Source: Sinorhizobium sojae CCBAU 05684
GTDB lineage: Bacteria; Pseudomonadota; Alphaproteobacteria; Rhizobiales; Rhizobiaceae
DNA: 64,000 nt
Assembly (NCBI RefSeq): GCF_002288525.1
Contig: NZ_CP023067.1
Coordinates: forward strand, 2,232,001-2,296,000
Direction of reading: 5' to 3'
Shown: piece by piece, positions 1 through 64,000 of the stretch
Layout: the number at the start of each line of letters is the position of its first letter
Position numbering within the stretch: the first letter of the stretch is position 1
Translations under genes and position numbers: made by a program
Notes under the pieces: generated by a model
The model's database searches: none
Seen by the model: the letters and a program-made list of their open reading frames with translations, nothing else
Told to the model about the DNA's origin: nothing

Positions 1-366
1 GTATTTCAACGCGTAGGCGGTGCTGGAAATGCCGCCGTAAAGCAGAAACGCCAGATAGACGAGCAGCATGATGATGGTGACGGCATCGACCATGGCGCGT
101 GTGCGCAGCGTCCAGCGGCCATAGAGCAGGTCCATGCGGACATGGCTGTCGAGCTGCAGCGAGTAGGCCCCGCCCAGCAGATAATAGGCAGCCATGACGA
201 ACTGCGCCATTTCAAGAGTCCAGAGCGACGGCAGGAGCCATGCCTTCGAAATCGATGAATAGAGGAGGATGCCCATCATCGCGAAGATCAGATACATGGT
301 TGCCCTGCCGACGCGCCGATTGAACCCATCGACGACGCGGACATAGGTCTTTAGATATTCAGGCAT
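1..366 (-). CDS. TRAP transporter small permease (DctQ family), 3' end cut by the window
   Basis: Only the first 122 codons are present, starting at the ATG at 366 and still open at base 1. The readable protein begins MPEYLKTYVRVVDGFNRRVG and has three hydrophobic stretches (about residues 20-38, 44-62 and 93-113). The motif LDSHVRMDLLYGRW between them fits the DctQ family signature. DctQ proteins are the small membrane subunit of tripartite sodium-driven solute importers, so a DctM gene should follow beyond the left edge. The substrate is unknown. The amidohydrolase gene upstream is on the same strand, 142 bases away, and may share its promoter. Confidence 0.8.
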   Translation of the reverse strand, partial: MPEYLKTYVRVVDGFNRRVGRATMYLIFAMMGILLYSSISKAWLLPSLWTLEMAQFVMAAYYLLGGAYSLQLDSHVRMDLLYGRWTLRTRAMVDAVTIIMLLVYLAFLLYGGISSTAYALKY

Positions 367-508
367 GGCGGCGCCCCCGCCGGGCGCATGCGTCATCCGG
401 TCGAGGAAACGCGCCTCCCCTTGCTGCCGATCCAAGCATTGGCTGTCATTCTCCTGTTCAATAGATCACCGGTCGTCACCGCGAGCGCTGCCGCTCCCCA
501 GGGGCTTT

Positions 509-1294
509 TTATTGTGCGGACAAGGCGGCCACACTCTTGGCGAGCAGCCCTTCCAGATATTCGGCCATGCCCCTCTGGCCGACTTCATCACGGATGAGAT
601 CGTTTCTGATCTCGATCATCACGTTGGGCAGTCCGTAGCGGACGCCGTATTCTATCAGACTATGCGTCACCCCGTCCGCTGGCCCGTAAGGCTCGTTGCG
701 ACGGACGTCGTAGGTACCGTCCGCCGCCGCGACCGCCAGCATACGGTCGGCCAGCCGACTGTCGGCATCGTGGAGAACGCCAAGCTGCACGGTGCGTAGC
801 CTGCCGAAATAGACCGGGGTGAAGCTGTGCATCGTGACGAGCACGGGCTGCCGGCCCGCCGCCTTGCGATCGACCATGAAGCGCGACACGGCGTCGTGGA
901 ACGGCCGGTAGAGCTCGTCGACCCGCGCCTGGCGCTCGGCCGCCGACATCGCCCTGTTGCCCGGCACCTCGTAGATTTCGCTGACAATGGGCATCGCCAC
1001 CTCCGATTCCGGCGGCCGGTTGCAATCATAGGCAAGACGGGAGAACCGCTGATAGATCAGCGCGCCGTCGAGCTTTCTGGCGAGCAGCTCGCCCACCGCG
1101 AGCGCACCCGGATCCCAGGCGATATGGCTCTTGAGCGCGTCCTCGGAGAGCCCGAGCGTTCCCAGGCGCTCCGGCAGGCGGCGTGACGCATGCTCGCACA
1201 GGAAGACGAAATCACCCTTCGCGTGCGTATTGGTGATGGCGACCGGATTGCCTTCCGATTCAGTCAAAAGTCGCGTCACAACCGGCGCCCCCAT
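509..1294 (-). CDS. N-formylglutamate amidohydrolase family protein
   Basis: This 261-residue protein belongs to the N-formylglutamate amidohydrolase (HutG-like) family, which hydrolyses N-formyl or related N-acyl amino acids. Visible family motifs are FLCEHASRRLP near the N-terminus, the ICDNR-like segment AYDCNRPPES around residue 90, and TMHSFTP around residue 155. The family uses a metal and acidic or His residues like those seen here. I chose the ATG at 1294 over an in-frame TTG three bases upstream. No other histidine-utilisation gene lies nearby, so the physiological substrate is uncertain. It sits upstream of a TRAP permease gene, which suggests an imported N-substituted amino acid. 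Confidence 0.85.
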   Translation of the reverse strand: MGAPVVTRLLTESEGNPVAITNTHAKGDFVFLCEHASRRLPERLGTLGLSEDALKSHIAWDPGALAVGELLARKLDGALIYQRFSRLAYDCNRPPESEVAMPIVSEIYEVPGNRAMSAAERQARVDELYRPFHDAVSRFMVDRKAAGRQPVLVTMHSFTPVYFGRLRTVQLGVLHDADSRLADRMLAVAAADGTYDVRRNEPYGPADGVTHSLIEYGVRYGLPNVMIEIRNDLIRDEVGQRGMAEYLEGLLAKSVAALSAQ

Positions 1295-1317
1295 CAACAG
1301 CCCTGCCGACGAAAATC

Positions 1318-1335
1318 GTGAAAAGAATTCTTCAC
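1318..1335. promoter_or_regulatory. Candidate RpiR-type operator palindrome in a divergent promoter region
   Basis: The site GTGAAAAGAATTCTTCAC is an imperfect inverted repeat. It lies between the divergent amidohydrolase and rpiR-like genes. RpiR-family regulators often bind such GAA/TTC-rich palindromes. Assignment is inference from position and symmetry only. Confidence 0.35.
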
Positions 1336-1450
1336 AGGAAAGTGGCTGTCAACCAAAATCTGAAACGATCTCTTCAAAAATCGATTGACTCGTCGTGCGG
1401 CAGCAATGTTAAATCCGTTCAAGCTGGCGGAGACCGGCTGAGGGGTTACA

Positions 1451-2329
1451 GTGAACGGCAACACGACATCCATGACCGTGTCGGATGTGATCAACGCACA
1501 TTTCCCGGCGCTGACGCGCGCCGAGAAACGCTTGGCGGAGACACTTCTCGACAACTATCCCGTGTCCGGCCTCGGCTCGATCACCACGGTCGCCGAGAAC
1601 GCGGGCGTCTCCACGCCGACGGTTGCCCGCATGGTGCAGAAGCTCGGCTTCCGCGGTTTTCCCGATTTCCAGGCGAGGCTCCACCAGGAACTGGAAGCGA
1701 CGATCTCCAATCCGATCGCCAAGCACGATCGCTGGGCGGCAAGCGCGCCGGGGACCCACACCCTCAATCGTTTTGCCGACGCGGTCATGGGCAATATGCG
1801 CCAGACGCTTTCGCAGATCGAACCCGCCGAATTCGACACCGCCGCGGCACTCGTCGCGGATCGCAATCGCCACGTCTATCTCGTCGGTGGGCGCATCACC
1901 CGTTCGATGGCGGACTATCTGTTCACCCATCTTCAGGTCATACGCACCGGCGTCACGCAAATCGCGGCCAATCCGAGTTCCTGGCCCCACTATGTCCTGG
2001 ACATGAAGCAGGGCGATGTCCTGATCCTTTTCGACATCCGCCGCTATGAGCAGGAAATGGAGACGCTCGCCCGCTTTGCCCGCGAGCGTGGCGTCGAAAT
2101 CGTTCTCTTCACCGACCAGTGGGGCTCGCCTGTCGCCAAATCCGCGTCCAAGGTTTTCCGTGCGCGGATCGAGGTACCCTCGGCCTGGGACAGCTCCGTC
2201 CTTCTCCTGTTCCTCGTCGAGGCGCTGATCGAGGCCGTGCAGAGTTCCAACTGGGAGGAAACCCGCGATCGGATGAAGACCCTAGAGGGCCTGTTCGACT
2301 CGACCCGCATTTTCCGCAAGCCGGTCTAG
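1451..2329 (+). CDS. MurR/RpiR family transcriptional regulator
   Basis: This 292-residue protein has an N-terminal helix-turn-helix of the RpiR type (about residues 5-80, with AENAGVSTPTVARMVQKLGF as the recognition part). A C-terminal SIS sugar-isomerase-like fold follows (about 125-260, with YLVGGRITRSMADYLF). Family members sense phosphosugars or other small ligands. The start is a GTG preceded by GAGGGG at good spacing. The gene is divergent from the amidohydrolase and lies 189 bases upstream of a family-1 ABC importer on the same strand, which it probably controls. The ligand is not evident from sequence. Confidence 0.9.
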   Translation: MNGNTTSMTVSDVINAHFPALTRAEKRLAETLLDNYPVSGLGSITTVAENAGVSTPTVARMVQKLGFRGFPDFQARLHQELEATISNPIAKHDRWAASAPGTHTLNRFADAVMGNMRQTLSQIEPAEFDTAAALVADRNRHVYLVGGRITRSMADYLFTHLQVIRTGVTQIAANPSSWPHYVLDMKQGDVLILFDIRRYEQEMETLARFARERGVEIVLFTDQWGSPVAKSASKVFRARIEVPSAWDSSVLLLFLVEALIEAVQSSNWEETRDRMKTLEGLFDSTRIFRKPV

Positions 2330-2444
2330 GAGGTGCCCGGCAATATCTGAAGTCAATTGATGAACCATGTGGCAAGCGCAATGCTTCGACCCTTGAGGAA
2401 GCGGCCTTCCGGCCACCGCATCCTGGCTGTAACCCGGGCGGCGA

Positions 2445-2462
2445 CTGTCACATAAGTTTCAT
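2445..2462 (+). promoter_or_regulatory. Candidate Pho box upstream of the ABC importer
   Basis: CTGTCAC-ATAA-GTTTCAT has the layout of a PhoB site: two 7-base half sites separated by 4 bases, each resembling CTGTCAT. The first half site differs at one position, the second at two. It lies 57 bases before the start of the binding-protein gene, a sensible place for activation. If real, it would make the importer phosphate-regulated. Known from PhoB biology plus visual match; not tested. Confidence 0.4.
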
Positions 2463-2518
2463 CACAGCGCTTTAACAGCATCGCCGAAATTAACGGAAAC
2501 CCAATAAGGAGAACGCCA

Positions 2519-3622
2519 GTGATTTCAAAGACTCAACGCCTGCTCTCGCTCTCGACCGCCATGCTTCTGGCGACGACGGCCATCGCCGCCGCCGAGCCGA
2601 GCGAGGAGCTTATCGCCGCTGCCAAGAAGGAAGGCATGTTGACCACCATCGCGCTTCCGCACAGCTGGTGCGGCTACGGCGATGTCATTGCCGGCTTCAA
2701 GGAGAAATACGGCATCGAGGTCAACGAACTGAACCCGGACGCCGGCTCGGGCGATGAACTCGAAGCCGTGAAGGCCAACAAGGGCAACACCGGGCCGCAG
2801 GCGCCTGACGTGCTCGACATCGGCCTCTCCTTCGGCCCGACGGCCAAGGCCGAAGGCCTGATCCAGCCCTACAAAGTCTCCACCTGGGATACGATTCCGG
2901 ACAGCGCCAAGGATCCGGAAGGCTACTGGTATGGCGACTATTACGGCGTTCTCTCCTTCATCGTGAACACCGACATCATCAAGGAGGTGCCGAAGGACTG
3001 GGCCGACCTGAAGAAGCCCGAATACGCCAATGCCGTAGCGCTCGCCGGCGATCCGCGCGCGTCCAACCAGGCGGTGCAGGCCGTCTACGCCGCCGGGCTT
3101 TCGACTGGCGAAACGGACGCCGCCAAGGCTGGCGAAGCAGGCCTCGCCTTCTTTGCGGAGGTCAACAAGGCCGGCAACTTTGTTCCGGTCATCGGCAAGT
3201 CGGCTTCGCTTGCCCAGGGCTCGACCCCGATCATCATCGCCTGGGACTATAACGGTCTCTCCTGGCGCGACAGCCTGAACGGCAACCCGCCGGTCGAAGT
3301 GGTCGTTCCGAACACGGGCGTCGTCGCCGGCGTTTACGTCCAGGCGATCTCGGCCTATGCGCCGCATCCGAACGCCGCCAAGCTCTGGATGGAATATCTC
3401 TATTCGGACGAAGGTCAGCTCGGCTGGCTGAAGGGCTATTGCCACCCGATCCGCTTCAACGACCTCGTCAAGAACGGCAAGGTTCCGCAGGAACTGCTCG
3501 ACAAGCTGCCGCCGGCAGAAGCCTATGAAAAGGCTGTCTTCCCGACGCTCGAAGAGCAGGAGAAGGGCAAGCAAGCGATCACCACCAAGTGGGACAGCGT
3601 CGTCGGCGCCAACGTCCAGTAG
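2519..3622 (+). CDS. ABC transporter substrate-binding protein, family 1 (iron/polyamine/phosphonate type)
   Basis: A 367-residue periplasmic binding protein starting at a GTG behind the ribosome site AAGGAGAA. A Sec signal peptide covers residues 1-24, ending near TAIAAAEP. The mature part has the family-1 layout, including PDVLDIGLSFGP (residues about 95-106), GVLSFIVNTDII and the hinge region WDYNGLSW. Proteins of this type bind ferric ions, putrescine or 2-aminoethylphosphonate; I cannot choose among these from sequence. Two permeases and an ATPase follow in the same operon. A strong hairpin directly after the stop codon may protect this part of the message. Confidence 0.88.
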   Translation: MISKTQRLLSLSTAMLLATTAIAAAEPSEELIAAAKKEGMLTTIALPHSWCGYGDVIAGFKEKYGIEVNELNPDAGSGDELEAVKANKGNTGPQAPDVLDIGLSFGPTAKAEGLIQPYKVSTWDTIPDSAKDPEGYWYGDYYGVLSFIVNTDIIKEVPKDWADLKKPEYANAVALAGDPRASNQAVQAVYAAGLSTGETDAAKAGEAGLAFFAEVNKAGNFVPVIGKSASLAQGSTPIIIAWDYNGLSWRDSLNGNPPVEVVVPNTGVVAGVYVQAISAYAPHPNAAKLWMEYLYSDEGQLGWLKGYCHPIRFNDLVKNGKVPQELLDKLPPAEAYEKAVFPTLEEQEKGKQAITTKWDSVVGANVQ

Positions 3623-3630
3623 CTGAAACA

Positions 3631-3658
3631 GCCTCCCCGCCCTCACGGGCGGGGAGGC
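3631..3658 (+). terminator. Strong GC hairpin after the binding-protein gene
   Basis: A perfect 12-base-pair stem (GCCTCCCCGCCC with its complement) closes a TCAC loop, 9 bases after the stop codon at 3622. No T-run follows, so it is more likely an mRNA-stabilising or attenuating element than a full terminator. Such hairpins commonly allow binding proteins to be made in excess of their permeases. Confidence 0.6.
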
Positions 3659-3691
3659 ACAAATCTTGACGACGGACCGCCGAAAGCCTTC

Positions 3692-4573
3692 ATGACCACC
3701 ACGACCGCAGCAGTACCCCTGATCAGCAAACGAACGATCGTCGATTGGCTCGGCATCGCGCCCTTCGCGATCTTCGCGTTGATGTTCCTGATTGTTCCGA
3801 CGCTTTACCTCGTCACCGGCGCGTTCCTGACGCCTGAGGGCGCATTCACCTTCAAGAACATTAGCGACCTGTTCACTCCGTCGATCATCAGCGCCTATTG
3901 GATCTCGATCCGGGTCTCGGTCGCCTCTTCGCTCGGCGGCGCCTTGATCGGCTTTTTCCTTGCCTGGGCGATCGTGCTCGGCGGCGTTCCGAAGTGGATC
4001 CGCTCGGGCCTGCTCACCTTCTCCGGCGTTGCCTCGAATTTCGCCGGCGTGCCGCTCGCCTTTGCCTTCCTGGCGACGCTCGGCCGTACCGGCCTGGTCA
4101 CCGTTTTTCTGCGCGATTGGTTCGGCTTCAATCTCTATGGCACCGGCTTCAACCTATTGAGCTTCTTCGGCCTCAGCATCACCTATATGTATTTCCAGAT
4201 CCCGCTGATGGTGCTGATCCTGACGCCGGCGCTCGATGGCATGAAGAAGGAATGGCGCGAGGCCTCCGAAATTCTCGGCGCCTCCACCTGGCAATATTGG
4301 CGCATGGTGGCGCTGCCGATCCTGTGGCCGAGCCTGCTCGGGACGACGCTCCTGCTCTTTGCCAACGCCTTCGGCGCCATCGCCACGGCCTACGCGCTGA
4401 CCGGCAGTTCGCTGAACATCGTGCCGATCCTGCTCTATGCCCAGATCCGCGGCGACGTGCTGCACAATCCGAACCTCGGCTATGCGCTGGCGCTCGGCAT
4501 GATCGTCATCACCGGCATTTCCAACATTCTATACATCTGGCTGCGGATGCGCGCCGAACGGTGGCAGAAATGA
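3692..4573 (+). CDS. ABC transporter permease
   Basis: A 293-residue inner-membrane permease with about six hydrophobic segments. The cytoplasmic EAA loop is at about residues 188-210 (EWREASEILGASTWQYWRM), which docks onto the ATPase. It is the first permease of the importer. Its stop codon overlaps the start of the second permease in the arrangement ATGA, indicating translational coupling. The start ATG lies 33 bases after the hairpin that follows the binding-protein gene. Confidence 0.9.
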   Translation: MTTTTAAVPLISKRTIVDWLGIAPFAIFALMFLIVPTLYLVTGAFLTPEGAFTFKNISDLFTPSIISAYWISIRVSVASSLGGALIGFFLAWAIVLGGVPKWIRSGLLTFSGVASNFAGVPLAFAFLATLGRTGLVTVFLRDWFGFNLYGTGFNLLSFFGLSITYMYFQIPLMVLILTPALDGMKKEWREASEILGASTWQYWRMVALPILWPSLLGTTLLLFANAFGAIATAYALTGSSLNIVPILLYAQIRGDVLHNPNLGYALALGMIVITGISNILYIWLRMRAERWQK

Positions 4574-5358
4574 AAGCACAACGCCTGGGCGCCTGGATCG
4601 CCATCGCCATCGGAGCGAGCTACTTCATCGTTCCGCTTCTCGGCACGCTGGAATTCTCGCTGCGCATGCGCCGGGGCGAATATTCCTTCGACGCCTACCA
4701 GTCGGTTTTCGCCGACATGCAGTTCCGCGAGACCTTCAGCTATTCCATGCTGATGGCGCTGCTGACCATCATCTTCGGCATGCTGCTGGTGGTGCCGACC
4801 GCCTATTGGGTGCGGCTGCGCCTGCCGCAGGTGAGGCCCATCGTCGAATTCGTGACGCTGCTGCCGCTCGTCATCCCGGCGATCGTCATCGTCTTCGGCT
4901 ATCTCCGGCTCTATAACTCGTCGTCGGTCCTGCCGCTCACCGGCTCCACCACCGGCACCAATTCGCTGCTGATGTTCTCCTACATGACGCTGTCGCTCCC
5001 CTATATGTATCGCGCCGTCGATACGGCGATGCGGGCGATCGACGTACGGACGCTCACCGAAGCCGCAGAAAGCCTCGGCGCCAAATGGCCGACAATCCTC
5101 TTCCGCTGCATTTTCCCGAACGTGATGAGCGGCGTTCTTTCCGGCGCCTTCATCACCTTCGCCATCGTCATGGGCGAATTCACCATGGCGGCGCTGCTCA
5201 ACCGGCCGGCCTTCGGCCCTTACCTGCAGCTCGTCGGCGCCAACAAGGCCTATGAGCCCTCGGCGCTTGCCGTCATCGCATTCGCCATCACCTGGCTCAG
5301 CATGGGGCTGATCCAGCTCGTCTCCCGCTTCCAGAAATCCGCTCCGGCCAAGGCTTGA
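4570..5358 (+). CDS. ABC transporter permease
   Basis: A 262-residue second permease starting at the ATG at 4570, overlapping the preceding stop by four bases. It has about six membrane segments, starting with AWIAIAIGASYFIVPLLG, and an EAA loop at TEAAESLGAKWPTILFRCIF (about residues 160-179). It should form a heterodimer with the preceding permease. The longer open frame upstream of 4570 is the shadow of the first permease and is not part of this protein. Confidence 0.9.
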   Translation: MKAQRLGAWIAIAIGASYFIVPLLGTLEFSLRMRRGEYSFDAYQSVFADMQFRETFSYSMLMALLTIIFGMLLVVPTAYWVRLRLPQVRPIVEFVTLLPLVIPAIVIVFGYLRLYNSSSVLPLTGSTTGTNSLLMFSYMTLSLPYMYRAVDTAMRAIDVRTLTEAAESLGAKWPTILFRCIFPNVMSGVLSGAFITFAIVMGEFTMAALLNRPAFGPYLQLVGANKAYEPSALAVIAFAITWLSMGLIQLVSRFQKSAPAKA

Positions 5359-5363
5359 TCAAT

Positions 5364-6425
5364 ATGGCATTCCTGACACTGACCAATATCCAGAAATCCT
5401 TCGGCCCGGTTCAGGTCGTGCATAATTTCAACATGGGCATTGAGAAGGGGGAATTCGTTTCCTTTCTCGGGCCCTCCGGCTGCGGCAAGACCACCATTCT
5501 CCGGATGATCGCCGGCTTCGAGACGCCGTCGGGCGGCTCGATCCTGATCGACGGCAAGGACCAGGGCACCTTCAAGCCCAACCAGCGCAATATCGGGATG
5601 GTGTTCCAGGCCTATGCACTGTTCCCCAACATGAACGTGCACGACAATGTCGCCTTCGGCCTCAAGGTCGCAGGCGCTTCAAAATCGGAGATTGATACAC
5701 GGGTGAAGCAGATGCTCGGGCTCATCAAGCTCGAGCACCTGGCGGACCGCTTCCCCTATCAATTGTCCGGCGGCCAGCAGCAGCGCGTGGCGCTCGCGCG
5801 CGCGCTTGCGGTCAAGCCGCAGGTGCTGCTGCTCGACGAGCCCCTCTCCGCGCTCGATGCGAAGATCCGCATTTCGCTGCGCGAAGAGATCCGGCAGATC
5901 CAGCAGCAGCTCGGCATCACCACCGTGTTCGTGACGCACGACCAGGAGGAGGCGCTGTCGATTTCCGACCGGATTGTGGTCATGAATGCCGGCCGCGCCG
6001 ACCAGATCGGCACGCCCTTCGAGATCTACAACACGCCAGCGACCCGCTTCGTCGCCTCCTTCGTCGGCACGCTCAACATCATCGAGGCCAAAGTCACCGA
6101 CCCCGCGGCGGGCAGCGTCACCATAGGCCACCAGTCGGTTACTTTGCAGGAGCCGATTGCCGGCCTGAATGGCGGGGATATGATCTCGCTGGCGCTCCGG
6201 CCGGAAGCGGGTTCGATTGCCGAAAGCGCCACGGGCGACGCCTCGCTGTCGGGCGAGGTCGTGGCCACGAGCTTCCTGGGCTCGGTCATCCGCACCAAGC
6301 TCAGGGTCGGTGGCGACGTCATCTCCTTCGACATGTTCAACAATCCGGGCACCCTCCCGCCTGCGGCCGGGGAGAATGTCACACTCCGCTTTGCGGCCAA
6401 GGACCTGCTGGTCATCCGCGAATAG
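5364..6425 (+). CDS. ABC transporter ATP-binding protein (PotA/FbpC-like)
   Basis: A 353-residue ATPase of the importer. Walker A is at residues 36-43 (GPSGCGKT), the signature LSGGQ at 134-138, Walker B LLLDEP at 155-160, and the switch His in FVTHDQEEA. A C-terminal TOBE-like regulatory domain covers about 265-350, as usual for ATPases of family-1 importers. The ATG at 5364 is preferred over the in-frame TTG at 5355, because AAGG lies at suitable distance from the ATG. It closes the four-gene importer operon. Confidence 0.92.
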   Translation: MAFLTLTNIQKSFGPVQVVHNFNMGIEKGEFVSFLGPSGCGKTTILRMIAGFETPSGGSILIDGKDQGTFKPNQRNIGMVFQAYALFPNMNVHDNVAFGLKVAGASKSEIDTRVKQMLGLIKLEHLADRFPYQLSGGQQQRVALARALAVKPQVLLLDEPLSALDAKIRISLREEIRQIQQQLGITTVFVTHDQEEALSISDRIVVMNAGRADQIGTPFEIYNTPATRFVASFVGTLNIIEAKVTDPAAGSVTIGHQSVTLQEPIAGLNGGDMISLALRPEAGSIAESATGDASLSGEVVATSFLGSVIRTKLRVGGDVISFDMFNNPGTLPPAAGENVTLRFAAKDLLVIRE

Positions 6426-6548
6426 GCCATGCCCCCCGGTCGCGACCTGTTCTCTGTGGCCGGTTCCCCGAAAAGTCTGTCGTGAATTCTCGCTTTTGCG
6501 TCGTATGCCGCGTTTGACCGGCGCCAATCCGTCTCTATAGTCGCAAGT

Positions 6549-7274
<726 letters not shown>

Positions 7275-7295
7275 TCCGAGGGAGGCGCGATCGGC

Positions 7296-7396
7296 TACTG
7301 CATGTCTCCTTAAATCGACCTCGATTAAGGACATGCAGAACTTCAAAAGGCTGCAGCGACCTTCGCGCGTCCGAAAAGACGCGCGGCGCTGTAAGT
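7296..7396 (-). repeat. Rhizobial intergenic mosaic element (RIME-like), copy A
   Basis: A palindrome beginning CTGCATGTCTCCTTAAATCG is followed by a second stem containing CGCGCGTCCGAAAAGACGCG and ending CGCTGTAAG. The same modules recur in other gaps of this window, at 15704, 39171, 53292, 54249 and 56549. It separates ribH2 from the convergent regulator gene. Confidence 0.7.
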
Positions 7397-7497
7397 CGCG
7401 CCTCCAGCTTTGAATCCATTCCTCATCCGGGAGCGCCAGGCCCCTGATCCGACTGACGAAATCAGCGGCCGTTCGATCGGCACCTCAAATGCTTGAA

Positions 7498-8469
7498 TCA
7501 ATTCTTTAGCTTCAGCCGCCGGCGCGTTTCGCTCGGGCTCTCGCGATAATGCGCGCGATAGCTGCGCGAGAACGACGAAGAGGAATTGAAGCCGGAAATC
7601 GCCGCGATGTCGGCAAACTCCATCCGCGTCTCGATCACCTTGCGCCGCGCTGCATTGAGCCTCAGCGCCAGATAGTGCGCGTGCGGCGCCACGCCCATCG
7701 TCTCCCGGAAAAGGTCCTGCAGGTACCGCGCGCTGACGCCGACCCGGCGTGCCAGCTTTGCAAGCGTAAGCGGCGCCTCGACGGTTTCCTCCATCAGCCT
7801 GACCGCCGCGCCGACCCGGGAGTCGAGAATGCGCATATTGCCGATCGCCGGCACCTGCAAAAGGTCCCCGCGTGTGCGCTCCTGTTCATAGATGAAGAGG
7901 CGTGAGACTTCGAGCGCCAGCGAATAGCCATGCGCCCGCCGGATCAGTTCCAGCATCAGGTCGAGCGTCGGCAGCGATCCCCCGGTGGTGATGCGCTTGC
8001 CGTCGATGACGAAACGCTCGCGCACCATCGTCACCTGCGGATAGGTCGCAGCAAAGTCCTCGAAGTCCTCCCAATGGGTCGTCGCGGAGAAATTGTCGAG
8101 GAGGCTCGTCTCGGCAAGCAGCCAGGAGCCGGATTCGATCCCCGCCATCACCTCGCGGTGGCGCGCCGTCTGCGACAGCAGCATCTTCAAATGCGAGGTC
8201 GCGCTGCGCCGCCAATTGTAGCTCGACAGGACGAAGAGCGGCGCCGCCTCGCGCTGCGGCCGAAAGGGACCGGCGACCGGGATCGGAATGCCGCTCTTCG
8301 TCTCGATCGCTTCACCGTCCGGGCTGAACATCGTCCAGCTGTAAAGGCTGCGGCCGGCAATGCGGTTGGCGGCCCGCAATGGCTCCACGACCGAGGCGAC
8401 GAGGATGAGATTGGTCTCCGGCAGGACCAGCAAATCGACGTGCTGCACCCGCGAAGCAATAAGATCCAT
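7498..8469 (-). CDS. GlxA family AraC-type transcriptional regulator (CdhR-like)
   Basis: A 323-residue regulator with an N-terminal DJ-1/PfpI-like domain (about residues 10-170) and a C-terminal AraC double helix-turn-helix (about 220-320, with LTLAKLARRVGVSARYLQ and FADIAAISGFNSSSSFSR). The nucleophile elbow of the DJ-1 domain reads ESGSW, without the usual Cys, so it is a sensor and not an enzyme. Regulators of this family (CdhR, GbdR) activate carnitine and betaine catabolism in Pseudomonas. Here it is divergent from the carnitine cluster, which it probably controls. Confidence 0.9.
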   Translation of the reverse strand: MDLIASRVQHVDLLVLPETNLILVASVVEPLRAANRIAGRSLYSWTMFSPDGEAIETKSGIPIPVAGPFRPQREAAPLFVLSSYNWRRSATSHLKMLLSQTARHREVMAGIESGSWLLAETSLLDNFSATTHWEDFEDFAATYPQVTMVRERFVIDGKRITTGGSLPTLDLMLELIRRAHGYSLALEVSRLFIYEQERTRGDLLQVPAIGNMRILDSRVGAAVRLMEETVEAPLTLAKLARRVGVSARYLQDLFRETMGVAPHAHYLALRLNAARRKVIETRMEFADIAAISGFNSSSSFSRSYRAHYRESPSETRRRLKLKN

Positions 8470-8486
8470 TGCGAAACTTCCTCATC

Positions 8487-8525
8487 CTTTCCAATAATGT
8501 ATAGGATCGTTCCGCTTATGGAAAG
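8487..8525. promoter_or_regulatory. Candidate regulator site: inverted repeat in divergent promoter
   Basis: CTTTCC at 8487-8492 and GGAAAG at 8520-8525 form an inverted repeat with a 27-base spacer. It lies in the 107-base gap between the AraC-type regulator and the cleavage-enzyme gene. The position fits an operator for the regulator; the identity is inferred. Confidence 0.3.
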
Positions 8526-8576
8526 CAGCGTCGACCTTTCTGGCTCGTAATGGGCTCAACGAAAAGGGAGACAGCT

Positions 8577-9479
8577 ATGCCGCTCAGCATGAACCGTGAG
8601 GTTTTCATAACCTGTGCAGTCACCGGTTCGGGAGACACCGTTTCGAAATCCAGCCACGTTCCGGTGACGCCGAAACAGATCGCCGAAGCGTCGATCGAGG
8701 CGGCCAAGGCGGGTGCGGCAATCGTCCACTGCCATGTCCGCGATCCGGAGACAGGCGCTCCGGCCCGCCGCCTCGACCTCTACAGGGAAGTGACCGACCG
8801 CATCCGCTCCGCCGATGTCGACGTGGTCCTAAACCTGACCGCCGGCATGGGCGGCGACCTCATCTTTGGCAATGTCGAGAGCCCCCTTCCGGTCAATGAA
8901 AAAGGCACGGACATGGCCGGCGCCACCGAGCGCGTCGCCCATGTTGCCGAATGCCTGCCGGAGATCTGCACGCTCGACTGCGGCACCATGAACTTCTCGC
9001 TCGGCGACTATGTCATGACCAACACGCCGTCGATGCTGCGCGAAATGGCGCGCCAGATGACCGCGCTCGGCGTGCGTCCGGAAATCGAGGCCTTCGATAC
9101 CGGCCACCTCTGGTTCGCAAAGCAGCTCGTCGAGGAAGGTCTGATCGAGGATCCGGTGCTGATCCAGCTCTGCATGGGCATTCCGTGGGGCGCCCCCGAC
9201 GATCTCAACACCTTCATGGCGATGGTCAACAACGTGCCATCGACCTGGACCTTCTCGGCCTTCTCGATCGGCCGCAACGCCATGGCCTATCCGGCTGCCG
9301 CGATCCTTGCCGGCGGCAATGTCCGCGTCGGCTTGGAGGACAATCTCTATGTCGCGAAGGGCCGGCTCGCGACGAATGCCCAGCTCGTCGAAAAGGCGGT
9401 GACTGTGGTCGAGGGCATGGGCGCCAGGATCATCGGACCGGAAGAGGTTCGCGAGAAGCTGAAGCTGACGAAGAGGTAA
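8577..9479 (+). CDS. Beta-keto acid cleavage enzyme (BKACE, DUF849), probable 3-dehydrocarnitine cleavage enzyme
   Basis: A 300-residue member of the BKACE family. These enzymes split a beta-keto acid with acetyl-CoA to give acetoacetate and a new CoA ester. The zinc-binding motif HCHVRD is at residues 51-56, and a later conserved acid is in VGLEDN. The ATG at 8577 has the ribosome site AAAGGGAG and is preferred to an in-frame ATG at 8550. With the carnitine dehydrogenase next door, the likely substrate is 3-dehydrocarnitine, giving betainyl-CoA. As I recall, this reaction is described for Sinorhizobium meliloti. Confidence 0.9.
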   Translation: MPLSMNREVFITCAVTGSGDTVSKSSHVPVTPKQIAEASIEAAKAGAAIVHCHVRDPETGAPARRLDLYREVTDRIRSADVDVVLNLTAGMGGDLIFGNVESPLPVNEKGTDMAGATERVAHVAECLPEICTLDCGTMNFSLGDYVMTNTPSMLREMARQMTALGVRPEIEAFDTGHLWFAKQLVEEGLIEDPVLIQLCMGIPWGAPDDLNTFMAMVNNVPSTWTFSAFSIGRNAMAYPAAAILAGGNVRVGLEDNLYVAKGRLATNAQLVEKAVTVVEGMGARIIGPEEVREKLKLTKR

Positions 9480-9487
9480 GGCAAGAA

Positions 9488-9690
9488 ACCCCTCCCACCC
9501 CTCCCCACAAGGGGAGGGCTTAACCGGCCGCGCCGGCCGCGGATCGAAAGCAACGTCGGCATGCCTTGCTGAGCGTGTCGAACGACGAAGAAGGCGGCAG
9601 ACGAGTCTGCAAGAGGGAGAGAGAGATCCGGAGCCACCCAACCCTCCCCCTTGTGGGGAGGGTGGCCCGAAGGGCCGGGAGGGGTTCCCA
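9488..9690. repeat. Pair of inverted GC-rich repeats between two carnitine genes
   Basis: CCACCCCTCCCCACAAGGGG at about 9498 and its rough complement CCCTTGTGGGGAGGGTGGC at about 9648 lie in opposite orientation about 130 bases apart. They fill most of the 234-base gap between the cleavage enzyme and the dehydrogenase gene. Such CTCCCC/GGGGAG repeats recur in other gaps of the window. Confidence 0.6.
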
Positions 9691-9713
9691 CGGAGCAACA
9701 GGATGGATAACGA

Positions 9714-11204
9714 ATGACCATCATCACAAAGGCCGCCTGCATCGGCGGCGGCGTCATCGGCGGGGCCTGGGCGGCGCGCTTCGCGCTCGCCGGCATCGAC
9801 GTCAATATCTTCGACCCGCATCCGGAAGCCGAACGCATCATCGGCGAGGTCATGGCCAATGCCGAGCGCGCCTATGGCATGCTGACCATGGCGCCGTTGC
9901 CGCCGCGCGGCAAATTCACCTTCTGCAAGAGCATTGAAGACGCCGTTGAAGACGTTGACTGGATTCAGGAAAGCGTTCCCGAGCGGCTGCCGTTGAAGCG
10001 CGGCGTCATCACCGAGATCGACGCGGCCGCCCGCCCCGACGCGCTGATCGGCTCATCGACCTCGGGCCTGCTTCCTTCTGACCTGCAGGCGGAGATGAAG
10101 CATCCCGAACGCATGTTCGTCGCGCACCCCTACAACCCCGTCTATCTGCTGCCGCTGGTCGAACTCGTCGGAGGGAAGAAGACCTCGCCCGAGACGATCA
10201 GGCGCGCTGAAGCAGCCGTCGCCGAGATCGGGATGAAGGGCGTCGTCATCGCCAAGGAGATCGAGGCCTTCGTCGGCGACCGGCTGCTGGAAGCACTCTG
10301 GCGCGAGGCGCTCTGGCTCATCCAGGACGACATCTGCGACACCGAAACGCTCGACGATGTCATGCGCTATTCTTTCGGCATGCGCTGGGCGCAGATGGGC
10401 CTCTTCGAAACCTATCGCATCGCCGGAGGCGAAGCCGGCATGCGCCACTTCCTCGCGCAGTTCGGCCCCTGCCTCAAATGGCCCTGGACCAAATTCACCG
10501 ATGTGGTCGACCTCGACGACGCATTGGTCGAAAAGATCGGCGCGCAGTCGGACGCGCAGGCCGCGGGGCGGTCGGTCCGCGAACTCGAACGCATCCGCGA
10601 CGAAAATCTCGTCGGCATCATGCATGCCTTGAAAGCCGGAGACGGCGGCAAGGGCTGGGGCGCCGGCAAGCTGCTGGCCGATTTCGAAAAACGCCTCTGG
10701 GCCAAGGGCGGCGATCAGTCGAAAACATACGATGCCTCGCGGCCGCTGCGTCTCGTCGACACCAAGGTCAACGCCGCCTGGGTCGACTACAACGGCCACA
10801 TGACCGAGCATCGTTATCTGCAGCTCTTCGGCGATACGTCCGATGCGCTGCTCAGGCTGATCGGCGTCGACTTCGCCTACGTGCAAGCGGGCCACAGCTA
10901 CTACACGGTCGAGACGCATATCCGCCATCTCGGCGAGGCGAAGCCTGGACAGGCGCTCTACACGACGTTGCAGCTTCTGAGAGTCGACGAAAAGCGCATC
11001 CACTTCTTCACCAGCATTCATGATGCGGCCTCGGGCGACGTGATCGCTACCGCCGAACAGATGATGCTGCATGTCGACGCCAAGGCCGGCAAGTCGGTGC
11101 CGGCGCCGGCGGAGGTCATGGCGAAGCTGACGCCGATCGCGGAAGCGCATGCGAAGCTGCCGCCGCCGGAAGGCGCGGGGCGGCACGTGGGGCAGAGGCG
11201 GTGA
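9714..11204 (+). CDS. lcdH: L-carnitine dehydrogenase fused to a thioesterase (LcdH-TE)
   Basis: A 496-residue two-domain enzyme. Residues 1-320 resemble 3-hydroxyacyl-CoA dehydrogenases, with the NAD-binding motif GGGVIG at 11-16 and the HPYNPVYLLPLVE segment. They would oxidise L-carnitine to 3-dehydrocarnitine. Residues 345-480 form a hotdog thioesterase domain (AAWVDYNGHMTEHRYL), likely hydrolysing betainyl-CoA to glycine betaine. The fusion thus joins the steps before and after the BKACE reaction encoded upstream. Such fusions are known in rhizobial carnitine catabolism. The last 20 residues are low in conservation and run into a repeat. Confidence 0.92.
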   Translation: MTIITKAACIGGGVIGGAWAARFALAGIDVNIFDPHPEAERIIGEVMANAERAYGMLTMAPLPPRGKFTFCKSIEDAVEDVDWIQESVPERLPLKRGVITEIDAAARPDALIGSSTSGLLPSDLQAEMKHPERMFVAHPYNPVYLLPLVELVGGKKTSPETIRRAEAAVAEIGMKGVVIAKEIEAFVGDRLLEALWREALWLIQDDICDTETLDDVMRYSFGMRWAQMGLFETYRIAGGEAGMRHFLAQFGPCLKWPWTKFTDVVDLDDALVEKIGAQSDAQAAGRSVRELERIRDENLVGIMHALKAGDGGKGWGAGKLLADFEKRLWAKGGDQSKTYDASRPLRLVDTKVNAAWVDYNGHMTEHRYLQLFGDTSDALLRLIGVDFAYVQAGHSYYTVETHIRHLGEAKPGQALYTTLQLLRVDEKRIHFFTSIHDAASGDVIATAEQMMLHVDAKAGKSVPAPAEVMAKLTPIAEAHAKLPPPEGAGRHVGQRR

Positions 11205-11227
11205 TGAGAGGTGGCGGTGGGATGAGC

Positions 11228-11376
11228 TGCCCCTCATCCCGCTGCCGCGACCTTCTCCCCGCGAGCGGGGAGAAGGGACCTGCCGCAACCACTCGCCCAG
11301 CTCTCATAGTCGGGAGAGGCTGCAAGGGCGTCCCCTTTCCCCGCGCGGGGAGAGGGCTAGGGTGAGGGGCAAATAG
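11228..11376. repeat. GC-rich CTTCTCCCCGC-type intergenic repeat
   Basis: The gap contains CCTTCTCCCCGCGAGCGGGG followed by AGAAGGGAC, and then a second copy around CCCCGCGCGGGGAGAGGG. Both form strong stems. The same type recurs at 25200, 26905, 33005, 40122, 47565 and 53405. No gene is seen in this 239-base gap. Confidence 0.65.
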
Positions 11377-11443
11377 CCAAGCACGCCCGAGCCGAACGGG
11401 AGATCGGTCATGGCAGGCGGGCCAAAATTGACGAGGGAGAACG

Positions 11444-12604
11444 ATGAATTTCGCACTGTCCGAAGAACAAGAGATGATCGTCGACACGGTCCGCAGCTTC
11501 GTCGAGACGGAGATCTATCCGCATGAGAACGAGGTCGAGCGCACCGGTATCGTGCCACGCGAGCTCGGTCTCGAGATCGCCCGCAAGTGCAAGGACATAG
11601 GTTTCTTCGCCTGCAACTTCCCCGAAGAAGTTGGCGGTGCCGGGCTCGATCACCTGACCTTCACGCTGGTCGAGCGTGAGCTCGGCCGTGGTTCCATGGG
11701 ACTCACCGTTTTTTTCGGCCGCCCATCCGGCATCCTGATGGCCTGCAATGACGAACAGCGCGAGCGCTATCTGCTCCCCGCCGTCCGCGGCGACAAGTTC
11801 GACGCGCTTGCGATGACCGAGCCGGACGCGGGTTCCGATGTGCGCGGCATGAAATGCTTCGCCCGGCAGGACGGCGACGACTGGATCGTCAACGGCACGA
11901 AGCACTTCATCAGCCATGCCGACATTGCCGATTTCGTCATTGTCTTCATCGCCACCGGCGAAGAAGAGACGCCGCGCGGTCCGAAGAAGAAGATCACCTG
12001 CTTCCTCGTCGATCGCGGCACGCCGGGCTTCGAAATCCGCGAAGGTTACAATTCTGTCTCGCATCGCGGCTACAAGAACTGCATCCTGACCTTCGACGAT
12101 TGCCGCCTGCCCTCTTCCCATATCCTGGGCGAGGTCCACAGGGGCTTCGACCTCGCCAATGACTGGCTCTATGCGACGCGGCTGACCGTTGCCGCGACCT
12201 CCGTCGGCCGCGCCCGCCGCGCTTTCGATTACGCGCTCACCTATGCGGCCGAGCGCAAGCAGTTCGGCAAGCCGATCGGCGCCAACCAGGGCGTCTCCTT
12301 CAAACTCGCCGACATGATCACCGAAATCGACGCCGCCGATCTGCTGACGCTTTCGGCCGCCTGGAGGCTCGACCAGGGCCTGCCGTCGAACCGGGAGATC
12401 GCTTCGGCAAAGGTCTTCGCCACCGAAATGCTCGCCCGCGTCACCGACGAGGCGATCCAGATCTATGGCGGCATGGGCCTGATGGATGACCTGCCGCTCG
12501 CCCGCTTCTGGCGGGACGCCCGCGTCGAACGCATTTGGGACGGCACCTCGGAGATCCAGCGGCACATCATCAGCCGTGATCTTCTTCGGCCTCTGGGGGC
12601 TTGA
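11444..12604 (+). CDS. Acyl-CoA dehydrogenase, probable gamma-butyrobetainyl-CoA or crotonobetainyl-CoA related
   Basis: A 386-residue flavoenzyme with the acyl-CoA dehydrogenase layout: N-terminal helical domain, FAD signature AMTEPDAGSDV around residue 125, and C-terminal RVERIWDGTSEIQRH. The catalytic base position, normally Glu in EGTSEIQ, is Asp366 here. Within the cluster it would interconvert gamma-butyrobetainyl-CoA and crotonobetainyl-CoA, next to CaiD and a CoA ligase. Electrons should pass to an electron-transfer flavoprotein encoded elsewhere. Substrate is inferred from the neighbours. Confidence 0.85.
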   Translation: MNFALSEEQEMIVDTVRSFVETEIYPHENEVERTGIVPRELGLEIARKCKDIGFFACNFPEEVGGAGLDHLTFTLVERELGRGSMGLTVFFGRPSGILMACNDEQRERYLLPAVRGDKFDALAMTEPDAGSDVRGMKCFARQDGDDWIVNGTKHFISHADIADFVIVFIATGEEETPRGPKKKITCFLVDRGTPGFEIREGYNSVSHRGYKNCILTFDDCRLPSSHILGEVHRGFDLANDWLYATRLTVAATSVGRARRAFDYALTYAAERKQFGKPIGANQGVSFKLADMITEIDAADLLTLSAAWRLDQGLPSNREIASAKVFATEMLARVTDEAIQIYGGMGLMDDLPLARFWRDARVERIWDGTSEIQRHIISRDLLRPLGA

Positions 12605-12608
12605 GGGA

Positions 12609-14693
12609 ATGGCGGTTGTTCTTGGCACAGAAAGAGCCCCTCCCCGGTCCCTCGACCGCCTCATCCGCCCGCGCTCCATCGCCGTCTTCGGCGGCAAGGA
12701 GGCCCACCGGGTCATCGAGCAATGCGATCGGACGGGTTTTTCCGGCCAAATCTGGCCGGTTCATCCGCGCGAAGAGGAAATCCTCGGCCGCCGCTGCTAC
12801 CGCTCGGTCGCCAAACTGCCGGAGGCACCGGACGCCGCCTTCGTCGGGGTTAACCGAGCGCTGACGATCGACATCATCCGAGAACTCTCAGCACGCGGCG
12901 CCGGCGGAGCCATCTGCTATGCCTCCGGCTTCCGGGAGGCAGCAAGCGAACTTTTCGACGGCACGGACCTTCAAGAGGCATTGGTCGCGGCTGCCGGCGA
13001 CATGCCGATCGTCGGGCCCAATTGCTACGGCTTCATCAACATGCTGGATGGCGCCCTGCTCTGGCCGGATCAGCATGGCATGCAGCGGGTCGCGCGCGGC
13101 GTGGCCGTTCTCACGCAATCCTCCAACATAGCCTGCAACATCTCGATGCAGAAGCGGGGGCTGCCGCTCGCCTATGTCATGACTGCCGGCAACCAGGCGC
13201 AGACCGGGCTTTCCGACCTCGCCTGTGCCGTCGTAGAGGATCCGCGCGTCACCGCCGTCGGCCTCCACGTCGAGGGTTTCGACAGTATCGAAGCGCTGGA
13301 GCGTCTGGCGGAGCGTGCCCGGGAACTGCATAAGCCGGTCGTGACGCTCAAGGTCGGCAAGTCGGAAGCCGCGAAGCTTGCGACAATCTCCCACACCGCC
13401 TCGCTCGCCGGCAACGATCGCGTCTCTTCGGCGCTTCTCGCCCGCCTCGGCATCGGCCGCGTCGACACGCTTCCGGAGCTTCTCGAAACGCTGAAGCTCC
13501 TGCATCTACACGGCCCGCTCGGGAGCGCCGATATTTCCTCGATGAGCTGTTCGGGCGGCGAGGCGTCGCTCATGGCGGATGCCGGCGTCAAACGGCGGGT
13601 CAATTTCCGTCCCCTGCGGGAGGATCAGCGCCAGCCGCTCAAGGAAAGCCTCGGCGAAATGGTGGCGATCGCCAATCCGCTCGACTACCACACCTTCGTC
13701 TGGGGCAATCGCGAAAAGCAGACGACCGCCTTTATCGCCATGATGCGGGGCGGCTATGCGCTCAACCTGATCGTGCTCGACTTTCCGCGCCTCGACCGCT
13801 GCGACGCCGCCGACTGGGTGACGACCTGCGAAGCTGTGATCGACGCGGCCAAGACGACCGGCGCCGCCGCGGGAATCGTCGCCAGCCTCGGTGAAAACAT
13901 GCCGGAGGAAACGGCACTCTCGCTGATGGGAGCAGGCGTCGTGCCCTTCTTCGGCATTGATGAGGCGCTCGCCGCCGCCGAGGTCGCCGCCGCCATCGGC
14001 GCGGCCTGGGCGAGACCAGCCGCCCCGCCGCTTATGGCGGCGGCGGTCCCGGATGGCGAAGCCGTTACCCTGACGGAAGCTGAGGCCAAGGCGGAACTCG
14101 CGCGAGCCGGCATCGCCGTTCCGCCGGGCAGGACCGCCAAGTCGCCGACGCAAGCGGCGGACGCCGCCGAGGTGCTGGGTTTCCCCGTGGTGCTCAAGGG
14201 GCTGGGCATCGCGCACAAGACCGAAGCCGGCGCAGTCAGGCTCGATCTCACGAGTCGCGATCAGGTCCTAGCCGCGGCCGAGGCGATGGCCTTGGTCGCG
14301 CCCGGCTTTCTGGTGGAGAAGATGGTCGCCAAGCCCGTCGCGGAAGTGATCGTCGGCGCCATGCGGGATGCGGTCGCCGGACCCGTTCTGACCATCGGCG
14401 CCGGCGGAATTTTGGTGGAACTGTTGGACGACACGGCGATCCTGACGCTTCCGACGACGGAAGAGGCAATCCGCGAAGCCATTCACGGCCTGAAGATCAG
14501 CAGGCTGATGGGCGGCTATCGCGGCGCGCCGAAGGCAGATGTCGCATCTCTCGTAAGAGTTGTCGCTGCCGTGGCATCCTATGTCGTTGCAAACGCTGCG
14601 AAACTCGACGAACTGGAAATTAATCCTATAATGGTGTTGCCGGACGGCTACGGAGCCGTAGCCGCCGACGCCCTGATCCGCCGGAGGAAATAA
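12609..14693 (+). CDS. Acetate--CoA ligase (NDP-forming)-like acyl-CoA synthetase
   Basis: A 694-residue single-chain NDP-forming acyl-CoA synthetase. Residues about 15-140 form the CoA-binding Rossmann domain, 155-460 the succinyl-CoA-ligase-like part with the phosphohistidine motif SHTASLAG (His262), and 480-690 the ATP-grasp domain (VLKGLGIAHKTEAGAV). It begins four bases after the dehydrogenase stop, with GAGGGA just upstream. It would activate gamma-butyrobetaine or crotonobetaine to the CoA ester with ATP, replacing the CaiC or CaiB route of enterobacteria. Its exact substrate is inferred from context. Confidence 0.87.
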   Translation: MAVVLGTERAPPRSLDRLIRPRSIAVFGGKEAHRVIEQCDRTGFSGQIWPVHPREEEILGRRCYRSVAKLPEAPDAAFVGVNRALTIDIIRELSARGAGGAICYASGFREAASELFDGTDLQEALVAAAGDMPIVGPNCYGFINMLDGALLWPDQHGMQRVARGVAVLTQSSNIACNISMQKRGLPLAYVMTAGNQAQTGLSDLACAVVEDPRVTAVGLHVEGFDSIEALERLAERARELHKPVVTLKVGKSEAAKLATISHTASLAGNDRVSSALLARLGIGRVDTLPELLETLKLLHLHGPLGSADISSMSCSGGEASLMADAGVKRRVNFRPLREDQRQPLKESLGEMVAIANPLDYHTFVWGNREKQTTAFIAMMRGGYALNLIVLDFPRLDRCDAADWVTTCEAVIDAAKTTGAAAGIVASLGENMPEETALSLMGAGVVPFFGIDEALAAAEVAAAIGAAWARPAAPPLMAAAVPDGEAVTLTEAEAKAELARAGIAVPPGRTAKSPTQAADAAEVLGFPVVLKGLGIAHKTEAGAVRLDLTSRDQVLAAAEAMALVAPGFLVEKMVAKPVAEVIVGAMRDAVAGPVLTIGAGGILVELLDDTAILTLPTTEEAIREAIHGLKISRLMGGYRGAPKADVASLVRVVAAVASYVVANAAKLDELEINPIMVLPDGYGAVAADALIRRRK

Positions 14694-14698
14694 CGCCC

Positions 14699-15481
14699 AT
14701 GATCGGACCGATCCGCACCCGTCGCGAAGACGGTATTCTCGAAGTCACGATCGACCGGCCGAAGGCGAACGCCATCGACTTGGAGACGAGCCGGATCATG
14801 GGCGAAGTCTTCCGGGATTTCCGCGACGATCCGGAACTCCGCGTCGCCATCGTCACCGGTGCGAGCGAAAAATTCTTCTGCGCCGGCTGGGATCTCAAGG
14901 CCGCGGCAGCGGGCGATGCCGTCGACGGCGACTATGGGATCGGCGGTTTCGGCGGGATGCAGGAACTACGCGATCTCAACAAGCCGATCATCGCCGCCGT
15001 CAACGGCATCTGTTGCGGCGGCGGTCTTGAAATCGCGCTGTCCACGGACATCATCCTTGCCGCGGAGCATGCAAGCTTCGCGCTGCCGGAGATCCGCTCG
15101 GGCACGGTCGCCGATGCCGCCTCGATCAAGCTTCCGAAGCGCATCCCCTACCACATCGCCATGGATATGCTGTTGACCGGCCGCTGGCTCGAAGCCGGCG
15201 AGGCCCATCGCTGGGGCCTCGTCAACGAGATCCTGCCGGCCGGGCGGCTGATGGAGCGCGCCTGGGAACTCGCGCGCCTGCTCGAGAGCGGACCGCCGCT
15301 CGTCTATGCCGCGATCAAGGAGGTCGTGCGCGAAGCCGAAGGCCGCGACTTCCAGACGACGATGAACAAGGTCACCCGCCGCCAATTCCGGACGGTCGAC
15401 GTGCTCTATTCGAGTGAAGACCAGCTGGAAGGAGCGCGCGCCTTTGCCGAGAAGCGCGACCCGGTATGGAAGGGGCGTTAA
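14699..15481 (+). CDS. caiD: Crotonobetainyl-CoA hydratase (carnitinyl-CoA dehydratase)
   Basis: A 260-residue crotonase-family enzyme that closely follows remembered E. coli CaiD along its whole length. It shares DRPKANAID near the start, the ending AFAEKRDPVWKGR, and the two catalytic glutamates at 111 and 131, at the same numbering. It adds water to crotonobetainyl-CoA to give carnitinyl-CoA. It closes the run of catabolic genes, five bases after the synthetase stop. A 376-base gap with a mosaic repeat then separates it from the ABC importer. Confidence 0.93.
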   Translation: MIGPIRTRREDGILEVTIDRPKANAIDLETSRIMGEVFRDFRDDPELRVAIVTGASEKFFCAGWDLKAAAAGDAVDGDYGIGGFGGMQELRDLNKPIIAAVNGICCGGGLEIALSTDIILAAEHASFALPEIRSGTVADAASIKLPKRIPYHIAMDMLLTGRWLEAGEAHRWGLVNEILPAGRLMERAWELARLLESGPPLVYAAIKEVVREAEGRDFQTTMNKVTRRQFRTVDVLYSSEDQLEGARAFAEKRDPVWKGR

Positions 15482-15703
15482 GACGAAGGGGCGCTGAAAC
15501 GAGGCTGCCGGCCGCCTAGAACACTTCCGATAGACGTTGTTTATGGGAGGGATCGATAAAATAGGCCGTTACAAGCCGGATCCAAGCGGCTAGCTTATGG
15601 ATGGAAAGTTGTAGCGGCTGGCACATCAGGAACGGGAGGACAGCAGAGAAACCACTCAAACGGGTCGAAGCCGCAGGAGTCAAAGCTTTGGTGACACGCG
15701 GCA

Positions 15704-15806
15704 GCCTCTACAGCACCACGCGTCGTTCAGCGCGCAAAGGTCGCTGTAACTCTTTGGATCTGCGCATCGAGCTTTCCAAAATCGAGTCCGATTTCGGGGC
15801 GATGCC
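15704..15806 (+). repeat. Rhizobial intergenic mosaic element (RIME-like), copy B
   Basis: The element reads CTCTACAGCACC, then AGCGCGCAAAGGTCGCTGTA, then ATCTGCGCATCGAGC and a stem around AAAATCGAGTCCGATTTCGG. It holds the two palindromic modules seen in other copies. The 69-codon open frame across it (15601-15810) is not credible as a gene. The rest of the 376-base gap holds nothing else I recognise, apart from the likely promoter of the next operon. Confidence 0.7.
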
Positions 15807-15857
15807 CTAGCAACCACAACGAAACGGCGAATGCCGGCTAAAGAAGGGAACAGGGGA

Positions 15858-17447
15858 ATGAGCGATTACAAGGATTATCTGACACGACAGGTCATGCTGG
15901 GCAAAATGAACCGGCGCGAATTTCTCGGACGCGCGGCCGCGCTCGGCATTGCAGCGTCGACGGCGAACACGCTTTTCGCGACAAGCGCGGCAGCGCAGGA
16001 GCCGAAGCGCGGCGGCCACCTGAAACTCGGCCTCGAGGGTGCAGCCGCAACCGACTCGAAAGACCCGGCCAAGGCGCTCTCGCAGTTCATGTTCGTCGTC
16101 GGCCGCAACTGGGGCGACACGCTCGTCGAGAGTCATCCGACGACGGGTGCGCCGGTGCCGGCGCTCGCCGAATCCTGGGAGCCCTCCGCCGATGCCTCGA
16201 CCTGGACGTTTGCGATCCGCAAGGGCGTGAAGTTCCACGACGGCAAGGAACTGACGATCGACGACGTCATCAAGACGCTGCAACGCCACACCGATGAGAA
16301 GTCCGAGTCGGGCGCGCTTGGTGTGATGAAGTCGATCAAGGAGATCAAGGCGGACGGCGACAAGCTCGTATTGACGCTGACCGAAGGCAATGCGGACCTG
16401 CCGCTGCTTCTTTCCGACTACCACCTGATCATCCAGCCGAATGGCGGCCTCGACAATCCGGACGCGATGATCGGCACCGGCCCTTATACGGTCACGAGCT
16501 TCGAAGCGGGCGTGCGCGCCACCTTCGAGAAGTATGCCGACGATTGGCGAACGGACCGCGGCTATGTCGATTCGGTCGAACTCATCGCCATGAACGACGC
16601 GACGGCGCGTATCGCCGCGCTTTCGTCCGGACAGGTACACTTTATCAACCGTGTCGACCCGAAGACGGTCTCTCTGTTGAAGCGGGCACCGACCGTCGAG
16701 ATTCTCAACACGGCGGGCCGCGGCCATTACGTCTTCATCATGCACTGCAACACCGCGCCGTTCGACAACAACGACCTCCGGATGGCGCTGAAATTGGCTA
16801 TGGACCGCGAAACCATGGTCCAGCGCATCCTTGGCGGTTATGGCAAGATCGGCAACGATTTCCCGATCAACGAGACCTATGCCCTCTTTCCGGAAGGGAT
16901 CGAGCAGCGAACCTACGATCCGGACAAGGCGGCGTTCCATTACAAGAAATCGGGCCACAGCGGACCGGTCCTGCTGCGTACCTCCGACGTCGCCTTCCCG
17001 GGCGCGGTCGATGCGGCGGTTCTCTATCAGGCGAGCGCCAAGAAAGCCGGCATCGACATCGAGGTCAAGCGCGAGCCGGGCGACGGCTATTGGTCGAATG
17101 TCTGGAACACACAGCCCTTCTGCACCTCCTACTGGGGCGGCCGGCCGACCCAGGACCAGATGTATTCGACCGCCTATCTGTCGACGGCTGACTGGAACGA
17201 TACGCGCTTCCAGCGCCCGGACTTCGACAAGCTTCTGCTCGAGGCCCGCTCCGAACTGGACGAGGCCAAGCGTAAGGAGATGTATCGCACCATGGCGATG
17301 ATGGTGCGCGACGAAGGCGGCCTGATCCTGCCGATGTTCAACGACTTCGTGAACGCAGCGGGCAAGCAGGTGAAGGGTTATGTCCACGACATCGGCAACG
17401 ACATGTCGAACGGCTATGTCGCCACCCGGGTATGGCTGGACAGCTGA
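15858..17447 (+). CDS. ABC transporter substrate-binding protein, family 5 (oligopeptide type), Tat-exported
   Basis: A 529-residue extracytoplasmic binding protein. The signal peptide has a twin-arginine motif NRREFLG at residues 18-24 and is cut near residue 46 (ATSAAAQE). The mature protein has the family-5 pattern: KRGGHLKLGL, WTFAIRKGVKFHDGKELTIDDV, and a large C-terminal lobe. Such proteins bind peptides, nickel, opines or other small solutes. I chose the ATG at 15858 over an upstream in-frame start because AGGGG precedes it. It opens an operon with two permeases and a fused ATPase. Confidence 0.9.
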   Translation: MSDYKDYLTRQVMLGKMNRREFLGRAAALGIAASTANTLFATSAAAQEPKRGGHLKLGLEGAAATDSKDPAKALSQFMFVVGRNWGDTLVESHPTTGAPVPALAESWEPSADASTWTFAIRKGVKFHDGKELTIDDVIKTLQRHTDEKSESGALGVMKSIKEIKADGDKLVLTLTEGNADLPLLLSDYHLIIQPNGGLDNPDAMIGTGPYTVTSFEAGVRATFEKYADDWRTDRGYVDSVELIAMNDATARIAALSSGQVHFINRVDPKTVSLLKRAPTVEILNTAGRGHYVFIMHCNTAPFDNNDLRMALKLAMDRETMVQRILGGYGKIGNDFPINETYALFPEGIEQRTYDPDKAAFHYKKSGHSGPVLLRTSDVAFPGAVDAAVLYQASAKKAGIDIEVKREPGDGYWSNVWNTQPFCTSYWGGRPTQDQMYSTAYLSTADWNDTRFQRPDFDKLLLEARSELDEAKRKEMYRTMAMMVRDEGGLILPMFNDFVNAAGKQVKGYVHDIGNDMSNGYVATRVWLDS

Positions 17448-18559
17448 TGATGGAAAGCGGACCGATCGCTGGTCCGGTTCCGACGGATGGGGCCGCGCGC
17501 AACGTGGACGCGCGGTCCGCCGACATTTCCGGAATGCCAGCAAAATCCACCCCCGCCGTCTCGGCCGAGATCGGCGGCACGTTCTGGCGGCGTTTTGTCT
17601 TTCGTCGTCCTCTCCTGGCGCTGATCCTCAAGCGCCTCGGACTGAGCGTCGGACTGCTCTTCGCCGTGTCGCTGATGATTTTCGGCGGCGTCGAGGCGTT
17701 GCCCGGCGATTTCGCGACCACCTATCTGGGGCAATCGGCAACGCCCCAGGCGGTCGAGAACATCCGCCAGGATCTCGGCCTCGACCGGCCGTGGAGCGAA
17801 CGCTATTTGAGCTGGCTCGGCGGCGCCGTCACCGGTGATTTCGGCACCTCCTGGGCAAGCAAGCAATCGGTGAGCGAACAGATCGGCAATCGGCTCGGCA
17901 ATTCGCTCTTCCTCGCCTTCTTCGCCGCGCTCGTTTCGGTGCCGCTTGCGGTCGGCCTCGGCATGCTGGCCGTACAGTTCCGAAACCGCATGCCGGACAA
18001 GATCATCAATGTGATCTCGCTTGCGGCGATCTCCCTGCCTGAATTCTTCATCGGCTATCTCCTGATCATGTTCTTCGCCGTCGAATGGGGGGTCGCCACT
18101 TTCCCGGCAACCGTCTATGACAGCATGGACTTTGGCGAGCGGCTGTCGGCGATTGCGCTTCCGGTCGCGACGCTCGTGCTCGTCGTACTCGCGCACATGA
18201 TGCGCATGACAAGGGCGGCAATCCTCAACGTCATGTCCTCGGCCTATATCGAGACGGCGGAGTTGAAAGGGCTCAGCACCTTCCGCGTCATCGCCCGTCA
18301 TGCCGCGCCCAATGCGGTGGCGCCTGTGATCAACGTCATCGCGCTCAACCTCGCCTATCTGGTCGTCGGCGTCGTCGTCGTGGAGGTCGTCTTCGTCTAT
18401 CCCGGCATGGGCCAATACATGGTCGATGCGGTGACGGTGCGCGACATGCCGGTCGTGCAGGCCTGCGGCCTGATCTTTGCGGCCTTCTACATCTTCCTGA
18501 ACATGGCGGCCGACATCCTCGCCATCCTCGCCAACCCGAGACTGAGGCACCCGCGATGA
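17447..18559 (+). CDS. ABC transporter permease (DppB/OppB family)
   Basis: A 370-residue permease whose ATG overlaps the stop of the binding-protein gene (TGATG). About 50 hydrophilic residues precede the first membrane segment (ILKRLGLSVGLLFAVSLMIF), which is longer than usual for the family. Family marks include EALPGDFATTYLGQSATP and the EAA loop YIETAELKGLSTFRVIARHA. It pairs with the next permease, which overlaps it by four bases. An alternative in-frame start lies at 17432. Confidence 0.9.
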   Translation: MMESGPIAGPVPTDGAARNVDARSADISGMPAKSTPAVSAEIGGTFWRRFVFRRPLLALILKRLGLSVGLLFAVSLMIFGGVEALPGDFATTYLGQSATPQAVENIRQDLGLDRPWSERYLSWLGGAVTGDFGTSWASKQSVSEQIGNRLGNSLFLAFFAALVSVPLAVGLGMLAVQFRNRMPDKIINVISLAAISLPEFFIGYLLIMFFAVEWGVATFPATVYDSMDFGERLSAIALPVATLVLVVLAHMMRMTRAAILNVMSSAYIETAELKGLSTFRVIARHAAPNAVAPVINVIALNLAYLVVGVVVVEVVFVYPGMGQYMVDAVTVRDMPVVQACGLIFAAFYIFLNMAADILAILANPRLRHPR

Positions 18560-19383
18560 ATGCCAAATCCATCCCAATCAGCGCATGGATCGGCATCGTC
18601 GGCATCGGCATAGCCGTCCTCTGCGCGATCTTCGCTCCGGTCCTTGCTCCCTACGGCGAGCGGGAGATCGTCGGCGACATCTGGATGCCGGCCGGCGGCG
18701 AATTCCTGCTCGGAACCGACAACCTCGGGCGCGACCTGCTCTCGCGCCTGATTTATGGCGCCCGCACCACCATCCTCGTGGCGCTGGCGGCAACCGTGCT
18801 CTCTTTCGCGCTCGGCATGATCCTGAGCTTTGCCGCAGCCGTCATAGGCGGCTTCGTCGATCAGCTCTTCTCGCGCTTCAACGACCTGATGATGGCGATC
18901 CCGACATTGATCTTCGCCCTTGTCGTGCTTGCCGTGCTGCCACAGCAGCTGTGGATCCTGATCCTTGTCATGGCCGTGCTCGATTCCACCCGCGTATTCC
19001 GCATCGGCCGTGCCGTCGCGCTCGACGTAGCGGTGATGGAATTCGTCGAGGCGGCAAGGCTGCGCGGGGAAGGCTCGCTCTGGATCATTTTCCGGGAGAT
19101 CCTGCCGAACACGCTCTCGCCGCTCCTGGCCGAATTCGGTCTGCGCTTCGCCTTTTCGATCCTGTTTCTCTCCACCCTCTCGTTCCTCGGCCTCGGCATC
19201 CAGCCGCCGGCCGCCGATTGGGGCGGCATGGTCAAGGACAACAAGGACGGCATCATCTTCGGCATCTCGGCCGCGCTCGTACCCGGTGCCGCGATCGCCA
19301 CGCTTGCCATCTGCGTCAACCTAGTCGTCGACTGGCTGATGAAGCGCACCTCGAGCCTGAAAGGAGGCCGCGGCGATGCCTGA
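18556..19383 (+). CDS. ABC transporter permease (DppC/OppC family)
   Basis: A 275-residue permease overlapping the previous gene by ATGA. The N-terminal membrane segment is followed by the family motif FLLGTDNLGRDLLSRLIYG (about residues 52-70). The EAA loop reads FVEAARLRGEGSLWIIFREI. It should form the membrane channel with the DppB-like partner. The downstream ATPase gene overlaps its 3' end by eight bases, so all four genes are probably translated as one unit. Confidence 0.92.
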   Translation: MNAKSIPISAWIGIVGIGIAVLCAIFAPVLAPYGEREIVGDIWMPAGGEFLLGTDNLGRDLLSRLIYGARTTILVALAATVLSFALGMILSFAAAVIGGFVDQLFSRFNDLMMAIPTLIFALVVLAVLPQQLWILILVMAVLDSTRVFRIGRAVALDVAVMEFVEAARLRGEGSLWIIFREILPNTLSPLLAEFGLRFAFSILFLSTLSFLGLGIQPPAADWGGMVKDNKDGIIFGISAALVPGAAIATLAICVNLVVDWLMKRTSSLKGGRGDA

Positions 19384-21007
19384 TCTGCTTTCCGTCAAGA
19401 ACCTCAAGATCGAGGCGACGAGCTATCCGCCGGGCGAACCGCCAAAGGTGGTCACATTGGTCGAAAACGTCTCCTTCGATCTCGAGAAGGGCAAGGTTCT
19501 GGGCCTGATCGGCGAATCCGGTGCCGGCAAGTCGACGATCGGCCTTTCGGCGCTCGCCTATGGCCGCGGCGGCGTTAGGATCACCGGCGGCGAAGTGCTG
19601 CTCGACGGCAAGGACATCCTGAAGCTCAACAAGAACGGCATCCGTGCGATCCGCGGCGCCCGGGTCTGCTATGTCGCCCAATCCGCTGCTGCCGCCTTCA
19701 ATCCGGCCCACAAGCTCGGCGACCAGGTTGTCGAGGCCTCGCTCCGCCATGGCATCATGACGCGGGAGGAAGCGCGGCAGCGTGCGCTTTACCTTTTCCG
19801 GGTGCTCGGCCTTCCCAATCCGGAAAGCTTCGGCGAGCGCTATCCGCATCAGGTTTCCGGCGGGCAGTTGCAGCGCGCCATGACCGCCATGGCGCTCTGC
19901 CCCAATCCGGAGTTGATCGTCTTCGACGAACCGACGACAGCGCTCGACGTAACGACGCAGATCGACGTACTCGCGGCGATCAAGCACGCCATCGAGGAAA
20001 CGCACACGGCAGCGCTCTACATCACCCACGACCTCGCCGTCGTGGCGCAAGTCTCCGACGACATCATGGTGCTGCGCCACGGCAAGACCGTCGAGTACGG
20101 GACGACGAAGCAGGTGATCGAAGCGCCAAAGCAAGACTATACGCGGGCGCTGGTCAGCGTCCGCCAAACGAAGCGAGAAGAAGCTGAAGACCAATCCGAC
20201 ACACTTCTCAAGATCGAGCATGTCCACGCCGCTTATGGCAACGGCTTCAAGGTGCTGCATGACGTCTCGATGCATCTGCCGAAGGGCCAGACGCTGGCGA
20301 TCGTCGGCGAATCCGGTTCCGGCAAATCGACCCTCGCGCGCGTCATCACGGGGCTTCTGCCGCCGACCGAGGGGCGGATCACCTTCGAGGGCAAGGAATT
20401 GCCGAAGGCCTTGAACGGGCGTACGCGCGATGAGCTGCGCCGCATTCAGATGATCTACCAGATGGCGGACACGGCGATGAACCCGCGTCAGACTGTACGC
20501 GACATCATCGGAAGGCCGCTCTCCTTCTATTTCGGCATGTCCGGCGCCCGGAAGTCCGAGCGCGTGAAGGAACTGCTGGACCAGATCGAAATGGGCTCGC
20601 GCTTTCTCGACCGCTATCCGGCCGAACTGTCCGGTGGCCAAAAACAGCGCGTCGCCATCGCCCGGGCTCTTGCCGCGAACCCCGACCTGATCCTCTGTGA
20701 CGAGCCGACCTCGGCGCTCGACCCGCTTGTGGCCGAAGGCATCCTGAATCTGCTGCTGAAGCTTCAGGAGAAAACCGCTGTTTCCTATGTCTTTATCACC
20801 CACGACATCGCCATCGTCCGAGCTATTGCCGACAGCGTGGCCGTGATGCATCGCGGCCGGCTGGTTCGCTTCGGGCCGAAATCGAAGGTGCTGTCGCCCC
20901 CCTTCGACGACTATACCGACCTTCTGCTGAAGTCGGTTCCGGAGATGGAGATCGGTTGGCTTGAAAGGGTGCTCTCGACTCGGCGCATGGAAAGCGCGGG
21001 GAATTGA
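19376..21007 (+). CDS. ABC transporter ATP-binding protein, fused DppD-DppF type
   Basis: A 543-residue protein with two complete ATPase domains. The first has Walker [10 protein letters not shown] (46-54), signature [10 protein letters not shown] and Walker [12 protein letters not shown]. The second has Walker [10 protein letters not shown] near residue 313, signature [15 protein letters not shown] and Walker [11 protein letters not shown]. In most oligopeptide importers these are two separate subunits. The fusion powers the importer encoded by the preceding three genes. Confidence 0.93.
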
Positions 21008-21101
21008 TGGCGGGCGGATCGGAGGCGCGCTCCCTTTCCGCCTGCGCCCGTCCTTCCGCTATCTAAGATAGTGTGCGCGGAGGAGCATCTCGGGGAGAAA
21101 C

Positions 21102-23096
21102 ATGACCGATCGCAACTTCACCGTCATCGAAAACGAATGGATTACGCTCAAGGATGGGACTCGGCTTGCCGCGCGCATCTGGATGCCGGAGGGCACCGAG
21201 CAGAACCCGGTGCCGGCGGTGCTCGAGTTTCTGCCCTATCGCAAGCGCGACGGCACATGCGCCCGTGATGAATCGACCTATCCCGGCTTCGCCGCCGCCG
21301 GCATCGCCGGCGTCCGCGTCGACATCCGCGGATCGGGCGAATCCGAAGGCGTGATCGACGGCGAATACACGCCGCGCGAGTTGTCCGACGGCTCAGAGAT
21401 CATCGAATGGATCGCGGCGCAGCCCTGGTCGAACGGCAAGGTCGGCATGATGGGCATTTCCTGGGGCGGCTTCAACTCGCTGCAGGTGGCCGCCCTCAAG
21501 CCGCCAGCCCTGAAGGCGGTGATCTCCATCGCCTCGACCGTCGACCGCTACAATGACGATATCCACTACAAGAACGGCTGCCACCTCTCCGCACAGCTCT
21601 CCTGGGCTGCAACCATGCTCGCTTACCAGTCGCGCTCGCCCGATCCAGAGCTCGTCGGCGAACGCTGGAAGGAAATGTGGCTGGAGCGCTTGGAGAACGA
21701 ACCCTTTTTTCTCGAGGAGTGGCTCCAACACCAGCGCCGCGACGACTTCTGGCGCCACGGCTCCATATGCGAAGACTTCGACGGCTTCCCGATTCCGGCC
21801 CTCGTCATCGCCGGCTGGTCCGACGGCTACCGCAACACGCCGATCAAGGCGATCGAGGGTCTGGGCGACAGGGCCAAGGCGCTGATCGGTCCCTGGGTTC
21901 ACAAATATCCGCATTTCGCCTGGCCGAAGCCGCGGGCGGACTTCCTGAGCGAGGCAATCCGCTGGTGGAACCGCTGGCTGCGAGACCAATTGAATGATGC
22001 CGAGCAGCTGCCGCAGATGCGCGCCTATATCCTCGACGGGCCGAGGCCGGCGCTTCGCCGCAATGAGGATCCCGGCCGCTGGATCGCCAAGGATGTCTGG
22101 ACGGCACCCGAGATGCGCTCCTTCGGCATAGCCCACGACGGCGGCCTCGCCAGCGGCCATTCGAGAGAAGGCATTGGCGACGTCTACCTCCGCTCGCCGC
22201 TCGATACCGGCACGGCCGCCGGCGAATATTTCACCCTGAAGCCTGACGCGGAGATGGCGGGCGACCAGCGTATCGACGACGCCGGCTCCCTCACCTTCGA
22301 GACGCCTCCTTTGCTCAAGGCCGAGGACTATCTCGGGCAACCGGTCCTCAGCCTCGACGTCGCCTGCAATGTTGCGACCGCCAACCTGATCGCGCGCCTC
22401 GTCGACGTCCACCCCGACGGCACGGCGGCCCGCGTCTCCTTCGGCGTGTTGAACCTCGCCCATCGCAACGGCAACGCAATGCCGGTGCCGATGGAAAAGA
22501 ACCACAAGACGCCAATTACCCTCGTGCTCGACGCCTGCGGCTATCGATTCCGCGCCGGCCACCGGATCCGGCTGTCGCTATCGACCTCCTACTGGCCGAT
22601 GGTCCTGCCGAGCCCGAGCGATCCCGGCCTGACGATCGACACGGAGAGCCTGTCGCTTTCGCTGCCGCTCCTCGGCGACCATCGCGAAATCGTCGTGCCG
22701 CAGCCCGCCAATCCCGACCCGCTGCCGCAGTATATCGCGCACTCGCAGCCGCAGACCCGGCGGACGGTCGAGCGCGACATGACGCGGGGCGTGACCCATT
22801 ACACGATCTATGAGGACACCGGCCTCGTCGAGCACCCCGATACCGGCAATGCGACGCAGGACATACGCTGCGAGATCTGGTCGATCGCTCCCGGCGATCC
22901 GCATTCGATGACGGGCGTCTCCACCTGGACCTGCGTCGCCCGCCGCAATGGCCACTCCTTGAAGACGATCTCGAAGTCGCGACTTTCCTGCACCGAGAGC
23001 GAATGGATCACCTCGGGCAAGGTCGAAGCCTTCGAAGAGGAGACAAAGTTCTTCGAAAAGATCTTCGAGAAGCGCATCCGGCGGGACCTGATGTGA
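21102..23096 (+). CDS. CocE/NonD family hydrolase (X-Pro dipeptidyl peptidase-like)
   Basis: A 664-residue serine hydrolase. The N-terminal alpha/beta-hydrolase domain (about residues 15-290) has the nucleophile elbow GISWGG with Ser120, preceded by VRVDIRGSGESEG. A C-terminal jelly-roll domain covers about 320-560. Relatives cleave esters, amides or X-Pro peptides. It lies 94 bases after the family-5 importer, so it may act on the imported compound. No signal peptide is seen, so the enzyme is probably cytoplasmic. The substrate cannot be read from the sequence. Confidence 0.85.
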   Translation: MTDRNFTVIENEWITLKDGTRLAARIWMPEGTEQNPVPAVLEFLPYRKRDGTCARDESTYPGFAAAGIAGVRVDIRGSGESEGVIDGEYTPRELSDGSEIIEWIAAQPWSNGKVGMMGISWGGFNSLQVAALKPPALKAVISIASTVDRYNDDIHYKNGCHLSAQLSWAATMLAYQSRSPDPELVGERWKEMWLERLENEPFFLEEWLQHQRRDDFWRHGSICEDFDGFPIPALVIAGWSDGYRNTPIKAIEGLGDRAKALIGPWVHKYPHFAWPKPRADFLSEAIRWWNRWLRDQLNDAEQLPQMRAYILDGPRPALRRNEDPGRWIAKDVWTAPEMRSFGIAHDGGLASGHSREGIGDVYLRSPLDTGTAAGEYFTLKPDAEMAGDQRIDDAGSLTFETPPLLKAEDYLGQPVLSLDVACNVATANLIARLVDVHPDGTAARVSFGVLNLAHRNGNAMPVPMEKNHKTPITLVLDACGYRFRAGHRIRLSLSTSYWPMVLPSPSDPGLTIDTESLSLSLPLLGDHREIVVPQPANPDPLPQYIAHSQPQTRRTVERDMTRGVTHYTIYEDTGLVEHPDTGNATQDIRCEIWSIAPGDPHSMTGVSTWTCVARRNGHSLKTISKSRLSCTESEWITSGKVEAFEEETKFFEKIFEKRIRRDLM

Positions 23097-23145
23097 ACGG
23101 CGCCTCTTTGCGGGCGGTCGCCGACTGTGGCGGGATGACGCGGTC

Positions 23146-23225
23146 GTCTCCCTGCACCCTCATGCCTGTGCTCGTCACAGGCATCCAGTCACGGCGCGTC
23201 CGCGCCGTGACTCAGCCTCATGCAT
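23146..23225 (+). repeat. Palindromic intergenic repeat (partner of copy at 62290)
   Basis: The stretch contains CATGCCTGTGCTCGTCACAG and the palindrome CACGGCGCGTCCGCGCCGTG. A near copy in the opposite orientation lies at 62290-62370. It sits between convergent genes and could act as a bidirectional structure. Confidence 0.65.
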
Positions 23226-23254
23226 GCCGCGCAAGATCGATCTCCCCGCCGAAC

Positions 23255-24178
23255 TCACGCCGACCCGACCAGCCGCGCGAGGCCGTGAACGAGATGGGCG
23301 AACCCTTCCCGCGCTCCCGGGCTCATATGCCGTGCCCGTAGCCATGCGTGGATCATCTGCGGCTCCTCGCGGAAGGTGACGTCGACGCCCGCCTCAATGA
23401 GCCGTGCCGCATATTGACGCGCATCGTCGCGCAAGGGGTCGAAATGCGCCGCGGAGATATAGGCAGGCGGCAGGCCCGCGAAATCGCCCGCCTTCAGGGG
23501 ATGGGCGAAGAGCTCGTCCGGCGGCGCCTGGAGTATGCCGCGGTAATAGGCGACATCCGCCGTCGAAAGTCCCGGGGCTTCGGCCATCTCCACAAAGGAG
23601 CCGCTGGCGAGATCGCCGCCGAGGAGAGGATAGATCAACACTTGGCCGACAATGCCGGAAAGCCCTACCGCTTTCGCCTTGAGCGCGACGCCTGCCGCAA
23701 GATTGCCGCCGGCACTGTCGCCGGCGACGACAAGCGGCCGCCCCTCGGCGAGAAGGGCTTCGAGCACGGCGTAGCAATCCTCCAAGGCGGCCGGCCAGAT
23801 ATGCTCCGGCGCCAGCCGGTATTCGATCGCGACGAACTCCGCGCCGGTGCCATGCGCGAGCTCGGCGCAGATCGCATCGTGACTGTCGAGCGAACCGACG
23901 ACGAAGCCGCCGCCATGAATATAGAAGACCTGCGTCTCGGTCGCGATTTGAGCCGGCCGATAGCGCCTCACGCGGATGCGCCCCGCCAGGAGTTCGTCCT
24001 GTCGCGTAAGCCCCGCGGGCGACGATGCGTCGAAGGCGGCGCAGAGCGCGTCGTACCATTGCCGCTGTTGCGCCACCGAGGCGTTCACGGCATCGGCGGG
24101 ATAGAACGCTTCGCAACGTCCATGGAAGGCAACTATGCCGGCTTCTGTCGGCATAGGCTTTGGCAGTTTTGAATCCAT
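23255..24178 (-). CDS. Alpha/beta hydrolase, hormone-sensitive-lipase (GDXG) family esterase
   Basis: A 307-residue esterase. The oxyanion motif HGGG is at residues 88-91 and the nucleophile motif GDSAGG puts Ser155 as catalytic. The Asp and His lie near FDPLRDD and MIHAW at the C-terminal side. I chose the ATG at 24178. The frame stays open for another 97 codons upstream, but that part overlaps a plus-strand pseudogene and shows no esterase homology. Substrates are likely short-chain esters. Confidence 0.85.
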   Translation of the reverse strand: MDSKLPKPMPTEAGIVAFHGRCEAFYPADAVNASVAQQRQWYDALCAAFDASSPAGLTRQDELLAGRIRVRRYRPAQIATETQVFYIHGGGFVVGSLDSHDAICAELAHGTGAEFVAIEYRLAPEHIWPAALEDCYAVLEALLAEGRPLVVAGDSAGGNLAAGVALKAKAVGLSGIVGQVLIYPLLGGDLASGSFVEMAEAPGLSTADVAYYRGILQAPPDELFAHPLKAGDFAGLPPAYISAAHFDPLRDDARQYAARLIEAGVDVTFREEPQMIHAWLRARHMSPGAREGFAHLVHGLARLVGSA

Positions 24179-24239
24179 CCGGCGCTCCCTCTCGAGCCAG
24201 CTTATCATCGGGGCCAGTTCCCGCACGACAAAATGCGGC

Positions 24240-24572
24240 AATGCCCGCCGCAGCCGATCGCAGGCGGAAAATACAGCGGCTTCTCCGTCGACCCGGGCGT
24301 CGGGGCCGAAGAGGCGGAGCGGACGCTCCGCGGCGGTCGACACCCTGGTAATGGCGAGCATCGCGGCGGTGCGCAGCGGACGCGTGCACGGCCTCTGGAA
24401 CTTCTTCAACGCGATCCCGCTCAACATCGTCGCCGCAGAAGCCTTTGCCGTCTGGTTCCGCCCGGACATCTTCCCGACGTCGACCCGGCCGACACGCTTG
24501 CCGAAATCAACCGCCGCTTGCCGCCGTTCCCTTCGAGGCGAGCTACTGCGTCAGCCTGAAGCCGGCGGAATG
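24240..24572 (+). pseudogene. Decayed C-terminal fragment of an iron-siderophore ABC binding protein
   Basis: Pieces of one protein can be read in changing plus-strand frames. The first is GGKYSGFSVDPGVGAEEAER. The second is AAVRSGRVHGLWNFFNAIPL followed by NIVAAEAFAVWFRPDIF. The third is DVDPADTLAEINRR, and the last is FEASYCVSLKPAE then a stop at about 24572. At least three frameshifts separate them. This order and content match the C-terminal lobe of FecB/HmuT-like periplasmic binding proteins. The N-terminal part and any partner permease are absent. The 467-base gap up to 24645 holds nothing else. Confidence 0.75.
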
Positions 24573-24645
24573 ACCCGCGGTTGCGGCCATCCGGTAATTG
24601 CCAGTTACGCGCCGCCCTGTATAAGAGTCTATCGGGAGGCTCTTC

Positions 24646-25167
24646 ATGCTGTGGCTGATTGCGTTAGCGTCCGGTGTAGCCATCATATATTTCGCGGTCC
24701 GCTATGGCCGCTTTCGCAATTGGGTGGAGCCGGTCCTGTCGGTTGCCGTTGCCCTGGGGCTTGCCGCCGCCTTCCTGATATGGCTGAGCGAGGGTACGCC
24801 CGAGCGGGCTCCGGCTCCTCAACCGAGGACAAGCGCAGCCGGGATCACCGCGGACGACATTGCGCTCGAAGGCCTGAGTTTCGACGCCAGCGAGTCCGCG
24901 CGCAGCTACCGTGTCCGCGGCACCATCGAGAACGCTTCCGAGTTCACCCTGGAATATTTCCGGCTGACCGTGACGCTGGAAGACTGCCCCGATGACACAT
25001 GCCGTCGCATCGGCGACGACACGGCGCTGATCCTCGTTCGCGTCCCGGGCGGCCAGAGCCGCCCCTTCGAGACCTTCCTTACCTTCCCGTTCAGGGCCGA
25101 TGAAGCGCCGGTTGCGCCGAAATGGAGCTATCAGGTGAGCCAGGTCCGGGGCGCGGCAGCGCGGTGA
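24646..25167 (+). CDS. Small membrane-anchored protein of unknown function
   Basis: A 173-residue protein with a ribosome site GGGAGG just upstream. Two hydrophobic segments lie at about residues 2-18 and 25-47, followed by a Pro-rich linker. A soluble domain of about 105 residues follows (RVRGTIENASEFTLEYFRLT). It has a beta-sandwich look and a Cys pair in EDCPDDTCRRIG. The soluble part is probably periplasmic. I do not recognise a named family; it resembles the general layout of DUF3426/FxLYD-like domains. Confidence 0.75.
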   Translation: MLWLIALASGVAIIYFAVRYGRFRNWVEPVLSVAVALGLAAAFLIWLSEGTPERAPAPQPRTSAAGITADDIALEGLSFDASESARSYRVRGTIENASEFTLEYFRLTVTLEDCPDDTCRRIGDDTALILVRVPGGQSRPFETFLTFPFRADEAPVAPKWSYQVSQVRGAAAR

Positions 25168-25199
25168 TCGATTGGAAGATCAGTCTCGTCCGCGTTTTG

Positions 25200-25310
25200 C
25201 CCATCCGCCTGCCGGCACCTCTCCCCGCGAGCGGCGCGAAGGGACAAGCGGCGCGCTCCCCCTCTCCCCGCCTGCGGGTGCCTGCGGGGAGAGGGCTAGG
25301 CCGTGGGGCA
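25200..25310. repeat. GC-rich CTCTCCCCGC-type intergenic repeat
   Basis: Contains CCGCCTGCCGGCACCTCTCC and CCTGCGGGGAGAGGGCTAGG. It lies between convergent genes, and belongs to the same dispersed type as the copies at 11228 and 40122. Confidence 0.65.
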
Positions 25311-25330
25311 AATCACTATTGCGGCTCCCC

Positions 25331-26878
25331 TCAGCAGTAAATCCTGAACCTCTCCCGGATTGCTCGGTCGACCTCCGGCACGATCAACGAGGGGGCGGCA
25401 TCCGCGAGGATGCGGTTCTTCCGCTCGATCGCCCGCTTGACGAGATCCGGCCGGCCGATCTCGGCCCATTCCTTCGGGCTCGTGCGGTCGGCAACGGTCG
25501 GGTAGATATATTCCGTCTGCATGAGCCCGAGCGTCTGCGGATGGCCGAGATAGTGGCCGGGGCCGTCGAGGCACACGGAGCGCATCGTCTCGATCGACAC
25601 GGAATCCTCCGACACGTCGATGCCGCGGATGCATCGTTGTACCTGGCCGAGCAAATCGTCGCCGAGTACCAGCGATTCCAGGCAGAAGCCGAGCAGCGAG
25701 GCGTGCATGCCGACAGCCTCATAGACCATATTCAGACCGGAAAGCCCGGCCATCAGGTTGGAGATCGCCTGCTCCCAGCCGGCCTGCATGTCGGGCAGCT
25801 TCGCATCGGCGATACCCGCCGCGGCCCCGCCCGGCAGGCGGTAGAACTGGTGCATCTGCGCGCAGCCCGCCGTCAGCAGCGCCTGCTCGCCGGAGCCCCC
25901 GGACATGGCGCCGCTCCTCAAGTCGGAGACGAAGGGCCACGTCCCGAAGATGGCGGGATGCCCGGGTGAAAGCGCGTTGACATAGACGACCCCCGCCAGG
26001 CATTCCGCAACCGCCTGCACGACCGCGGTCGCAAGCGGTGCGGGTGCGGTCGCACCCGCCTGACCGGCGGACAACAGGAGAACGGGCATGCCGCCGCGGA
26101 TGCACTTCTCCATGGTGATGCAGCTTTCTTCCGCAAACTTCATCGGCGGCACGACGAAGCAGTTGGAATTGGAGACGAAGGGCCGTGCACGCCATTTCTC
26201 CTCGCCGCCTGCGATCATATGGATCAGATCGAAGCATCCCTCGACATGCGACGGGTCGGAGAAGCTGGTGCCGACATGCTTGGTGGTGCCGGCGCAGCAG
26301 GCGTAAAGCGTGTTGATGTCCATCAGGAAATTGTCTGGAACATCCCGGCAGACCATCGCCCGCTGGAAGAAATGGACATTGTCCAGGTGGTGGACGAGCT
26401 GGGCGGCGTTCAGGAGATCCTTCGCCGTGGATTCGCGATAGTCCCGCTTTTCGACATCCACAACATGCACGGCCGCGCCCGCCGTGCCGTAATAGACGCG
26501 CGTGCCGGTGAGTTCGAGGTCCTGCCTCGGGTCCCGGGCATGAAGCGTGATGTCGCGCGCGGCGATCGCTAGCATGTCCTCGACCAGTGCCCGCGGAAAA
26601 CGGATGCGTCCGTCATCGCCCAGGATCGCACCGGCGCCGGTCATGATCTCGATCCCGGATTTCGGCGCATTGGCAAGGCCGATCTCTTCCAGTGCCTTGA
26701 GCGCCGCCTCATGGATGCGTTTGACGCCCGCCTCCGTCAACGGCTTGTATTGGCCGCCCGAAAGACCGGGGCGAACCGGACGGATGTTCTCGGCCAAGGG
26801 GGCCGAGCGCAACGCGACACGCGCCGCCCGTCCGCCGGACCGTCTCGAAACCGCAACTGTGCATTCCTCAGCCATCAT
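25331..26878 (-). CDS. Trimethylamine methyltransferase (MttB) family protein, non-pyrrolysine type
   Basis: A 515-residue MttB-superfamily protein. In the family, members move a methyl group from a quaternary or tertiary amine to a corrinoid protein. The frame is continuous without an in-frame amber codon, so this is the non-pyrrolysine branch, which includes betaine and carnitine methyltransferases. No corrinoid protein gene is nearby. Two FAD/GcvT oxidoreductases lie upstream on the same strand, beyond a 228-base repeat-filled gap, suggesting a betaine or dimethylglycine context. Two adjacent ATGs (26878 and 26875) both follow GGGAG. Confidence 0.85.
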   Translation of the reverse strand: MMAEECTVAVSRRSGGRAARVALRSAPLAENIRPVRPGLSGGQYKPLTEAGVKRIHEAALKALEEIGLANAPKSGIEIMTGAGAILGDDGRIRFPRALVEDMLAIAARDITLHARDPRQDLELTGTRVYYGTAGAAVHVVDVEKRDYRESTAKDLLNAAQLVHHLDNVHFFQRAMVCRDVPDNFLMDINTLYACCAGTTKHVGTSFSDPSHVEGCFDLIHMIAGGEEKWRARPFVSNSNCFVVPPMKFAEESCITMEKCIRGGMPVLLLSAGQAGATAPAPLATAVVQAVAECLAGVVYVNALSPGHPAIFGTWPFVSDLRSGAMSGGSGEQALLTAGCAQMHQFYRLPGGAAAGIADAKLPDMQAGWEQAISNLMAGLSGLNMVYEAVGMHASLLGFCLESLVLGDDLLGQVQRCIRGIDVSEDSVSIETMRSVCLDGPGHYLGHPQTLGLMQTEYIYPTVADRTSPKEWAEIGRPDLVKRAIERKNRILADAAPSLIVPEVDRAIRERFRIYC

Positions 26879-26904
26879 TCATCTCCCATGGCGCCGTCGT
26901 CTTG

Positions 26905-27080
26905 CCCCTCGCCCTGCCCCTCTCCCCGCAGGCGGGGAGAGGGGAGGTCTTGCGGATCGCGCGTCATCTTCCAAAGTGAGCGCCGGCTCGCGGCCGCAGC
27001 CGGGAGGGCACAAGCCGCGCCGCGAGTCCCCTTCTCCCCGTCAGAACGGGGAGAAGGTGCCGGCAGGCGGATGAGGGGCA
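26905..27080. repeat. Two GC-rich CTCCCCGC-type intergenic repeats in opposite orientation
   Basis: CCTCTCCCCGCAGGCGGGGA at about 26920 and CTTCTCCCCGTCAGAACGGG at about 27031 lie in the gap between the mttB-like and oxidoreductase genes. They could form a large hairpin in the transcript. Confidence 0.6.
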
Positions 27081-27106
27081 GTCACCCCCCACCCATCGTC
27101 TCACGC

Positions 27107-29554
27107 TTACGCCCGCACCCGCTCCGCCCGTGGGTCGTAGATCGGCTTCAGCGACGCCTCGGCTTTGATCCGCGTTCCGGCAATCTCGATTTCGTAGCCC
27201 GATGCCAGCATCTCCGCCTCGCTCTCGCCCCTGCAGGGCACGTAACCGAGCCCGATCGCACCGCCGAGGTGGTGGCCGTAATTGCCGGACGTGATGGTGC
27301 CGACGATCTCGCCGTCGCGGATAATCGCCTCATTGTGGAAGAGCAGCGGCTCTGGATCGGCAAGCCGGAACTGCACGAGCCGGCGCGACAGGCCTTCCGC
27401 TCGCCTGGCAAGCACCGCATCGCGGCCGATGAAGTCGCCCTTGTCCGGCCTCACGGCGAAACCGAGCCCGGCCTCGAGCACGTGGTCCTCATCGGTGATG
27501 TCATGGCCAAAATGGCGGAACGCCTTCTCGATGCGGCAACTGTCGAGCGTATGAAGGCCGCAGAGTTTCAGACCGACATCCCGCCCGGCCTCCTCCAGCG
27601 TCTCGAAGACATGCGCCGCCTGGTCGGTCGAGACATAGAGCTCCCAGCCGAGCTCGCCGACATAGGTGACGCGGTGGGCGCGGGCGAGCCCCATTCCGAT
27701 CTCGACCTCGCGCGCCGTGCCGAAGGGATGGGCGTCATTGGAGAAATCGTTGGGGCTGACCTTCCGCATCAGTTCGCGCGATCTCGGCCCCATGACGCAG
27801 AGCACGCTTTCGGCGGCCGTCACATCCGTGATCACCACGAACGCGTCGCCGAGATGCTTGCGCAGCCAGGCGAGGTCACGTTGCAGCGTGGCACCCGGAA
27901 CGACGAGCAGGAAAGCGGTTTCCGCAAGCCGCGTGACCGTCAGGTCGCTCTCGATTCCGCCGCGGGCGTTCAGCATCTGGGTGTAGACGATACGGCCCGG
28001 CTCGACGTCGATCCGATTGGCGCAAACACGCTCGAGGAGGGAGAGCGCATCACGACCTTCGACGCGGATCTTGCCGAAAGAGGTCATGTCGAAAAGGCCG
28101 ACGCCGTTTCGCACGGCCAGATGCTCCTCCCGCTGGTTCTCGAACCAGTTCTGCCGCCTCCAGGAATAGCGGTAGGCGCGCTCCTGCCCGTCTTTCGCAA
28201 ACCAGTTGGCGCGCTCCCATCCGGCCACCTCGCCGAAAACGGCGCCGCGCGCCTTCAGATGCTCGTGCAGTGGCGAGCGGCGGACGCCCCGGGCCGTCGC
28301 CATCTGGCGATAGGGAAAATGATCGGCATAGAGCAGGCCGAGGGTCTCGGAGACGCGCTCCCTGAGATAGGCGCGGTTCTTCTGGAACGGCTGCGCGCGG
28401 CGGATATCGACCTCCCACAGATCGAAGGGCGGCTCGCCGTCGTTCATCCATTGCGCCAGCGCCATGCCGGCGCCGCCGGACGAAACGATGCCGATGGAAT
28501 TATAGCCGGCGGCAATCCAGTAGCCCTTAAGTTCGGGTGCCTCGCCAAGATAGTATCGATCGTCCGGCGTGAAGCTTTCCGGCCCGTTGAAGAAAGTATG
28601 GATGCCGGCCGTTTCCAGCATCGGCATGCGGTTCACCGCCATTTCGAGGATGGGAGCGAAATGATCGAAGTCCTCCGGCAGCTGATCGAAGCAGAAGTCC
28701 TCGCGGATGCCTTCCATGCCCCAGGGCTTCGCCTTCAGCTCGAAGGCGCCGACGAGCATCTTGCCGGCGTCTTCCTTGTAATAAGTGCACTCGTCCGGCA
28801 CGCGCAGCACCGGCAGCCGGCCCAAGCCCGGGATCGCCTCGGTGACGATATAGAAGTGCTCGCAGGCATGCAGCGGCAGCGTGACGCCGGACTGGCGGGC
28901 AAGTTCGCTCCCCCACATGCCGGCGCAATTGACGACGTCTTCCGTCTCGATCGTGATGCGCTCGCCGTTCTGCTCGCAGGTGACGCCGGTGACCCGGCCG
29001 TCCCTCTTCAGGACCGACGTGACCTTGACCCCCTCGATGATCGTGGCTCCGTTCTGCCGCGCGCCCCTGGCGAGTGCCATGGCGATATTGGCGGGGTCGC
29101 ACTGGCCGTCGAGCGGCAGATGCACCGCCGCCTTCACGTCGGCGACATTGAGATGCGGATAGAGTTCCTTCACCTCGCCCTGGCTGATCTCGCGCACATC
29201 CACGTCGAAGGCGCGGGCGAGCGAAGCCTGCCGGTAGATCTCCTCCTTGCGCTCCTCCGTCAGCGCCACGGTGATCGAGCCGTTCTGGCGCATGCCCGTG
29301 GCAATACCGGCTTCCGCCTCGAGCTTCACATAGAGGTCGGCCGAATATTTCGCGAGCCGCGTCATGTTCTGCGAGGCGCGCAGCTGCCCGATCAGTCCGG
29401 CCGCGTGCCAGGTGGTGCCTGAGGTCAAGTGCTTGCGTTCGAGCAGCACGACGTCGCTCCAGCCGAGCTTCGCCAGATGATAGGCGACCGAGCAGCCGGA
29501 AACGCCGCCGCCGATGATCACCACGCGTGCCTTCGTCGGGATCGCCTTCGTCAT
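27107..29554 (-). CDS. GcvT-type FAD-dependent oxidoreductase (dimethylglycine/sarcosine dehydrogenase family), paralogue 2
   Basis: An 815-residue protein. Residues about 10-370 form the FAD-binding amine oxidase domain, with VVIIGGGVSGCSVAYHLAKL near the start. The segment TSGTTWHAAG contains the His used for covalent FAD attachment in known dimethylglycine and sarcosine dehydrogenases. Residues about 430-800 form the folate-binding aminomethyltransferase-like domain (GcvT and its C-terminal barrel). The family oxidises N-methyl groups and passes the carbon to tetrahydrofolate. The ATG at 29554 overlaps the stop of the upstream paralogue, so both are co-translated. Confidence 0.9.
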   Translation of the reverse strand: MTKAIPTKARVVIIGGGVSGCSVAYHLAKLGWSDVVLLERKHLTSGTTWHAAGLIGQLRASQNMTRLAKYSADLYVKLEAEAGIATGMRQNGSITVALTEERKEEIYRQASLARAFDVDVREISQGEVKELYPHLNVADVKAAVHLPLDGQCDPANIAMALARGARQNGATIIEGVKVTSVLKRDGRVTGVTCEQNGERITIETEDVVNCAGMWGSELARQSGVTLPLHACEHFYIVTEAIPGLGRLPVLRVPDECTYYKEDAGKMLVGAFELKAKPWGMEGIREDFCFDQLPEDFDHFAPILEMAVNRMPMLETAGIHTFFNGPESFTPDDRYYLGEAPELKGYWIAAGYNSIGIVSSGGAGMALAQWMNDGEPPFDLWEVDIRRAQPFQKNRAYLRERVSETLGLLYADHFPYRQMATARGVRRSPLHEHLKARGAVFGEVAGWERANWFAKDGQERAYRYSWRRQNWFENQREEHLAVRNGVGLFDMTSFGKIRVEGRDALSLLERVCANRIDVEPGRIVYTQMLNARGGIESDLTVTRLAETAFLLVVPGATLQRDLAWLRKHLGDAFVVITDVTAAESVLCVMGPRSRELMRKVSPNDFSNDAHPFGTAREVEIGMGLARAHRVTYVGELGWELYVSTDQAAHVFETLEEAGRDVGLKLCGLHTLDSCRIEKAFRHFGHDITDEDHVLEAGLGFAVRPDKGDFIGRDAVLARRAEGLSRRLVQFRLADPEPLLFHNEAIIRDGEIVGTITSGNYGHHLGGAIGLGYVPCRGESEAEMLASGYEIEIAGTRIKAEASLKPIYDPRAERVRA

Positions 29555-31998
29555 GCCTTCAGTCTTTCGTTCGAGGGATCCCAGAGCGGCTGGTCCGGCT
29601 GGACGGTGGCCTTGCAGCGGTCGCCGAAAATCTCGACCTCGACCTCCTGTCCAGGAACGGCGAGATCGGCGCGCAGCATGCCAAGCGCGATCGACTTGCC
29701 GACGCGGTAGCCCCAGTTTCCGGAGGTCGTCTCGCCGACGACCTCGCCGCCGGACCAGATCGTCGACATGTAGGGCGCGTCGCACTTGCCGACCTCGACC
29801 GTCAGCGTCACGAAGCGTTTCGCGGCGCCCTGCTGCTTTTCCCGCTCCAGCGCCGCCCTGCCCTTGAAGTCCGGCTTCGACCAGTCGACGAAGCGCTCGA
29901 GCCCACCCTGAAGGATCGTGTAATCGGTCGAGAGATCGCCCTTCCAGGCGCGATAGCCCTTCTCGATGCGAAGGCTGTCGAGCGCCTCCATGCCGAAGGG
30001 CTTGAGCCCGTGCTTCTGCCCGGCCTCCCAGACCGTGTCGAAAATTGCCGCGGTGTCTTCCACCTTGGTGTGGATTTCCCAGCCGAGTTCACCGGCAAAG
30101 GAGACCCGCACGAGCTGGCAATAGCGCCCGGCGATCTGCGTGGTCTGATGCGTCAGCCACGGCATCGAGAGATCAGCGCCGGAGACCGCCGCAAGGATTG
30201 CGCGAGACTTCGGCCCGGTCAGGATCTGGCAGGCGAATTTCGCCGTCACGTCCTCGATCGTGAAGGCGGCATCGGCGGGGCGGTGCTTCTGCAGCCATTC
30301 GAGGTCGTGCCACTCTGCCGTCGCCGCGGTGATCAGGAAGAAAAACTCCTCCTCAATCGCCATCACAGACATTTCCGTGACGATGCGGCCCTTGTCGTCG
30401 GCGAAATAGGCAAGACCGATACGTCCCGGTTTCGGAACACGCCCGGTAACGAGGCCGGAGAGCCATTCGCGCGCGCCCTCGCCCTTCAGCCGAAAGCGCG
30501 AAAACCCCGGCAGGTCGAGAATGCCGGCCGCATCGCGCACGGCCAGGCACTCCTTCTCGATCCGCTTCGCCCAGGGTCCTTCACGCCCCCAGGTCTGCGT
30601 GGCCGCCTCGGACGTGTCGTCGCCGGGCTTCGCATACCACATGGCGCGTTCCCAGCCATTATAGGGCTTGAACTGCGCTCCGAGCGCGGCGATGCGCTGG
30701 TGGATCGGCGAGAGCTTCTTGTCGCGCCCGGCCGGCCAGTAATGTTTCGGAAAGTGCATCGCATATTCATGGCCGTAGATTTCCATGCCCTTGGCGATGC
30801 AATAGTCCTGGTCCGCATAGTCGGTGTAGCGGCGCGGATCGCAGGACCACATGTCCCATTCCGTCTGGCCTTCCGTCACCCATTCGGCAAGCACCTTGCC
30901 GGCCCCGCCCGCCTGGCAGATGCCGAAGGTGAAGACGCAGGCCTCGAAGGCATTCGGAACGCCCGGCATCGGCCCGATCAGCGGATTGCCGTCCGGCGCA
31001 TAGGGGATCGGTCCGTTGATGATGCGCGAAAGGCCGGCCGTGCCGAGGATCGGCACCCGCTCGACAGCGTCGTTCAGGTACCATTCCAGCCTGTCGAGAT
31101 CGTCCGGGAAAAGTTGGAAGGAGAAATCCTCCGGCATCGGATCGTCCGGCGTCGTCCAGTGCGCCCGGCAATTCCGCTCGTAGGGGCCGAGATTCATGCC
31201 GTACTTCTCCTGCCGGAGATAATAGGAGGAGTCGACGTCCCTGAGCAGCGGCAGCTTGTGACCGGCTTCCTTCGACCAGGCGGCGAGCTCGGGGATCTCG
31301 TCGAAGAGAATATATTGATGGCTCATCACCATCATCGGCACGTCGCGGCCGAACATCTTTCCGACCTCGCGGGCATAATAGCCCGCGGCATTGACGACAT
31401 ATTCGCACCGGATTTCGCCTTGAGGCGTCGTCAGTACCCATTCGTCCTTTTCGCGCCGCGCAGCCGTCACGGGGCAGAAGCGGACGACCTTCGCTCCGAG
31501 ATCGCGCGCGCCCTTGGCAAGCGCCTGGGTCAGTTGCGCCGGATCGATATCGCCGTCATAGGGGTCGTAGAGCGCGCCGGTCAGATCATGCGTTTCGAGG
31601 AAGGGGTAGCGACTGCGCATCTCATCCGGAGCCAGGATATCGAGATCCATTCCCTGGTAGCGCCCCATGCCGACGACGCGCTTGAACTCCTGCAGCCGCT
31701 CCGTCGAATGGCCGAGGCGGATCGACCCCGTGACGTGGTAGTTCATCGGGTAGTCGACGCGTGCCCCGAGCTCGCGATAAAGCGAAGCGGAATAGCGCTG
31801 CATATTCATGATCGACCAGGAGGAGGAGAAGGTCGGTACATTGCCGGCCGCATGCCAGGTCGAGCCGGCGGTGAGCTCGTTCTTCTCCAGGAGAACGCAA
31901 TCGGTCCAGCCGGCCCTGGCGAGGTGGTAGAGCGAGGAGGCCCCGACGGCTCCCCCACCAATTATCACGACGCGTGCGTGAGACGGCAAATTCGACAT
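29551..31998 (-). CDS. GcvT-type FAD-dependent oxidoreductase (dimethylglycine/sarcosine dehydrogenase family), paralogue 1
   Basis: The first of two tandem genes of identical length (815 residues). It has the same domain order: FAD domain with VVIIGGGAVGASSLYHLARA near the N-terminus and the TAGSTWHAAG segment with the FAD-linking His, then a GcvT-like domain. The two proteins differ clearly in sequence, so the duplication is old and the substrates probably differ. Likely substrates are dimethylglycine, sarcosine or related N-methyl amines. The gene is divergent from a LysR regulator with a symmetric site between them. Confidence 0.9.
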   Translation of the reverse strand: MSNLPSHARVVIIGGGAVGASSLYHLARAGWTDCVLLEKNELTAGSTWHAAGNVPTFSSSWSIMNMQRYSASLYRELGARVDYPMNYHVTGSIRLGHSTERLQEFKRVVGMGRYQGMDLDILAPDEMRSRYPFLETHDLTGALYDPYDGDIDPAQLTQALAKGARDLGAKVVRFCPVTAARREKDEWVLTTPQGEIRCEYVVNAAGYYAREVGKMFGRDVPMMVMSHQYILFDEIPELAAWSKEAGHKLPLLRDVDSSYYLRQEKYGMNLGPYERNCRAHWTTPDDPMPEDFSFQLFPDDLDRLEWYLNDAVERVPILGTAGLSRIINGPIPYAPDGNPLIGPMPGVPNAFEACVFTFGICQAGGAGKVLAEWVTEGQTEWDMWSCDPRRYTDYADQDYCIAKGMEIYGHEYAMHFPKHYWPAGRDKKLSPIHQRIAALGAQFKPYNGWERAMWYAKPGDDTSEAATQTWGREGPWAKRIEKECLAVRDAAGILDLPGFSRFRLKGEGAREWLSGLVTGRVPKPGRIGLAYFADDKGRIVTEMSVMAIEEEFFFLITAATAEWHDLEWLQKHRPADAAFTIEDVTAKFACQILTGPKSRAILAAVSGADLSMPWLTHQTTQIAGRYCQLVRVSFAGELGWEIHTKVEDTAAIFDTVWEAGQKHGLKPFGMEALDSLRIEKGYRAWKGDLSTDYTILQGGLERFVDWSKPDFKGRAALEREKQQGAAKRFVTLTVEVGKCDAPYMSTIWSGGEVVGETTSGNWGYRVGKSIALGMLRADLAVPGQEVEVEIFGDRCKATVQPDQPLWDPSNERLKA

Positions 31999-32072
31999 GC
32001 ACTGCTCCCTCTTTTGCCGCGATATTTGACGAGGAGCGACGCGCCATCAAGCGAATGATCGAGGCTTTATTG

Positions 32073-32087
32073 ATCGACAATTTCGAT
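32073..32087. promoter_or_regulatory. Candidate LysR-type operator
   Basis: ATCGACAATTTCGAT is an inverted repeat (ATCGA-N5-TCGAT) with the T-N11-A layout of LysR binding sites. It lies in the 126-base gap between the divergent oxidoreductase operon and the LysR gene. Confidence 0.5.
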
Positions 32088-32124
32088 TAGATTGCATCGT
32101 GGTGATCGAGAGAGCGTCGCAAAA

Positions 32125-32979
32125 ATGCAAGTTGATCTAATTGAGACATTTCTGGACCTGATGGAAACGCGCAGCTTCAACCGCACGGCCGAACGGTTGA
32201 ATGTGACGCAGTCCACCGTTTCCCATCGGGTGAAGGCGCTCGAGGCCCAGCTCAGCCGCAAGCTCTTCACCCGCAATAGGGGCGGAACCGTTCCGACGGC
32301 CGCGGGCTTGCGCTTTATCGACTATGCGAAAGCACTGCAGAATCAGTGGCATGAGGCAACACGATCTGTGGCGGGCGCGGGCGCCCTGGAACGTTCGATG
32401 CGGCTCGCCATCCAGCATGATCTCGCCGAGAGCTTTGCCGGGCCCTGGTTGGCTGCAATCCGGCGCGAGTTCCCGGAGACCGAGATCTACATGGAGGCGG
32501 ACTATTCGAACCAGATGAACCGCGATCTCGCCGCCGGCGACCTCGATCTCTCGATCCTCTATACGCCGCATTACCTGCCCGACCTTCACTACGAACGGAT
32601 CGGAGAACTGCATTACAAGATGGTCAGCGCCGAGCGTCGCGACCTCGCCGGCATCCGGGCGGAGGCCTATATCCGGGCGAACTATTCCCCCGCCTTCGAG
32701 CGGGTCCATCGCCTGGCGCTGCCGCATCTCTCCGTCGCGCCGGTTGCGGCAGGCCAGGACATGGCAATCACCGCGCTCCTGAAGGCGCTCGGCGGTGCCG
32801 CCTATGTCACCGGCGACACGGCCGCACGCCTCGCCGCCGATGGCCTCGCATACATTGTCGCCGAGGCGCCGGCGATCCCGCAGGCCATCTATGCCGCAAC
32901 CAGCCTACGCACCCGCCACGCGCACCAGCACCGCAAGATCATCGGTGTGATGATGGAGCTTCTGTCGGGCAGGGTGTAA
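32125..32979 (+). CDS. LysR family transcriptional regulator
   Basis: A 284-residue regulator with an N-terminal winged helix (residues about 3-62: FLDLMETRSFNRTAERLNVT, then VSHRVKALE) and a ligand-binding domain from about 85. The ATG at 32125 is chosen; an upstream in-frame start at 32092 would overlap the likely operator. Its divergent placement makes it the probable regulator of the two oxidoreductases and perhaps the mttB-like gene. The inducer is unknown, but a methylated amine is plausible. Confidence 0.9.
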   Translation: MQVDLIETFLDLMETRSFNRTAERLNVTQSTVSHRVKALEAQLSRKLFTRNRGGTVPTAAGLRFIDYAKALQNQWHEATRSVAGAGALERSMRLAIQHDLAESFAGPWLAAIRREFPETEIYMEADYSNQMNRDLAAGDLDLSILYTPHYLPDLHYERIGELHYKMVSAERRDLAGIRAEAYIRANYSPAFERVHRLALPHLSVAPVAAGQDMAITALLKALGGAAYVTGDTAARLAADGLAYIVAEAPAIPQAIYAATSLRTRHAHQHRKIIGVMMELLSGRV

Positions 32980-33004
32980 ACGCAAGCAGCGACGCGCAAG
33001 CCGC

Positions 33005-33060
33005 GAGTCTCCTTCGCCCCTTTTCGCGGGGAAAAGGTGGCCGGCAGCCGGATGAGGAGC
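33005..33060. repeat. GC-rich CCTTTTCCCCGC-type intergenic repeat
   Basis: Reads CCCCTTTTCGCGGGGAAAAG followed by GTGGCCGGCAGCCGGATGAG. It lies between convergent genes and is one of the dispersed GC-rich stems of this window. Confidence 0.6.
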
Positions 33061-33071
33061 ACACCGCGTAC

Positions 33072-34748
33072 TCAGTGCGAACGGAATTGCGCCTTCAGCC
33101 GCGCCACATCCGCCGCGGTCACCCCTTGCGGATCGACCACCGCCAGCCACGCGTCGATATAATGCTCCGGCGCATAGACATGGCCGTAGCCGATCGGCGA
33201 TGTCGTCGCGAGCGCCATGTCGGCGAGAAGCTGCAGCCCGGTCACCACGGGAAACCAGCTCAGCGCCGGCGAGACGTCGGGTCCGCGCGGCGCTTTCATC
33301 CAGTCGGGCTCGCGGTAAAAGGCATGCGGATCGAAGAAGGTCACCGGATCGCTCGCATATTGCAGATACACGATCCGCATGGCGCCCCAATCGACCCCGG
33401 GAATGTCGAGGTCGCCCTGCTGATTGGTGAAGCGGATGATCGAACTGTCGCGATAGCGTGGCAGCCAGGCGGGCGAATCCGGGACCCGGTCCGCCGTGAC
33501 CGAGCGCCAGAGGTCGCTCTGGAATGGCGGCCCGCTCCAAAGCGCCCCCTGGAAGGGATCGCTGATGATGTCGAAGAGATCGAGCGAGCCCTGCGAATTC
33601 ATCGCGCCAAGGCTCAAGCCGTGCAGATAGAGCTTCGGCCGCCGATCCCGCGGCAATGTCGTCCAGTAGCGATAGACCTCCTCGAACAGCGCATTGGCGG
33701 TCTCGGCTCCATATCCCGGCTCGACCAAGAGCGACAACCAGCTTGTGAGATAGGAGTATTGCACCGCCACACTCGCGACATCGCCCTTCAGCAGATATTC
33801 GAGCGTGTCGAGCGCGGCGGGATCGATCCAGCCGGTGCCTGTCGGCACGACGATCACCAGCGCTCCACGCGTAAAACCACCGGCGCGCGTCAATTCCTCG
33901 AGTGCCAGCCGCGCCCTCGCGCGCGGCGTCTCGGCGGAATTCAGCCCGACATAGACCCGCACGGGATCAGGCGCATTCCCGCCGAAGAAGGCGCCGATCT
34001 CCGCGCCGGATGGCCCGGAAGCCAGGAACTCGCGTCCCTGTCGGCCGAGTTCCTCCCAACTCAAAAGAGAGGCATCGCTTCCGGTTTTCATCGGATCCGT
34101 CGGCGGCGCTACGTCCGGATCGACGAGCGCATCGAGCGTCTGGAAGGAACTGTCGGCGGCACGGAGCGCGAACTCGAAGATGACGCCATTGGCGACCGAC
34201 CAGAAGAGCGCGATCGCGGCCAAGCCGCCGATTGCCCTTGCGACGGGGCGCGTGAGGAAGCGCTCCAACCATCGCGACAGAACGCGGAATGTGAGCCGGA
34301 ACAAGCGGGCCGTGAAGACGAGCAGCACGAAGACGAGGGCTGCAATGAGGCCGAGCGTGACGGGTTCCGCGCTTTCGATGGGCTCGAGCCCCATGAGGGT
34401 GCGGACCATATTCTGCCATCCTGCCGTCTGCCACAGGAACACGACGGCCGCCGCGATGCAGACGATGGCGGCTGCGATCTTCAGCGTGCGCTCGCGCCGC
34501 GCTGAAGGCTCGCGCAGCTCGAAGAAGGACCAAAGCCAGCGCAGAAATGCACCGATCGCGTAGCCCGCCGCCAGCGAAACGCCGGAGATCACCCCCTGGA
34601 TCAGATAGGGCCGCGGAACGAGGCTCGGCGTCAGCGAAACCGCAAAGAACAGCACGCCAACGAGCAGGCCGGACGCGGAGAACGACCGCAACAGGCCACC
34701 CAGCGGCCGCGTCTCGCCCGATAGATGCGTCTGCCGAAGCTGTTCCAT
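33072..34748 (-). CDS. Membrane-anchored alpha/beta hydrolase (Abhydrolase_9 family)
   Basis: A 558-residue protein. The N-terminal half has about four membrane segments (SASGLLVGVLFFAVSLTPSL, LKIAAAIVCIAAAVVFLW, VTLGLIAALVFVLLVF). A C-terminal alpha/beta-hydrolase domain follows, with the nucleophile motif GLSLG in YLHGLSLGAMNS. This combination matches the paired families PF15420 and PF10081, whose substrates are unknown. I chose the ATG at 34748; the longer frame upstream runs into a mosaic repeat and lacks conservation. Confidence 0.85.
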   Translation of the reverse strand: MEQLRQTHLSGETRPLGGLLRSFSASGLLVGVLFFAVSLTPSLVPRPYLIQGVISGVSLAAGYAIGAFLRWLWSFFELREPSARRERTLKIAAAIVCIAAAVVFLWQTAGWQNMVRTLMGLEPIESAEPVTLGLIAALVFVLLVFTARLFRLTFRVLSRWLERFLTRPVARAIGGLAAIALFWSVANGVIFEFALRAADSSFQTLDALVDPDVAPPTDPMKTGSDASLLSWEELGRQGREFLASGPSGAEIGAFFGGNAPDPVRVYVGLNSAETPRARARLALEELTRAGGFTRGALVIVVPTGTGWIDPAALDTLEYLLKGDVASVAVQYSYLTSWLSLLVEPGYGAETANALFEEVYRYWTTLPRDRRPKLYLHGLSLGAMNSQGSLDLFDIISDPFQGALWSGPPFQSDLWRSVTADRVPDSPAWLPRYRDSSIIRFTNQQGDLDIPGVDWGAMRIVYLQYASDPVTFFDPHAFYREPDWMKAPRGPDVSPALSWFPVVTGLQLLADMALATTSPIGYGHVYAPEHYIDAWLAVVDPQGVTAADVARLKAQFRSH

Positions 34749-34827
34749 CGCGGGCCTCCACTCCACACATCGTCGCCGCAATATTCGCTTGTCGTCCGGG
34801 GGTGCTAACCTCCGTCCGCCTTGTGGA

Positions 34828-34910
34828 CGCACAGACGTCGCTGCAAGTACGCACTGCTTACCTAAAATCGGGTCCGATTTTCGGGCCGAAGCGGTAGAAG
34901 TGCTACAGGC
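34828..34910. repeat. Rhizobial intergenic mosaic element (RIME-like), copy C (partial)
   Basis: Contains the stem AAAATCGGGTCCGATTTTCG, flanked by CGTCGCTGCAAGTAC and TGCTACAG. The module matches the second stem of copies B, D and G, but the first stem is incomplete. Confidence 0.6.
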
Positions 34911-34969
34911 TCTCGCCGGCGGCAATGTCGCTCCATGCGCCGGCGCAGTCAATTACCGTAATCCGACAC

Positions 34970-36292
34970 CTACTCCGCAGCACCGGCCTTGTCGGCATAT
35001 TGCCGCCCGCGGGTCACCTCGACAGGCGTCTTCATGATGATCTCCCGATGCGGGAACGGGATCGAAATGCCGGCCGCCTTGAAAGCATCCCACAATGCAA
35101 GCAGCACCTGGCCGCGGACATTCGTCAAGCCGTTGCTCGGATCGGAAATCCAGAACCGCAGCTTGAAATCGAGCGACGATGCCCCGAAGCCGGTCATCCA
35201 GCAGACCGGCTGGGCATAGGTGCTGGCAACCCGCGGCGTGGCCTTTGCCGTTTCGATCGCAATGCGCACGACCTCGTGCGGGTCGCTGTCATAGGACGTC
35301 CCGAAGTCCACTTCGATGCGGACATACTCGCTGGAAAAGGACCAGTTCACCACCTGCTGCGAGATGAAGTCCTCATTGGGAATGAGGTATTCCTTGCCGT
35401 CCCTGGTGATGACGGAAACGAAGCGGGATCTTAGATCCCGGATCGAGCCGAACGTATCGCCGAGCGTGATCGTGTCGCCCGGCTTGATGGACTTGTCGAG
35501 GAGTATGATGATTCCGGAAATGAAGTTGGAGACGACCTTCTGCAGGCCGAAGCCGATGCCGACGCCGACCGCACCGGAAAAGATGGTGAGTGCCGTCAGG
35601 TCCACGCCCGTCGCCGACAGCGCCACTGTGCCGGCGAACACGATCAGCCCGATCTTGATCAATTTGCTGATGAGCACCTTGAAAGAGGGCGTCAGATCCC
35701 CGGACCGGTCGATCCAGTGCGCCGTCACATTGCCGATCAGGACGGCCGCCCAGATCAGCGCGGCGGAAAGGACGATCGCCTTCAACACGATCAGCATCGA
35801 AAGGCGAACGGCGCCGAGATTGACCGCAACGCGGTCGAGAGCCGCCAGCACGACCTCGTCCAGCCCGAGCACATAAAGCGCGAAATAGGACCAGCCGGCG
35901 ACGGCGACCACACGCGCCAGCATCAGGTTGCGGATGATCCGCGTCAGCACCGAAATGACGAACCACGCGGCCGCGAGCGTGAGCGCCGTGGAGACCAGCC
36001 AGCGATAGGACGGCCAGCCATACCGCAACAGAAGCACATCCGCGATCCACAGCCAGATGATCAGGAAGACCCATCTGAGCCGCCGCATGAAGGCGATGAT
36101 CACCCGAAGCAGGTCCGGATTTCCCTTGATCATGCGCGCGCGTGCTTCCACCGCCGGTTCTATGTGCTTCGCCAGAATGGTGGAAACCAGGTAACCGACT
36201 CCGATCAGTGCCAGCTGATAGAGCGTCCACTCATTGAGGACCACGGTCCGCAGCCAGGACTCTGCGGCCTCGATCGCGTCCAGGAAATCCAT
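34970..36292 (-). CDS. Mechanosensitive ion channel, MscS family
   Basis: A 440-residue membrane protein with about six membrane segments. The pore-lining helix reads VGVGIGFGLQKVVSNFISGI (about residues 255-275), followed by the beta domain motif IKPGDTITLGDTFGSI and the cytoplasmic vestibule. MscS channels open under membrane tension to release solutes during osmotic downshock. It is longer than E. coli MscS (286), with extra N-terminal helices. It appears monocistronic. Confidence 0.92.
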   Translation of the reverse strand: MDFLDAIEAAESWLRTVVLNEWTLYQLALIGVGYLVSTILAKHIEPAVEARARMIKGNPDLLRVIIAFMRRLRWVFLIIWLWIADVLLLRYGWPSYRWLVSTALTLAAAWFVISVLTRIIRNLMLARVVAVAGWSYFALYVLGLDEVVLAALDRVAVNLGAVRLSMLIVLKAIVLSAALIWAAVLIGNVTAHWIDRSGDLTPSFKVLISKLIKIGLIVFAGTVALSATGVDLTALTIFSGAVGVGIGFGLQKVVSNFISGIIILLDKSIKPGDTITLGDTFGSIRDLRSRFVSVITRDGKEYLIPNEDFISQQVVNWSFSSEYVRIEVDFGTSYDSDPHEVVRIAIETAKATPRVASTYAQPVCWMTGFGASSLDFKLRFWISDPSNGLTNVRGQVLLALWDAFKAAGISIPFPHREIIMKTPVEVTRGRQYADKAGAAE

Positions 36293-36621
36293 CGCCGTCC
36301 TCCCAGAGCGCCGGGCGTCCGGTTGAATACGCCGAGGACGCTCTAATTCTTTGAATCTAGGGCATCTTCTTCAGTTTCAATGTCAGAGTGTCAAAAGCGG
36401 TTTTGCGGCGCGCTCCGTTATACGCTTCCTCATCTCCGACTTGTCGCGCGAATGGGAGCGGGTGTCAGCGGCAGAAATTCGGTGACCGATCTCGCCGGCA
36501 ATTTTCTGCGCCTTATCTTCTCACTGCCGGCGGATATTTGCGCCGGCCATGATCAGACGGTCCAAGCGCTTGATATAATTCAAGAGAACAGTCTGGCCCG
36601 TTTCACGCGGAGGAGAAATCA
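36293..36621. other. Intergenic region with no recognisable gene
   Basis: A 329-base gap between divergent genes. It contains a phrase GACGCTCTAATTCTTTGAATCT, typical of short rhizobial repeats, and the promoter and ribosome site (GGAGG at about 36610) of the next gene. The 81-codon frame at 36380 has no support. Confidence 0.5.
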
Positions 36622-37905
36622 ATGACCGCGCCGCATCCGTCCAAGACCCATATCGGCAATCATAAACTGCATCCCGAAACCCTGATGCTCAATTATGGCT
36701 ACGACCCGGAGCTTTCCGAAGGCGCGGTCAAGCCGCCCATCTTTCTCACCTCCACCTTCGTCTTCCACTCGGCCGAGGAGGGCCGCGACTTCTTCGACTT
36801 CGTCTCCGGGCGGCGCGAACCGCCGGCGGGCGTCGGCGCCGGGCTCGTCTATTCCCGCTTCAACCATCCGAACAGCGAGATCGTCGAGGACCGGCTCGCC
36901 GTTTACGAGCGGGCGGAAGCAGGCGCACTCTTTTCCTCCGGAATGTCGGCGATCGCGACCACGCTGCTTGCCTTCGTTCGCCCGGGCGACGTCATCCTGC
37001 ATTCGCAGCCGCTTTATGGCGGCACCGAGACGCTGCTGGCGAAAACCCTTCCTAATCTCGGCGTCTCCGCCGTCGGCTTTGCCGACGGCATCGACGAGGA
37101 AGCCGTCAATGCCGCGGCGGAGGAGGCGATGAAGAAGGGCCGCGTCGCCTTCATTCTGATCGAGACGCCGGCCAATCCGACCAACAGCCTCGTCGACGTC
37201 GCCATGATCCGCCGCATCGCCGACAGGATCGGCGAGACCCAGGGGCACCGGCCGATCTTCGCCTGCGACAACACCCTGCTCGGACCGGTCTTCCAGCACC
37301 CGATCGATCATGGCGCGGACCTCTCGCTCTATTCGCTGACCAAATATGTCGGCGGTCACTCCGACCTGATCGCCGGCGCGGCCCTCGGCTCCAAGGCGCT
37401 CGTCAAGCAAGTGAAGGCACTGCGCGGGTCGATCGGCACCCAGCTCGACCCGCATTCCTGCTGGATGATAGGTCGATCATTGGAAACCCTTGCGGTCAGG
37501 ATGGAGAAGGCGAACGACAACGCCCGCATCGTCGCCGAATTCCTGCGCGACCATCCGAAAGTCGAGCGCATCCACTACCTGCCCTTCGACGACGGAGACT
37601 CGCATGCCGGCCGTGTCTTTGCCGCTCAGTGCACCGGCGCCGGCTCGACCTTCTCCTTCGATATAGCCGGCGGCCAGGAGGCGGCCTTCCGCTTCTTGAA
37701 CGCGCTGCAGATCTTCAAGCTCGCCGTCAGTCTCGGCGGCACGGAATCGCTCGCAAGCCACCCGGCCGCCATGACCCATTCGGGCGTGCCGATCGAGGTC
37801 AGGCGCCGGATCGGCGTACTCGAATCGACCATCCGCCTGTCGATCGGCATCGAGCATCCGGACGACCTCGTCGCCGACCTCGCCAATGCACTGACGACTG
37901 CCTGA
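36622..37905 (+). CDS. PLP-dependent trans-sulfuration enzyme (cystathionine gamma-synthase/methionine gamma-lyase family)
   Basis: A 427-residue fold-type-I PLP enzyme. The Schiff-base lysine is Lys241 in [11 protein letters not shown]. Other marks are [17 protein letters not shown] (77-93), SSGMSAI (105-111) and the PLP-phosphate and ring contacts in ACDNT (214-218). The family makes or breaks cystathionine, homocysteine or methionine. This subgroup (with an insert [14 protein letters not shown] near residue 61) is usually labelled cystathionine gamma-synthase family, and its true reaction is unsettled. AGGAG precedes the ATG. Confidence 0.88.
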
Positions 37906-37914
37906 GATGATGCC

Positions 37915-38391
37915 TCAGCTGCGGGCAAGGCCGAGCACGAACAGCGCCAGCGCCCCGATCGAGGCAATGGTGCGGACATGATTCCAGCGGACCCAATCGG
38001 TCAGGTAGCGCTGCTGCCAGAGCGCGGCGGCGGCCTCGCCGCGCGCCGCAGCGAGCGCGTCGTTCAAGGGAACGTTGAAGATGACCGTCACCCCAAATGT
38101 GCCGACGAGATAGGCGAGCCCGCCGGCGGCAAACAGGTAGCTCCCGTGCCCGCCCGTTATGAAAGCGGCAACGATCAGCGCCAGGCCGAGCAGGGTAGTG
38201 CCCATGAAGGTGATCAGGAACAACGGGTTCTGGATCGCCGCATTGATGGCGTTCATGGCGGCGATGCCCTGTTCCGCCGGAAGCCGCGACAGCGCCTGCA
38301 TGACGCATACCGAAAAGACGAAGAAGAGCCCCGCCATCAGGCCGGAACCGATAGTGGCTGCAAAAGCAAGGCCGGGAACGAAAGCTGCCAT
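37915..38391 (-). CDS. DUF1772 (anthrone oxygenase-like) membrane protein
   Basis: A 158-residue membrane protein with four hydrophobic segments (residues about 7-30, 52-77, 82-100 and 138-155). The motif FNVPLNDAL after the third segment is typical of DUF1772. Some relatives take part in anthraquinone or noranthrone oxidation, but most are of unknown role. I chose the ATG at 38391. It is convergent with the preceding gene, its stop lying nine bases away. Confidence 0.82.
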   Translation of the reverse strand: MAAFVPGLAFAATIGSGLMAGLFFVFSVCVMQALSRLPAEQGIAAMNAINAAIQNPLFLITFMGTTLLGLALIVAAFITGGHGSYLFAAGGLAYLVGTFGVTVIFNVPLNDALAAARGEAAAALWQQRYLTDWVRWNHVRTIASIGALALFVLGLARS

Positions 38392-38603
38392 GACTTGTCT
38401 CCAGATCGCGCAAGCGCAACCGCAAGCGCCCGGTACGGGAACGCAACCGTAGAGATAGACGAGAGGCACCTTACGGTCACCAGGCGAAACGCCACTTTCG
38501 AAAGATCGGCGGGCCGCCGTCCGCAGGCCGCGACTGGCGCGAACCCTGTACATTTTGCGGGTCCCCTCGATTGACAACGCGCGCGGCCGCACATAATCAT
38601 CGC

Positions 38604-38845
38604 TGATCGGTTGGTTCCCGGAAAGCGAACGCGCTTCGGGAGTAAACGGGAACGTGACGGATGGACCCAAGCTGGGCATCTTAATCACGGCCGACCCCGC
38701 GACTGTAGTGCGGCGTGAATTTGCCGTTCCGGAGCGATCCGGAAAAAGCCACTGGGAAGGACCGCGAGAGGGCGGTTCGATCTGGGAAGGCGAGGCAAAT
38801 CCCTGGTGTAAACCTGACGCCGCGAGCCAGGAAACCTGCCAATCG
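38604..38845 (+). ncRNA. Cobalamin riboswitch
   Basis: The conserved pieces appear in order: GGTTCCCGG, GGGAACGTGACGG, the core CGACCCCGCGACTGTAGTGC, GCCACTGGGAAGG, GGGAAGGCGAGGC, and the B12 box GAGCCAGGAAACCTGCC. It lies about 50 bases before cbtB. Adenosylcobalamin binding would reduce expression of the cobalt transporter when vitamin B12 is plentiful. The mechanism (transcription or translation) cannot be read from the short spacer. Confidence 0.96.
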
Positions 38846-38897
38846 ATGCGGGCGCAACGCCCAATCGGGAACATCCCTTGCCATCACGGAGGTTGTC

Positions 38898-39074
38898 ATG
38901 GCTACGTCTAACGTTTCGAGCGTCTCGCTCTCCCTCAGCGATCGTCTTGTTGCGGGCATTCTTGCCCTTATGATCGGCGGCTTCCTCGTCTTCGGTGCAG
39001 GTCTTGCAAATTCGGCCGTGCTCCATGACACGGCGCACGACACCCGCCATTCCTACGGCTTCCCCTGCCACTAA
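38898..39074 (+). CDS. cbtB: Cobalt transporter subunit CbtB
   Basis: A 58-residue membrane protein with one hydrophobic segment (about residues 18-40) and a His-rich end, HDTAHDTRHSYGFPCH, which is the signature of CbtB. GGAGG lies just before the ATG. With CbtA it forms a probable cobalt importer. The upstream cobalamin riboswitch supports this role. The two genes are separated by 267 bases holding a mosaic repeat. Confidence 0.93.
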   Translation: MATSNVSSVSLSLSDRLVAGILALMIGGFLVFGAGLANSAVLHDTAHDTRHSYGFPCH

Positions 39075-39170
39075 GCCTATGGAACGCCTTGCGCGTTCCG
39101 AATCGAAGCTGAACAGAGCCGTCGGGTGCTCCGAGCATGCGCACATGCCATCCGGCATGATGTTGCTGCT

Positions 39171-39276
39171 CGCGCATCGGCCCGAAAATCGGAACCGATT
39201 TTCGCGAAGCACGATGCGTGGATTCAAACGCTTACAGCAACCTTCGTGCGTCCTGAAAGGCGCACGGGGCTGTAAG
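39171..39276 (-). repeat. Rhizobial intergenic mosaic element (RIME-like), copy D
   Basis: Contains GCATCGGCCCGAAAATCGG and CGATTTTCGCGAAGC, then CTTACAGCAACCTTCGTGCG and GGCGCACGGGGCTGTAAG. This is the reverse orientation of copy B. It lies between cbtB and cbtA, genes that are usually adjacent. Confidence 0.7.
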
Positions 39277-39341
39277 GCGTCCGACTGCGTTGGTTGGACG
39301 GCGCCCCATAGGGGGAGCGCCGCATTGAGGAATATCGACAC

Positions 39342-40109
39342 ATGATCGTCAAGACACTTCTGGCCGCAATCGTGGCCGGGCTGATCGCAGGCGTCTTCAT
39401 GACCGCCGCCCAGGAACTGCGCGTAACGCCGCTGATCCTTCATGCCGAAGAATTCGAGGGCGGAGAACCGGCCGCCGAGCCTGCGGCCGCTGGCCACGAA
39501 GAGCATTCATCACTGAACGCTGTTTCGCCGCTCGGAAAGCTGCTTGCCTTCGTTTCGCCGATCACGCCTGCCTATGCCCATGAACACGAACACGAGGAGG
39601 AAGGCGGCATTCTGTTCGGCATGAGCCGCTTCTCCGGTACGCTTCTCGCAAATCTCGTCACGGGCGCCGGCTTCTCGCTGCTGCTTGCGGGCATCAGCCT
39701 GACGATCGGCCATCGGATCACGCTTGCAAACGGAGCACTCTGGGGTGCCTGCGGGTGGCTGGCCGTGCACATGCTGCCGGCCCTCGGCCTGCCGCCGGAA
39801 CTGCCCGGCTTCCCGGCTGCCGACCTTGGCGAGCGCCAAACCTGGTGGGCGCTGACGGTGCTGCTCTCGGCCGCGGGTCTCTACCTGCTGGCCTTGCGCG
39901 GGGAACTCGTCGCGAAGGTCGCCGGCCTCGTGCTGATCGCCGCGCCCCACGCCTATGGCGCGCCGCAGCCGCTCGATATCTCGAGCAACGTCCCGGCGGT
40001 CCTCGGCGCGGAATTCGCGGTCGCGGCGCTGGCCACCACACTCGCCTTCTGGATCGTCCTCGGCGTCGTCTCCGGCTTCATCAACGACCGGGTTGTGAAG
40101 GCCGGTTAG
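39342..40109 (+). CDS. cbtA: Cobalt transporter subunit CbtA
   Basis: A 255-residue membrane protein with about six hydrophobic segments. The N-terminal motif GLIAGVFMTAAQELRVTPLI matches CbtA. A His/Glu-rich loop AYAHEHEHEEEGG lies near residue 80 and could bind metal. It works with CbtB in cobalt uptake for cobalamin synthesis. Whether it shares the riboswitch-controlled transcript with cbtB depends on read-through of the repeat between them. Confidence 0.92.
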   Translation: MIVKTLLAAIVAGLIAGVFMTAAQELRVTPLILHAEEFEGGEPAAEPAAAGHEEHSSLNAVSPLGKLLAFVSPITPAYAHEHEHEEEGGILFGMSRFSGTLLANLVTGAGFSLLLAGISLTIGHRITLANGALWGACGWLAVHMLPALGLPPELPGFPAADLGERQTWWALTVLLSAAGLYLLALRGELVAKVAGLVLIAAPHAYGAPQPLDISSNVPAVLGAEFAVAALATTLAFWIVLGVVSGFINDRVVKAG

Positions 40110-40121
40110 TCCAAGCTCGTT

Positions 40122-40186
40122 TTGCCCCTCATCCGCCTGCCGGCACCTTCTCCCCGCACGCCGGGAGAGGGCTAGGGTGAGGGGCA
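40122..40186. repeat. GC-rich CCTTCTCCCCGC-type intergenic repeat
   Basis: Reads CCCCTCATCCGCCTGCCGGC, ACCTTCTCCCCGCACGCCGG and GAGAGGGCTAGGGTGAGGGG. It fills the gap between convergent cbtA and fhuF-like genes and reaches into the end of the latter. Confidence 0.65.
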
Positions 40187-41011
40187 ATCCACCTCATTCT
40201 CAGCCGACTTCCCCTCCGACGCGCGCAAATGCGCCCTCAATCTCTCCCGTCTTGTCTCAGGTTCCAGCAGCACGCAGGTGTCGCAGAAATCGCCGCCTTC
40301 CGTTCGATAATAGAGACAACAGCCGCTGCGCATCCGATAGGTCCGGGAGAGAGGACGCCCATGCCCTTCGGCCTTGATCTCCTCGTAATAGAGGTCGGGC
40401 GATAACAGCGGCGAGCCCGCGCATCTGACGATGGCGAGCGCCCGCTCGACCGCGGCCGCCTCCTGCCCTCGCAGGCGGCCGATTTCCAGGAAGGCGCCCG
40501 CCAGGCCGTCGGCCGCGAGCCGCCATTGCGCCCGGGCAGAAAGGCCGCAGCGGCGCTTGATGAGCGCGATGATCGGTTTCATATGCAGGACGAAGGCGTC
40601 GTGAAACCGTTGCTTCCCCTCCCCGGGCTCCCTGGCGCCCGCAGACGGCGCATCGAGGAGAAAATGGAAGCGGCCGGCCTCGAAGCTTCGCCCGCCCTCG
40701 CTTCGCGGATAGGTCTCGAAACGGAGCCCTGCGATCCGCGGCACGAGACCGGCGGCGAGATAGATCGCACCGGTCGCAAGGCCGAGCCGATGGCAATAGA
40801 ATGCGATCAGATGCGCCGCCCGGATCTTGTCGTCCATGCCGGAGGCGAAGCGGTCCTGATAGGCAAGGCAGGCCTCCATCTCGGTGGAGCCCTCCGCCCA
40901 GAAGGCAGCCGTGGCCGAGAAGCCCGTCGGCGACCCGAGCGAGCAGGCAACTTCAGAAAAGGCGGCCGTGAGCCAATCGATGGCCGCCGCAAAACTCCCG
41001 CTCTCCTGCAT
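40172..41011 (-). CDS. fhuF: Siderophore-iron reductase, FhuF family
   Basis: A 279-residue protein whose C-terminus has the Cys pattern CC-x10-CxxC (Cys231, 232, 243 and 246), the [2Fe-2S] site of E. coli FhuF. FhuF reduces ferric siderophores in the cytoplasm and so releases iron. No siderophore transporter gene is nearby, though a decayed iron-siderophore binding protein lies 16 kb upstream. The start lies 20 bases after the stop of the glucoamylase-like gene on the same strand. Confidence 0.88.
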   Translation of the reverse strand: MQESGSFAAAIDWLTAAFSEVACSLGSPTGFSATAAFWAEGSTEMEACLAYQDRFASGMDDKIRAAHLIAFYCHRLGLATGAIYLAAGLVPRIAGLRFETYPRSEGGRSFEAGRFHFLLDAPSAGAREPGEGKQRFHDAFVLHMKPIIALIKRRCGLSARAQWRLAADGLAGAFLEIGRLRGQEAAAVERALAIVRCAGSPLLSPDLYYEEIKAEGHGRPLSRTYRMRSGCCLYYRTEGGDFCDTCVLLEPETRRERLRAHLRASEGKSAENEVDCPSP

Positions 41012-41031
41012 CCGCTACGCCATCCTCGCTA

Positions 41032-42429
41032 TCACGCTCCAGCGCCGCCCGTTACATGAGACGCGCAAGGGTCGCCCTCGCCCTTCGACTTGCTGCCTGT
41101 GTTTGTCGGCACGCGTGGCGAAAGCCATCCGCCCGTAAAGCCCGCCTTTTCCAGGCCGCGCCTGAAAGGCGCGATGCCGCGCGTCAGTTCCCAAAGCAAG
41201 CCGCTTCGCCAGTTCTCGATCATCATGACCGTAAGCCCCTGGTCAAGCCCGACGACGCGATCGTCCACCCAGCCTTCGGGCCCGTCGCCCGGCAGGCTCG
41301 GATTGAAGCCGCCGGGAAGGCGCCCGTCGCGAAGCAACGCAGGATAGCGGTCGAGCAGGTGGGAAAGGCCGCTCAGGCAGGCGTCCGGCTCGAAAGGCAG
41401 GCCGGCAAGCGGCGCCCAGGGAACGAGCGTACCGTCATCGGCGCCGAAGGGGGCGCCGCGCGCCGCATAGCCGAGCAGCCTCTGCCAGCGCCCGTCGCGG
41501 AGCCGCATCCTTCCCCGTGGCGCATGGCAGGCGCTGAAACCCCAGAGCTCGCGGCAATAGCCCGCAAAGCCATGCGGGTTCGCCTGCGCATGGGCGCGCT
41601 GCAGCCTGATCGCCCGGCGCGTGTTCTCGAAATAATCGCTGGACGCCTCCTGCATGCCCGCGTCGCGAATGGCGCGGAAGTCGACCCAGGCATGCGGAAA
41701 GAGATGGATGAACAACTGTCCCTGGTGAAGATGCCGGCCTCCGTCGATCGTCAGCCATTCATGCGCCGCGGCATAGGCGTCATAGCTTTCCGGCGCGATG
41801 GCACGGTCGGTGGCGCCGAGCGCCAGCACATAGATCAGCAGCGCCTCGCTATAGCCGCGCCAGCGGTGCTTCAGGAAACGTCCGGGCGGCCGCCATCCCA
41901 TGGTGATCGTCGCGCCACCATTGAGCGCCCAACGCCAGTCCGCCCGCGCATAAAGCCGCTCGGCAAGATCGCGGAGGCGCGCCTCGGCCGCGTTGCGGCC
42001 GGAAAAATAGGCGGCAGCTGTCAGCACACCGGCAAGGAGCAGCGCGCTGTCGATCGTCGAAAGCTCGCTGTTCCAGGCGCGCTCGCCCGTCCGCATATCG
42101 AGGAAGTGATAATAGAAGCCGCGGTAGCCGCTCGCCCGGGGATCGCTTGCCTGCCTGCTGCCGTCGAGGAAGCGGAATGCGGTGAGCACGCGCTGGGCCG
42201 CATCCCGCCGGCCGATCCAGCCGCGCTCCACCGCGACCGGATAGCAGCTGAGCCCGAAGCCGGTCGCCGCGATGCTCGCCGGTGAACCGGGCCGCGCCGT
42301 ATCGGCGACGAGGCCGGTGCGCGCATCCGAATGCTGCAGAAAATAATCGAAAGCGGCGCGATGCAGGCGGTCGATCCGGGCAAGATCGCTGAAGGGCGCG
42401 GCACGGAGCATCAGGGCGGCCTCGTTCAA
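41032..42429 (-). CDS. Glucoamylase-like protein (PF10091/COG5368 family)
   Basis: A 465-residue protein of the glucoamylase-like family that includes the C-terminal domain of cyclic beta-1,2-glucan synthases. Motifs seen are LVADTARPGSPASIAATGFG near residue 40, YYHFLDMRTGERAWNSELST near residue 107 and MGWRPPGRF. No signal peptide is evident. Rhizobia make cyclic beta-1,2-glucans for osmotic adaptation, so a role in trimming such glucans is possible but unproven. It precedes fhuF in what looks like a two-gene operon. Confidence 0.85.
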   Translation of the reverse strand: MNEAALMLRAAPFSDLARIDRLHRAAFDYFLQHSDARTGLVADTARPGSPASIAATGFGLSCYPVAVERGWIGRRDAAQRVLTAFRFLDGSRQASDPRASGYRGFYYHFLDMRTGERAWNSELSTIDSALLLAGVLTAAAYFSGRNAAEARLRDLAERLYARADWRWALNGGATITMGWRPPGRFLKHRWRGYSEALLIYVLALGATDRAIAPESYDAYAAAHEWLTIDGGRHLHQGQLFIHLFPHAWVDFRAIRDAGMQEASSDYFENTRRAIRLQRAHAQANPHGFAGYCRELWGFSACHAPRGRMRLRDGRWQRLLGYAARGAPFGADDGTLVPWAPLAGLPFEPDACLSGLSHLLDRYPALLRDGRLPGGFNPSLPGDGPEGWVDDRVVGLDQGLTVMMIENWRSGLLWELTRGIAPFRRGLEKAGFTGGWLSPRVPTNTGSKSKGEGDPCASHVTGGAGA

Positions 42430-42577
42430 TGTCCGCGCGCTTTTGCGCGGCGATCAACAATTATTGTAGCCACGGCTTACCGCAACAGTCGCCGATTTGC
42501 GATCCTGTGATAAAGTTCCGTAATAGACCGGTCGGAAAGCGACGCTTCCGACGGCAGAGTTGATTTTGGCAGATGCG

Positions 42578-43372
42578 ATGTTGAGCACTCTGGCATTGAT
42601 CCTGTCTCTTAGCGGCAGCCCTGTGCAAACGGCGGCAGTACCCCCCGATGTCGACGTGGAATTGCTGCTGGCCGTCGATGTCTCCGGCTCGATGGACATG
42701 GAGGAGGCGCGGGTGCAACGCTCCGGCTATGTCCAGGCGCTGCGCCATCCGGATTTCATCAATGCGATTGAGGGCGGCTATCTCGGACGCATCGCCATCG
42801 GCTATTTCGAATGGGCGGGGCTCGTCAACGAGGCCTCGGTCGTCGGCTGGCATGTCGTCGAAAGCGCCGAAGACGCCGATGCCTTCGCCTCGATGATCGA
42901 GGCCCGGCCGATCGGCCCAAGGCGCGGAACCTCGCTCTCGAACGCCATCCTCTTCGGCACGAACCAGATTGAGTCGAACGATTTTTCCGGCGTGCGGCGC
43001 GTTCTCGACATTTCCGGCGACGGGCCGAACAATACGGGGCCGCCTGTGCCCCCTGCCCGCGATGAGGCCGTCTCACGCGGCATTATCATCAACGGGCTGG
43101 CGATCATGATCCGCCCGTCCTTTTCGACGGGGCCGCTGGACGAATATTACACGGCCTGCGTCATCGGCGGCCCGGGTTCTTTCGTGCTTCCGGTGCACGA
43201 GCCCGAGGATTTCGCGATCGCGATCCGCCAAAAGCTTATTCTCGAAGTGAGCGGGCTGACGCCCGAACCGGCACTCACCCCCGCGGCCGCGGAGCGCGCG
43301 GCCGACTGCATGATGGGCGAAAGGCTCAGGCCGGGCTTCCTCGACAGGATCTATCCGGAACTGGACCGGTAG
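42578..43372 (+). CDS. DUF1194 von Willebrand A-like secreted protein
   Basis: A 264-residue protein with a short signal peptide (residues 1-20, ALILSLSGSPVQTA). A VWA-like fold follows, with the metal-site motif DVSGSM near residue 34 and later TSLSNAI and DISGDG. DUF1194 proteins are periplasmic or exported and of unknown role. The ATG at 42578 is chosen over an in-frame TTG at 42560. It is divergent from the glucoamylase-like gene. Confidence 0.85.
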   Translation: MLSTLALILSLSGSPVQTAAVPPDVDVELLLAVDVSGSMDMEEARVQRSGYVQALRHPDFINAIEGGYLGRIAIGYFEWAGLVNEASVVGWHVVESAEDADAFASMIEARPIGPRRGTSLSNAILFGTNQIESNDFSGVRRVLDISGDGPNNTGPPVPPARDEAVSRGIIINGLAIMIRPSFSTGPLDEYYTACVIGGPGSFVLPVHEPEDFAIAIRQKLILEVSGLTPEPALTPAAAERAADCMMGERLRPGFLDRIYPELDR

Positions 43373-43380
43373 ACCGCTCC

Positions 43381-43599
43381 CTACTGCAGCACCCGCGGCG
43401 CGAAATCGAGATCCGCTCCGGCTACGGTGTCGCGCCGGTCCCGCATTTCATTGGCCACCGCCTGCAGCGCCAGATCGACACAATATTCCAAAGCCTGCGC
43501 ATCCAAGGCGCGGGCGCTGTCGCGGATATGCGTCAGCATTCTCGCAATAGTCGCGAGTTCCGATTCATGATCGGCCGAAGACGAAACAGAGTCAGTCAT
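43381..43599 (-). CDS. Small conserved-looking protein of unknown function
   Basis: A 72-residue acidic helical protein starting MTDSVSSSADHESELATIAR, with GGGG upstream of its ATG as ribosome site. No membrane segment or known motif is seen. An in-frame ATG lies 12 bases further upstream, but lacks a ribosome site. Its stop lies nine bases from the convergent DUF1194 gene. I regard it as real because of its start signal and codon pattern, but cannot name it. Confidence 0.6.
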   Translation of the reverse strand: MTDSVSSSADHESELATIARMLTHIRDSARALDAQALEYCVDLALQAVANEMRDRRDTVAGADLDFAPRVLQ

Positions 43600-43669
43600 T
43601 TGAACCCCCATTCCAGCGTTACCCGGGGACCGACTATAGTCTAATTCTGCGTTATTGCGCGTTGCACAA

Positions 43670-43698
43670 GCGTTTCACATCTTATGGATGTGAAACGC
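43670..43698. promoter_or_regulatory. Perfect 12-base-pair palindrome in a divergent promoter region
   Basis: GCGTTTCACATC and its exact complement flank the loop TTATG. It lies between the divergent 72-residue gene and the binding-protein gene. It has no T-run, so it is either an operator or a short palindromic repeat. Confidence 0.55.
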
Positions 43699-43857
43699 AG
43701 AGATTACCATTTTCTGGACGCGAGCTGCGGCGCCCGGGATCAGGCCACCCGCTCTTACTGGATGGCCGGTCGAGAACTCGCGTGAGGATACTGGATGCGC
43801 TCGCCTGGACTGGCGATGGCCGTTGCTTGAGAGTAAACTGAATCTGGAGGTGTTTCC

Positions 43858-44946
43858 ATGCTCCGTCTGCTCGCCGCCGCCTTTGTGTTCGCTCTTGCAT
43901 GCCAAGCCCGAGCGGAAGTTCTGGTCGGGGTCGCGGGCCCAATGACCGGAAAGCTCGCCTGGACCGGTACCCAGCTGAAGCGCGGCGCGGAGATGGCCGT
44001 AGCCCAGATTAATAGCGCCGGCGGCGTGCTCGGCCAGCAGGTCCGGCTTGTCGTGGCCGACGACTACTGCGATCCTCAGCAGGCGGTTGCCGCGGCCAAG
44101 AAGCTGGTCGCCGACGGTGCGGTCTTCGTCATCGGGCATTATTGCTCCGGAGCCTCGATACCCGCCTCCGAGGTCTATGAGGAGGCGGGCGTTCTGCAGA
44201 TCTCGCCATCATCGACCAATCCATCATTGACCGATCAGGGACGCGCCAACGTCTTCCGCGTCTGCAGCCGCGACGATGCCCAAGGTTTGGTGGCCGGCAA
44301 TTACCTGGCCGATCACTGGGGCGAGAAGAAGATCGCCGTACTTCACGACAACACCACCTACGGTAAGGGCCTCGCCGACGAAACGAAAAAACAGTTGAAC
44401 AGACGGGGAGTGACCGAAGCGATCTACCAAAGCTACGCTCCCGGAAAGGACGACTATTCGGCCGAGATAGCGGCTTTACAGGCAGCGGAAATCGCGGTGC
44501 TCTATCTGGGCGGCTACCATACGGAAACCGCGCTCATGGTGCGCGCCGCGCGCGACCGGGCCTATTCGGTTCAGGTGATCTCCGGCGACGACACGGCAAC
44601 AGAAGCATTCGGCCTCATTGCCGGTCCCGCCGCCGAAGGCACGCTCTTTACCTTTGTCGCCGACCCGCGTCGAAATGCCGAGGCGGCGGAAGTCGTCGAG
44701 CGCTTCCGGGCCGAGAATTTCGAGCCCGACTCCTGGACCCTGCACAGCTACGGGGCCGCACAAGTCTGGGTACAAGCGGTGGCGAAGGCGGGATCGCTGG
44801 AGCTTGAGCACGTGATAGCGGCGCTGCGCCAAAATCAGTTTGATACGGTGTTGGGCCGGATCGATTTCGATGAGAAGGGCGATCTCACCGTTCAGGCCTG
44901 GGTGTGGTATGTTTGGAGGAATGGCGAGTACGTGCCGCTGGAGTAA
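43858..44946 (+). CDS. Branched-chain-amino-acid-type ABC substrate-binding protein (orphan)
   Basis: A 362-residue periplasmic binding protein with a signal peptide at residues 1-20 (LLAAAFVFALACQARA). The LivK-type fold follows, with VGVAGPMTGKLAWTGTQLKR and the segment SGASIPASEVYEEAGVLQIS. GGAGG precedes the ATG. No permease or ATPase gene is adjacent. Instead a transmembrane nucleotide cyclase follows 84 bases downstream on the same strand, so the protein may present its ligand to the cyclase rather than to a transporter. Confidence 0.88.
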   Translation: MLRLLAAAFVFALACQARAEVLVGVAGPMTGKLAWTGTQLKRGAEMAVAQINSAGGVLGQQVRLVVADDYCDPQQAVAAAKKLVADGAVFVIGHYCSGASIPASEVYEEAGVLQISPSSTNPSLTDQGRANVFRVCSRDDAQGLVAGNYLADHWGEKKIAVLHDNTTYGKGLADETKKQLNRRGVTEAIYQSYAPGKDDYSAEIAALQAAEIAVLYLGGYHTETALMVRAARDRAYSVQVISGDDTATEAFGLIAGPAAEGTLFTFVADPRRNAEAAEVVERFRAENFEPDSWTLHSYGAAQVWVQAVAKAGSLELEHVIAALRQNQFDTVLGRIDFDEKGDLTVQAWVWYVWRNGEYVPLE

Positions 44947-45030
44947 TCCCGCGCTCACCATGCGGCTCGCCTTTGAGACGGACTGTGCCGACCATGTTGA
45001 CCGCATCGGCCGGAGCGAGGGGTTGCCGCG

Positions 45031-47490
45031 ATGTTTGAACGTCTTGGCATTCGCGGTCATCTGCTGTTCGCCTTCTTCGGTATCAGCACCTTCGCGGTGC
45101 TTGCATCCGCCGGCGCCCTGTACGCCTTCCTGCAGTTGAGTCAGGTGCTCGAACGGGTTACGGAGCGCCGGGTCCCATCCGCAACCGCATCGCTCGAACT
45201 CTCCCGCCACGCCGAGCGGGTCGCGGCCACGGCACCCGCCGTCCTTGCTTCGACCAGCAAGGCGCAACATAGCGAGATGTCGGCCGCGATCAGGAGCGAG
45301 ATGGCGCGCCTCGAAGAGCTGCTCGCTGCGCTTAAAGGTGCGACGCTGAGCTCGGCCGTCGTCGGTGAAATCGAAGACGCGGCGGTCGGTCTTCGGCGCA
45401 ACCTCATTGCTCTCGACAATCTTGTCACTGTCCGGCTCGCTGCTATTGCACGCAAGGACGAACTCATACGGCGCCTGTCGACCACAACCAGTGCCAGCCA
45501 GCGACTTGTCGCACCAGGTATCCTCGTGATGAGCTCCAAGGTACCGCGCTGGCGCGCTGCCACGGCCGATGAAAAAGCGACGCCCGAGGCACGATCCGCC
45601 GCGACCACGGACCTGGCGCGTGCAATCGCCGCCTACTTTCCCCAGCAGGCCGCGCAGCGGGAGATCTCGGCCATCAACGATACGCTCTTGCAGGCGGCAT
45701 CCGCACCGACGCGCGGCGACTTGTCGCTGCTTTCGTTTCCCTTGCACCGCTCGATCGATGCCCTCGAGGCGGTGACACCCGAATTCGATGAGCAACTGCG
45801 CGCACGATTTCAGCAGCTCGTCGACGAATTCAAGGCGCTGATCGACGGGCCAAGGAGCATCCCGGACGCGCGCGACGAAGAGCTCGCAGTGCTGGCAGAG
45901 GGCGAAAGGCTGGTGGCGGAGAACGATCGGCTGTCGCGCAAGCTAACCTTTGCCGTGGACCGCCTGGTGGCGGCCGCCAAGGGTGATATCGCCGAGGCGG
46001 GCCGTGAAGCCGTTATGGTTCGCAGCTTCGGTACCGGGATCGTCCTTGGCTCCGCACTTCTCAGCCTGCTGAGTTCGATCCTGATCGTTTGGCTCTATGT
46101 CGACCGCAACCTCCTGGCCCGTCTCGCAGGTTTGAGCCGCAGCATGCTCGCGATAGCGGCCGGCAATCTTCGGGTGCCGCTGCCGGAACCCGACGGCGAT
46201 GAGATCGGTCGTATGGCCAAGGCACTTCGCGTATTCCGCGACACGGCGGTCGAGGTCGAGGAAAAGAACCTGCGCGATGTCGCCGAAGCCCGCCAGCGTC
46301 TGGTCGATGCGATCGAAAGCATTTCGGAGGGCTTCGCCTTTTATGACGGAGATGACCGGCTTCTCCTCTGCAACAGCAGATATCGTGAAATCCTCTATCC
46401 GGGAATGGACGAAACCGTCGTGTCCGGAACCCGGTTCGTGGATATCGTCCGCGCGGCGGCGGAACGCGGCCTGATAGAGGACGCGATTGGCCGGGAGGAA
46501 GAATGGGTCGCCGAGCGTCTCGCAGCTCATCGCAATCCCTCCGGAACGCTCCTGCAGCAGCGTGACCCGGATCGCTGGATCCAGATCAGTGAACGCCGGA
46601 TTTCAGGCGGCGGCACCGTTGCGGTCTATTCGGACATTACCGAGTTGAAGCGCCGGGAGCAGGATCTTTCCGAGAAAACGACAGCGCTCGAGGCACTCTC
46701 CGCCAAACTTGCCAAATATCTTGCGCCGCAAGTCTACAGCTCCATCTTCAGCGGCCGCCAGGACGTCAAGATCGAGAGTCAGCGAAAGAAGCTGACGATC
46801 TGTTTCTCCGACATTGCGGCATTTACCGAGACGACGGACAAGATGGAATCGGAGGAACTGACCCAGCTCCTTAACCAATACCTGACCGAAATGTCGAAAA
46901 TCGCGCTCGCCTTCGGCGCAACCGTCGACAAATATGTCGGCGACGCCATATTGATGTTCTTCGGCGACCCCGAGACCCGGGGGGGGAGGGAGGACGCGAT
47001 CGCCTGCGTTTCGATGGCTCTTGGCATGCAGAAACGAATGGGCGAACTCGGTGAAACCTGGCGCGGAATCGGCATCGAGTCGCCGCTACGTTGCCGGATC
47101 GGTGTTCATACTGACTACTGCACGGTCGGCAACTTCGGCAGTGAAGACCGGATGGATTACACGATCATCGGCGGCGCTGTAAATCTCGCTGCACGCCTCG
47201 AGCACGAGGCGGCGCCCGGAACCGTGCTCATCTCCTACGAAACCTTCGCGCAGGTAAGGGACCTGATCCACTGCGAGGAGATGGGGCGCATCCGCGTCCG
47301 GGGAATAGCCTATCCCGTCGCCACCTACCGCGTCGTCGACTTCCGGGCGAACCTGAGTGGGGGTTCTCAGGCAATCCGAACTGAACTGCCTCATCTGAGA
47401 CTTGAGGCGGAGCCTGAACTCATGTCGGCCGGCGAGCGCGAAGAGGCTGTTGCCGCCCTTCGACGGACCCTCTACCAGCTCTGTCGCTAA
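45031..47490 (+). CDS. Transmembrane class III adenylate/guanylate cyclase with HAMP and PAS domains
   Basis: An 819-residue signalling protein. Membrane segments at about 9-33 and 335-357 enclose a long helical periplasmic sensor. HAMP follows at about 358-412, a PAS-like domain at 420-535, a short coiled coil, and the cyclase domain at about 585-760. The metal-binding aspartates are Asp594 (FSDIAAF) and Asp638 (KYVGDAI); the [15 protein letters not shown] segment is also intact, so it should be active. The layout resembles a chemoreceptor with a cyclase output. The upstream periplasmic protein is the likely ligand partner. Confidence 0.92.
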
Positions 47491-47564
47491 CGTAGATCGC
47501 GCCCGCCTACCGGCGGGGGGCCAACGTGGCCGGCTGGAAGGCGGGTAATCCCTCTGACGCATTC

Positions 47565-47755
47565 TGGGAGAGGTCCGCATCGGCCCCCTCATCCGCCCTG
47601 CCGCACCTTCCTCCCAAGCAACCTGACCAAGGAGACTCGCGGTTCGCTCTCCCTCGCCACGCCCCGGCTTGCAATGCGGTGCCGGGAGGCTGCGGCTTGC
47701 CCCTTCTCTCCTTCAAAACGGGCAGAAGGTTGCGCCAGCGGGATGTATAGGCCCC
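47565..47755. repeat. GC-rich intergenic repeat region
   Basis: Contains CCCTCATCCGCCCTGCCGCA, CCTTCCTCCCAAGC and later GCCCCTTCTCTCCTTCAAAA, a diverged form of the dispersed GC-rich stem. It fills the gap between the convergent cyclase and YcaO genes; no gene is seen. Confidence 0.5.
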
Positions 47756-48970
47756 TCACGACGCAATCGCCTTCGACAGGGCCCGCGGACCGAAAAGGCG
47801 AGCTCTTTCGCCCTCCGGGTGCTCGAGCGCCGGGACGAAGATTTTGACGACGGAAAAGGGCAGATCGCCGCGAGACAATGGCACGGCAATCACCCGCTCG
47901 ACCCCCACACTCTTCAGCCGATCGACGACGTGGCGCAGCAGCACATCGACACCACCGGCTATGCCGGAAGCCTGAACCGCCTCCGCCCGCGGCACCGCCA
48001 GGAAGGCGCGTCGCGTCGATTCGGGCAGCGGACGCTCAAAAGTCGCGGAATAGACGTCGTCGCGGGCGCCGCTAATATAGGTGAGCCGCGACTGCGCCGC
48101 CTCGGTGACCGCCCGTATTGCGGCGCGGATGGCGGAGGGATGCGCACCGCAGCCGCTCGTCACCTCCACATAGCGCAGCCGCCCGGCGGTCGCCGTGCCG
48201 CGCGGCCCGAGAAGCGCCAGGAAGCAGGGAATGCCGGCGTCGCTGGTGATATCGAAGATCCGCAGGTCGAGCTCCGCATCGTGAATGCGGCTGGCGAGCC
48301 CGTCGAGCGCCGGATCGCCAAGCGCCTCGGGGGCAATGCATTGCCGATGGCGGGCCTCGGGACCGGACACCTGCCAGAGAACATGCGCGTCGCGCTCGAC
48401 CCGCTCCAGGAGACCGTGGAGGGTCGCCTCGTCTTCAATGTTTCCCGAAGCGAGCCCGTCGGAGGACACCCAGAAGCGCGAGGGCCGCGTGCGGTCGAGC
48501 AGCGCCGCCTCGAGCGGCACGAACACGTCGCCGTCGGAGATGAGATCCGTGCCGCGTACCCACTCGATCGTTTCATCCCCGAGGAGATCCCCCTGCCCCG
48601 CGGCAATCAGCGCGTCGAGCGGATCGACAGCCTGCCCTGAGCCGCTGAGTTCGTCGGCCGTCGCCATCACCGTTTCGACCGCCGGCTGGCCGGCAACCGC
48701 GCGCTCCAGCGCTTCCATGACGGCGGATATGCGCGCATCCGCATCCGTCAGGCCCTTGCCCTGCGCAACGACGATGGAGCGGGAATTCGGCGTATAGGCA
48801 CACCAGACCGGGATTCCGACCTTGTCGAGACCCGTGTGCCGGGCGACGCGCGTCACCCCGAAAGCGGCAAGATATGGACGAACGCGGGCGAAAGTTTCTT
48901 CCGGGGTGCACACCCGGTCGGAATAGCTATTGCCCGCGTTCGGCCGCTTCTCGATTTCGAGAGCGATCAC
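47756..48970 (-). CDS. YcaO-domain protein, probable peptide-backbone-modifying enzyme
   Basis: A 404-residue YcaO protein starting at the GTG at 48970, which overlaps the stop of the 71-residue peptide gene (GTGA). The family's ATP-binding residues appear intact: SAVMEALER (Glu86, Glu89), LLERVER (Glu189, Glu192), and TEAAQSR (Glu290, Gln293, Arg295). YcaO enzymes use ATP to activate peptide amide bonds, forming azolines, amidines or thioamides. The C-terminus lacks the PxPxP ending of azoline-forming members. No TfuA, E1-like or dehydrogenase partner is adjacent. The small peptide is the obvious candidate substrate. Confidence 0.9.
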   Translation of the reverse strand: MIALEIEKRPNAGNSYSDRVCTPEETFARVRPYLAAFGVTRVARHTGLDKVGIPVWCAYTPNSRSIVVAQGKGLTDADARISAVMEALERAVAGQPAVETVMATADELSGSGQAVDPLDALIAAGQGDLLGDETIEWVRGTDLISDGDVFVPLEAALLDRTRPSRFWVSSDGLASGNIEDEATLHGLLERVERDAHVLWQVSGPEARHRQCIAPEALGDPALDGLASRIHDAELDLRIFDITSDAGIPCFLALLGPRGTATAGRLRYVEVTSGCGAHPSAIRAAIRAVTEAAQSRLTYISGARDDVYSATFERPLPESTRRAFLAVPRAEAVQASGIAGGVDVLLRHVVDRLKSVGVERVIAVPLSRGDLPFSVVKIFVPALEHPEGERARLFGPRALSKAIAS

Positions 48971-49182
48971 GAGTCGACGTGACCGGAGAAAACCTTGTCG
49001 GCCGAGGACACTGCGACCGCGAGATCGACATCCTTGACGAAGGCGCTGCCCGGCTTGCGAAGTGCGTTCACGCTCGCGAGATCGCCCGTCACGGAACCAA
49101 GGGCTCTTACCGTGCCGTTTCCAAGATCTGCTACCCACAAGCCCGGTTCGCCGGCAATTCCGATCACAACCACTTTAGCCAT
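48967..49182 (-). CDS. 71-residue peptide, candidate YcaO substrate or partner
   Basis: A 71-residue protein starting MAKVVVIGIAGEPGLW and ending DKVFSGHVDS, with the good ribosome site AAGGGAAG. It has no Cys. Ser residues are at 30, 37, 46, 59, 60, 66 and 71 and Thr at 24 and 32. The N-terminal third looks like a beta-strand pair, the C-terminal third is Ser- and Asp-rich. Its stop overlaps the YcaO start, so the two are translationally coupled. This fits a precursor of a modified peptide, but a small accessory protein is also possible. I recognise no known family. Confidence 0.75.
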   Translation of the reverse strand: MAKVVVIGIAGEPGLWVADLGNGTVRALGSVTGDLASVNALRKPGSAFVKDVDLAVAVSSADKVFSGHVDS

Positions 49183-49205
49183 ATTTCTTCCCTTCATGCC
49201 TTCGG

Positions 49206-51023
49206 TCAAAAACCCGCTTTCTTCAACCCCTCGCGGTAGAGATCCTTCTGCCACTGTTCCTTGAACGGAATGACAGCGAGCCACCTGTCGACGTCGAAGG
49301 TCGGATTGACTTTCGACGCCCGCATCCTGTGCTGGCGCGCCTTCTTCCGGTCGCCAAGCATCGCCCAACTCGCAGCGACGATCCTGTCCGCGGGCGTCTT
49401 GTCCTTCATCCTTTGCACAAAGCCGATGCACTCCTCGTATTGTCCAAGGAAGTAACTGGCACCCGCGGCACTCCAGAGATAGGCGTCCGGCGCGAGCGGA
49501 TTGAGCGAAAGCGCCTTCTCAAGCTTGTCCAGCGCCTCGGCCGGACGGGAAGCATGTACGAGCGTGTCGGCATGGCTGTAGAGCACGTCGGCATAATGCG
49601 GACTCAATTGCTCGGCCTGGTCGAGCGCCGCAAGGCTCTCGTCCAGATCGCCTCGGTAGAGCTTGACGACACCCACCTCGCGGTGGGCGGCAGGCAGCAC
49701 ATCATTGCTCTCGATAGCATCCTTTGCGTGTCGCTCCGCCATCGAGAGAAGCTCTTCGTCGGCGCGCGCGGTCAGAAGCCATTCGTTGACATAGGTGCGG
49801 GCGATGCCGCTCTGCGCGGGCGCGAAATCCTGCTTACACTTCAGCGCCTCACGGAAATCGCGGCGCGCCCGGCGAACCTCCGGCAGGCCGAGGCCCGAAA
49901 GATGCCTGAGGCCGCCGAGATAGGCATAATAGGCCTCCGGATGTTCCAGGTAATCCAGATGCTCGGCCCGCCCGGTCTCGACCCGGTGCGTCACTTCAAA
50001 GGCGATATGATAGGCGATCTGCTCTCGCTGCTGGAGGAGGCCGACCGGCGAAATGGGAAAGCGCTCCGCCCAGACGATCTGGTCGGAAGGCAGGAAGATG
50101 AGCTGGGTGAAAAGGCCCCGATCCGACATATGGCAATCGAGCGCATAGGTGACGCCATGTTTTTCGAGGAACGCGGCCTTGTCCGCGGCGTCGCGAATGC
50201 GCTCGGCCGTATAGGGTGCTACGACCGACATCGAGCGTAGCGAACAGAGCCCGATGGTGATGTCCTCGATCACCGCCACGCTGACGGCGTGGAGCATGGG
50301 GTCGCTGCCGAAGGCGGCAGGCGGAAGCAGCGCGACCCGCGGCACCGGCGCCATGTCCAGCGCGCTGCCCTCCACCGGCATTTCCCGGGCGAATGCGCCG
50401 GGCGGCAACAATGCCCTGGGTGAAGCAACCTCCAGCAATGGACCGCGGCTGACGCGCTCGAGAAGTCCGACAATGACCGTGTCCGCCGGGTCGAGCTCGA
50501 GCAGGTGCATTGAGGCCGTGCGCAGCGTCGCCCGATCGGAAAACCGCTCTTCGGCATCTATCAGCGCGGCCCGCAGGCGGTCCGTGAAATCCCGCCGCTT
50601 CTCCACCACCCAGTCCGTATAGCGCCCGGGCGGCAGGTCCGCGAAGGCAAGGAAGGTTTCGCGCCAGAGCGAAAGCGCCTTGCGGAAGTTTTCCTCCGAG
50701 CCCTTCAGCGCTTCGAAATCGGCAAGGTCCGAGGTGACCTGTCCGAGCGTCACCTCCGCTTCGGTCGCCGACAGGACCGGTCCTCCGCCGGTCGCCAGAT
50801 GCCGCATGCGCCAGAGTGTCGAGCGCAGGTTGTTGAAGGCGACGGCCTTTTCCCGTTCGGGCCAGATCAGCGCCGCCAGCTTCTCGCGAGAAGCCACCTT
50901 CCGTTCGGATGCGGCAAGATAGGCAAGGATCATGAGGCCGCGCTCGGGGCAGCCGACGGCATTGCCGTCGGCATCGATCAGACGCAACTCCCCGAAGGTT
51001 TGAAGATGGTAGCCGCCCGTCAC
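49206..51023 (-). CDS. Winged-helix (OmpR/SARP-like) regulator with bacterial transcriptional activator and TPR domains
   Basis: A 605-residue protein. Residues about 8-90 form a winged helix (SREKLAALIWPEREKAVAFN), and 95-185 resemble a BTAD domain (LWRETFLAFADLPPGRY). About 225-340 contain a TolB-like segment (PRVALLPPAAFG). Residues 365-600 form TPR-like helical repeats (YADVLYSHADTLVHASRPAE). It lies 23 bases before the small peptide gene and seven bases after the XRE regulator gene. Such proteins usually activate nearby genes, so control of the peptide-YcaO pair is likely. No phosphorylation domain is present. Confidence 0.87.
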   Translation of the reverse strand: MTGGYHLQTFGELRLIDADGNAVGCPERGLMILAYLAASERKVASREKLAALIWPEREKAVAFNNLRSTLWRMRHLATGGGPVLSATEAEVTLGQVTSDLADFEALKGSEENFRKALSLWRETFLAFADLPPGRYTDWVVEKRRDFTDRLRAALIDAEERFSDRATLRTASMHLLELDPADTVIVGLLERVSRGPLLEVASPRALLPPGAFAREMPVEGSALDMAPVPRVALLPPAAFGSDPMLHAVSVAVIEDITIGLCSLRSMSVVAPYTAERIRDAADKAAFLEKHGVTYALDCHMSDRGLFTQLIFLPSDQIVWAERFPISPVGLLQQREQIAYHIAFEVTHRVETGRAEHLDYLEHPEAYYAYLGGLRHLSGLGLPEVRRARRDFREALKCKQDFAPAQSGIARTYVNEWLLTARADEELLSMAERHAKDAIESNDVLPAAHREVGVVKLYRGDLDESLAALDQAEQLSPHYADVLYSHADTLVHASRPAEALDKLEKALSLNPLAPDAYLWSAAGASYFLGQYEECIGFVQRMKDKTPADRIVAASWAMLGDRKKARQHRMRASKVNPTFDVDRWLAVIPFKEQWQKDLYREGLKKAGF

Positions 51024-51030
51024 GATAGGC

Positions 51031-51399
51031 TCAACGGTGCGACAGCTTCAGAAGACCACGCCCCGGTACGACCCACCGGATCGGCCGCCGCTTCCTGTTC
51101 GATAGGAACCCTGATGCCCGGCCCATCCCCGCTCCTGTCTCGACTGTGTCGCCCGATCCGCCGGCCGAGGACGGCAGATCCTCGAAAAAGAAATAAAAAT
51201 GCACATCCAGGATTTCCGCGACCCTCTCCAGGCGCCTTGCGGAGACCCGCGACTCACCCTTTTCAACTTTCCGGATTTCCCCGACGGACACGCCCAAAGC
51301 CGCAGCCATGTCGCCCTCGCCCATCTCCAGCATCGTGCGGCGAAGCCGAATACGACGACCGACAAAAACGTCGATGGTATTGGGCAAGCGACGCCCCAT
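51031..51399 (-). CDS. XRE family helix-turn-helix regulator
   Basis: A 122-residue protein with a Cro/CI-type helix-turn-helix at about residues 14-68 (LRRTMLEMGEGDMAAALGVS, then KVEKGESRVSARRLERVAEI). A Gly/Arg-rich tail without known motif follows. This form (FVGRRIRLRR near residue 12) is common in rhizobia. It heads the four-gene minus-strand operon that ends in the YcaO gene, and is probably its repressor or activator. The stop is seven bases from the next start. Confidence 0.88.
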   Translation of the reverse strand: MGRRLPNTIDVFVGRRIRLRRTMLEMGEGDMAAALGVSVGEIRKVEKGESRVSARRLERVAEILDVHFYFFFEDLPSSAGGSGDTVETGAGMGRASGFLSNRKRRPIRWVVPGRGLLKLSHR

Positions 51400-51889
51400 C
51401 CGACGGCTCCCGCATCAACTGCTGGCTGCTCATGTAGAAGGATGCTTGAAAATGCGGAGGGATGCAACCCGAAGGTTAGGGTGGTGCACAGGGTGGTATG
51501 TCGCGGCGATGCTGCTTCGGGCGGGGGTCGAGCAAGCATAACGTAACAGCCAGGGCAAATCCGAGCTTCACAACGATCCCGCCGTACCTGCGGTGAATTG
51601 CCGTGGTTAAGTAGCGACTGAGCAGGCCCAAGCAGCCCCCAGGTGGCACACAACTATTGCCTTGACACAGGGAAATGATGGTCAGAAGTCGTAATCATCT
51701 GGCCGCCCTCGTCGCAGTGCATCGCGCTAGGAACAACCTCGATCAACAAGGCTCTTTGGGTCTTGAAACGACGGAGAGCATCCGAACTGAGGTAGCAAAT
51801 GCGTCCAATCTCCGCCAACCTGGGACGACCGGAATGCGCTAGAAGCGGTCAGGGCGGATAAAGAACAACCCTTTAGTTGGAGATGTAAG
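51400..51889. other. 490-base intergenic region with no recognisable gene
   Basis: It should hold the promoter of the XRE-led operon on the left and that of the monooxygenase-like gene on the right. It reads less GC-rich than its flanks in places (for example GGCACACAACTATTGCCTTG). I find no RNA gene or dispersed repeat. The frame at 51727-51966 on the minus strand overlaps the next gene and lacks support. Confidence 0.5.
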
Positions 51890-52189
51890 ATGGATAACAG
51901 ACCAAGCGCGGTGAGGCTCTCCGGCTTCCTACGTTGCGCGTCGATGGAGGATGTCGAGATCGTCAAGGGCCATCTCCCCGATCACCTTCGTCTGACCAGA
52001 GCGGAGCCGGGTTGCCTCTCCTTTGAGGTGTCGCAAACGGATGATCCTTTGGTGTGGCGTGTAGAGGAACTTTTTGTAGACCGTGCCGCCTTCGATTTTC
52101 ATCAGCAACGCACCCGCACCTCCGAGTGGTTCACTGCTACGTCCACCATCGCACGTGACTACAATATCTCCGGACCTGAAAAGAATTAG
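51890..52189 (+). CDS. Antibiotic biosynthesis monooxygenase (ABM) domain protein
   Basis: A 99-residue protein of the dimeric ferredoxin-like ABM fold. Visible marks are EPGCLSFEVSQTDDPLVWRV (about residues 39-58), the strand EELFVDRAAFDFHQQ and the ending SEWF. Relatives oxidise quinols or simply bind small aromatics, often using no cofactor. It stands alone, and its partner pathway is unknown. GGAG lies six bases before the ATG. Confidence 0.83.
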   Translation: MDNRPSAVRLSGFLRCASMEDVEIVKGHLPDHLRLTRAEPGCLSFEVSQTDDPLVWRVEELFVDRAAFDFHQQRTRTSEWFTATSTIARDYNISGPEKN

Positions 52190-52266
52190 CGAGAGGCAGC
52201 GTAGGACCAATTGCTGCCTCTACGCTGGTGGCGTTTGCTCCCGCCCCTCAATGGCCGAGAAGTAAT

Positions 52267-52342
52267 TGGTGGGCCCGGAGGGACTCGAACCCCCAACCAA
52301 GCGGTTATGAGCCGCCGGCTCTAACCATTGAGCTACAGGCCC
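52267..52342 (-). tRNA. tRNA with CAU anticodon, probably tRNA-Ile2 (lysidine-modified)
   Basis: A 76-base tRNA with encoded CCA. The acceptor stem begins GGGCCTG and pairs with CGGGCCC, the D arm reads AGCTCAATGGTTAGAGC, the anticodon loop is CTCATAA, and the T arm is GGTTCGAGTCC. The stem and loop GGCTCATAACCGCTTGG resemble the E. coli ileX/ileY isoleucine tRNAs (CTCATAATCGCTTGGT) rather than elongator or initiator tRNA-Met. The C34 would be converted to lysidine by TilS to read AUA codons. The CAU anticodon is certain; the Ile2 identity is inferred. Confidence 0.92.
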
Positions 52343-52494
52343 TTTCGGCATCAGCCGGACCGCGAACCAATGGCAATTCGCGGGATCGTGAAAGGCTCTA
52401 GCCGAAATCCTTTTTGCCGACAAGCCATTGCCGCAATGCCTACACAATCGATAAGCATGGATTGACGGCAGAAAACAACCGGAGAGAAACATCC

Positions 52495-53271
52495 ATGATG
52501 TCCACACGCATTGCCCGCGCGGTGCAGGCTACCGCCATCGCCGCCGCCTTTTCCGGCGCTTTTGCGGCGGCCGCCTTGGCGCAAGACAACGGCAACGGGG
52601 AGAAGACGCGCGCGGATGGGCCTCGCGGCCGCCAGGCGGTGATCAAGGTTTCCGGCGAGGGCCGCGCGACGACGGCGCCGGACATGGCGATCGTGCAATT
52701 GAGCGTCGTCAAGAATGGAAAGACCGCGCGAGAGGCGCTCGACGCCAACAACGCGGCGATTGCGGAGGTGCTCGCGGCGCTCCGGCAGGCGGGTATAGCC
52801 GATCGCGACCTGCAGACGAGCGGCTTTTCGATCAATCCGCAATATCATTACCCGCCAAGCGATGACGGCGGCAGCCGGCCGCCGGAACTCGTCGGTTACC
52901 AGGTCGTCAACGGCGTCACCGTGCGCGTGCGGGATCTGACGAAACTCGGCGAGGTCATCGACAGCTCGGTTTCGCTCGGGATCAACCAGGCGGGCGGAAT
53001 CGAATTCACCAACGACAAACCGGATGCGGTGATCACCGAAGCCCGCAAGGCCGCCGTCGCCGACGCGATCGGCAAGGCGCGGGTGCTGGCCGAAGCCGCC
53101 GGCGTGTCGCTCGGCCGGCTGATCGAGCTCTCGGAGCAGCCGTCCCGCCCCGAACCGCCGGTGCCCTTCGCCCGCATGGCAAAGGAATCCACCGCCGACG
53201 AGGTGCCGATCGCCACCGGCGAGAACGCCTATAATGTCACCGTCAACGTGACCTTCGCGATCAGTCAGTGA
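52495..53271 (+). CDS. SIMPL domain-containing (DUF541) secreted protein
   Basis: A 258-residue protein with a signal peptide (residues 1-30, ending AAALAQDN). The SIMPL domain follows, with KVSGEGRATTAPDMAIVQLS near residue 50, GFSINPQYHYP near residue 120 and the C-terminal VNVTFAIS. Such proteins are periplasmic, and some counter oxidative damage or act in signalling, but their function is largely unknown. Two adjacent ATGs occur (52495, 52498); GGAGAG precedes them. It seems monocistronic. Confidence 0.87.
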   Translation: MMSTRIARAVQATAIAAAFSGAFAAAALAQDNGNGEKTRADGPRGRQAVIKVSGEGRATTAPDMAIVQLSVVKNGKTAREALDANNAAIAEVLAALRQAGIADRDLQTSGFSINPQYHYPPSDDGGSRPPELVGYQVVNGVTVRVRDLTKLGEVIDSSVSLGINQAGGIEFTNDKPDAVITEARKAAVADAIGKARVLAEAAGVSLGRLIELSEQPSRPEPPVPFARMAKESTADEVPIATGENAYNVTVNVTFAISQ

Positions 53272-53291
53272 GGTTGGGGGGCCTAACCGCC

Positions 53292-53403
53292 CCTACAGCG
53301 CCGCGCGTCTTATCAGACACTATCTGACGCGCAGAGCTCGCTGCTCGCGTTGAATTGCTGCATGTCATTGTCCTTGAATTGAGATCGATGAGACGTGCAG
53401 TAG
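53292..53403 (+). repeat. Rhizobial intergenic mosaic element (RIME-like), copy E
   Basis: Reads CCTACAGCGCCGCGCGTCTT, ACGCGCAGAGCTCGCTGCTC and TTGAATTGCTGCATGTCATTG, ending GACGTGCAGTAG. The modules match copies A and B. A GC-rich stem repeat follows at once. Confidence 0.7.
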
Positions 53404-53404
53404 C

Positions 53405-53600
53405 CGCCCCTCATCCGCCTGCCGGCACCTTCTCCCCGCAAGCGGGGCGAAGGGACAAGCGGCACCGCCTCGGTCCACCTTACAGCGAAGCATCATTCTC
53501 AGCGCTCCACGCCGTAGGCCGCTGCGGGAGGAAACGACGGCAAGCACTCGTACCCTCGCCCCGCTTGCGGGGAGAGGGTCAGGGGTGAGGGGCAATCGCG
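53405..53600. repeat. GC-rich CCTTCTCCCCGC-type intergenic repeats, two copies inverted
   Basis: CCTTCTCCCCGCAAGCGGGG at about 53428 and CTCGCCCCGCTTGCGGGGAG at about 53555 lie about 125 bases apart in opposite orientation. They form part of a 419-base gap with no gene. Confidence 0.65.
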
Positions 53601-53616
53601 GCAGAGCGCATGCGGA

Positions 53617-53660
53617 ACTACAAAAAGCCCCCGACGCTTGCGCGCCGGGGTTCTTTTTTC
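53617..53660 (-). terminator. Rho-independent terminator of the Arg-rich secreted protein gene
   Basis: On the minus strand the stem AACCCCGGCGCGCAAGCGTC, closed by GGGGGCTTTTT, ends in a T-run 30-70 bases after the stop at 53691. A T-run also occurs on the other strand (GGTTCTTTTTTC), so it may act both ways. Confidence 0.6.
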
Positions 53661-53690
53661 CGTCAGCCCGGAAGAGAGGACGGAAGGGGG

Positions 53691-54083
53691 TTACCAGCGG
53701 CCGATGACCGGGCAACCGCGGACATTGGCGAAGACGATCGTACGGCGTTCGCCGTAGCGGCGGCCTGCGACGACGACCTGGCGGCGCGAGACGTCGGCGA
53801 CGTGGGCGCGGCGCAGGCCGCGGTCACGGGCCTTGTCGACGGCGAGCCACGGCGCGCAGCGGCCGCGGCGGCCCCAGCGTTCGCCGCGGTCACCGCGGCG
53901 ATCGCGGCGCCAGTCGCGCTCGTCGCCCCAGCGGCGGTCACGGTCGCGATACTGGACATCGACGCCGCCGCGCGGGCCGATTTCGAAGACGAGCGAGTCG
54001 GCCGAAGCGACGGAGGCCCCACCGGTAAGACCGGTCAAGCCGACGATAGCGGCGACGGTAGCATTAATCAGGAACTTCTTCAT
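53691..54083 (-). CDS. Arg-rich small secreted protein of unknown function
   Basis: A 130-residue protein with a clear Sec signal peptide (residues 1-28, MKKFLINATVAAIVGLTG then GASVASA). The mature part has a highly basic, Arg/Asp/Gly-rich stretch (DRDRRWGDERDWRRDRRGDR, about residues 47-66). A possibly folded end has two Cys (WGRRGRCAPW and VRGCPVIG), which could pair in the periplasm. No family name is recognised. The antisense frame covering it is a shadow, because only the minus frame has a ribosome site, a signal peptide and a terminator. Confidence 0.75.
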   Translation of the reverse strand: MKKFLINATVAAIVGLTGLTGGASVASADSLVFEIGPRGGVDVQYRDRDRRWGDERDWRRDRRGDRGERWGRRGRCAPWLAVDKARDRGLRRAHVADVSRRQVVVAGRRYGERRTIVFANVRGCPVIGRW

Positions 54084-54407
54084 GGCGGGTTCTCCGGTGT
54101 GGCGAAGGTTTCGTATCAGCAGTCAATCTCAACGATTGAACCGACTATAGGCCGGACAAACTGAACGCTCCCGGAACCCTCCATTCATGTAGCGTTCAGC
54201 TTACGCTCCGGCGCGACGATTCGTCCGGCGCGCCCGATCGCCACGCTCCTGCATGTCTCCTTAGATCGAACTCGGTTTCAAACATGCAGCCGTTCGCGGC
54301 GCAGCAGCGAAGCGCGATCGCAGAAGAAACGATAGCTATAGGGACTTGTTCCTGTCTCCGCCGCTGCTCCTCGGCGGCCAAGGATGCGGCGGTCCGACGG
54401 CGCCGCT
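54084..54407. other. 324-base intergenic region with a mosaic repeat
   Basis: Apart from the short mosaic stem at 54249-54289 and the promoter of the Arg-rich protein gene, I see no gene or RNA in this stretch. Confidence 0.5.
54249..54289 (-). repeat. Rhizobial intergenic mosaic stem (RIME-like), copy F (single module)
   Basis: CTGCATGTCTCCTTAGATCG and its arm ending AAACATGCAG form the same stem as the first module of copy A at 7298. The rest of the element is absent. Confidence 0.65.
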
Positions 54408-54815
54408 TCAGCCGGCTGCCAATTCCCGTTCGAAGAGGCGGATGTTGCGATAGTGGCTGAGCCGCACAATCGCGCCGTCCTCGATCTCGAAGACGAAGAC
54501 GCTCGGGATGGAATAGCTCTGGCCCGACGCCTGCGGAAAGCCGGCCAGGGTCTCGCGATAGATGCCGCGGCCGGTCGTGTCGGCCGCCACATGCTGCCCG
54601 AACGCGTCGTGCATCAGCACGATGTCCTCGAAGCTCTCGTCGAAGTGGCGGAGATAATTCATGATCCAGGCCCTGAGCGGCTCAACGCCGAGCATCCGCT
54701 GGCCGGTCAGCGAATCGAAGGCGACATCCTCGTGGACGAGGCTGGCAATCGTCTCGAAGTCGCGCATATTCACGGCGTCGATGAAGCGGCTGGCAATCGT
54801 CCGGGCGTCGGTCAT
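54408..54815 (-). CDS. SnoaL-like/NTF2-like family protein
   Basis: A 135-residue protein with the NTF2-like cone fold. Visible marks are RFIDAVNMRDFETIASLVHE (about residues 10-29) and the hydrophobic strand pattern SVFVFEIEDGAIVRLSHYRN near the end. Relatives include polyketide cyclases, isomerases and ligand-binding proteins. No catalytic site can be assigned. The start lies 18 bases after the yjbQ-like stop on the same strand, so the two form a small operon. Confidence 0.82.
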   Translation of the reverse strand: MTDARTIASRFIDAVNMRDFETIASLVHEDVAFDSLTGQRMLGVEPLRAWIMNYLRHFDESFEDIVLMHDAFGQHVAADTTGRGIYRETLAGFPQASGQSYSIPSVFVFEIEDGAIVRLSHYRNIRLFERELAAG

Positions 54816-54833
54816 CGTCTCCTCCTGTTTTGC

Positions 54834-55256
54834 TCAACTGCCGAGATGCAGCACGACCTCGCGACGGTGCGCGCTGTCGCGGTGCTCGAAGAGGTAAAGC
54901 CCCTGCCAGGTGCCGAGCGCCATCCGGCCGTTCATCACCGGCACGCCGAGCGAGACCTGGGTCAAGGCGGCCTTGATATGGGCGGGCATATCGTCCGGCC
55001 CCTCCTGCGTGTGCACGACCCAGCGCATGGATGGATCGGACGTCGGCGGCACGAGGCGGCGAAAGAATTCACGCAGGTCGCGCTGCACGTCCGGATCGGC
55101 ATTCTCCTGGATGAGAAGCGAGGCGGAGGTATGGCGGACGAAGACGGTGAGAAGCCCCTCCGACATGCCGCCACCCCGCACGAATTCGGCCGCCTCGCCG
55201 GTGAACTCGTAGAGCCCCTGCCCCCTGGTGGCGATGGTGATGACGGTCTGCGGCAT
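54834..55256 (-). CDS. yjbQ: YjbQ family protein (secondary thiamine-phosphate synthase enzyme, UPF0047)
   Basis: A 140-residue protein of the UPF0047 family. Motifs are FVRHTSASLLIQENADPDV (residues 39-57, with His42) and the C-terminal GTWQGLYLFEHRD. E. coli YjbQ was reported to have weak thiamine-phosphate synthase activity, but the main role is unknown. I chose the ATG at 55256 over an upstream in-frame start because the family begins at this point. It precedes a SnoaL-like gene. Confidence 0.87.
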   Translation of the reverse strand: MPQTVITIATRGQGLYEFTGEAAEFVRGGGMSEGLLTVFVRHTSASLLIQENADPDVQRDLREFFRRLVPPTSDPSMRWVVHTQEGPDDMPAHIKAALTQVSLGVPVMNGRMALGTWQGLYLFEHRDSAHRREVVLHLGS

Positions 55257-55396
55257 CCGTTGTCGATCCTGTTCGAGAGGCGCCGCGCGAACCGGCGCCG
55301 CGCCTCTTCTCACCTGCCCTAAGTTTCACGCGACAGGCATAAACGTCTGGACTGCCGACAACTTTAACCCGAAACAGACCACAAGTGAAAGAACGG

Positions 55397-55750
55397 TCAC
55401 AGCTCGAGGAAGCTCTTGAAGCCTCCATAGATCATGCGCTTGCCGTCGAAGATCGATTTCCATTCGTCCCCCTGCAGCCGAGGATCCGCCATCACCTTGG
55501 CAATGATGGCGTCACGGTCCTCGCGGGATTTGTAGGTGATCCACGAGAAGACGACGGTCTCGTCGTCCGCCGCCTGCACCGCTCGCGGAAAGGACGTCAC
55601 CTCGCCATAGGGCACATCATCTCCCAGGCACTCCACATAGCTAAGCGCGCCAAGTTCCATCCAGACGTCGCCGGCCTTGCGCGCCAGTTCCTTATAGGCC
55701 TCGATATTCGACTTCGGCACCGCGACCAGGAAGCCATCCACATAGGTCAT
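55397..55750 (-). CDS. DUF1428 family protein
   Basis: A 117-residue protein with the DUF1428 pattern: MTYVDGFLVAVPK at the start, ALSYVECLGDDVPYGEVTSF at about residues 34-53, and the ending RMIYGGFKSFLEL. The fold is ferredoxin-like and probably dimeric; no enzymatic role is known. The start ATG is preceded by GGAGG. The gene sits between two unrelated genes and seems monocistronic. Confidence 0.88.
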   Translation of the reverse strand: MTYVDGFLVAVPKSNIEAYKELARKAGDVWMELGALSYVECLGDDVPYGEVTSFPRAVQAADDETVVFSWITYKSREDRDAIIAKVMADPRLQGDEWKSIFDGKRMIYGGFKSFLEL

Positions 55751-55865
55751 AATCCGTCTCCTCCGTTGAAAGACAGGCAAAGGACGGCTGACGCCGAAAA
55801 GTTCCGACAGGCGCCAGCGATATTTTCGCTTATTTTTTGAGGCCGCCGGCGACGGCGGACGGCCT

Positions 55866-56435
55866 TCAGCCGCCGCAGCCTTGCAATTGCCGCGCGTAGA
55901 TGGCCGCCATGCCTGATGCCCGCTTGGCGCCAGCCTTGGCCGTGTTGCTCCAATTGCCGCGGGCATAACCGCCATGGCCGTGATAATAGGCGATATAGAG
56001 CCGGTAGGGATCGTTGAGCGCGATGCCGTTCCGGCGGTGGCTTTCGTTGTGATACCAGGCAATGAAGCGGATCGCGTCGGCGAAGTCGGTCCGGCGCGCC
56101 ATCCAGCGCCCGGTCTCGGCCTGGTAGCGGTCCCAGGTGCCGTCGAGCGCTTGCGAATAGCCGTAAGCGGTGGAAGCGCGCTTCCAGGGAATGAAGCCGA
56201 AGAGCTTGGTGCGCGGCGGCCTGGCGTTATGCCGGAAACCCGATTCCGTATAGATCGTCGCCATCAGCACCGGCACCGGCACGCCATATTCGCGCTCCGC
56301 GCTTTTGGCGGCGCGGCGCCAATTGTGGAACAGGCCATCTCGCTGCTCGAAAACCGCGCAGGCGTTCCGGGTGTTTTTCGGCACCGTTCCGCAGCCGGCC
56401 AGCAACAGGAGGACGACGACAAAAACGCAACGCAT
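55866..56435 (-). CDS. Transglycosylase SLT domain lipoprotein
   Basis: A 189-residue lipoprotein with the lipobox LLAG-Cys15, so the mature protein is anchored to a membrane, probably the outer one. The lytic transglycosylase fold follows, with the catalytic Glu64 in YTESGFRHNA, then AYGYSQALDGTWDRY and IAYYHGHGGYARG. Such enzymes cut peptidoglycan glycan strands to make 1,6-anhydro ends, for remodelling or for building envelope machines. It is monocistronic. Confidence 0.88.
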   Translation of the reverse strand: MRCVFVVVLLLLAGCGTVPKNTRNACAVFEQRDGLFHNWRRAAKSAEREYGVPVPVLMATIYTESGFRHNARPPRTKLFGFIPWKRASTAYGYSQALDGTWDRYQAETGRWMARRTDFADAIRFIAWYHNESHRRNGIALNDPYRLYIAYYHGHGGYARGNWSNTAKAGAKRASGMAAIYARQLQGCGG

Positions 56436-56548
56436 CGCAGAACCTCTCGTTTGCGAGAGATTGATAAAGCGTAAATGTTAAGGATCGGTATTGAATCGAA
56501 GTCGAAAGAAGGGAGGTGGTATGGGAGCCCGCAGACACACCACGCATC

Positions 56549-56636
56549 CGTTACAGCGCCGTTCGTCTTTGAGGACACACAAAATCCCTGAATCCGCGCA
56601 TCGGCCCGAAATCGGGTTACGATTTCGGGCCGATGC
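56549..56636 (+). repeat. Rhizobial intergenic mosaic element (RIME-like), copy G
   Basis: Reads GTTACAGCGCCGTTCGTCTT, then GCGCATCGGCCCGAAATCGG and CGATTTCGGGCCGATGC. The long stem at the end matches copies B and D. The 60-codon frame across it is rejected as a gene. Confidence 0.7.
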
Positions 56637-56684
56637 CAAATGCGCAGCACCTCAATGCGCTGAAGTGGCCTGACGATCACTCAC

Positions 56685-56978
56685 CTAACCGAGGGTGCCG
56701 ATCAGTTCGCGATAGGCCGCCTCGGGGAATGCCTTAAGGGTGCGGGTCCTGACATTGCCATAGGTGCCGAGCGTCAGCGCGAAGCGCGCGGCCACCGCGT
56801 CGTCCGGCGCCTCGCAGATGGCGACCATGTCGTATTCGCCCATGGTGAGATAGATTTCCTTGAAGGAGCCGCCCATCTCTTCCAGCACCTTCTTGGCCGA
56901 GTCGAGCCGCTTCGGAGACTCCCGCACGTTCTTGATACCCTGCTCGGTCCAATTGAGAAGCACGACATATGTGGTCAT
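56685..56978 (-). CDS. GYD domain-containing protein
   Basis: A 97-residue protein with the GYD family layout: YVVLLNWTEQGIKNVRESPK at residues 4-23, the acidic motif MGEYDMVAICEAPDD, and LGTYGNVRTRTLKAF. GYD proteins are small ferredoxin-like proteins of unknown function. GGAGG lies before the start. No operon partner is seen. Confidence 0.88.
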   Translation of the reverse strand: MTTYVVLLNWTEQGIKNVRESPKRLDSAKKVLEEMGGSFKEIYLTMGEYDMVAICEAPDDAVAARFALTLGTYGNVRTRTLKAFPEAAYRELIGTLG

Positions 56979-57292
56979 CTCTTCACCTCCCCAGGGGCAC
57001 CCCGCCTTCGATTGAAGGCGGCAGAAGATGCCCTGAATACATTAGGGAGCAGGGAGCAGACGGGGCAAGCGGGCCCGCTATCCGCTCCAACTTCTCCGAA
57101 AAACGATGACATTCATGATCTAGGCCGCTTCAACCCAGATCATCACTCACTGAGGACACGGGAGGTCGACGCCTGCGGTGCAACGGCTTCTCATGCACTG
57201 TCCAGTGCCCTTCGCTGCAAGCGGCGAAGTATAAACCTGCAGACGGAAGCGGACAAGTTGGCGGGATTGTGCGCAGGCGCGTGCTCCAAACG

Positions 57293-57322
57293 AAAAAGCC
57301 GGGCTTTCGGCCCGGCTTTTTT
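57293..57322 (-). terminator. rpoD: Rho-independent terminator of rpoD
   Basis: AAAAAGCCGGGC, loop TTTC, then GGCCCGGCTTTTTT forms an almost perfect stem with A/T runs on both sides, 21 bases after the rpoD stop. It can act in both directions. The rest of the 364-base gap up to 56979 holds nothing else that I recognise. Confidence 0.9.
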
Positions 57323-57342
57323 GGCTTGGATCGTCCGCTCAA

Positions 57343-59397
<2,055 letters not shown>

Positions 59398-59835
59398 TTA
59401 TTCGTCGCTTTCCTTGTCGCAACCGGCCTGCACCCGGCGCCAAATCCGCTCGGAAGTTTCGGGCACGCCGCGTACCCGCCACCGATTCTTTTCCCCTGAC
59501 GTAACGGGATGTTGTTTAATTCCTGATTAACCACGACAGCGATCGCGGCTGAGCGGGCAAGCTTCGACAGTCCTGCCATTGAATGGTTCCTGGCATGAAT
59601 CCCTATCCGCCGTATCATCTCGCCATTTCTGCTTGAAATGGTGATTCCCAGAATTTTCGATCCCGTCAAGCTTTTCCGGTGAAAAACCGCGCAATTCGGC
59701 CAAAAACGGTGTTGACAGGACTTCTAGCCGCATATCAGCGTTCGCTCAACATGTAGGAGCGACCGGCGAAAAGACAAGGGCGCCCTGCGCTTTCCGGCGA
59801 AGCACCCCCTGTCCCATTTCGGTCCGGGAGTATCC
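59398..59835. other. rpoD: 438-base intergenic region upstream of rpoD
   Basis: It should contain the rpoD promoter region. I see no RNA gene, repeat or credible frame; the 124-codon frame that begins at 59669 overlaps the rpoD start and lacks support. AT-richer sequence occurs near 59630-59670. Confidence 0.5.
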
Positions 59836-60873
<1,038 letters not shown>

Positions 60874-60945
60874 TGCTGCTTCCTCGCTCCACGTCTCGTG
60901 GGGTCTTGCCCCTCTCCTCGTAACCCAAAGAGAGAGGCAATCCCG

Positions 60946-62133
<1,188 letters not shown>

Positions 62134-62289
62134 GTCGGCGCCTTCAAGCAAGGACATCTATTTTCAAGTCTAGACAAATAGCACGGTGGCTCGCAACGTA
62201 CAGCACATTCTCACCGCATTGTTGAGGGGAAGCGCGCGCGTTTCAAGCATCTTCCGCGCCGCCGGCGCGGCGGAGCGCCGGGCGGTCGC

Positions 62290-62370
62290 CTCCCCTCATG
62301 CCTGGGGTCATTCACGGCGCGGACGCGCCGTGGCTGGTTCCCTGTGACGAGCACAGGGATGAGGGAGGGC
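62290..62370 (-). repeat. Palindromic intergenic repeat (partner of copy at 23146)
   Basis: Read on the minus strand it gives CCTCATCCCTGTGCTCGTCA, then CACGGCGCGTCCGCGCCGTG, the same order as at 23146. It lies between recQ's end and the kbl start on the same strand. Confidence 0.65.
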
Positions 62371-62389
62371 AAAGCGAGAACCTCCAAGT

Positions 62390-64000
62390 CTAACCCCCAT
62401 CCTCAAACGCATCGATGACCGCAAGGAAGGCCTCGCCGTATCTTTCCCGCTTGCTCTCGCCGATGCCTGGAATGTCGAGAAGGTCGTCGAAATCGCGCGG
62501 GCGTTGCTTGGCGAGGGCGATCAGGGTTGCGTCCGGGAAGACCACATAGGGCGGGACGTCGAGATCGCGGGCGATCGACAGCCGTTGCGCACGGAGTCTT
62601 TCGAAGAGCTCCAGATCCGAGCCCGCAAGCTCCGAGCGCTCGCGCGCGGCGGAGGATTTCTGGCCGCGGGGCGCCTTGCCCGTAGGGCGGTCCTTGCGGA
62701 AGAAGAGCTGCCGCTCCCGGCGGAAGACGGCGCGCGCCTCCGGCTCGAGCTTCAAGGCCCCGAAGGCGGCGTGATCGACCGAGATCAGCCCGAGGGCGAG
62801 CAACTGCCGGAAGACCGACTGCCAGGTGCGCGCCGGCAGATCCTTGCCGGCGCCGAAGACCGGCATGTCCACATGGCCGAAGCGCTCGGTCTTTTCGTTC
62901 ACGGTCCCGATCAGCACATCGACCACATGGCCGGCGCCGAAGCGCTCACCGGTGCGGTAGACGGCGGCGAGCGCCTTGATTGCGGCTTCCGTTCCGTCCC
63001 AGGTCTCGACCGGCTTCAGGCAGGTGTCGCAATGGCCGCAGCGGCCGGGATGGGCTTCGCCGAAATGCGCAAGAATCGCCTGCCGGCGGCAGCCCGCGGT
63101 CTCGCAGATCGCAAGCAGTGCATTGAGCTTCGCCCGCTCGATGCGCTTTACCTCTTCGGGCGACCCGCCCTCATCGATCATTCGCCGGCGCTGGATGACG
63201 TCGGCCATGCCGTAGGCCATCCAGACTTCCGATGGCAGACCGTCGCGTCCGGCCCTGCCCGTCTCCTGATAATAGGCCTCCACCGAGCCCGGCAGGTCGA
63301 GATGGGCGACATAGCGCACATCGGGCTTGTCGATCCCCATGCCGAAGGCGACGGTGGCGACGAGGCAGAGGTTCTCCTCCTTGAGGAAGGCATCCTGATG
63401 GGCATCGCGAAGGGCGCGGTCCATGCCGGCGTGATAAGGCAGCGCGCGGATGCCTTGCGCATTCAGCCACTCGGCCGTGTCCTCGACCTTGGCGCGCGAC
63501 AGGCAATAGACAATGCCGCTCGCATCCTTGAAGCGGGAGAGGAAACGCAACAGCTGCTGGCGGGGCTGATCGCGTTCGACGATCTCGTAGGCGATGTTCG
63601 GCCGGTCGAAGCTGGAGGTGAAGACACGCGCACCATTCAACGCCAACCGCTCGACGATATCCTCACGCGTGTGCGGATCGGCGGTCGCGGTGAGCGCGAT
63701 CCGCGGCACGCCGGGAAAATGCGACGAGAGGCAATCGAGGCCGCGATATTCCGGCCGGAAATCGTGGCCCCATTGCGAAACGCAATGGGCCTCGTCGATG
63801 GCGAAGAGAGCGATGTCGATGTCGGCGACCATCTCCGCGAAAGATGGGGTGACGGCGCGCTCGGGCGTCACATAGAGGAGGTCGAGCCCCCCCGAGCCTA
63901 AGGCGCGGCGGACCGCAATCGCCTCGTCGCGGGTGAGCGACGAGTTGAGCGCCGCCGCACGGATGCCGAGCCCATTCAGCGCCTGCACCTGGTCGCGCAT
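62390..64000 (-). CDS. recQ: ATP-dependent DNA helicase RecQ, 5' end beyond the window
   Basis: The C-terminal 536 residues of RecQ are present. Visible are helicase motif II DEAH ([20 protein letters not shown]), later motifs [15 protein letters not shown] and [14 protein letters not shown], and the zinc-binding RQC cysteines ([16 protein letters not shown]). The winged-helix region and the C-terminal HRDC domain ([20 protein letters not shown]) follow. The Walker A part lies outside, since the frame is open at base 64000. RecQ unwinds recombination and replication intermediates. The protein ends in a normal stop at 62390. Confidence 0.96.

Follow-up and report, generated by a model that had tools for sequence, protein, structure and literature searches.

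A peptide–YcaO operon and an unlinked tfuA gene suggest a split thioamide pathway in Sinorhizobium

Introduction

What might a YcaO enzyme do to a small peptide encoded beside it when no TfuA gene adjoins, and where could such a partner come from? The question is raised by a compact operon of the root-nodule bacterium Sinorhizobium sojae CCBAU 05684 located in a stretch of 64,000 nucleotides (contig NZ_CP023067.1, positions 2,232,001 to 2,296,000), here called the window, to which coordinates refer unless another replicon or locus is named.

Operon organisation and gene context

The operon comprises four open reading frames, all on the minus strand and separated by gaps of 7, 23 and -4 bases, and all coordinates of a preliminary description of the locus could be reproduced. 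An XRE-family (HTH_3) DNA-binding regulator of 122 aa (51031..51399; PF01381, 32.7 bits) is followed by a 605-aa regulator with tetratrico peptide repeats (TPRs) and a weak winged helix (49206..51023), by a 71-aa peptide that is very probably the precursor of a ribosomally made, modified peptide (RiPP) (48967..49182), and by a 404-aa YcaO enzyme predicted to thioamidate a peptide backbone (47756..48970). The preliminary description had assumed two dedicated regulators, and this holds for the XRE protein, which passes the HTH_3 threshold, and for the clear TPRs of the second protein (PF07719/PF13414 above cut-off), but less so for the winged helix of the latter, as its Trans_reg_C/HilA-like N-terminus stays below the Pfam cut-off (PF00486, E = 0.0038). 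In nearly all relatives the TPR gene precedes the peptide gene, and no other two genes of the system stay together as consistently; in one locus (L070) the relative of the 605-aa regulator is annotated as 'adenylate cyclase'. The XRE homologue is absent from the operons of the S. meliloti/medicae type in a scan of 67 loci.

The start codon of ycaO is a GTG that overlaps the stop codon of the peptide gene. This overlap, taken earlier as a sign of coupling between substrate and enzyme, is present here (-4) but confined to Sinorhizobium, short gaps being found in other genera. None of the genes adjoining ycaO codes for a TfuA, an E1-like protein, a dehydrogenase or an exporter, and neither an RRE nor a hydrolase gene lies near it. 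A class III adenylate cyclase-like gene (45031-47490) is convergent with ycaO; it was considered as a member of the system and rejected, being matched in one of the 67 loci (37%).

The YcaO enzyme and its relatives

The YcaO protein scores 225 bits against PF02624 (cut-off 25.7). Its motifs SxxxExxER, ExxER and ExxQ align with those of the Methanocaldococcus jannaschii YcaO, and their Glu, Arg and Gln residues are invariant in 35 homologues, which bears out the earlier statement that the ATP-binding residues are kept. The best match of a structure model (pLDDT 88) is the M. jannaschii enzyme (6PEU, E = 1.2e-25), followed by the heterocyclase LynD and then by the M. kandleri YcaO. Among NCBIfam models the best is TIGR03266, which describes the thioamidation of McrA; with 202.9 bits against a cut-off of 365 bits, the protein does not belong to this McrA-glycine equivalog.

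Outside Sinorhizobium, tfuA follows directly after ycaO in 55 of 57 loci, as compared to none of the 10 Sinorhizobium loci of the same scan, and in a quick tree with SH-aLRT support the window-type YcaOs form one clade without a local tfuA, nested among tfuA-linked YcaOs. Given this linkage in the relatives, the enzyme is best assigned to the YcaO-TfuA (thioamide) family, as a member whose local tfuA was lost. Of the features that define thioamidated RiPPs of the TfuA-YcaO type, the YcaO domain with its ATP-binding motifs, a precursor with leader and core near ycaO, and descent from tfuA-linked YcaOs are all present. Since tfuA does not adjoin ycaO, neither here nor in the other genomes of the clade, the operon is regarded as a variant and not as a standard member. 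The features of azol(in)e RiPPs (TOMM/LAP), an E1-like/ocin-ThiF protein or an RRE together with a core rich in Cys, Ser and Thr, are absent.

A precursor peptide with one core

In 61 of 67 Rhizobiaceae loci the peptide gene lies immediately upstream of a related ycaO, an association that goes beyond chance. In the remaining six (L020, L023, L030, L033, L038 and L054) the XRE gene lies near ycaO without any match to TPR, that is, TPR and peptide genes would have been deleted together. The window peptide represents a single-core form with a leader of about residues 1-51 and a presumed core of about residues 52-71, VDLAVAVSSADKVFSGHVDS (48970..49029, minus strand), the boundary being deduced from relatives in which the homologous segment is tandemly repeated. 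Thus, the C-terminal segment occurs two to three times in the related peptides of Rhizobium rhizogenes (L071) and of two Sinorhizobium genomes (L167, L169), e.g., as DADLAVCFEAKESAFSGHFYKTGSA / AVIAVAFETKEPAFSGHVYRTGST / VDIAVAFETKEPAFSGHMYRTPAE. Related leaders also occur in other families of the order, there with different repeats behind them (AAGGLFERSE six times, SGGFLEA four times, RSDAASHHYFPNRG eight times, DTRSDAASHIFYGVDRAVAA six times), so that in distant relatives up to eight repeats take the place of the single core; the repeats were verified at the DNA level in L223, L210 and L167. Ser/Thr content varies among these repeats and Cys is rare. The window peptide lacks Cys and is poor in Ser/Thr, with Ser present in its core.

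Such an architecture, a constant leader ahead of one to eight variable cores, is typical of multi-core RiPP precursors, e.g., those of the thiovarsolins (PMC6511847), and, together with the adjacency to ycaO, argues strongly for the claim of the preliminary description that the peptide is the substrate of the YcaO enzyme, which we regard as almost certain. Mean pairwise identity amounts to 53% in the leader and 56% in the C-terminal part, dN/dS of the peptide gene ranges from 0.12 to 0.24, and a low-confidence structure model predicts a folded N-terminus (beta-meander) and a loose C-terminus. A known family with another function, which would have spoken against the substrate role, was not encountered, as searches of Pfam, NCBIfam and PDB gave no match beyond chance. 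The possibility of a disguised RRE was likewise dismissed: Foldseek listed RRE chains (5why, 5v1u), none of them significant, and profile comparison with PqqD relatives gave a probability of 0.2.

The expectation that the peptide gene would always adjoin ycaO holds for the large majority of loci but not for three genomes (G003, G004 and G023) that carry it elsewhere. In these, a solitary window-type YcaO occurs without TPR or peptide gene (L166, L168, L170), implying that YcaO, too, acts in trans. Conversely, TPR-peptide pairs with no YcaO nearby are found in L193, L194, L195 and L221. In L023 and L030 (Rhizobium) the TPR gene is missing and the peptide gene is cut, with fused scraps beside an intact YcaO-TfuA pair. 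A short YcaO remnant (L169:5458-5608) directly follows a window-type XRE-TPR-peptide set in a genome that has an intact window-type YcaO about 500 kb away, and a further match to the window-type YcaO (G007:C3:2271494-2272696) contains one internal TAG stop, which may mark a recent pseudogene or reflect an end effect.

A TfuA gene on another replicon

The preliminary description had noted the lack of a TfuA gene. This is correct in so far as none adjoins ycaO, but a lone tfuA resides on another replicon of the same genome. The assembly (three contigs, 6.09 Mb) codes for two YcaOs and two TfuAs, of which one TfuA belongs to a distant YcaO-TfuA pair and the other stands alone on contig C2. The distant pair (L075, G000:C1:2062000-2080000, at about 6639-13712 of that locus) is accompanied by genes for a cyclase/AAA-like regulator (1066 aa), a protein of 394 aa that contains an HExxH-like motif, and one of 222 aa starting with MSDCCCNPGVG; a similarly distant pair is found in most genomes of the genus.

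When YcaOs and TfuAs were paired by position in all 33 genomes of the genus, YcaO, peptide and TfuA were found in 33/33. The genomes are related, and the counts that follow do not represent independent events. All 22 genomes with a window-clade YcaO have exactly one TfuA of this subfamily, which in 19 of them is an orphan with no YcaO beside it; in S. glycinis (G011) a TfuA gene adjoins the operon in divergent orientation, and in G004 and G023 the sole TfuA of the subfamily adjoins another, third YcaO. In the 11 genomes of the other YcaO clade (clade B), peptide, YcaO and TfuA are together throughout, and orphan TfuAs are absent (0/11). Purifying selection is evident from dN/dS values of 0.10-0.23 for the orphan TfuA and of 0.10-0.37 for peptide, YcaO and orphan TfuA jointly.

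In the five clade-B genomes examined, the complete operon has the order XRE-TPR-peptide-YcaO-TfuA ... nrtA, preceded by acd wherever the retrieved sequence extends far enough. The orphan site (acd | XRE-TfuA ... nrtA) is syntenic with this operon of the sister species, its XRE and TfuA being 79-80% and 65-67% identical to their clade-B counterparts, and the TfuAs of both kinds of site form one clade (support 95/97). The XRE protein next to the lone tfuA shares about 45% identity with the window XRE. The simplest reading is that TPR, peptide and YcaO genes were lost at the orphan site whereas XRE and TfuA were kept; the reverse order, with an orphan state older than the clade-B operon, would also be compatible with the tree. 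In five genomes (G003, G004, G011, G019 and G023) the old site keeps the XRE gene and its upstream element, TfuA is gone, and the genome has a TfuA from another clade; the original is thus missing exactly where a substitute exists.

A shared upstream element

Alignment of upstream regions revealed a bipartite element, TTGCA-N12-TTCNAGCA, that precedes the XRE gene of the operon, of the orphan site and of clade B. In the window it reads TTGCA-N12-TTCAAGCA (51443..51467, minus strand) and lies upstream of the XRE gene, 44 bp from its start. This 25-bp pattern has exactly two exact matches in the 6.09-Mb genome, the one in the window and one at C2:509205-509229 upstream of the lone XRE-tfuA. In the 33 genomes the pattern is matched 65 times and its reversed control about 25 times. 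Of the 65 matches, 37 lie at operon or orphan loci, to which the five old sites that lost TfuA are to be added; as the pattern was drawn from operon and orphan loci, its occurrence there is in part built in, whereas its rarity elsewhere is not. Some genomes of the S. meliloti type have no element before the operon. The element is a probable operator or promoter element common to the operon and the unlinked XRE-tfuA, and since both loci share it together with an XRE gene they are probably co-expressed.

A split thioamide pathway and its alternatives

Gene order, the architecture of precursor and core, the local absence of tfuA, its distant retention or replacement, the shared element and purifying selection can be read from the sequence directly, and a likely explanation for them is that the single core of the peptide is thioamidated by YcaO together with TfuA, whose genes lie on separate replicons and are probably under common regulation. 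The operon would yield a single-core precursor and its modifying enzyme, the leader would be the part that is recognised, and YcaO would use ATP to activate at least one backbone amide in the C-terminal core, into which sulfur would be inserted with the help of TfuA to give a thioamide. TfuA would act in trans from its gene on the other replicon, which would have stayed behind when TPR, peptide and YcaO genes vanished from an ancestral complete operon, and the two loci would be expressed together. The thioamide, the action of TfuA in trans, the joint expression of the two loci and what becomes of the product are inferences. With no exporter linked to the operon, the product may act inside the cell, as the preliminary description proposed, or may leave it.

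TfuA is not universally required, since some methanogens make thioglycine without it, among them the species of the M. jannaschii and M. kandleri enzymes, which have no tfuA (PMC5589413) and whose YcaOs are among the closest structures, and the E. coli YcaO thioamidates uL16 (PMC13063428). With such archaeal precedents (PMC5589413) the distant TfuA may be dispensable for the modification, the YcaO acting alone, and the orphan TfuA might have a different function. Against the split reading also count the position of the subfamily's sole TfuA next to another YcaO in G004 and G023, the missing element before the operon in some genomes of the S. meliloti type, and a tree compatible with either order of events. 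However, a TfuA of the subfamily is kept in 22/22 genomes, another clade's TfuA is present where the old one was lost, and the shared element ties both loci, so that we consider a TfuA-independent enzyme unlikely. As to the chemistry, the preliminary description had listed azoline, amidine and thioamide products. The thioamide is by far the likelier of these, given the tfuA-linked relatives and the TfuA on the other replicon. Stand-alone YcaOs do form azolines or macroamidines in the bottromycin and streptamidine pathways (PMC4603692, PMC8442711), and Ser residues in the core, or the backbone, might serve here without any TfuA; but the enzyme is nested in a tfuA-linked clade, Ser/Thr content differs among the core repeats of relatives, in which Cys is rare, and E1-like, RRE, dehydrogenase and hydrolase genes are lacking nearby, which renders this chemistry quite improbable.

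Conservation from end to end, the predicted beta-meander and TPR-peptide pairs without YcaO (L193-L195) would suit a folded accessory protein, i.e., an adaptor or a regulator ligand, and not a substrate. Yet the repetition of the C-terminal segment two to eight times behind an unchanged leader is the signature of multiple cores, and similarity to PqqD-type RRE profiles is lacking, leaving this role with a very small probability. Finally, decay is seen in related loci, with the TPR-peptide deletions and the YcaO fragment in L169, and might suggest that the Sinorhizobium operon is itself a relic after the loss of tfuA; this is strongly disfavoured and hardly credible, as neither YcaO nor the peptide nor the lone TfuA is disrupted, all three are under purifying selection, and YcaO, peptide and TfuA occur in every genome of the genus. 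The split thioamide pathway is the explanation retained here.

Relation to known systems

The preliminary description knew of no system with this gene set, which applies to the form without a local TfuA but not to TfuA-YcaO RiPP clusters as such, which are known to be abundant in Rhizobium (Malit et al. 2021, PMC8120280). These clusters likewise combine a YcaO of the tfuA-linked type with a short precursor gene, and the Rhizobium relatives of the window operon resemble them in having tfuA directly after ycaO; there, the pair is adjacent, whereas in Sinorhizobium tfuA lies on another replicon, and a split form would probably be missed by a description in terms of adjacent genes. The thiovarsolin pathway (Santos-Aberturas et al. 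2019, PMC6511847) shares YcaO, TfuA and a precursor family that extends from single-core forms to tandem repeats, but is actinobacterial, has other precursors and places every TfuA beside a YcaO. The YcaO/TfuA system for McrA thioglycine in methanogens (Nayak et al. 2017, PMC5589413; PDB 6PEU/6PE3) provides the closest solved structure and the best NCBIfam model, but its substrate is a large enzyme subunit, whereas the window YcaO, below the equivalog cut-off, comes with a peptide substrate gene. RiPPs of the streptamidine type (PMC8442711) also combine a stand-alone YcaO and a precursor without E1 partner or local TfuA, and differ in precursor motifs, in the amidine product and in occurring mainly in Actinobacteria.

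Across the phylum (398 genomes) matches were confined to the same family, and within the order 30 of 397 genomes had matches. A tandem of two peptide-YcaO systems is found on pC5.7c of R. rhizogenes (L071, 2296-13107), the first followed by a broken TfuA and the second comprising a 3-core precursor and a TfuA; further on lie genes for an iron-containing redox enzyme, a methyltransferase and a transporter as well as cysE. By its description, the redox enzyme gene may parallel the heme-oxygenase-like varO of the thiovarsolin pathway (PMC6511847).

Implications

Systems of this kind are known, but neither the split arrangement nor the precursor family appears to have been described in the searchable literature. 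On balance, we favour the reading of a stably split RiPP pathway, in which precursor and YcaO are encoded on one replicon and the needed TfuA on another under a shared upstream element, genus-wide and with TfuA swapped for that of another lineage where it was lost, and of a precursor family with a constant leader and one to eight cores as a new thioamide-peptide family of the Hyphomicrobiales. The peptide system is present in all 33 genomes of Sinorhizobium, a major genus of nitrogen fixers, and no role for it was found in the searchable literature. Genome mining based on adjacent ycaO and tfuA genes would overlook split pathways of this kind. If TfuA works in trans, laboratory strains of the S. 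meliloti type would offer a clean genetic test of its role, i.e., substrate recruitment versus sulfur delivery.
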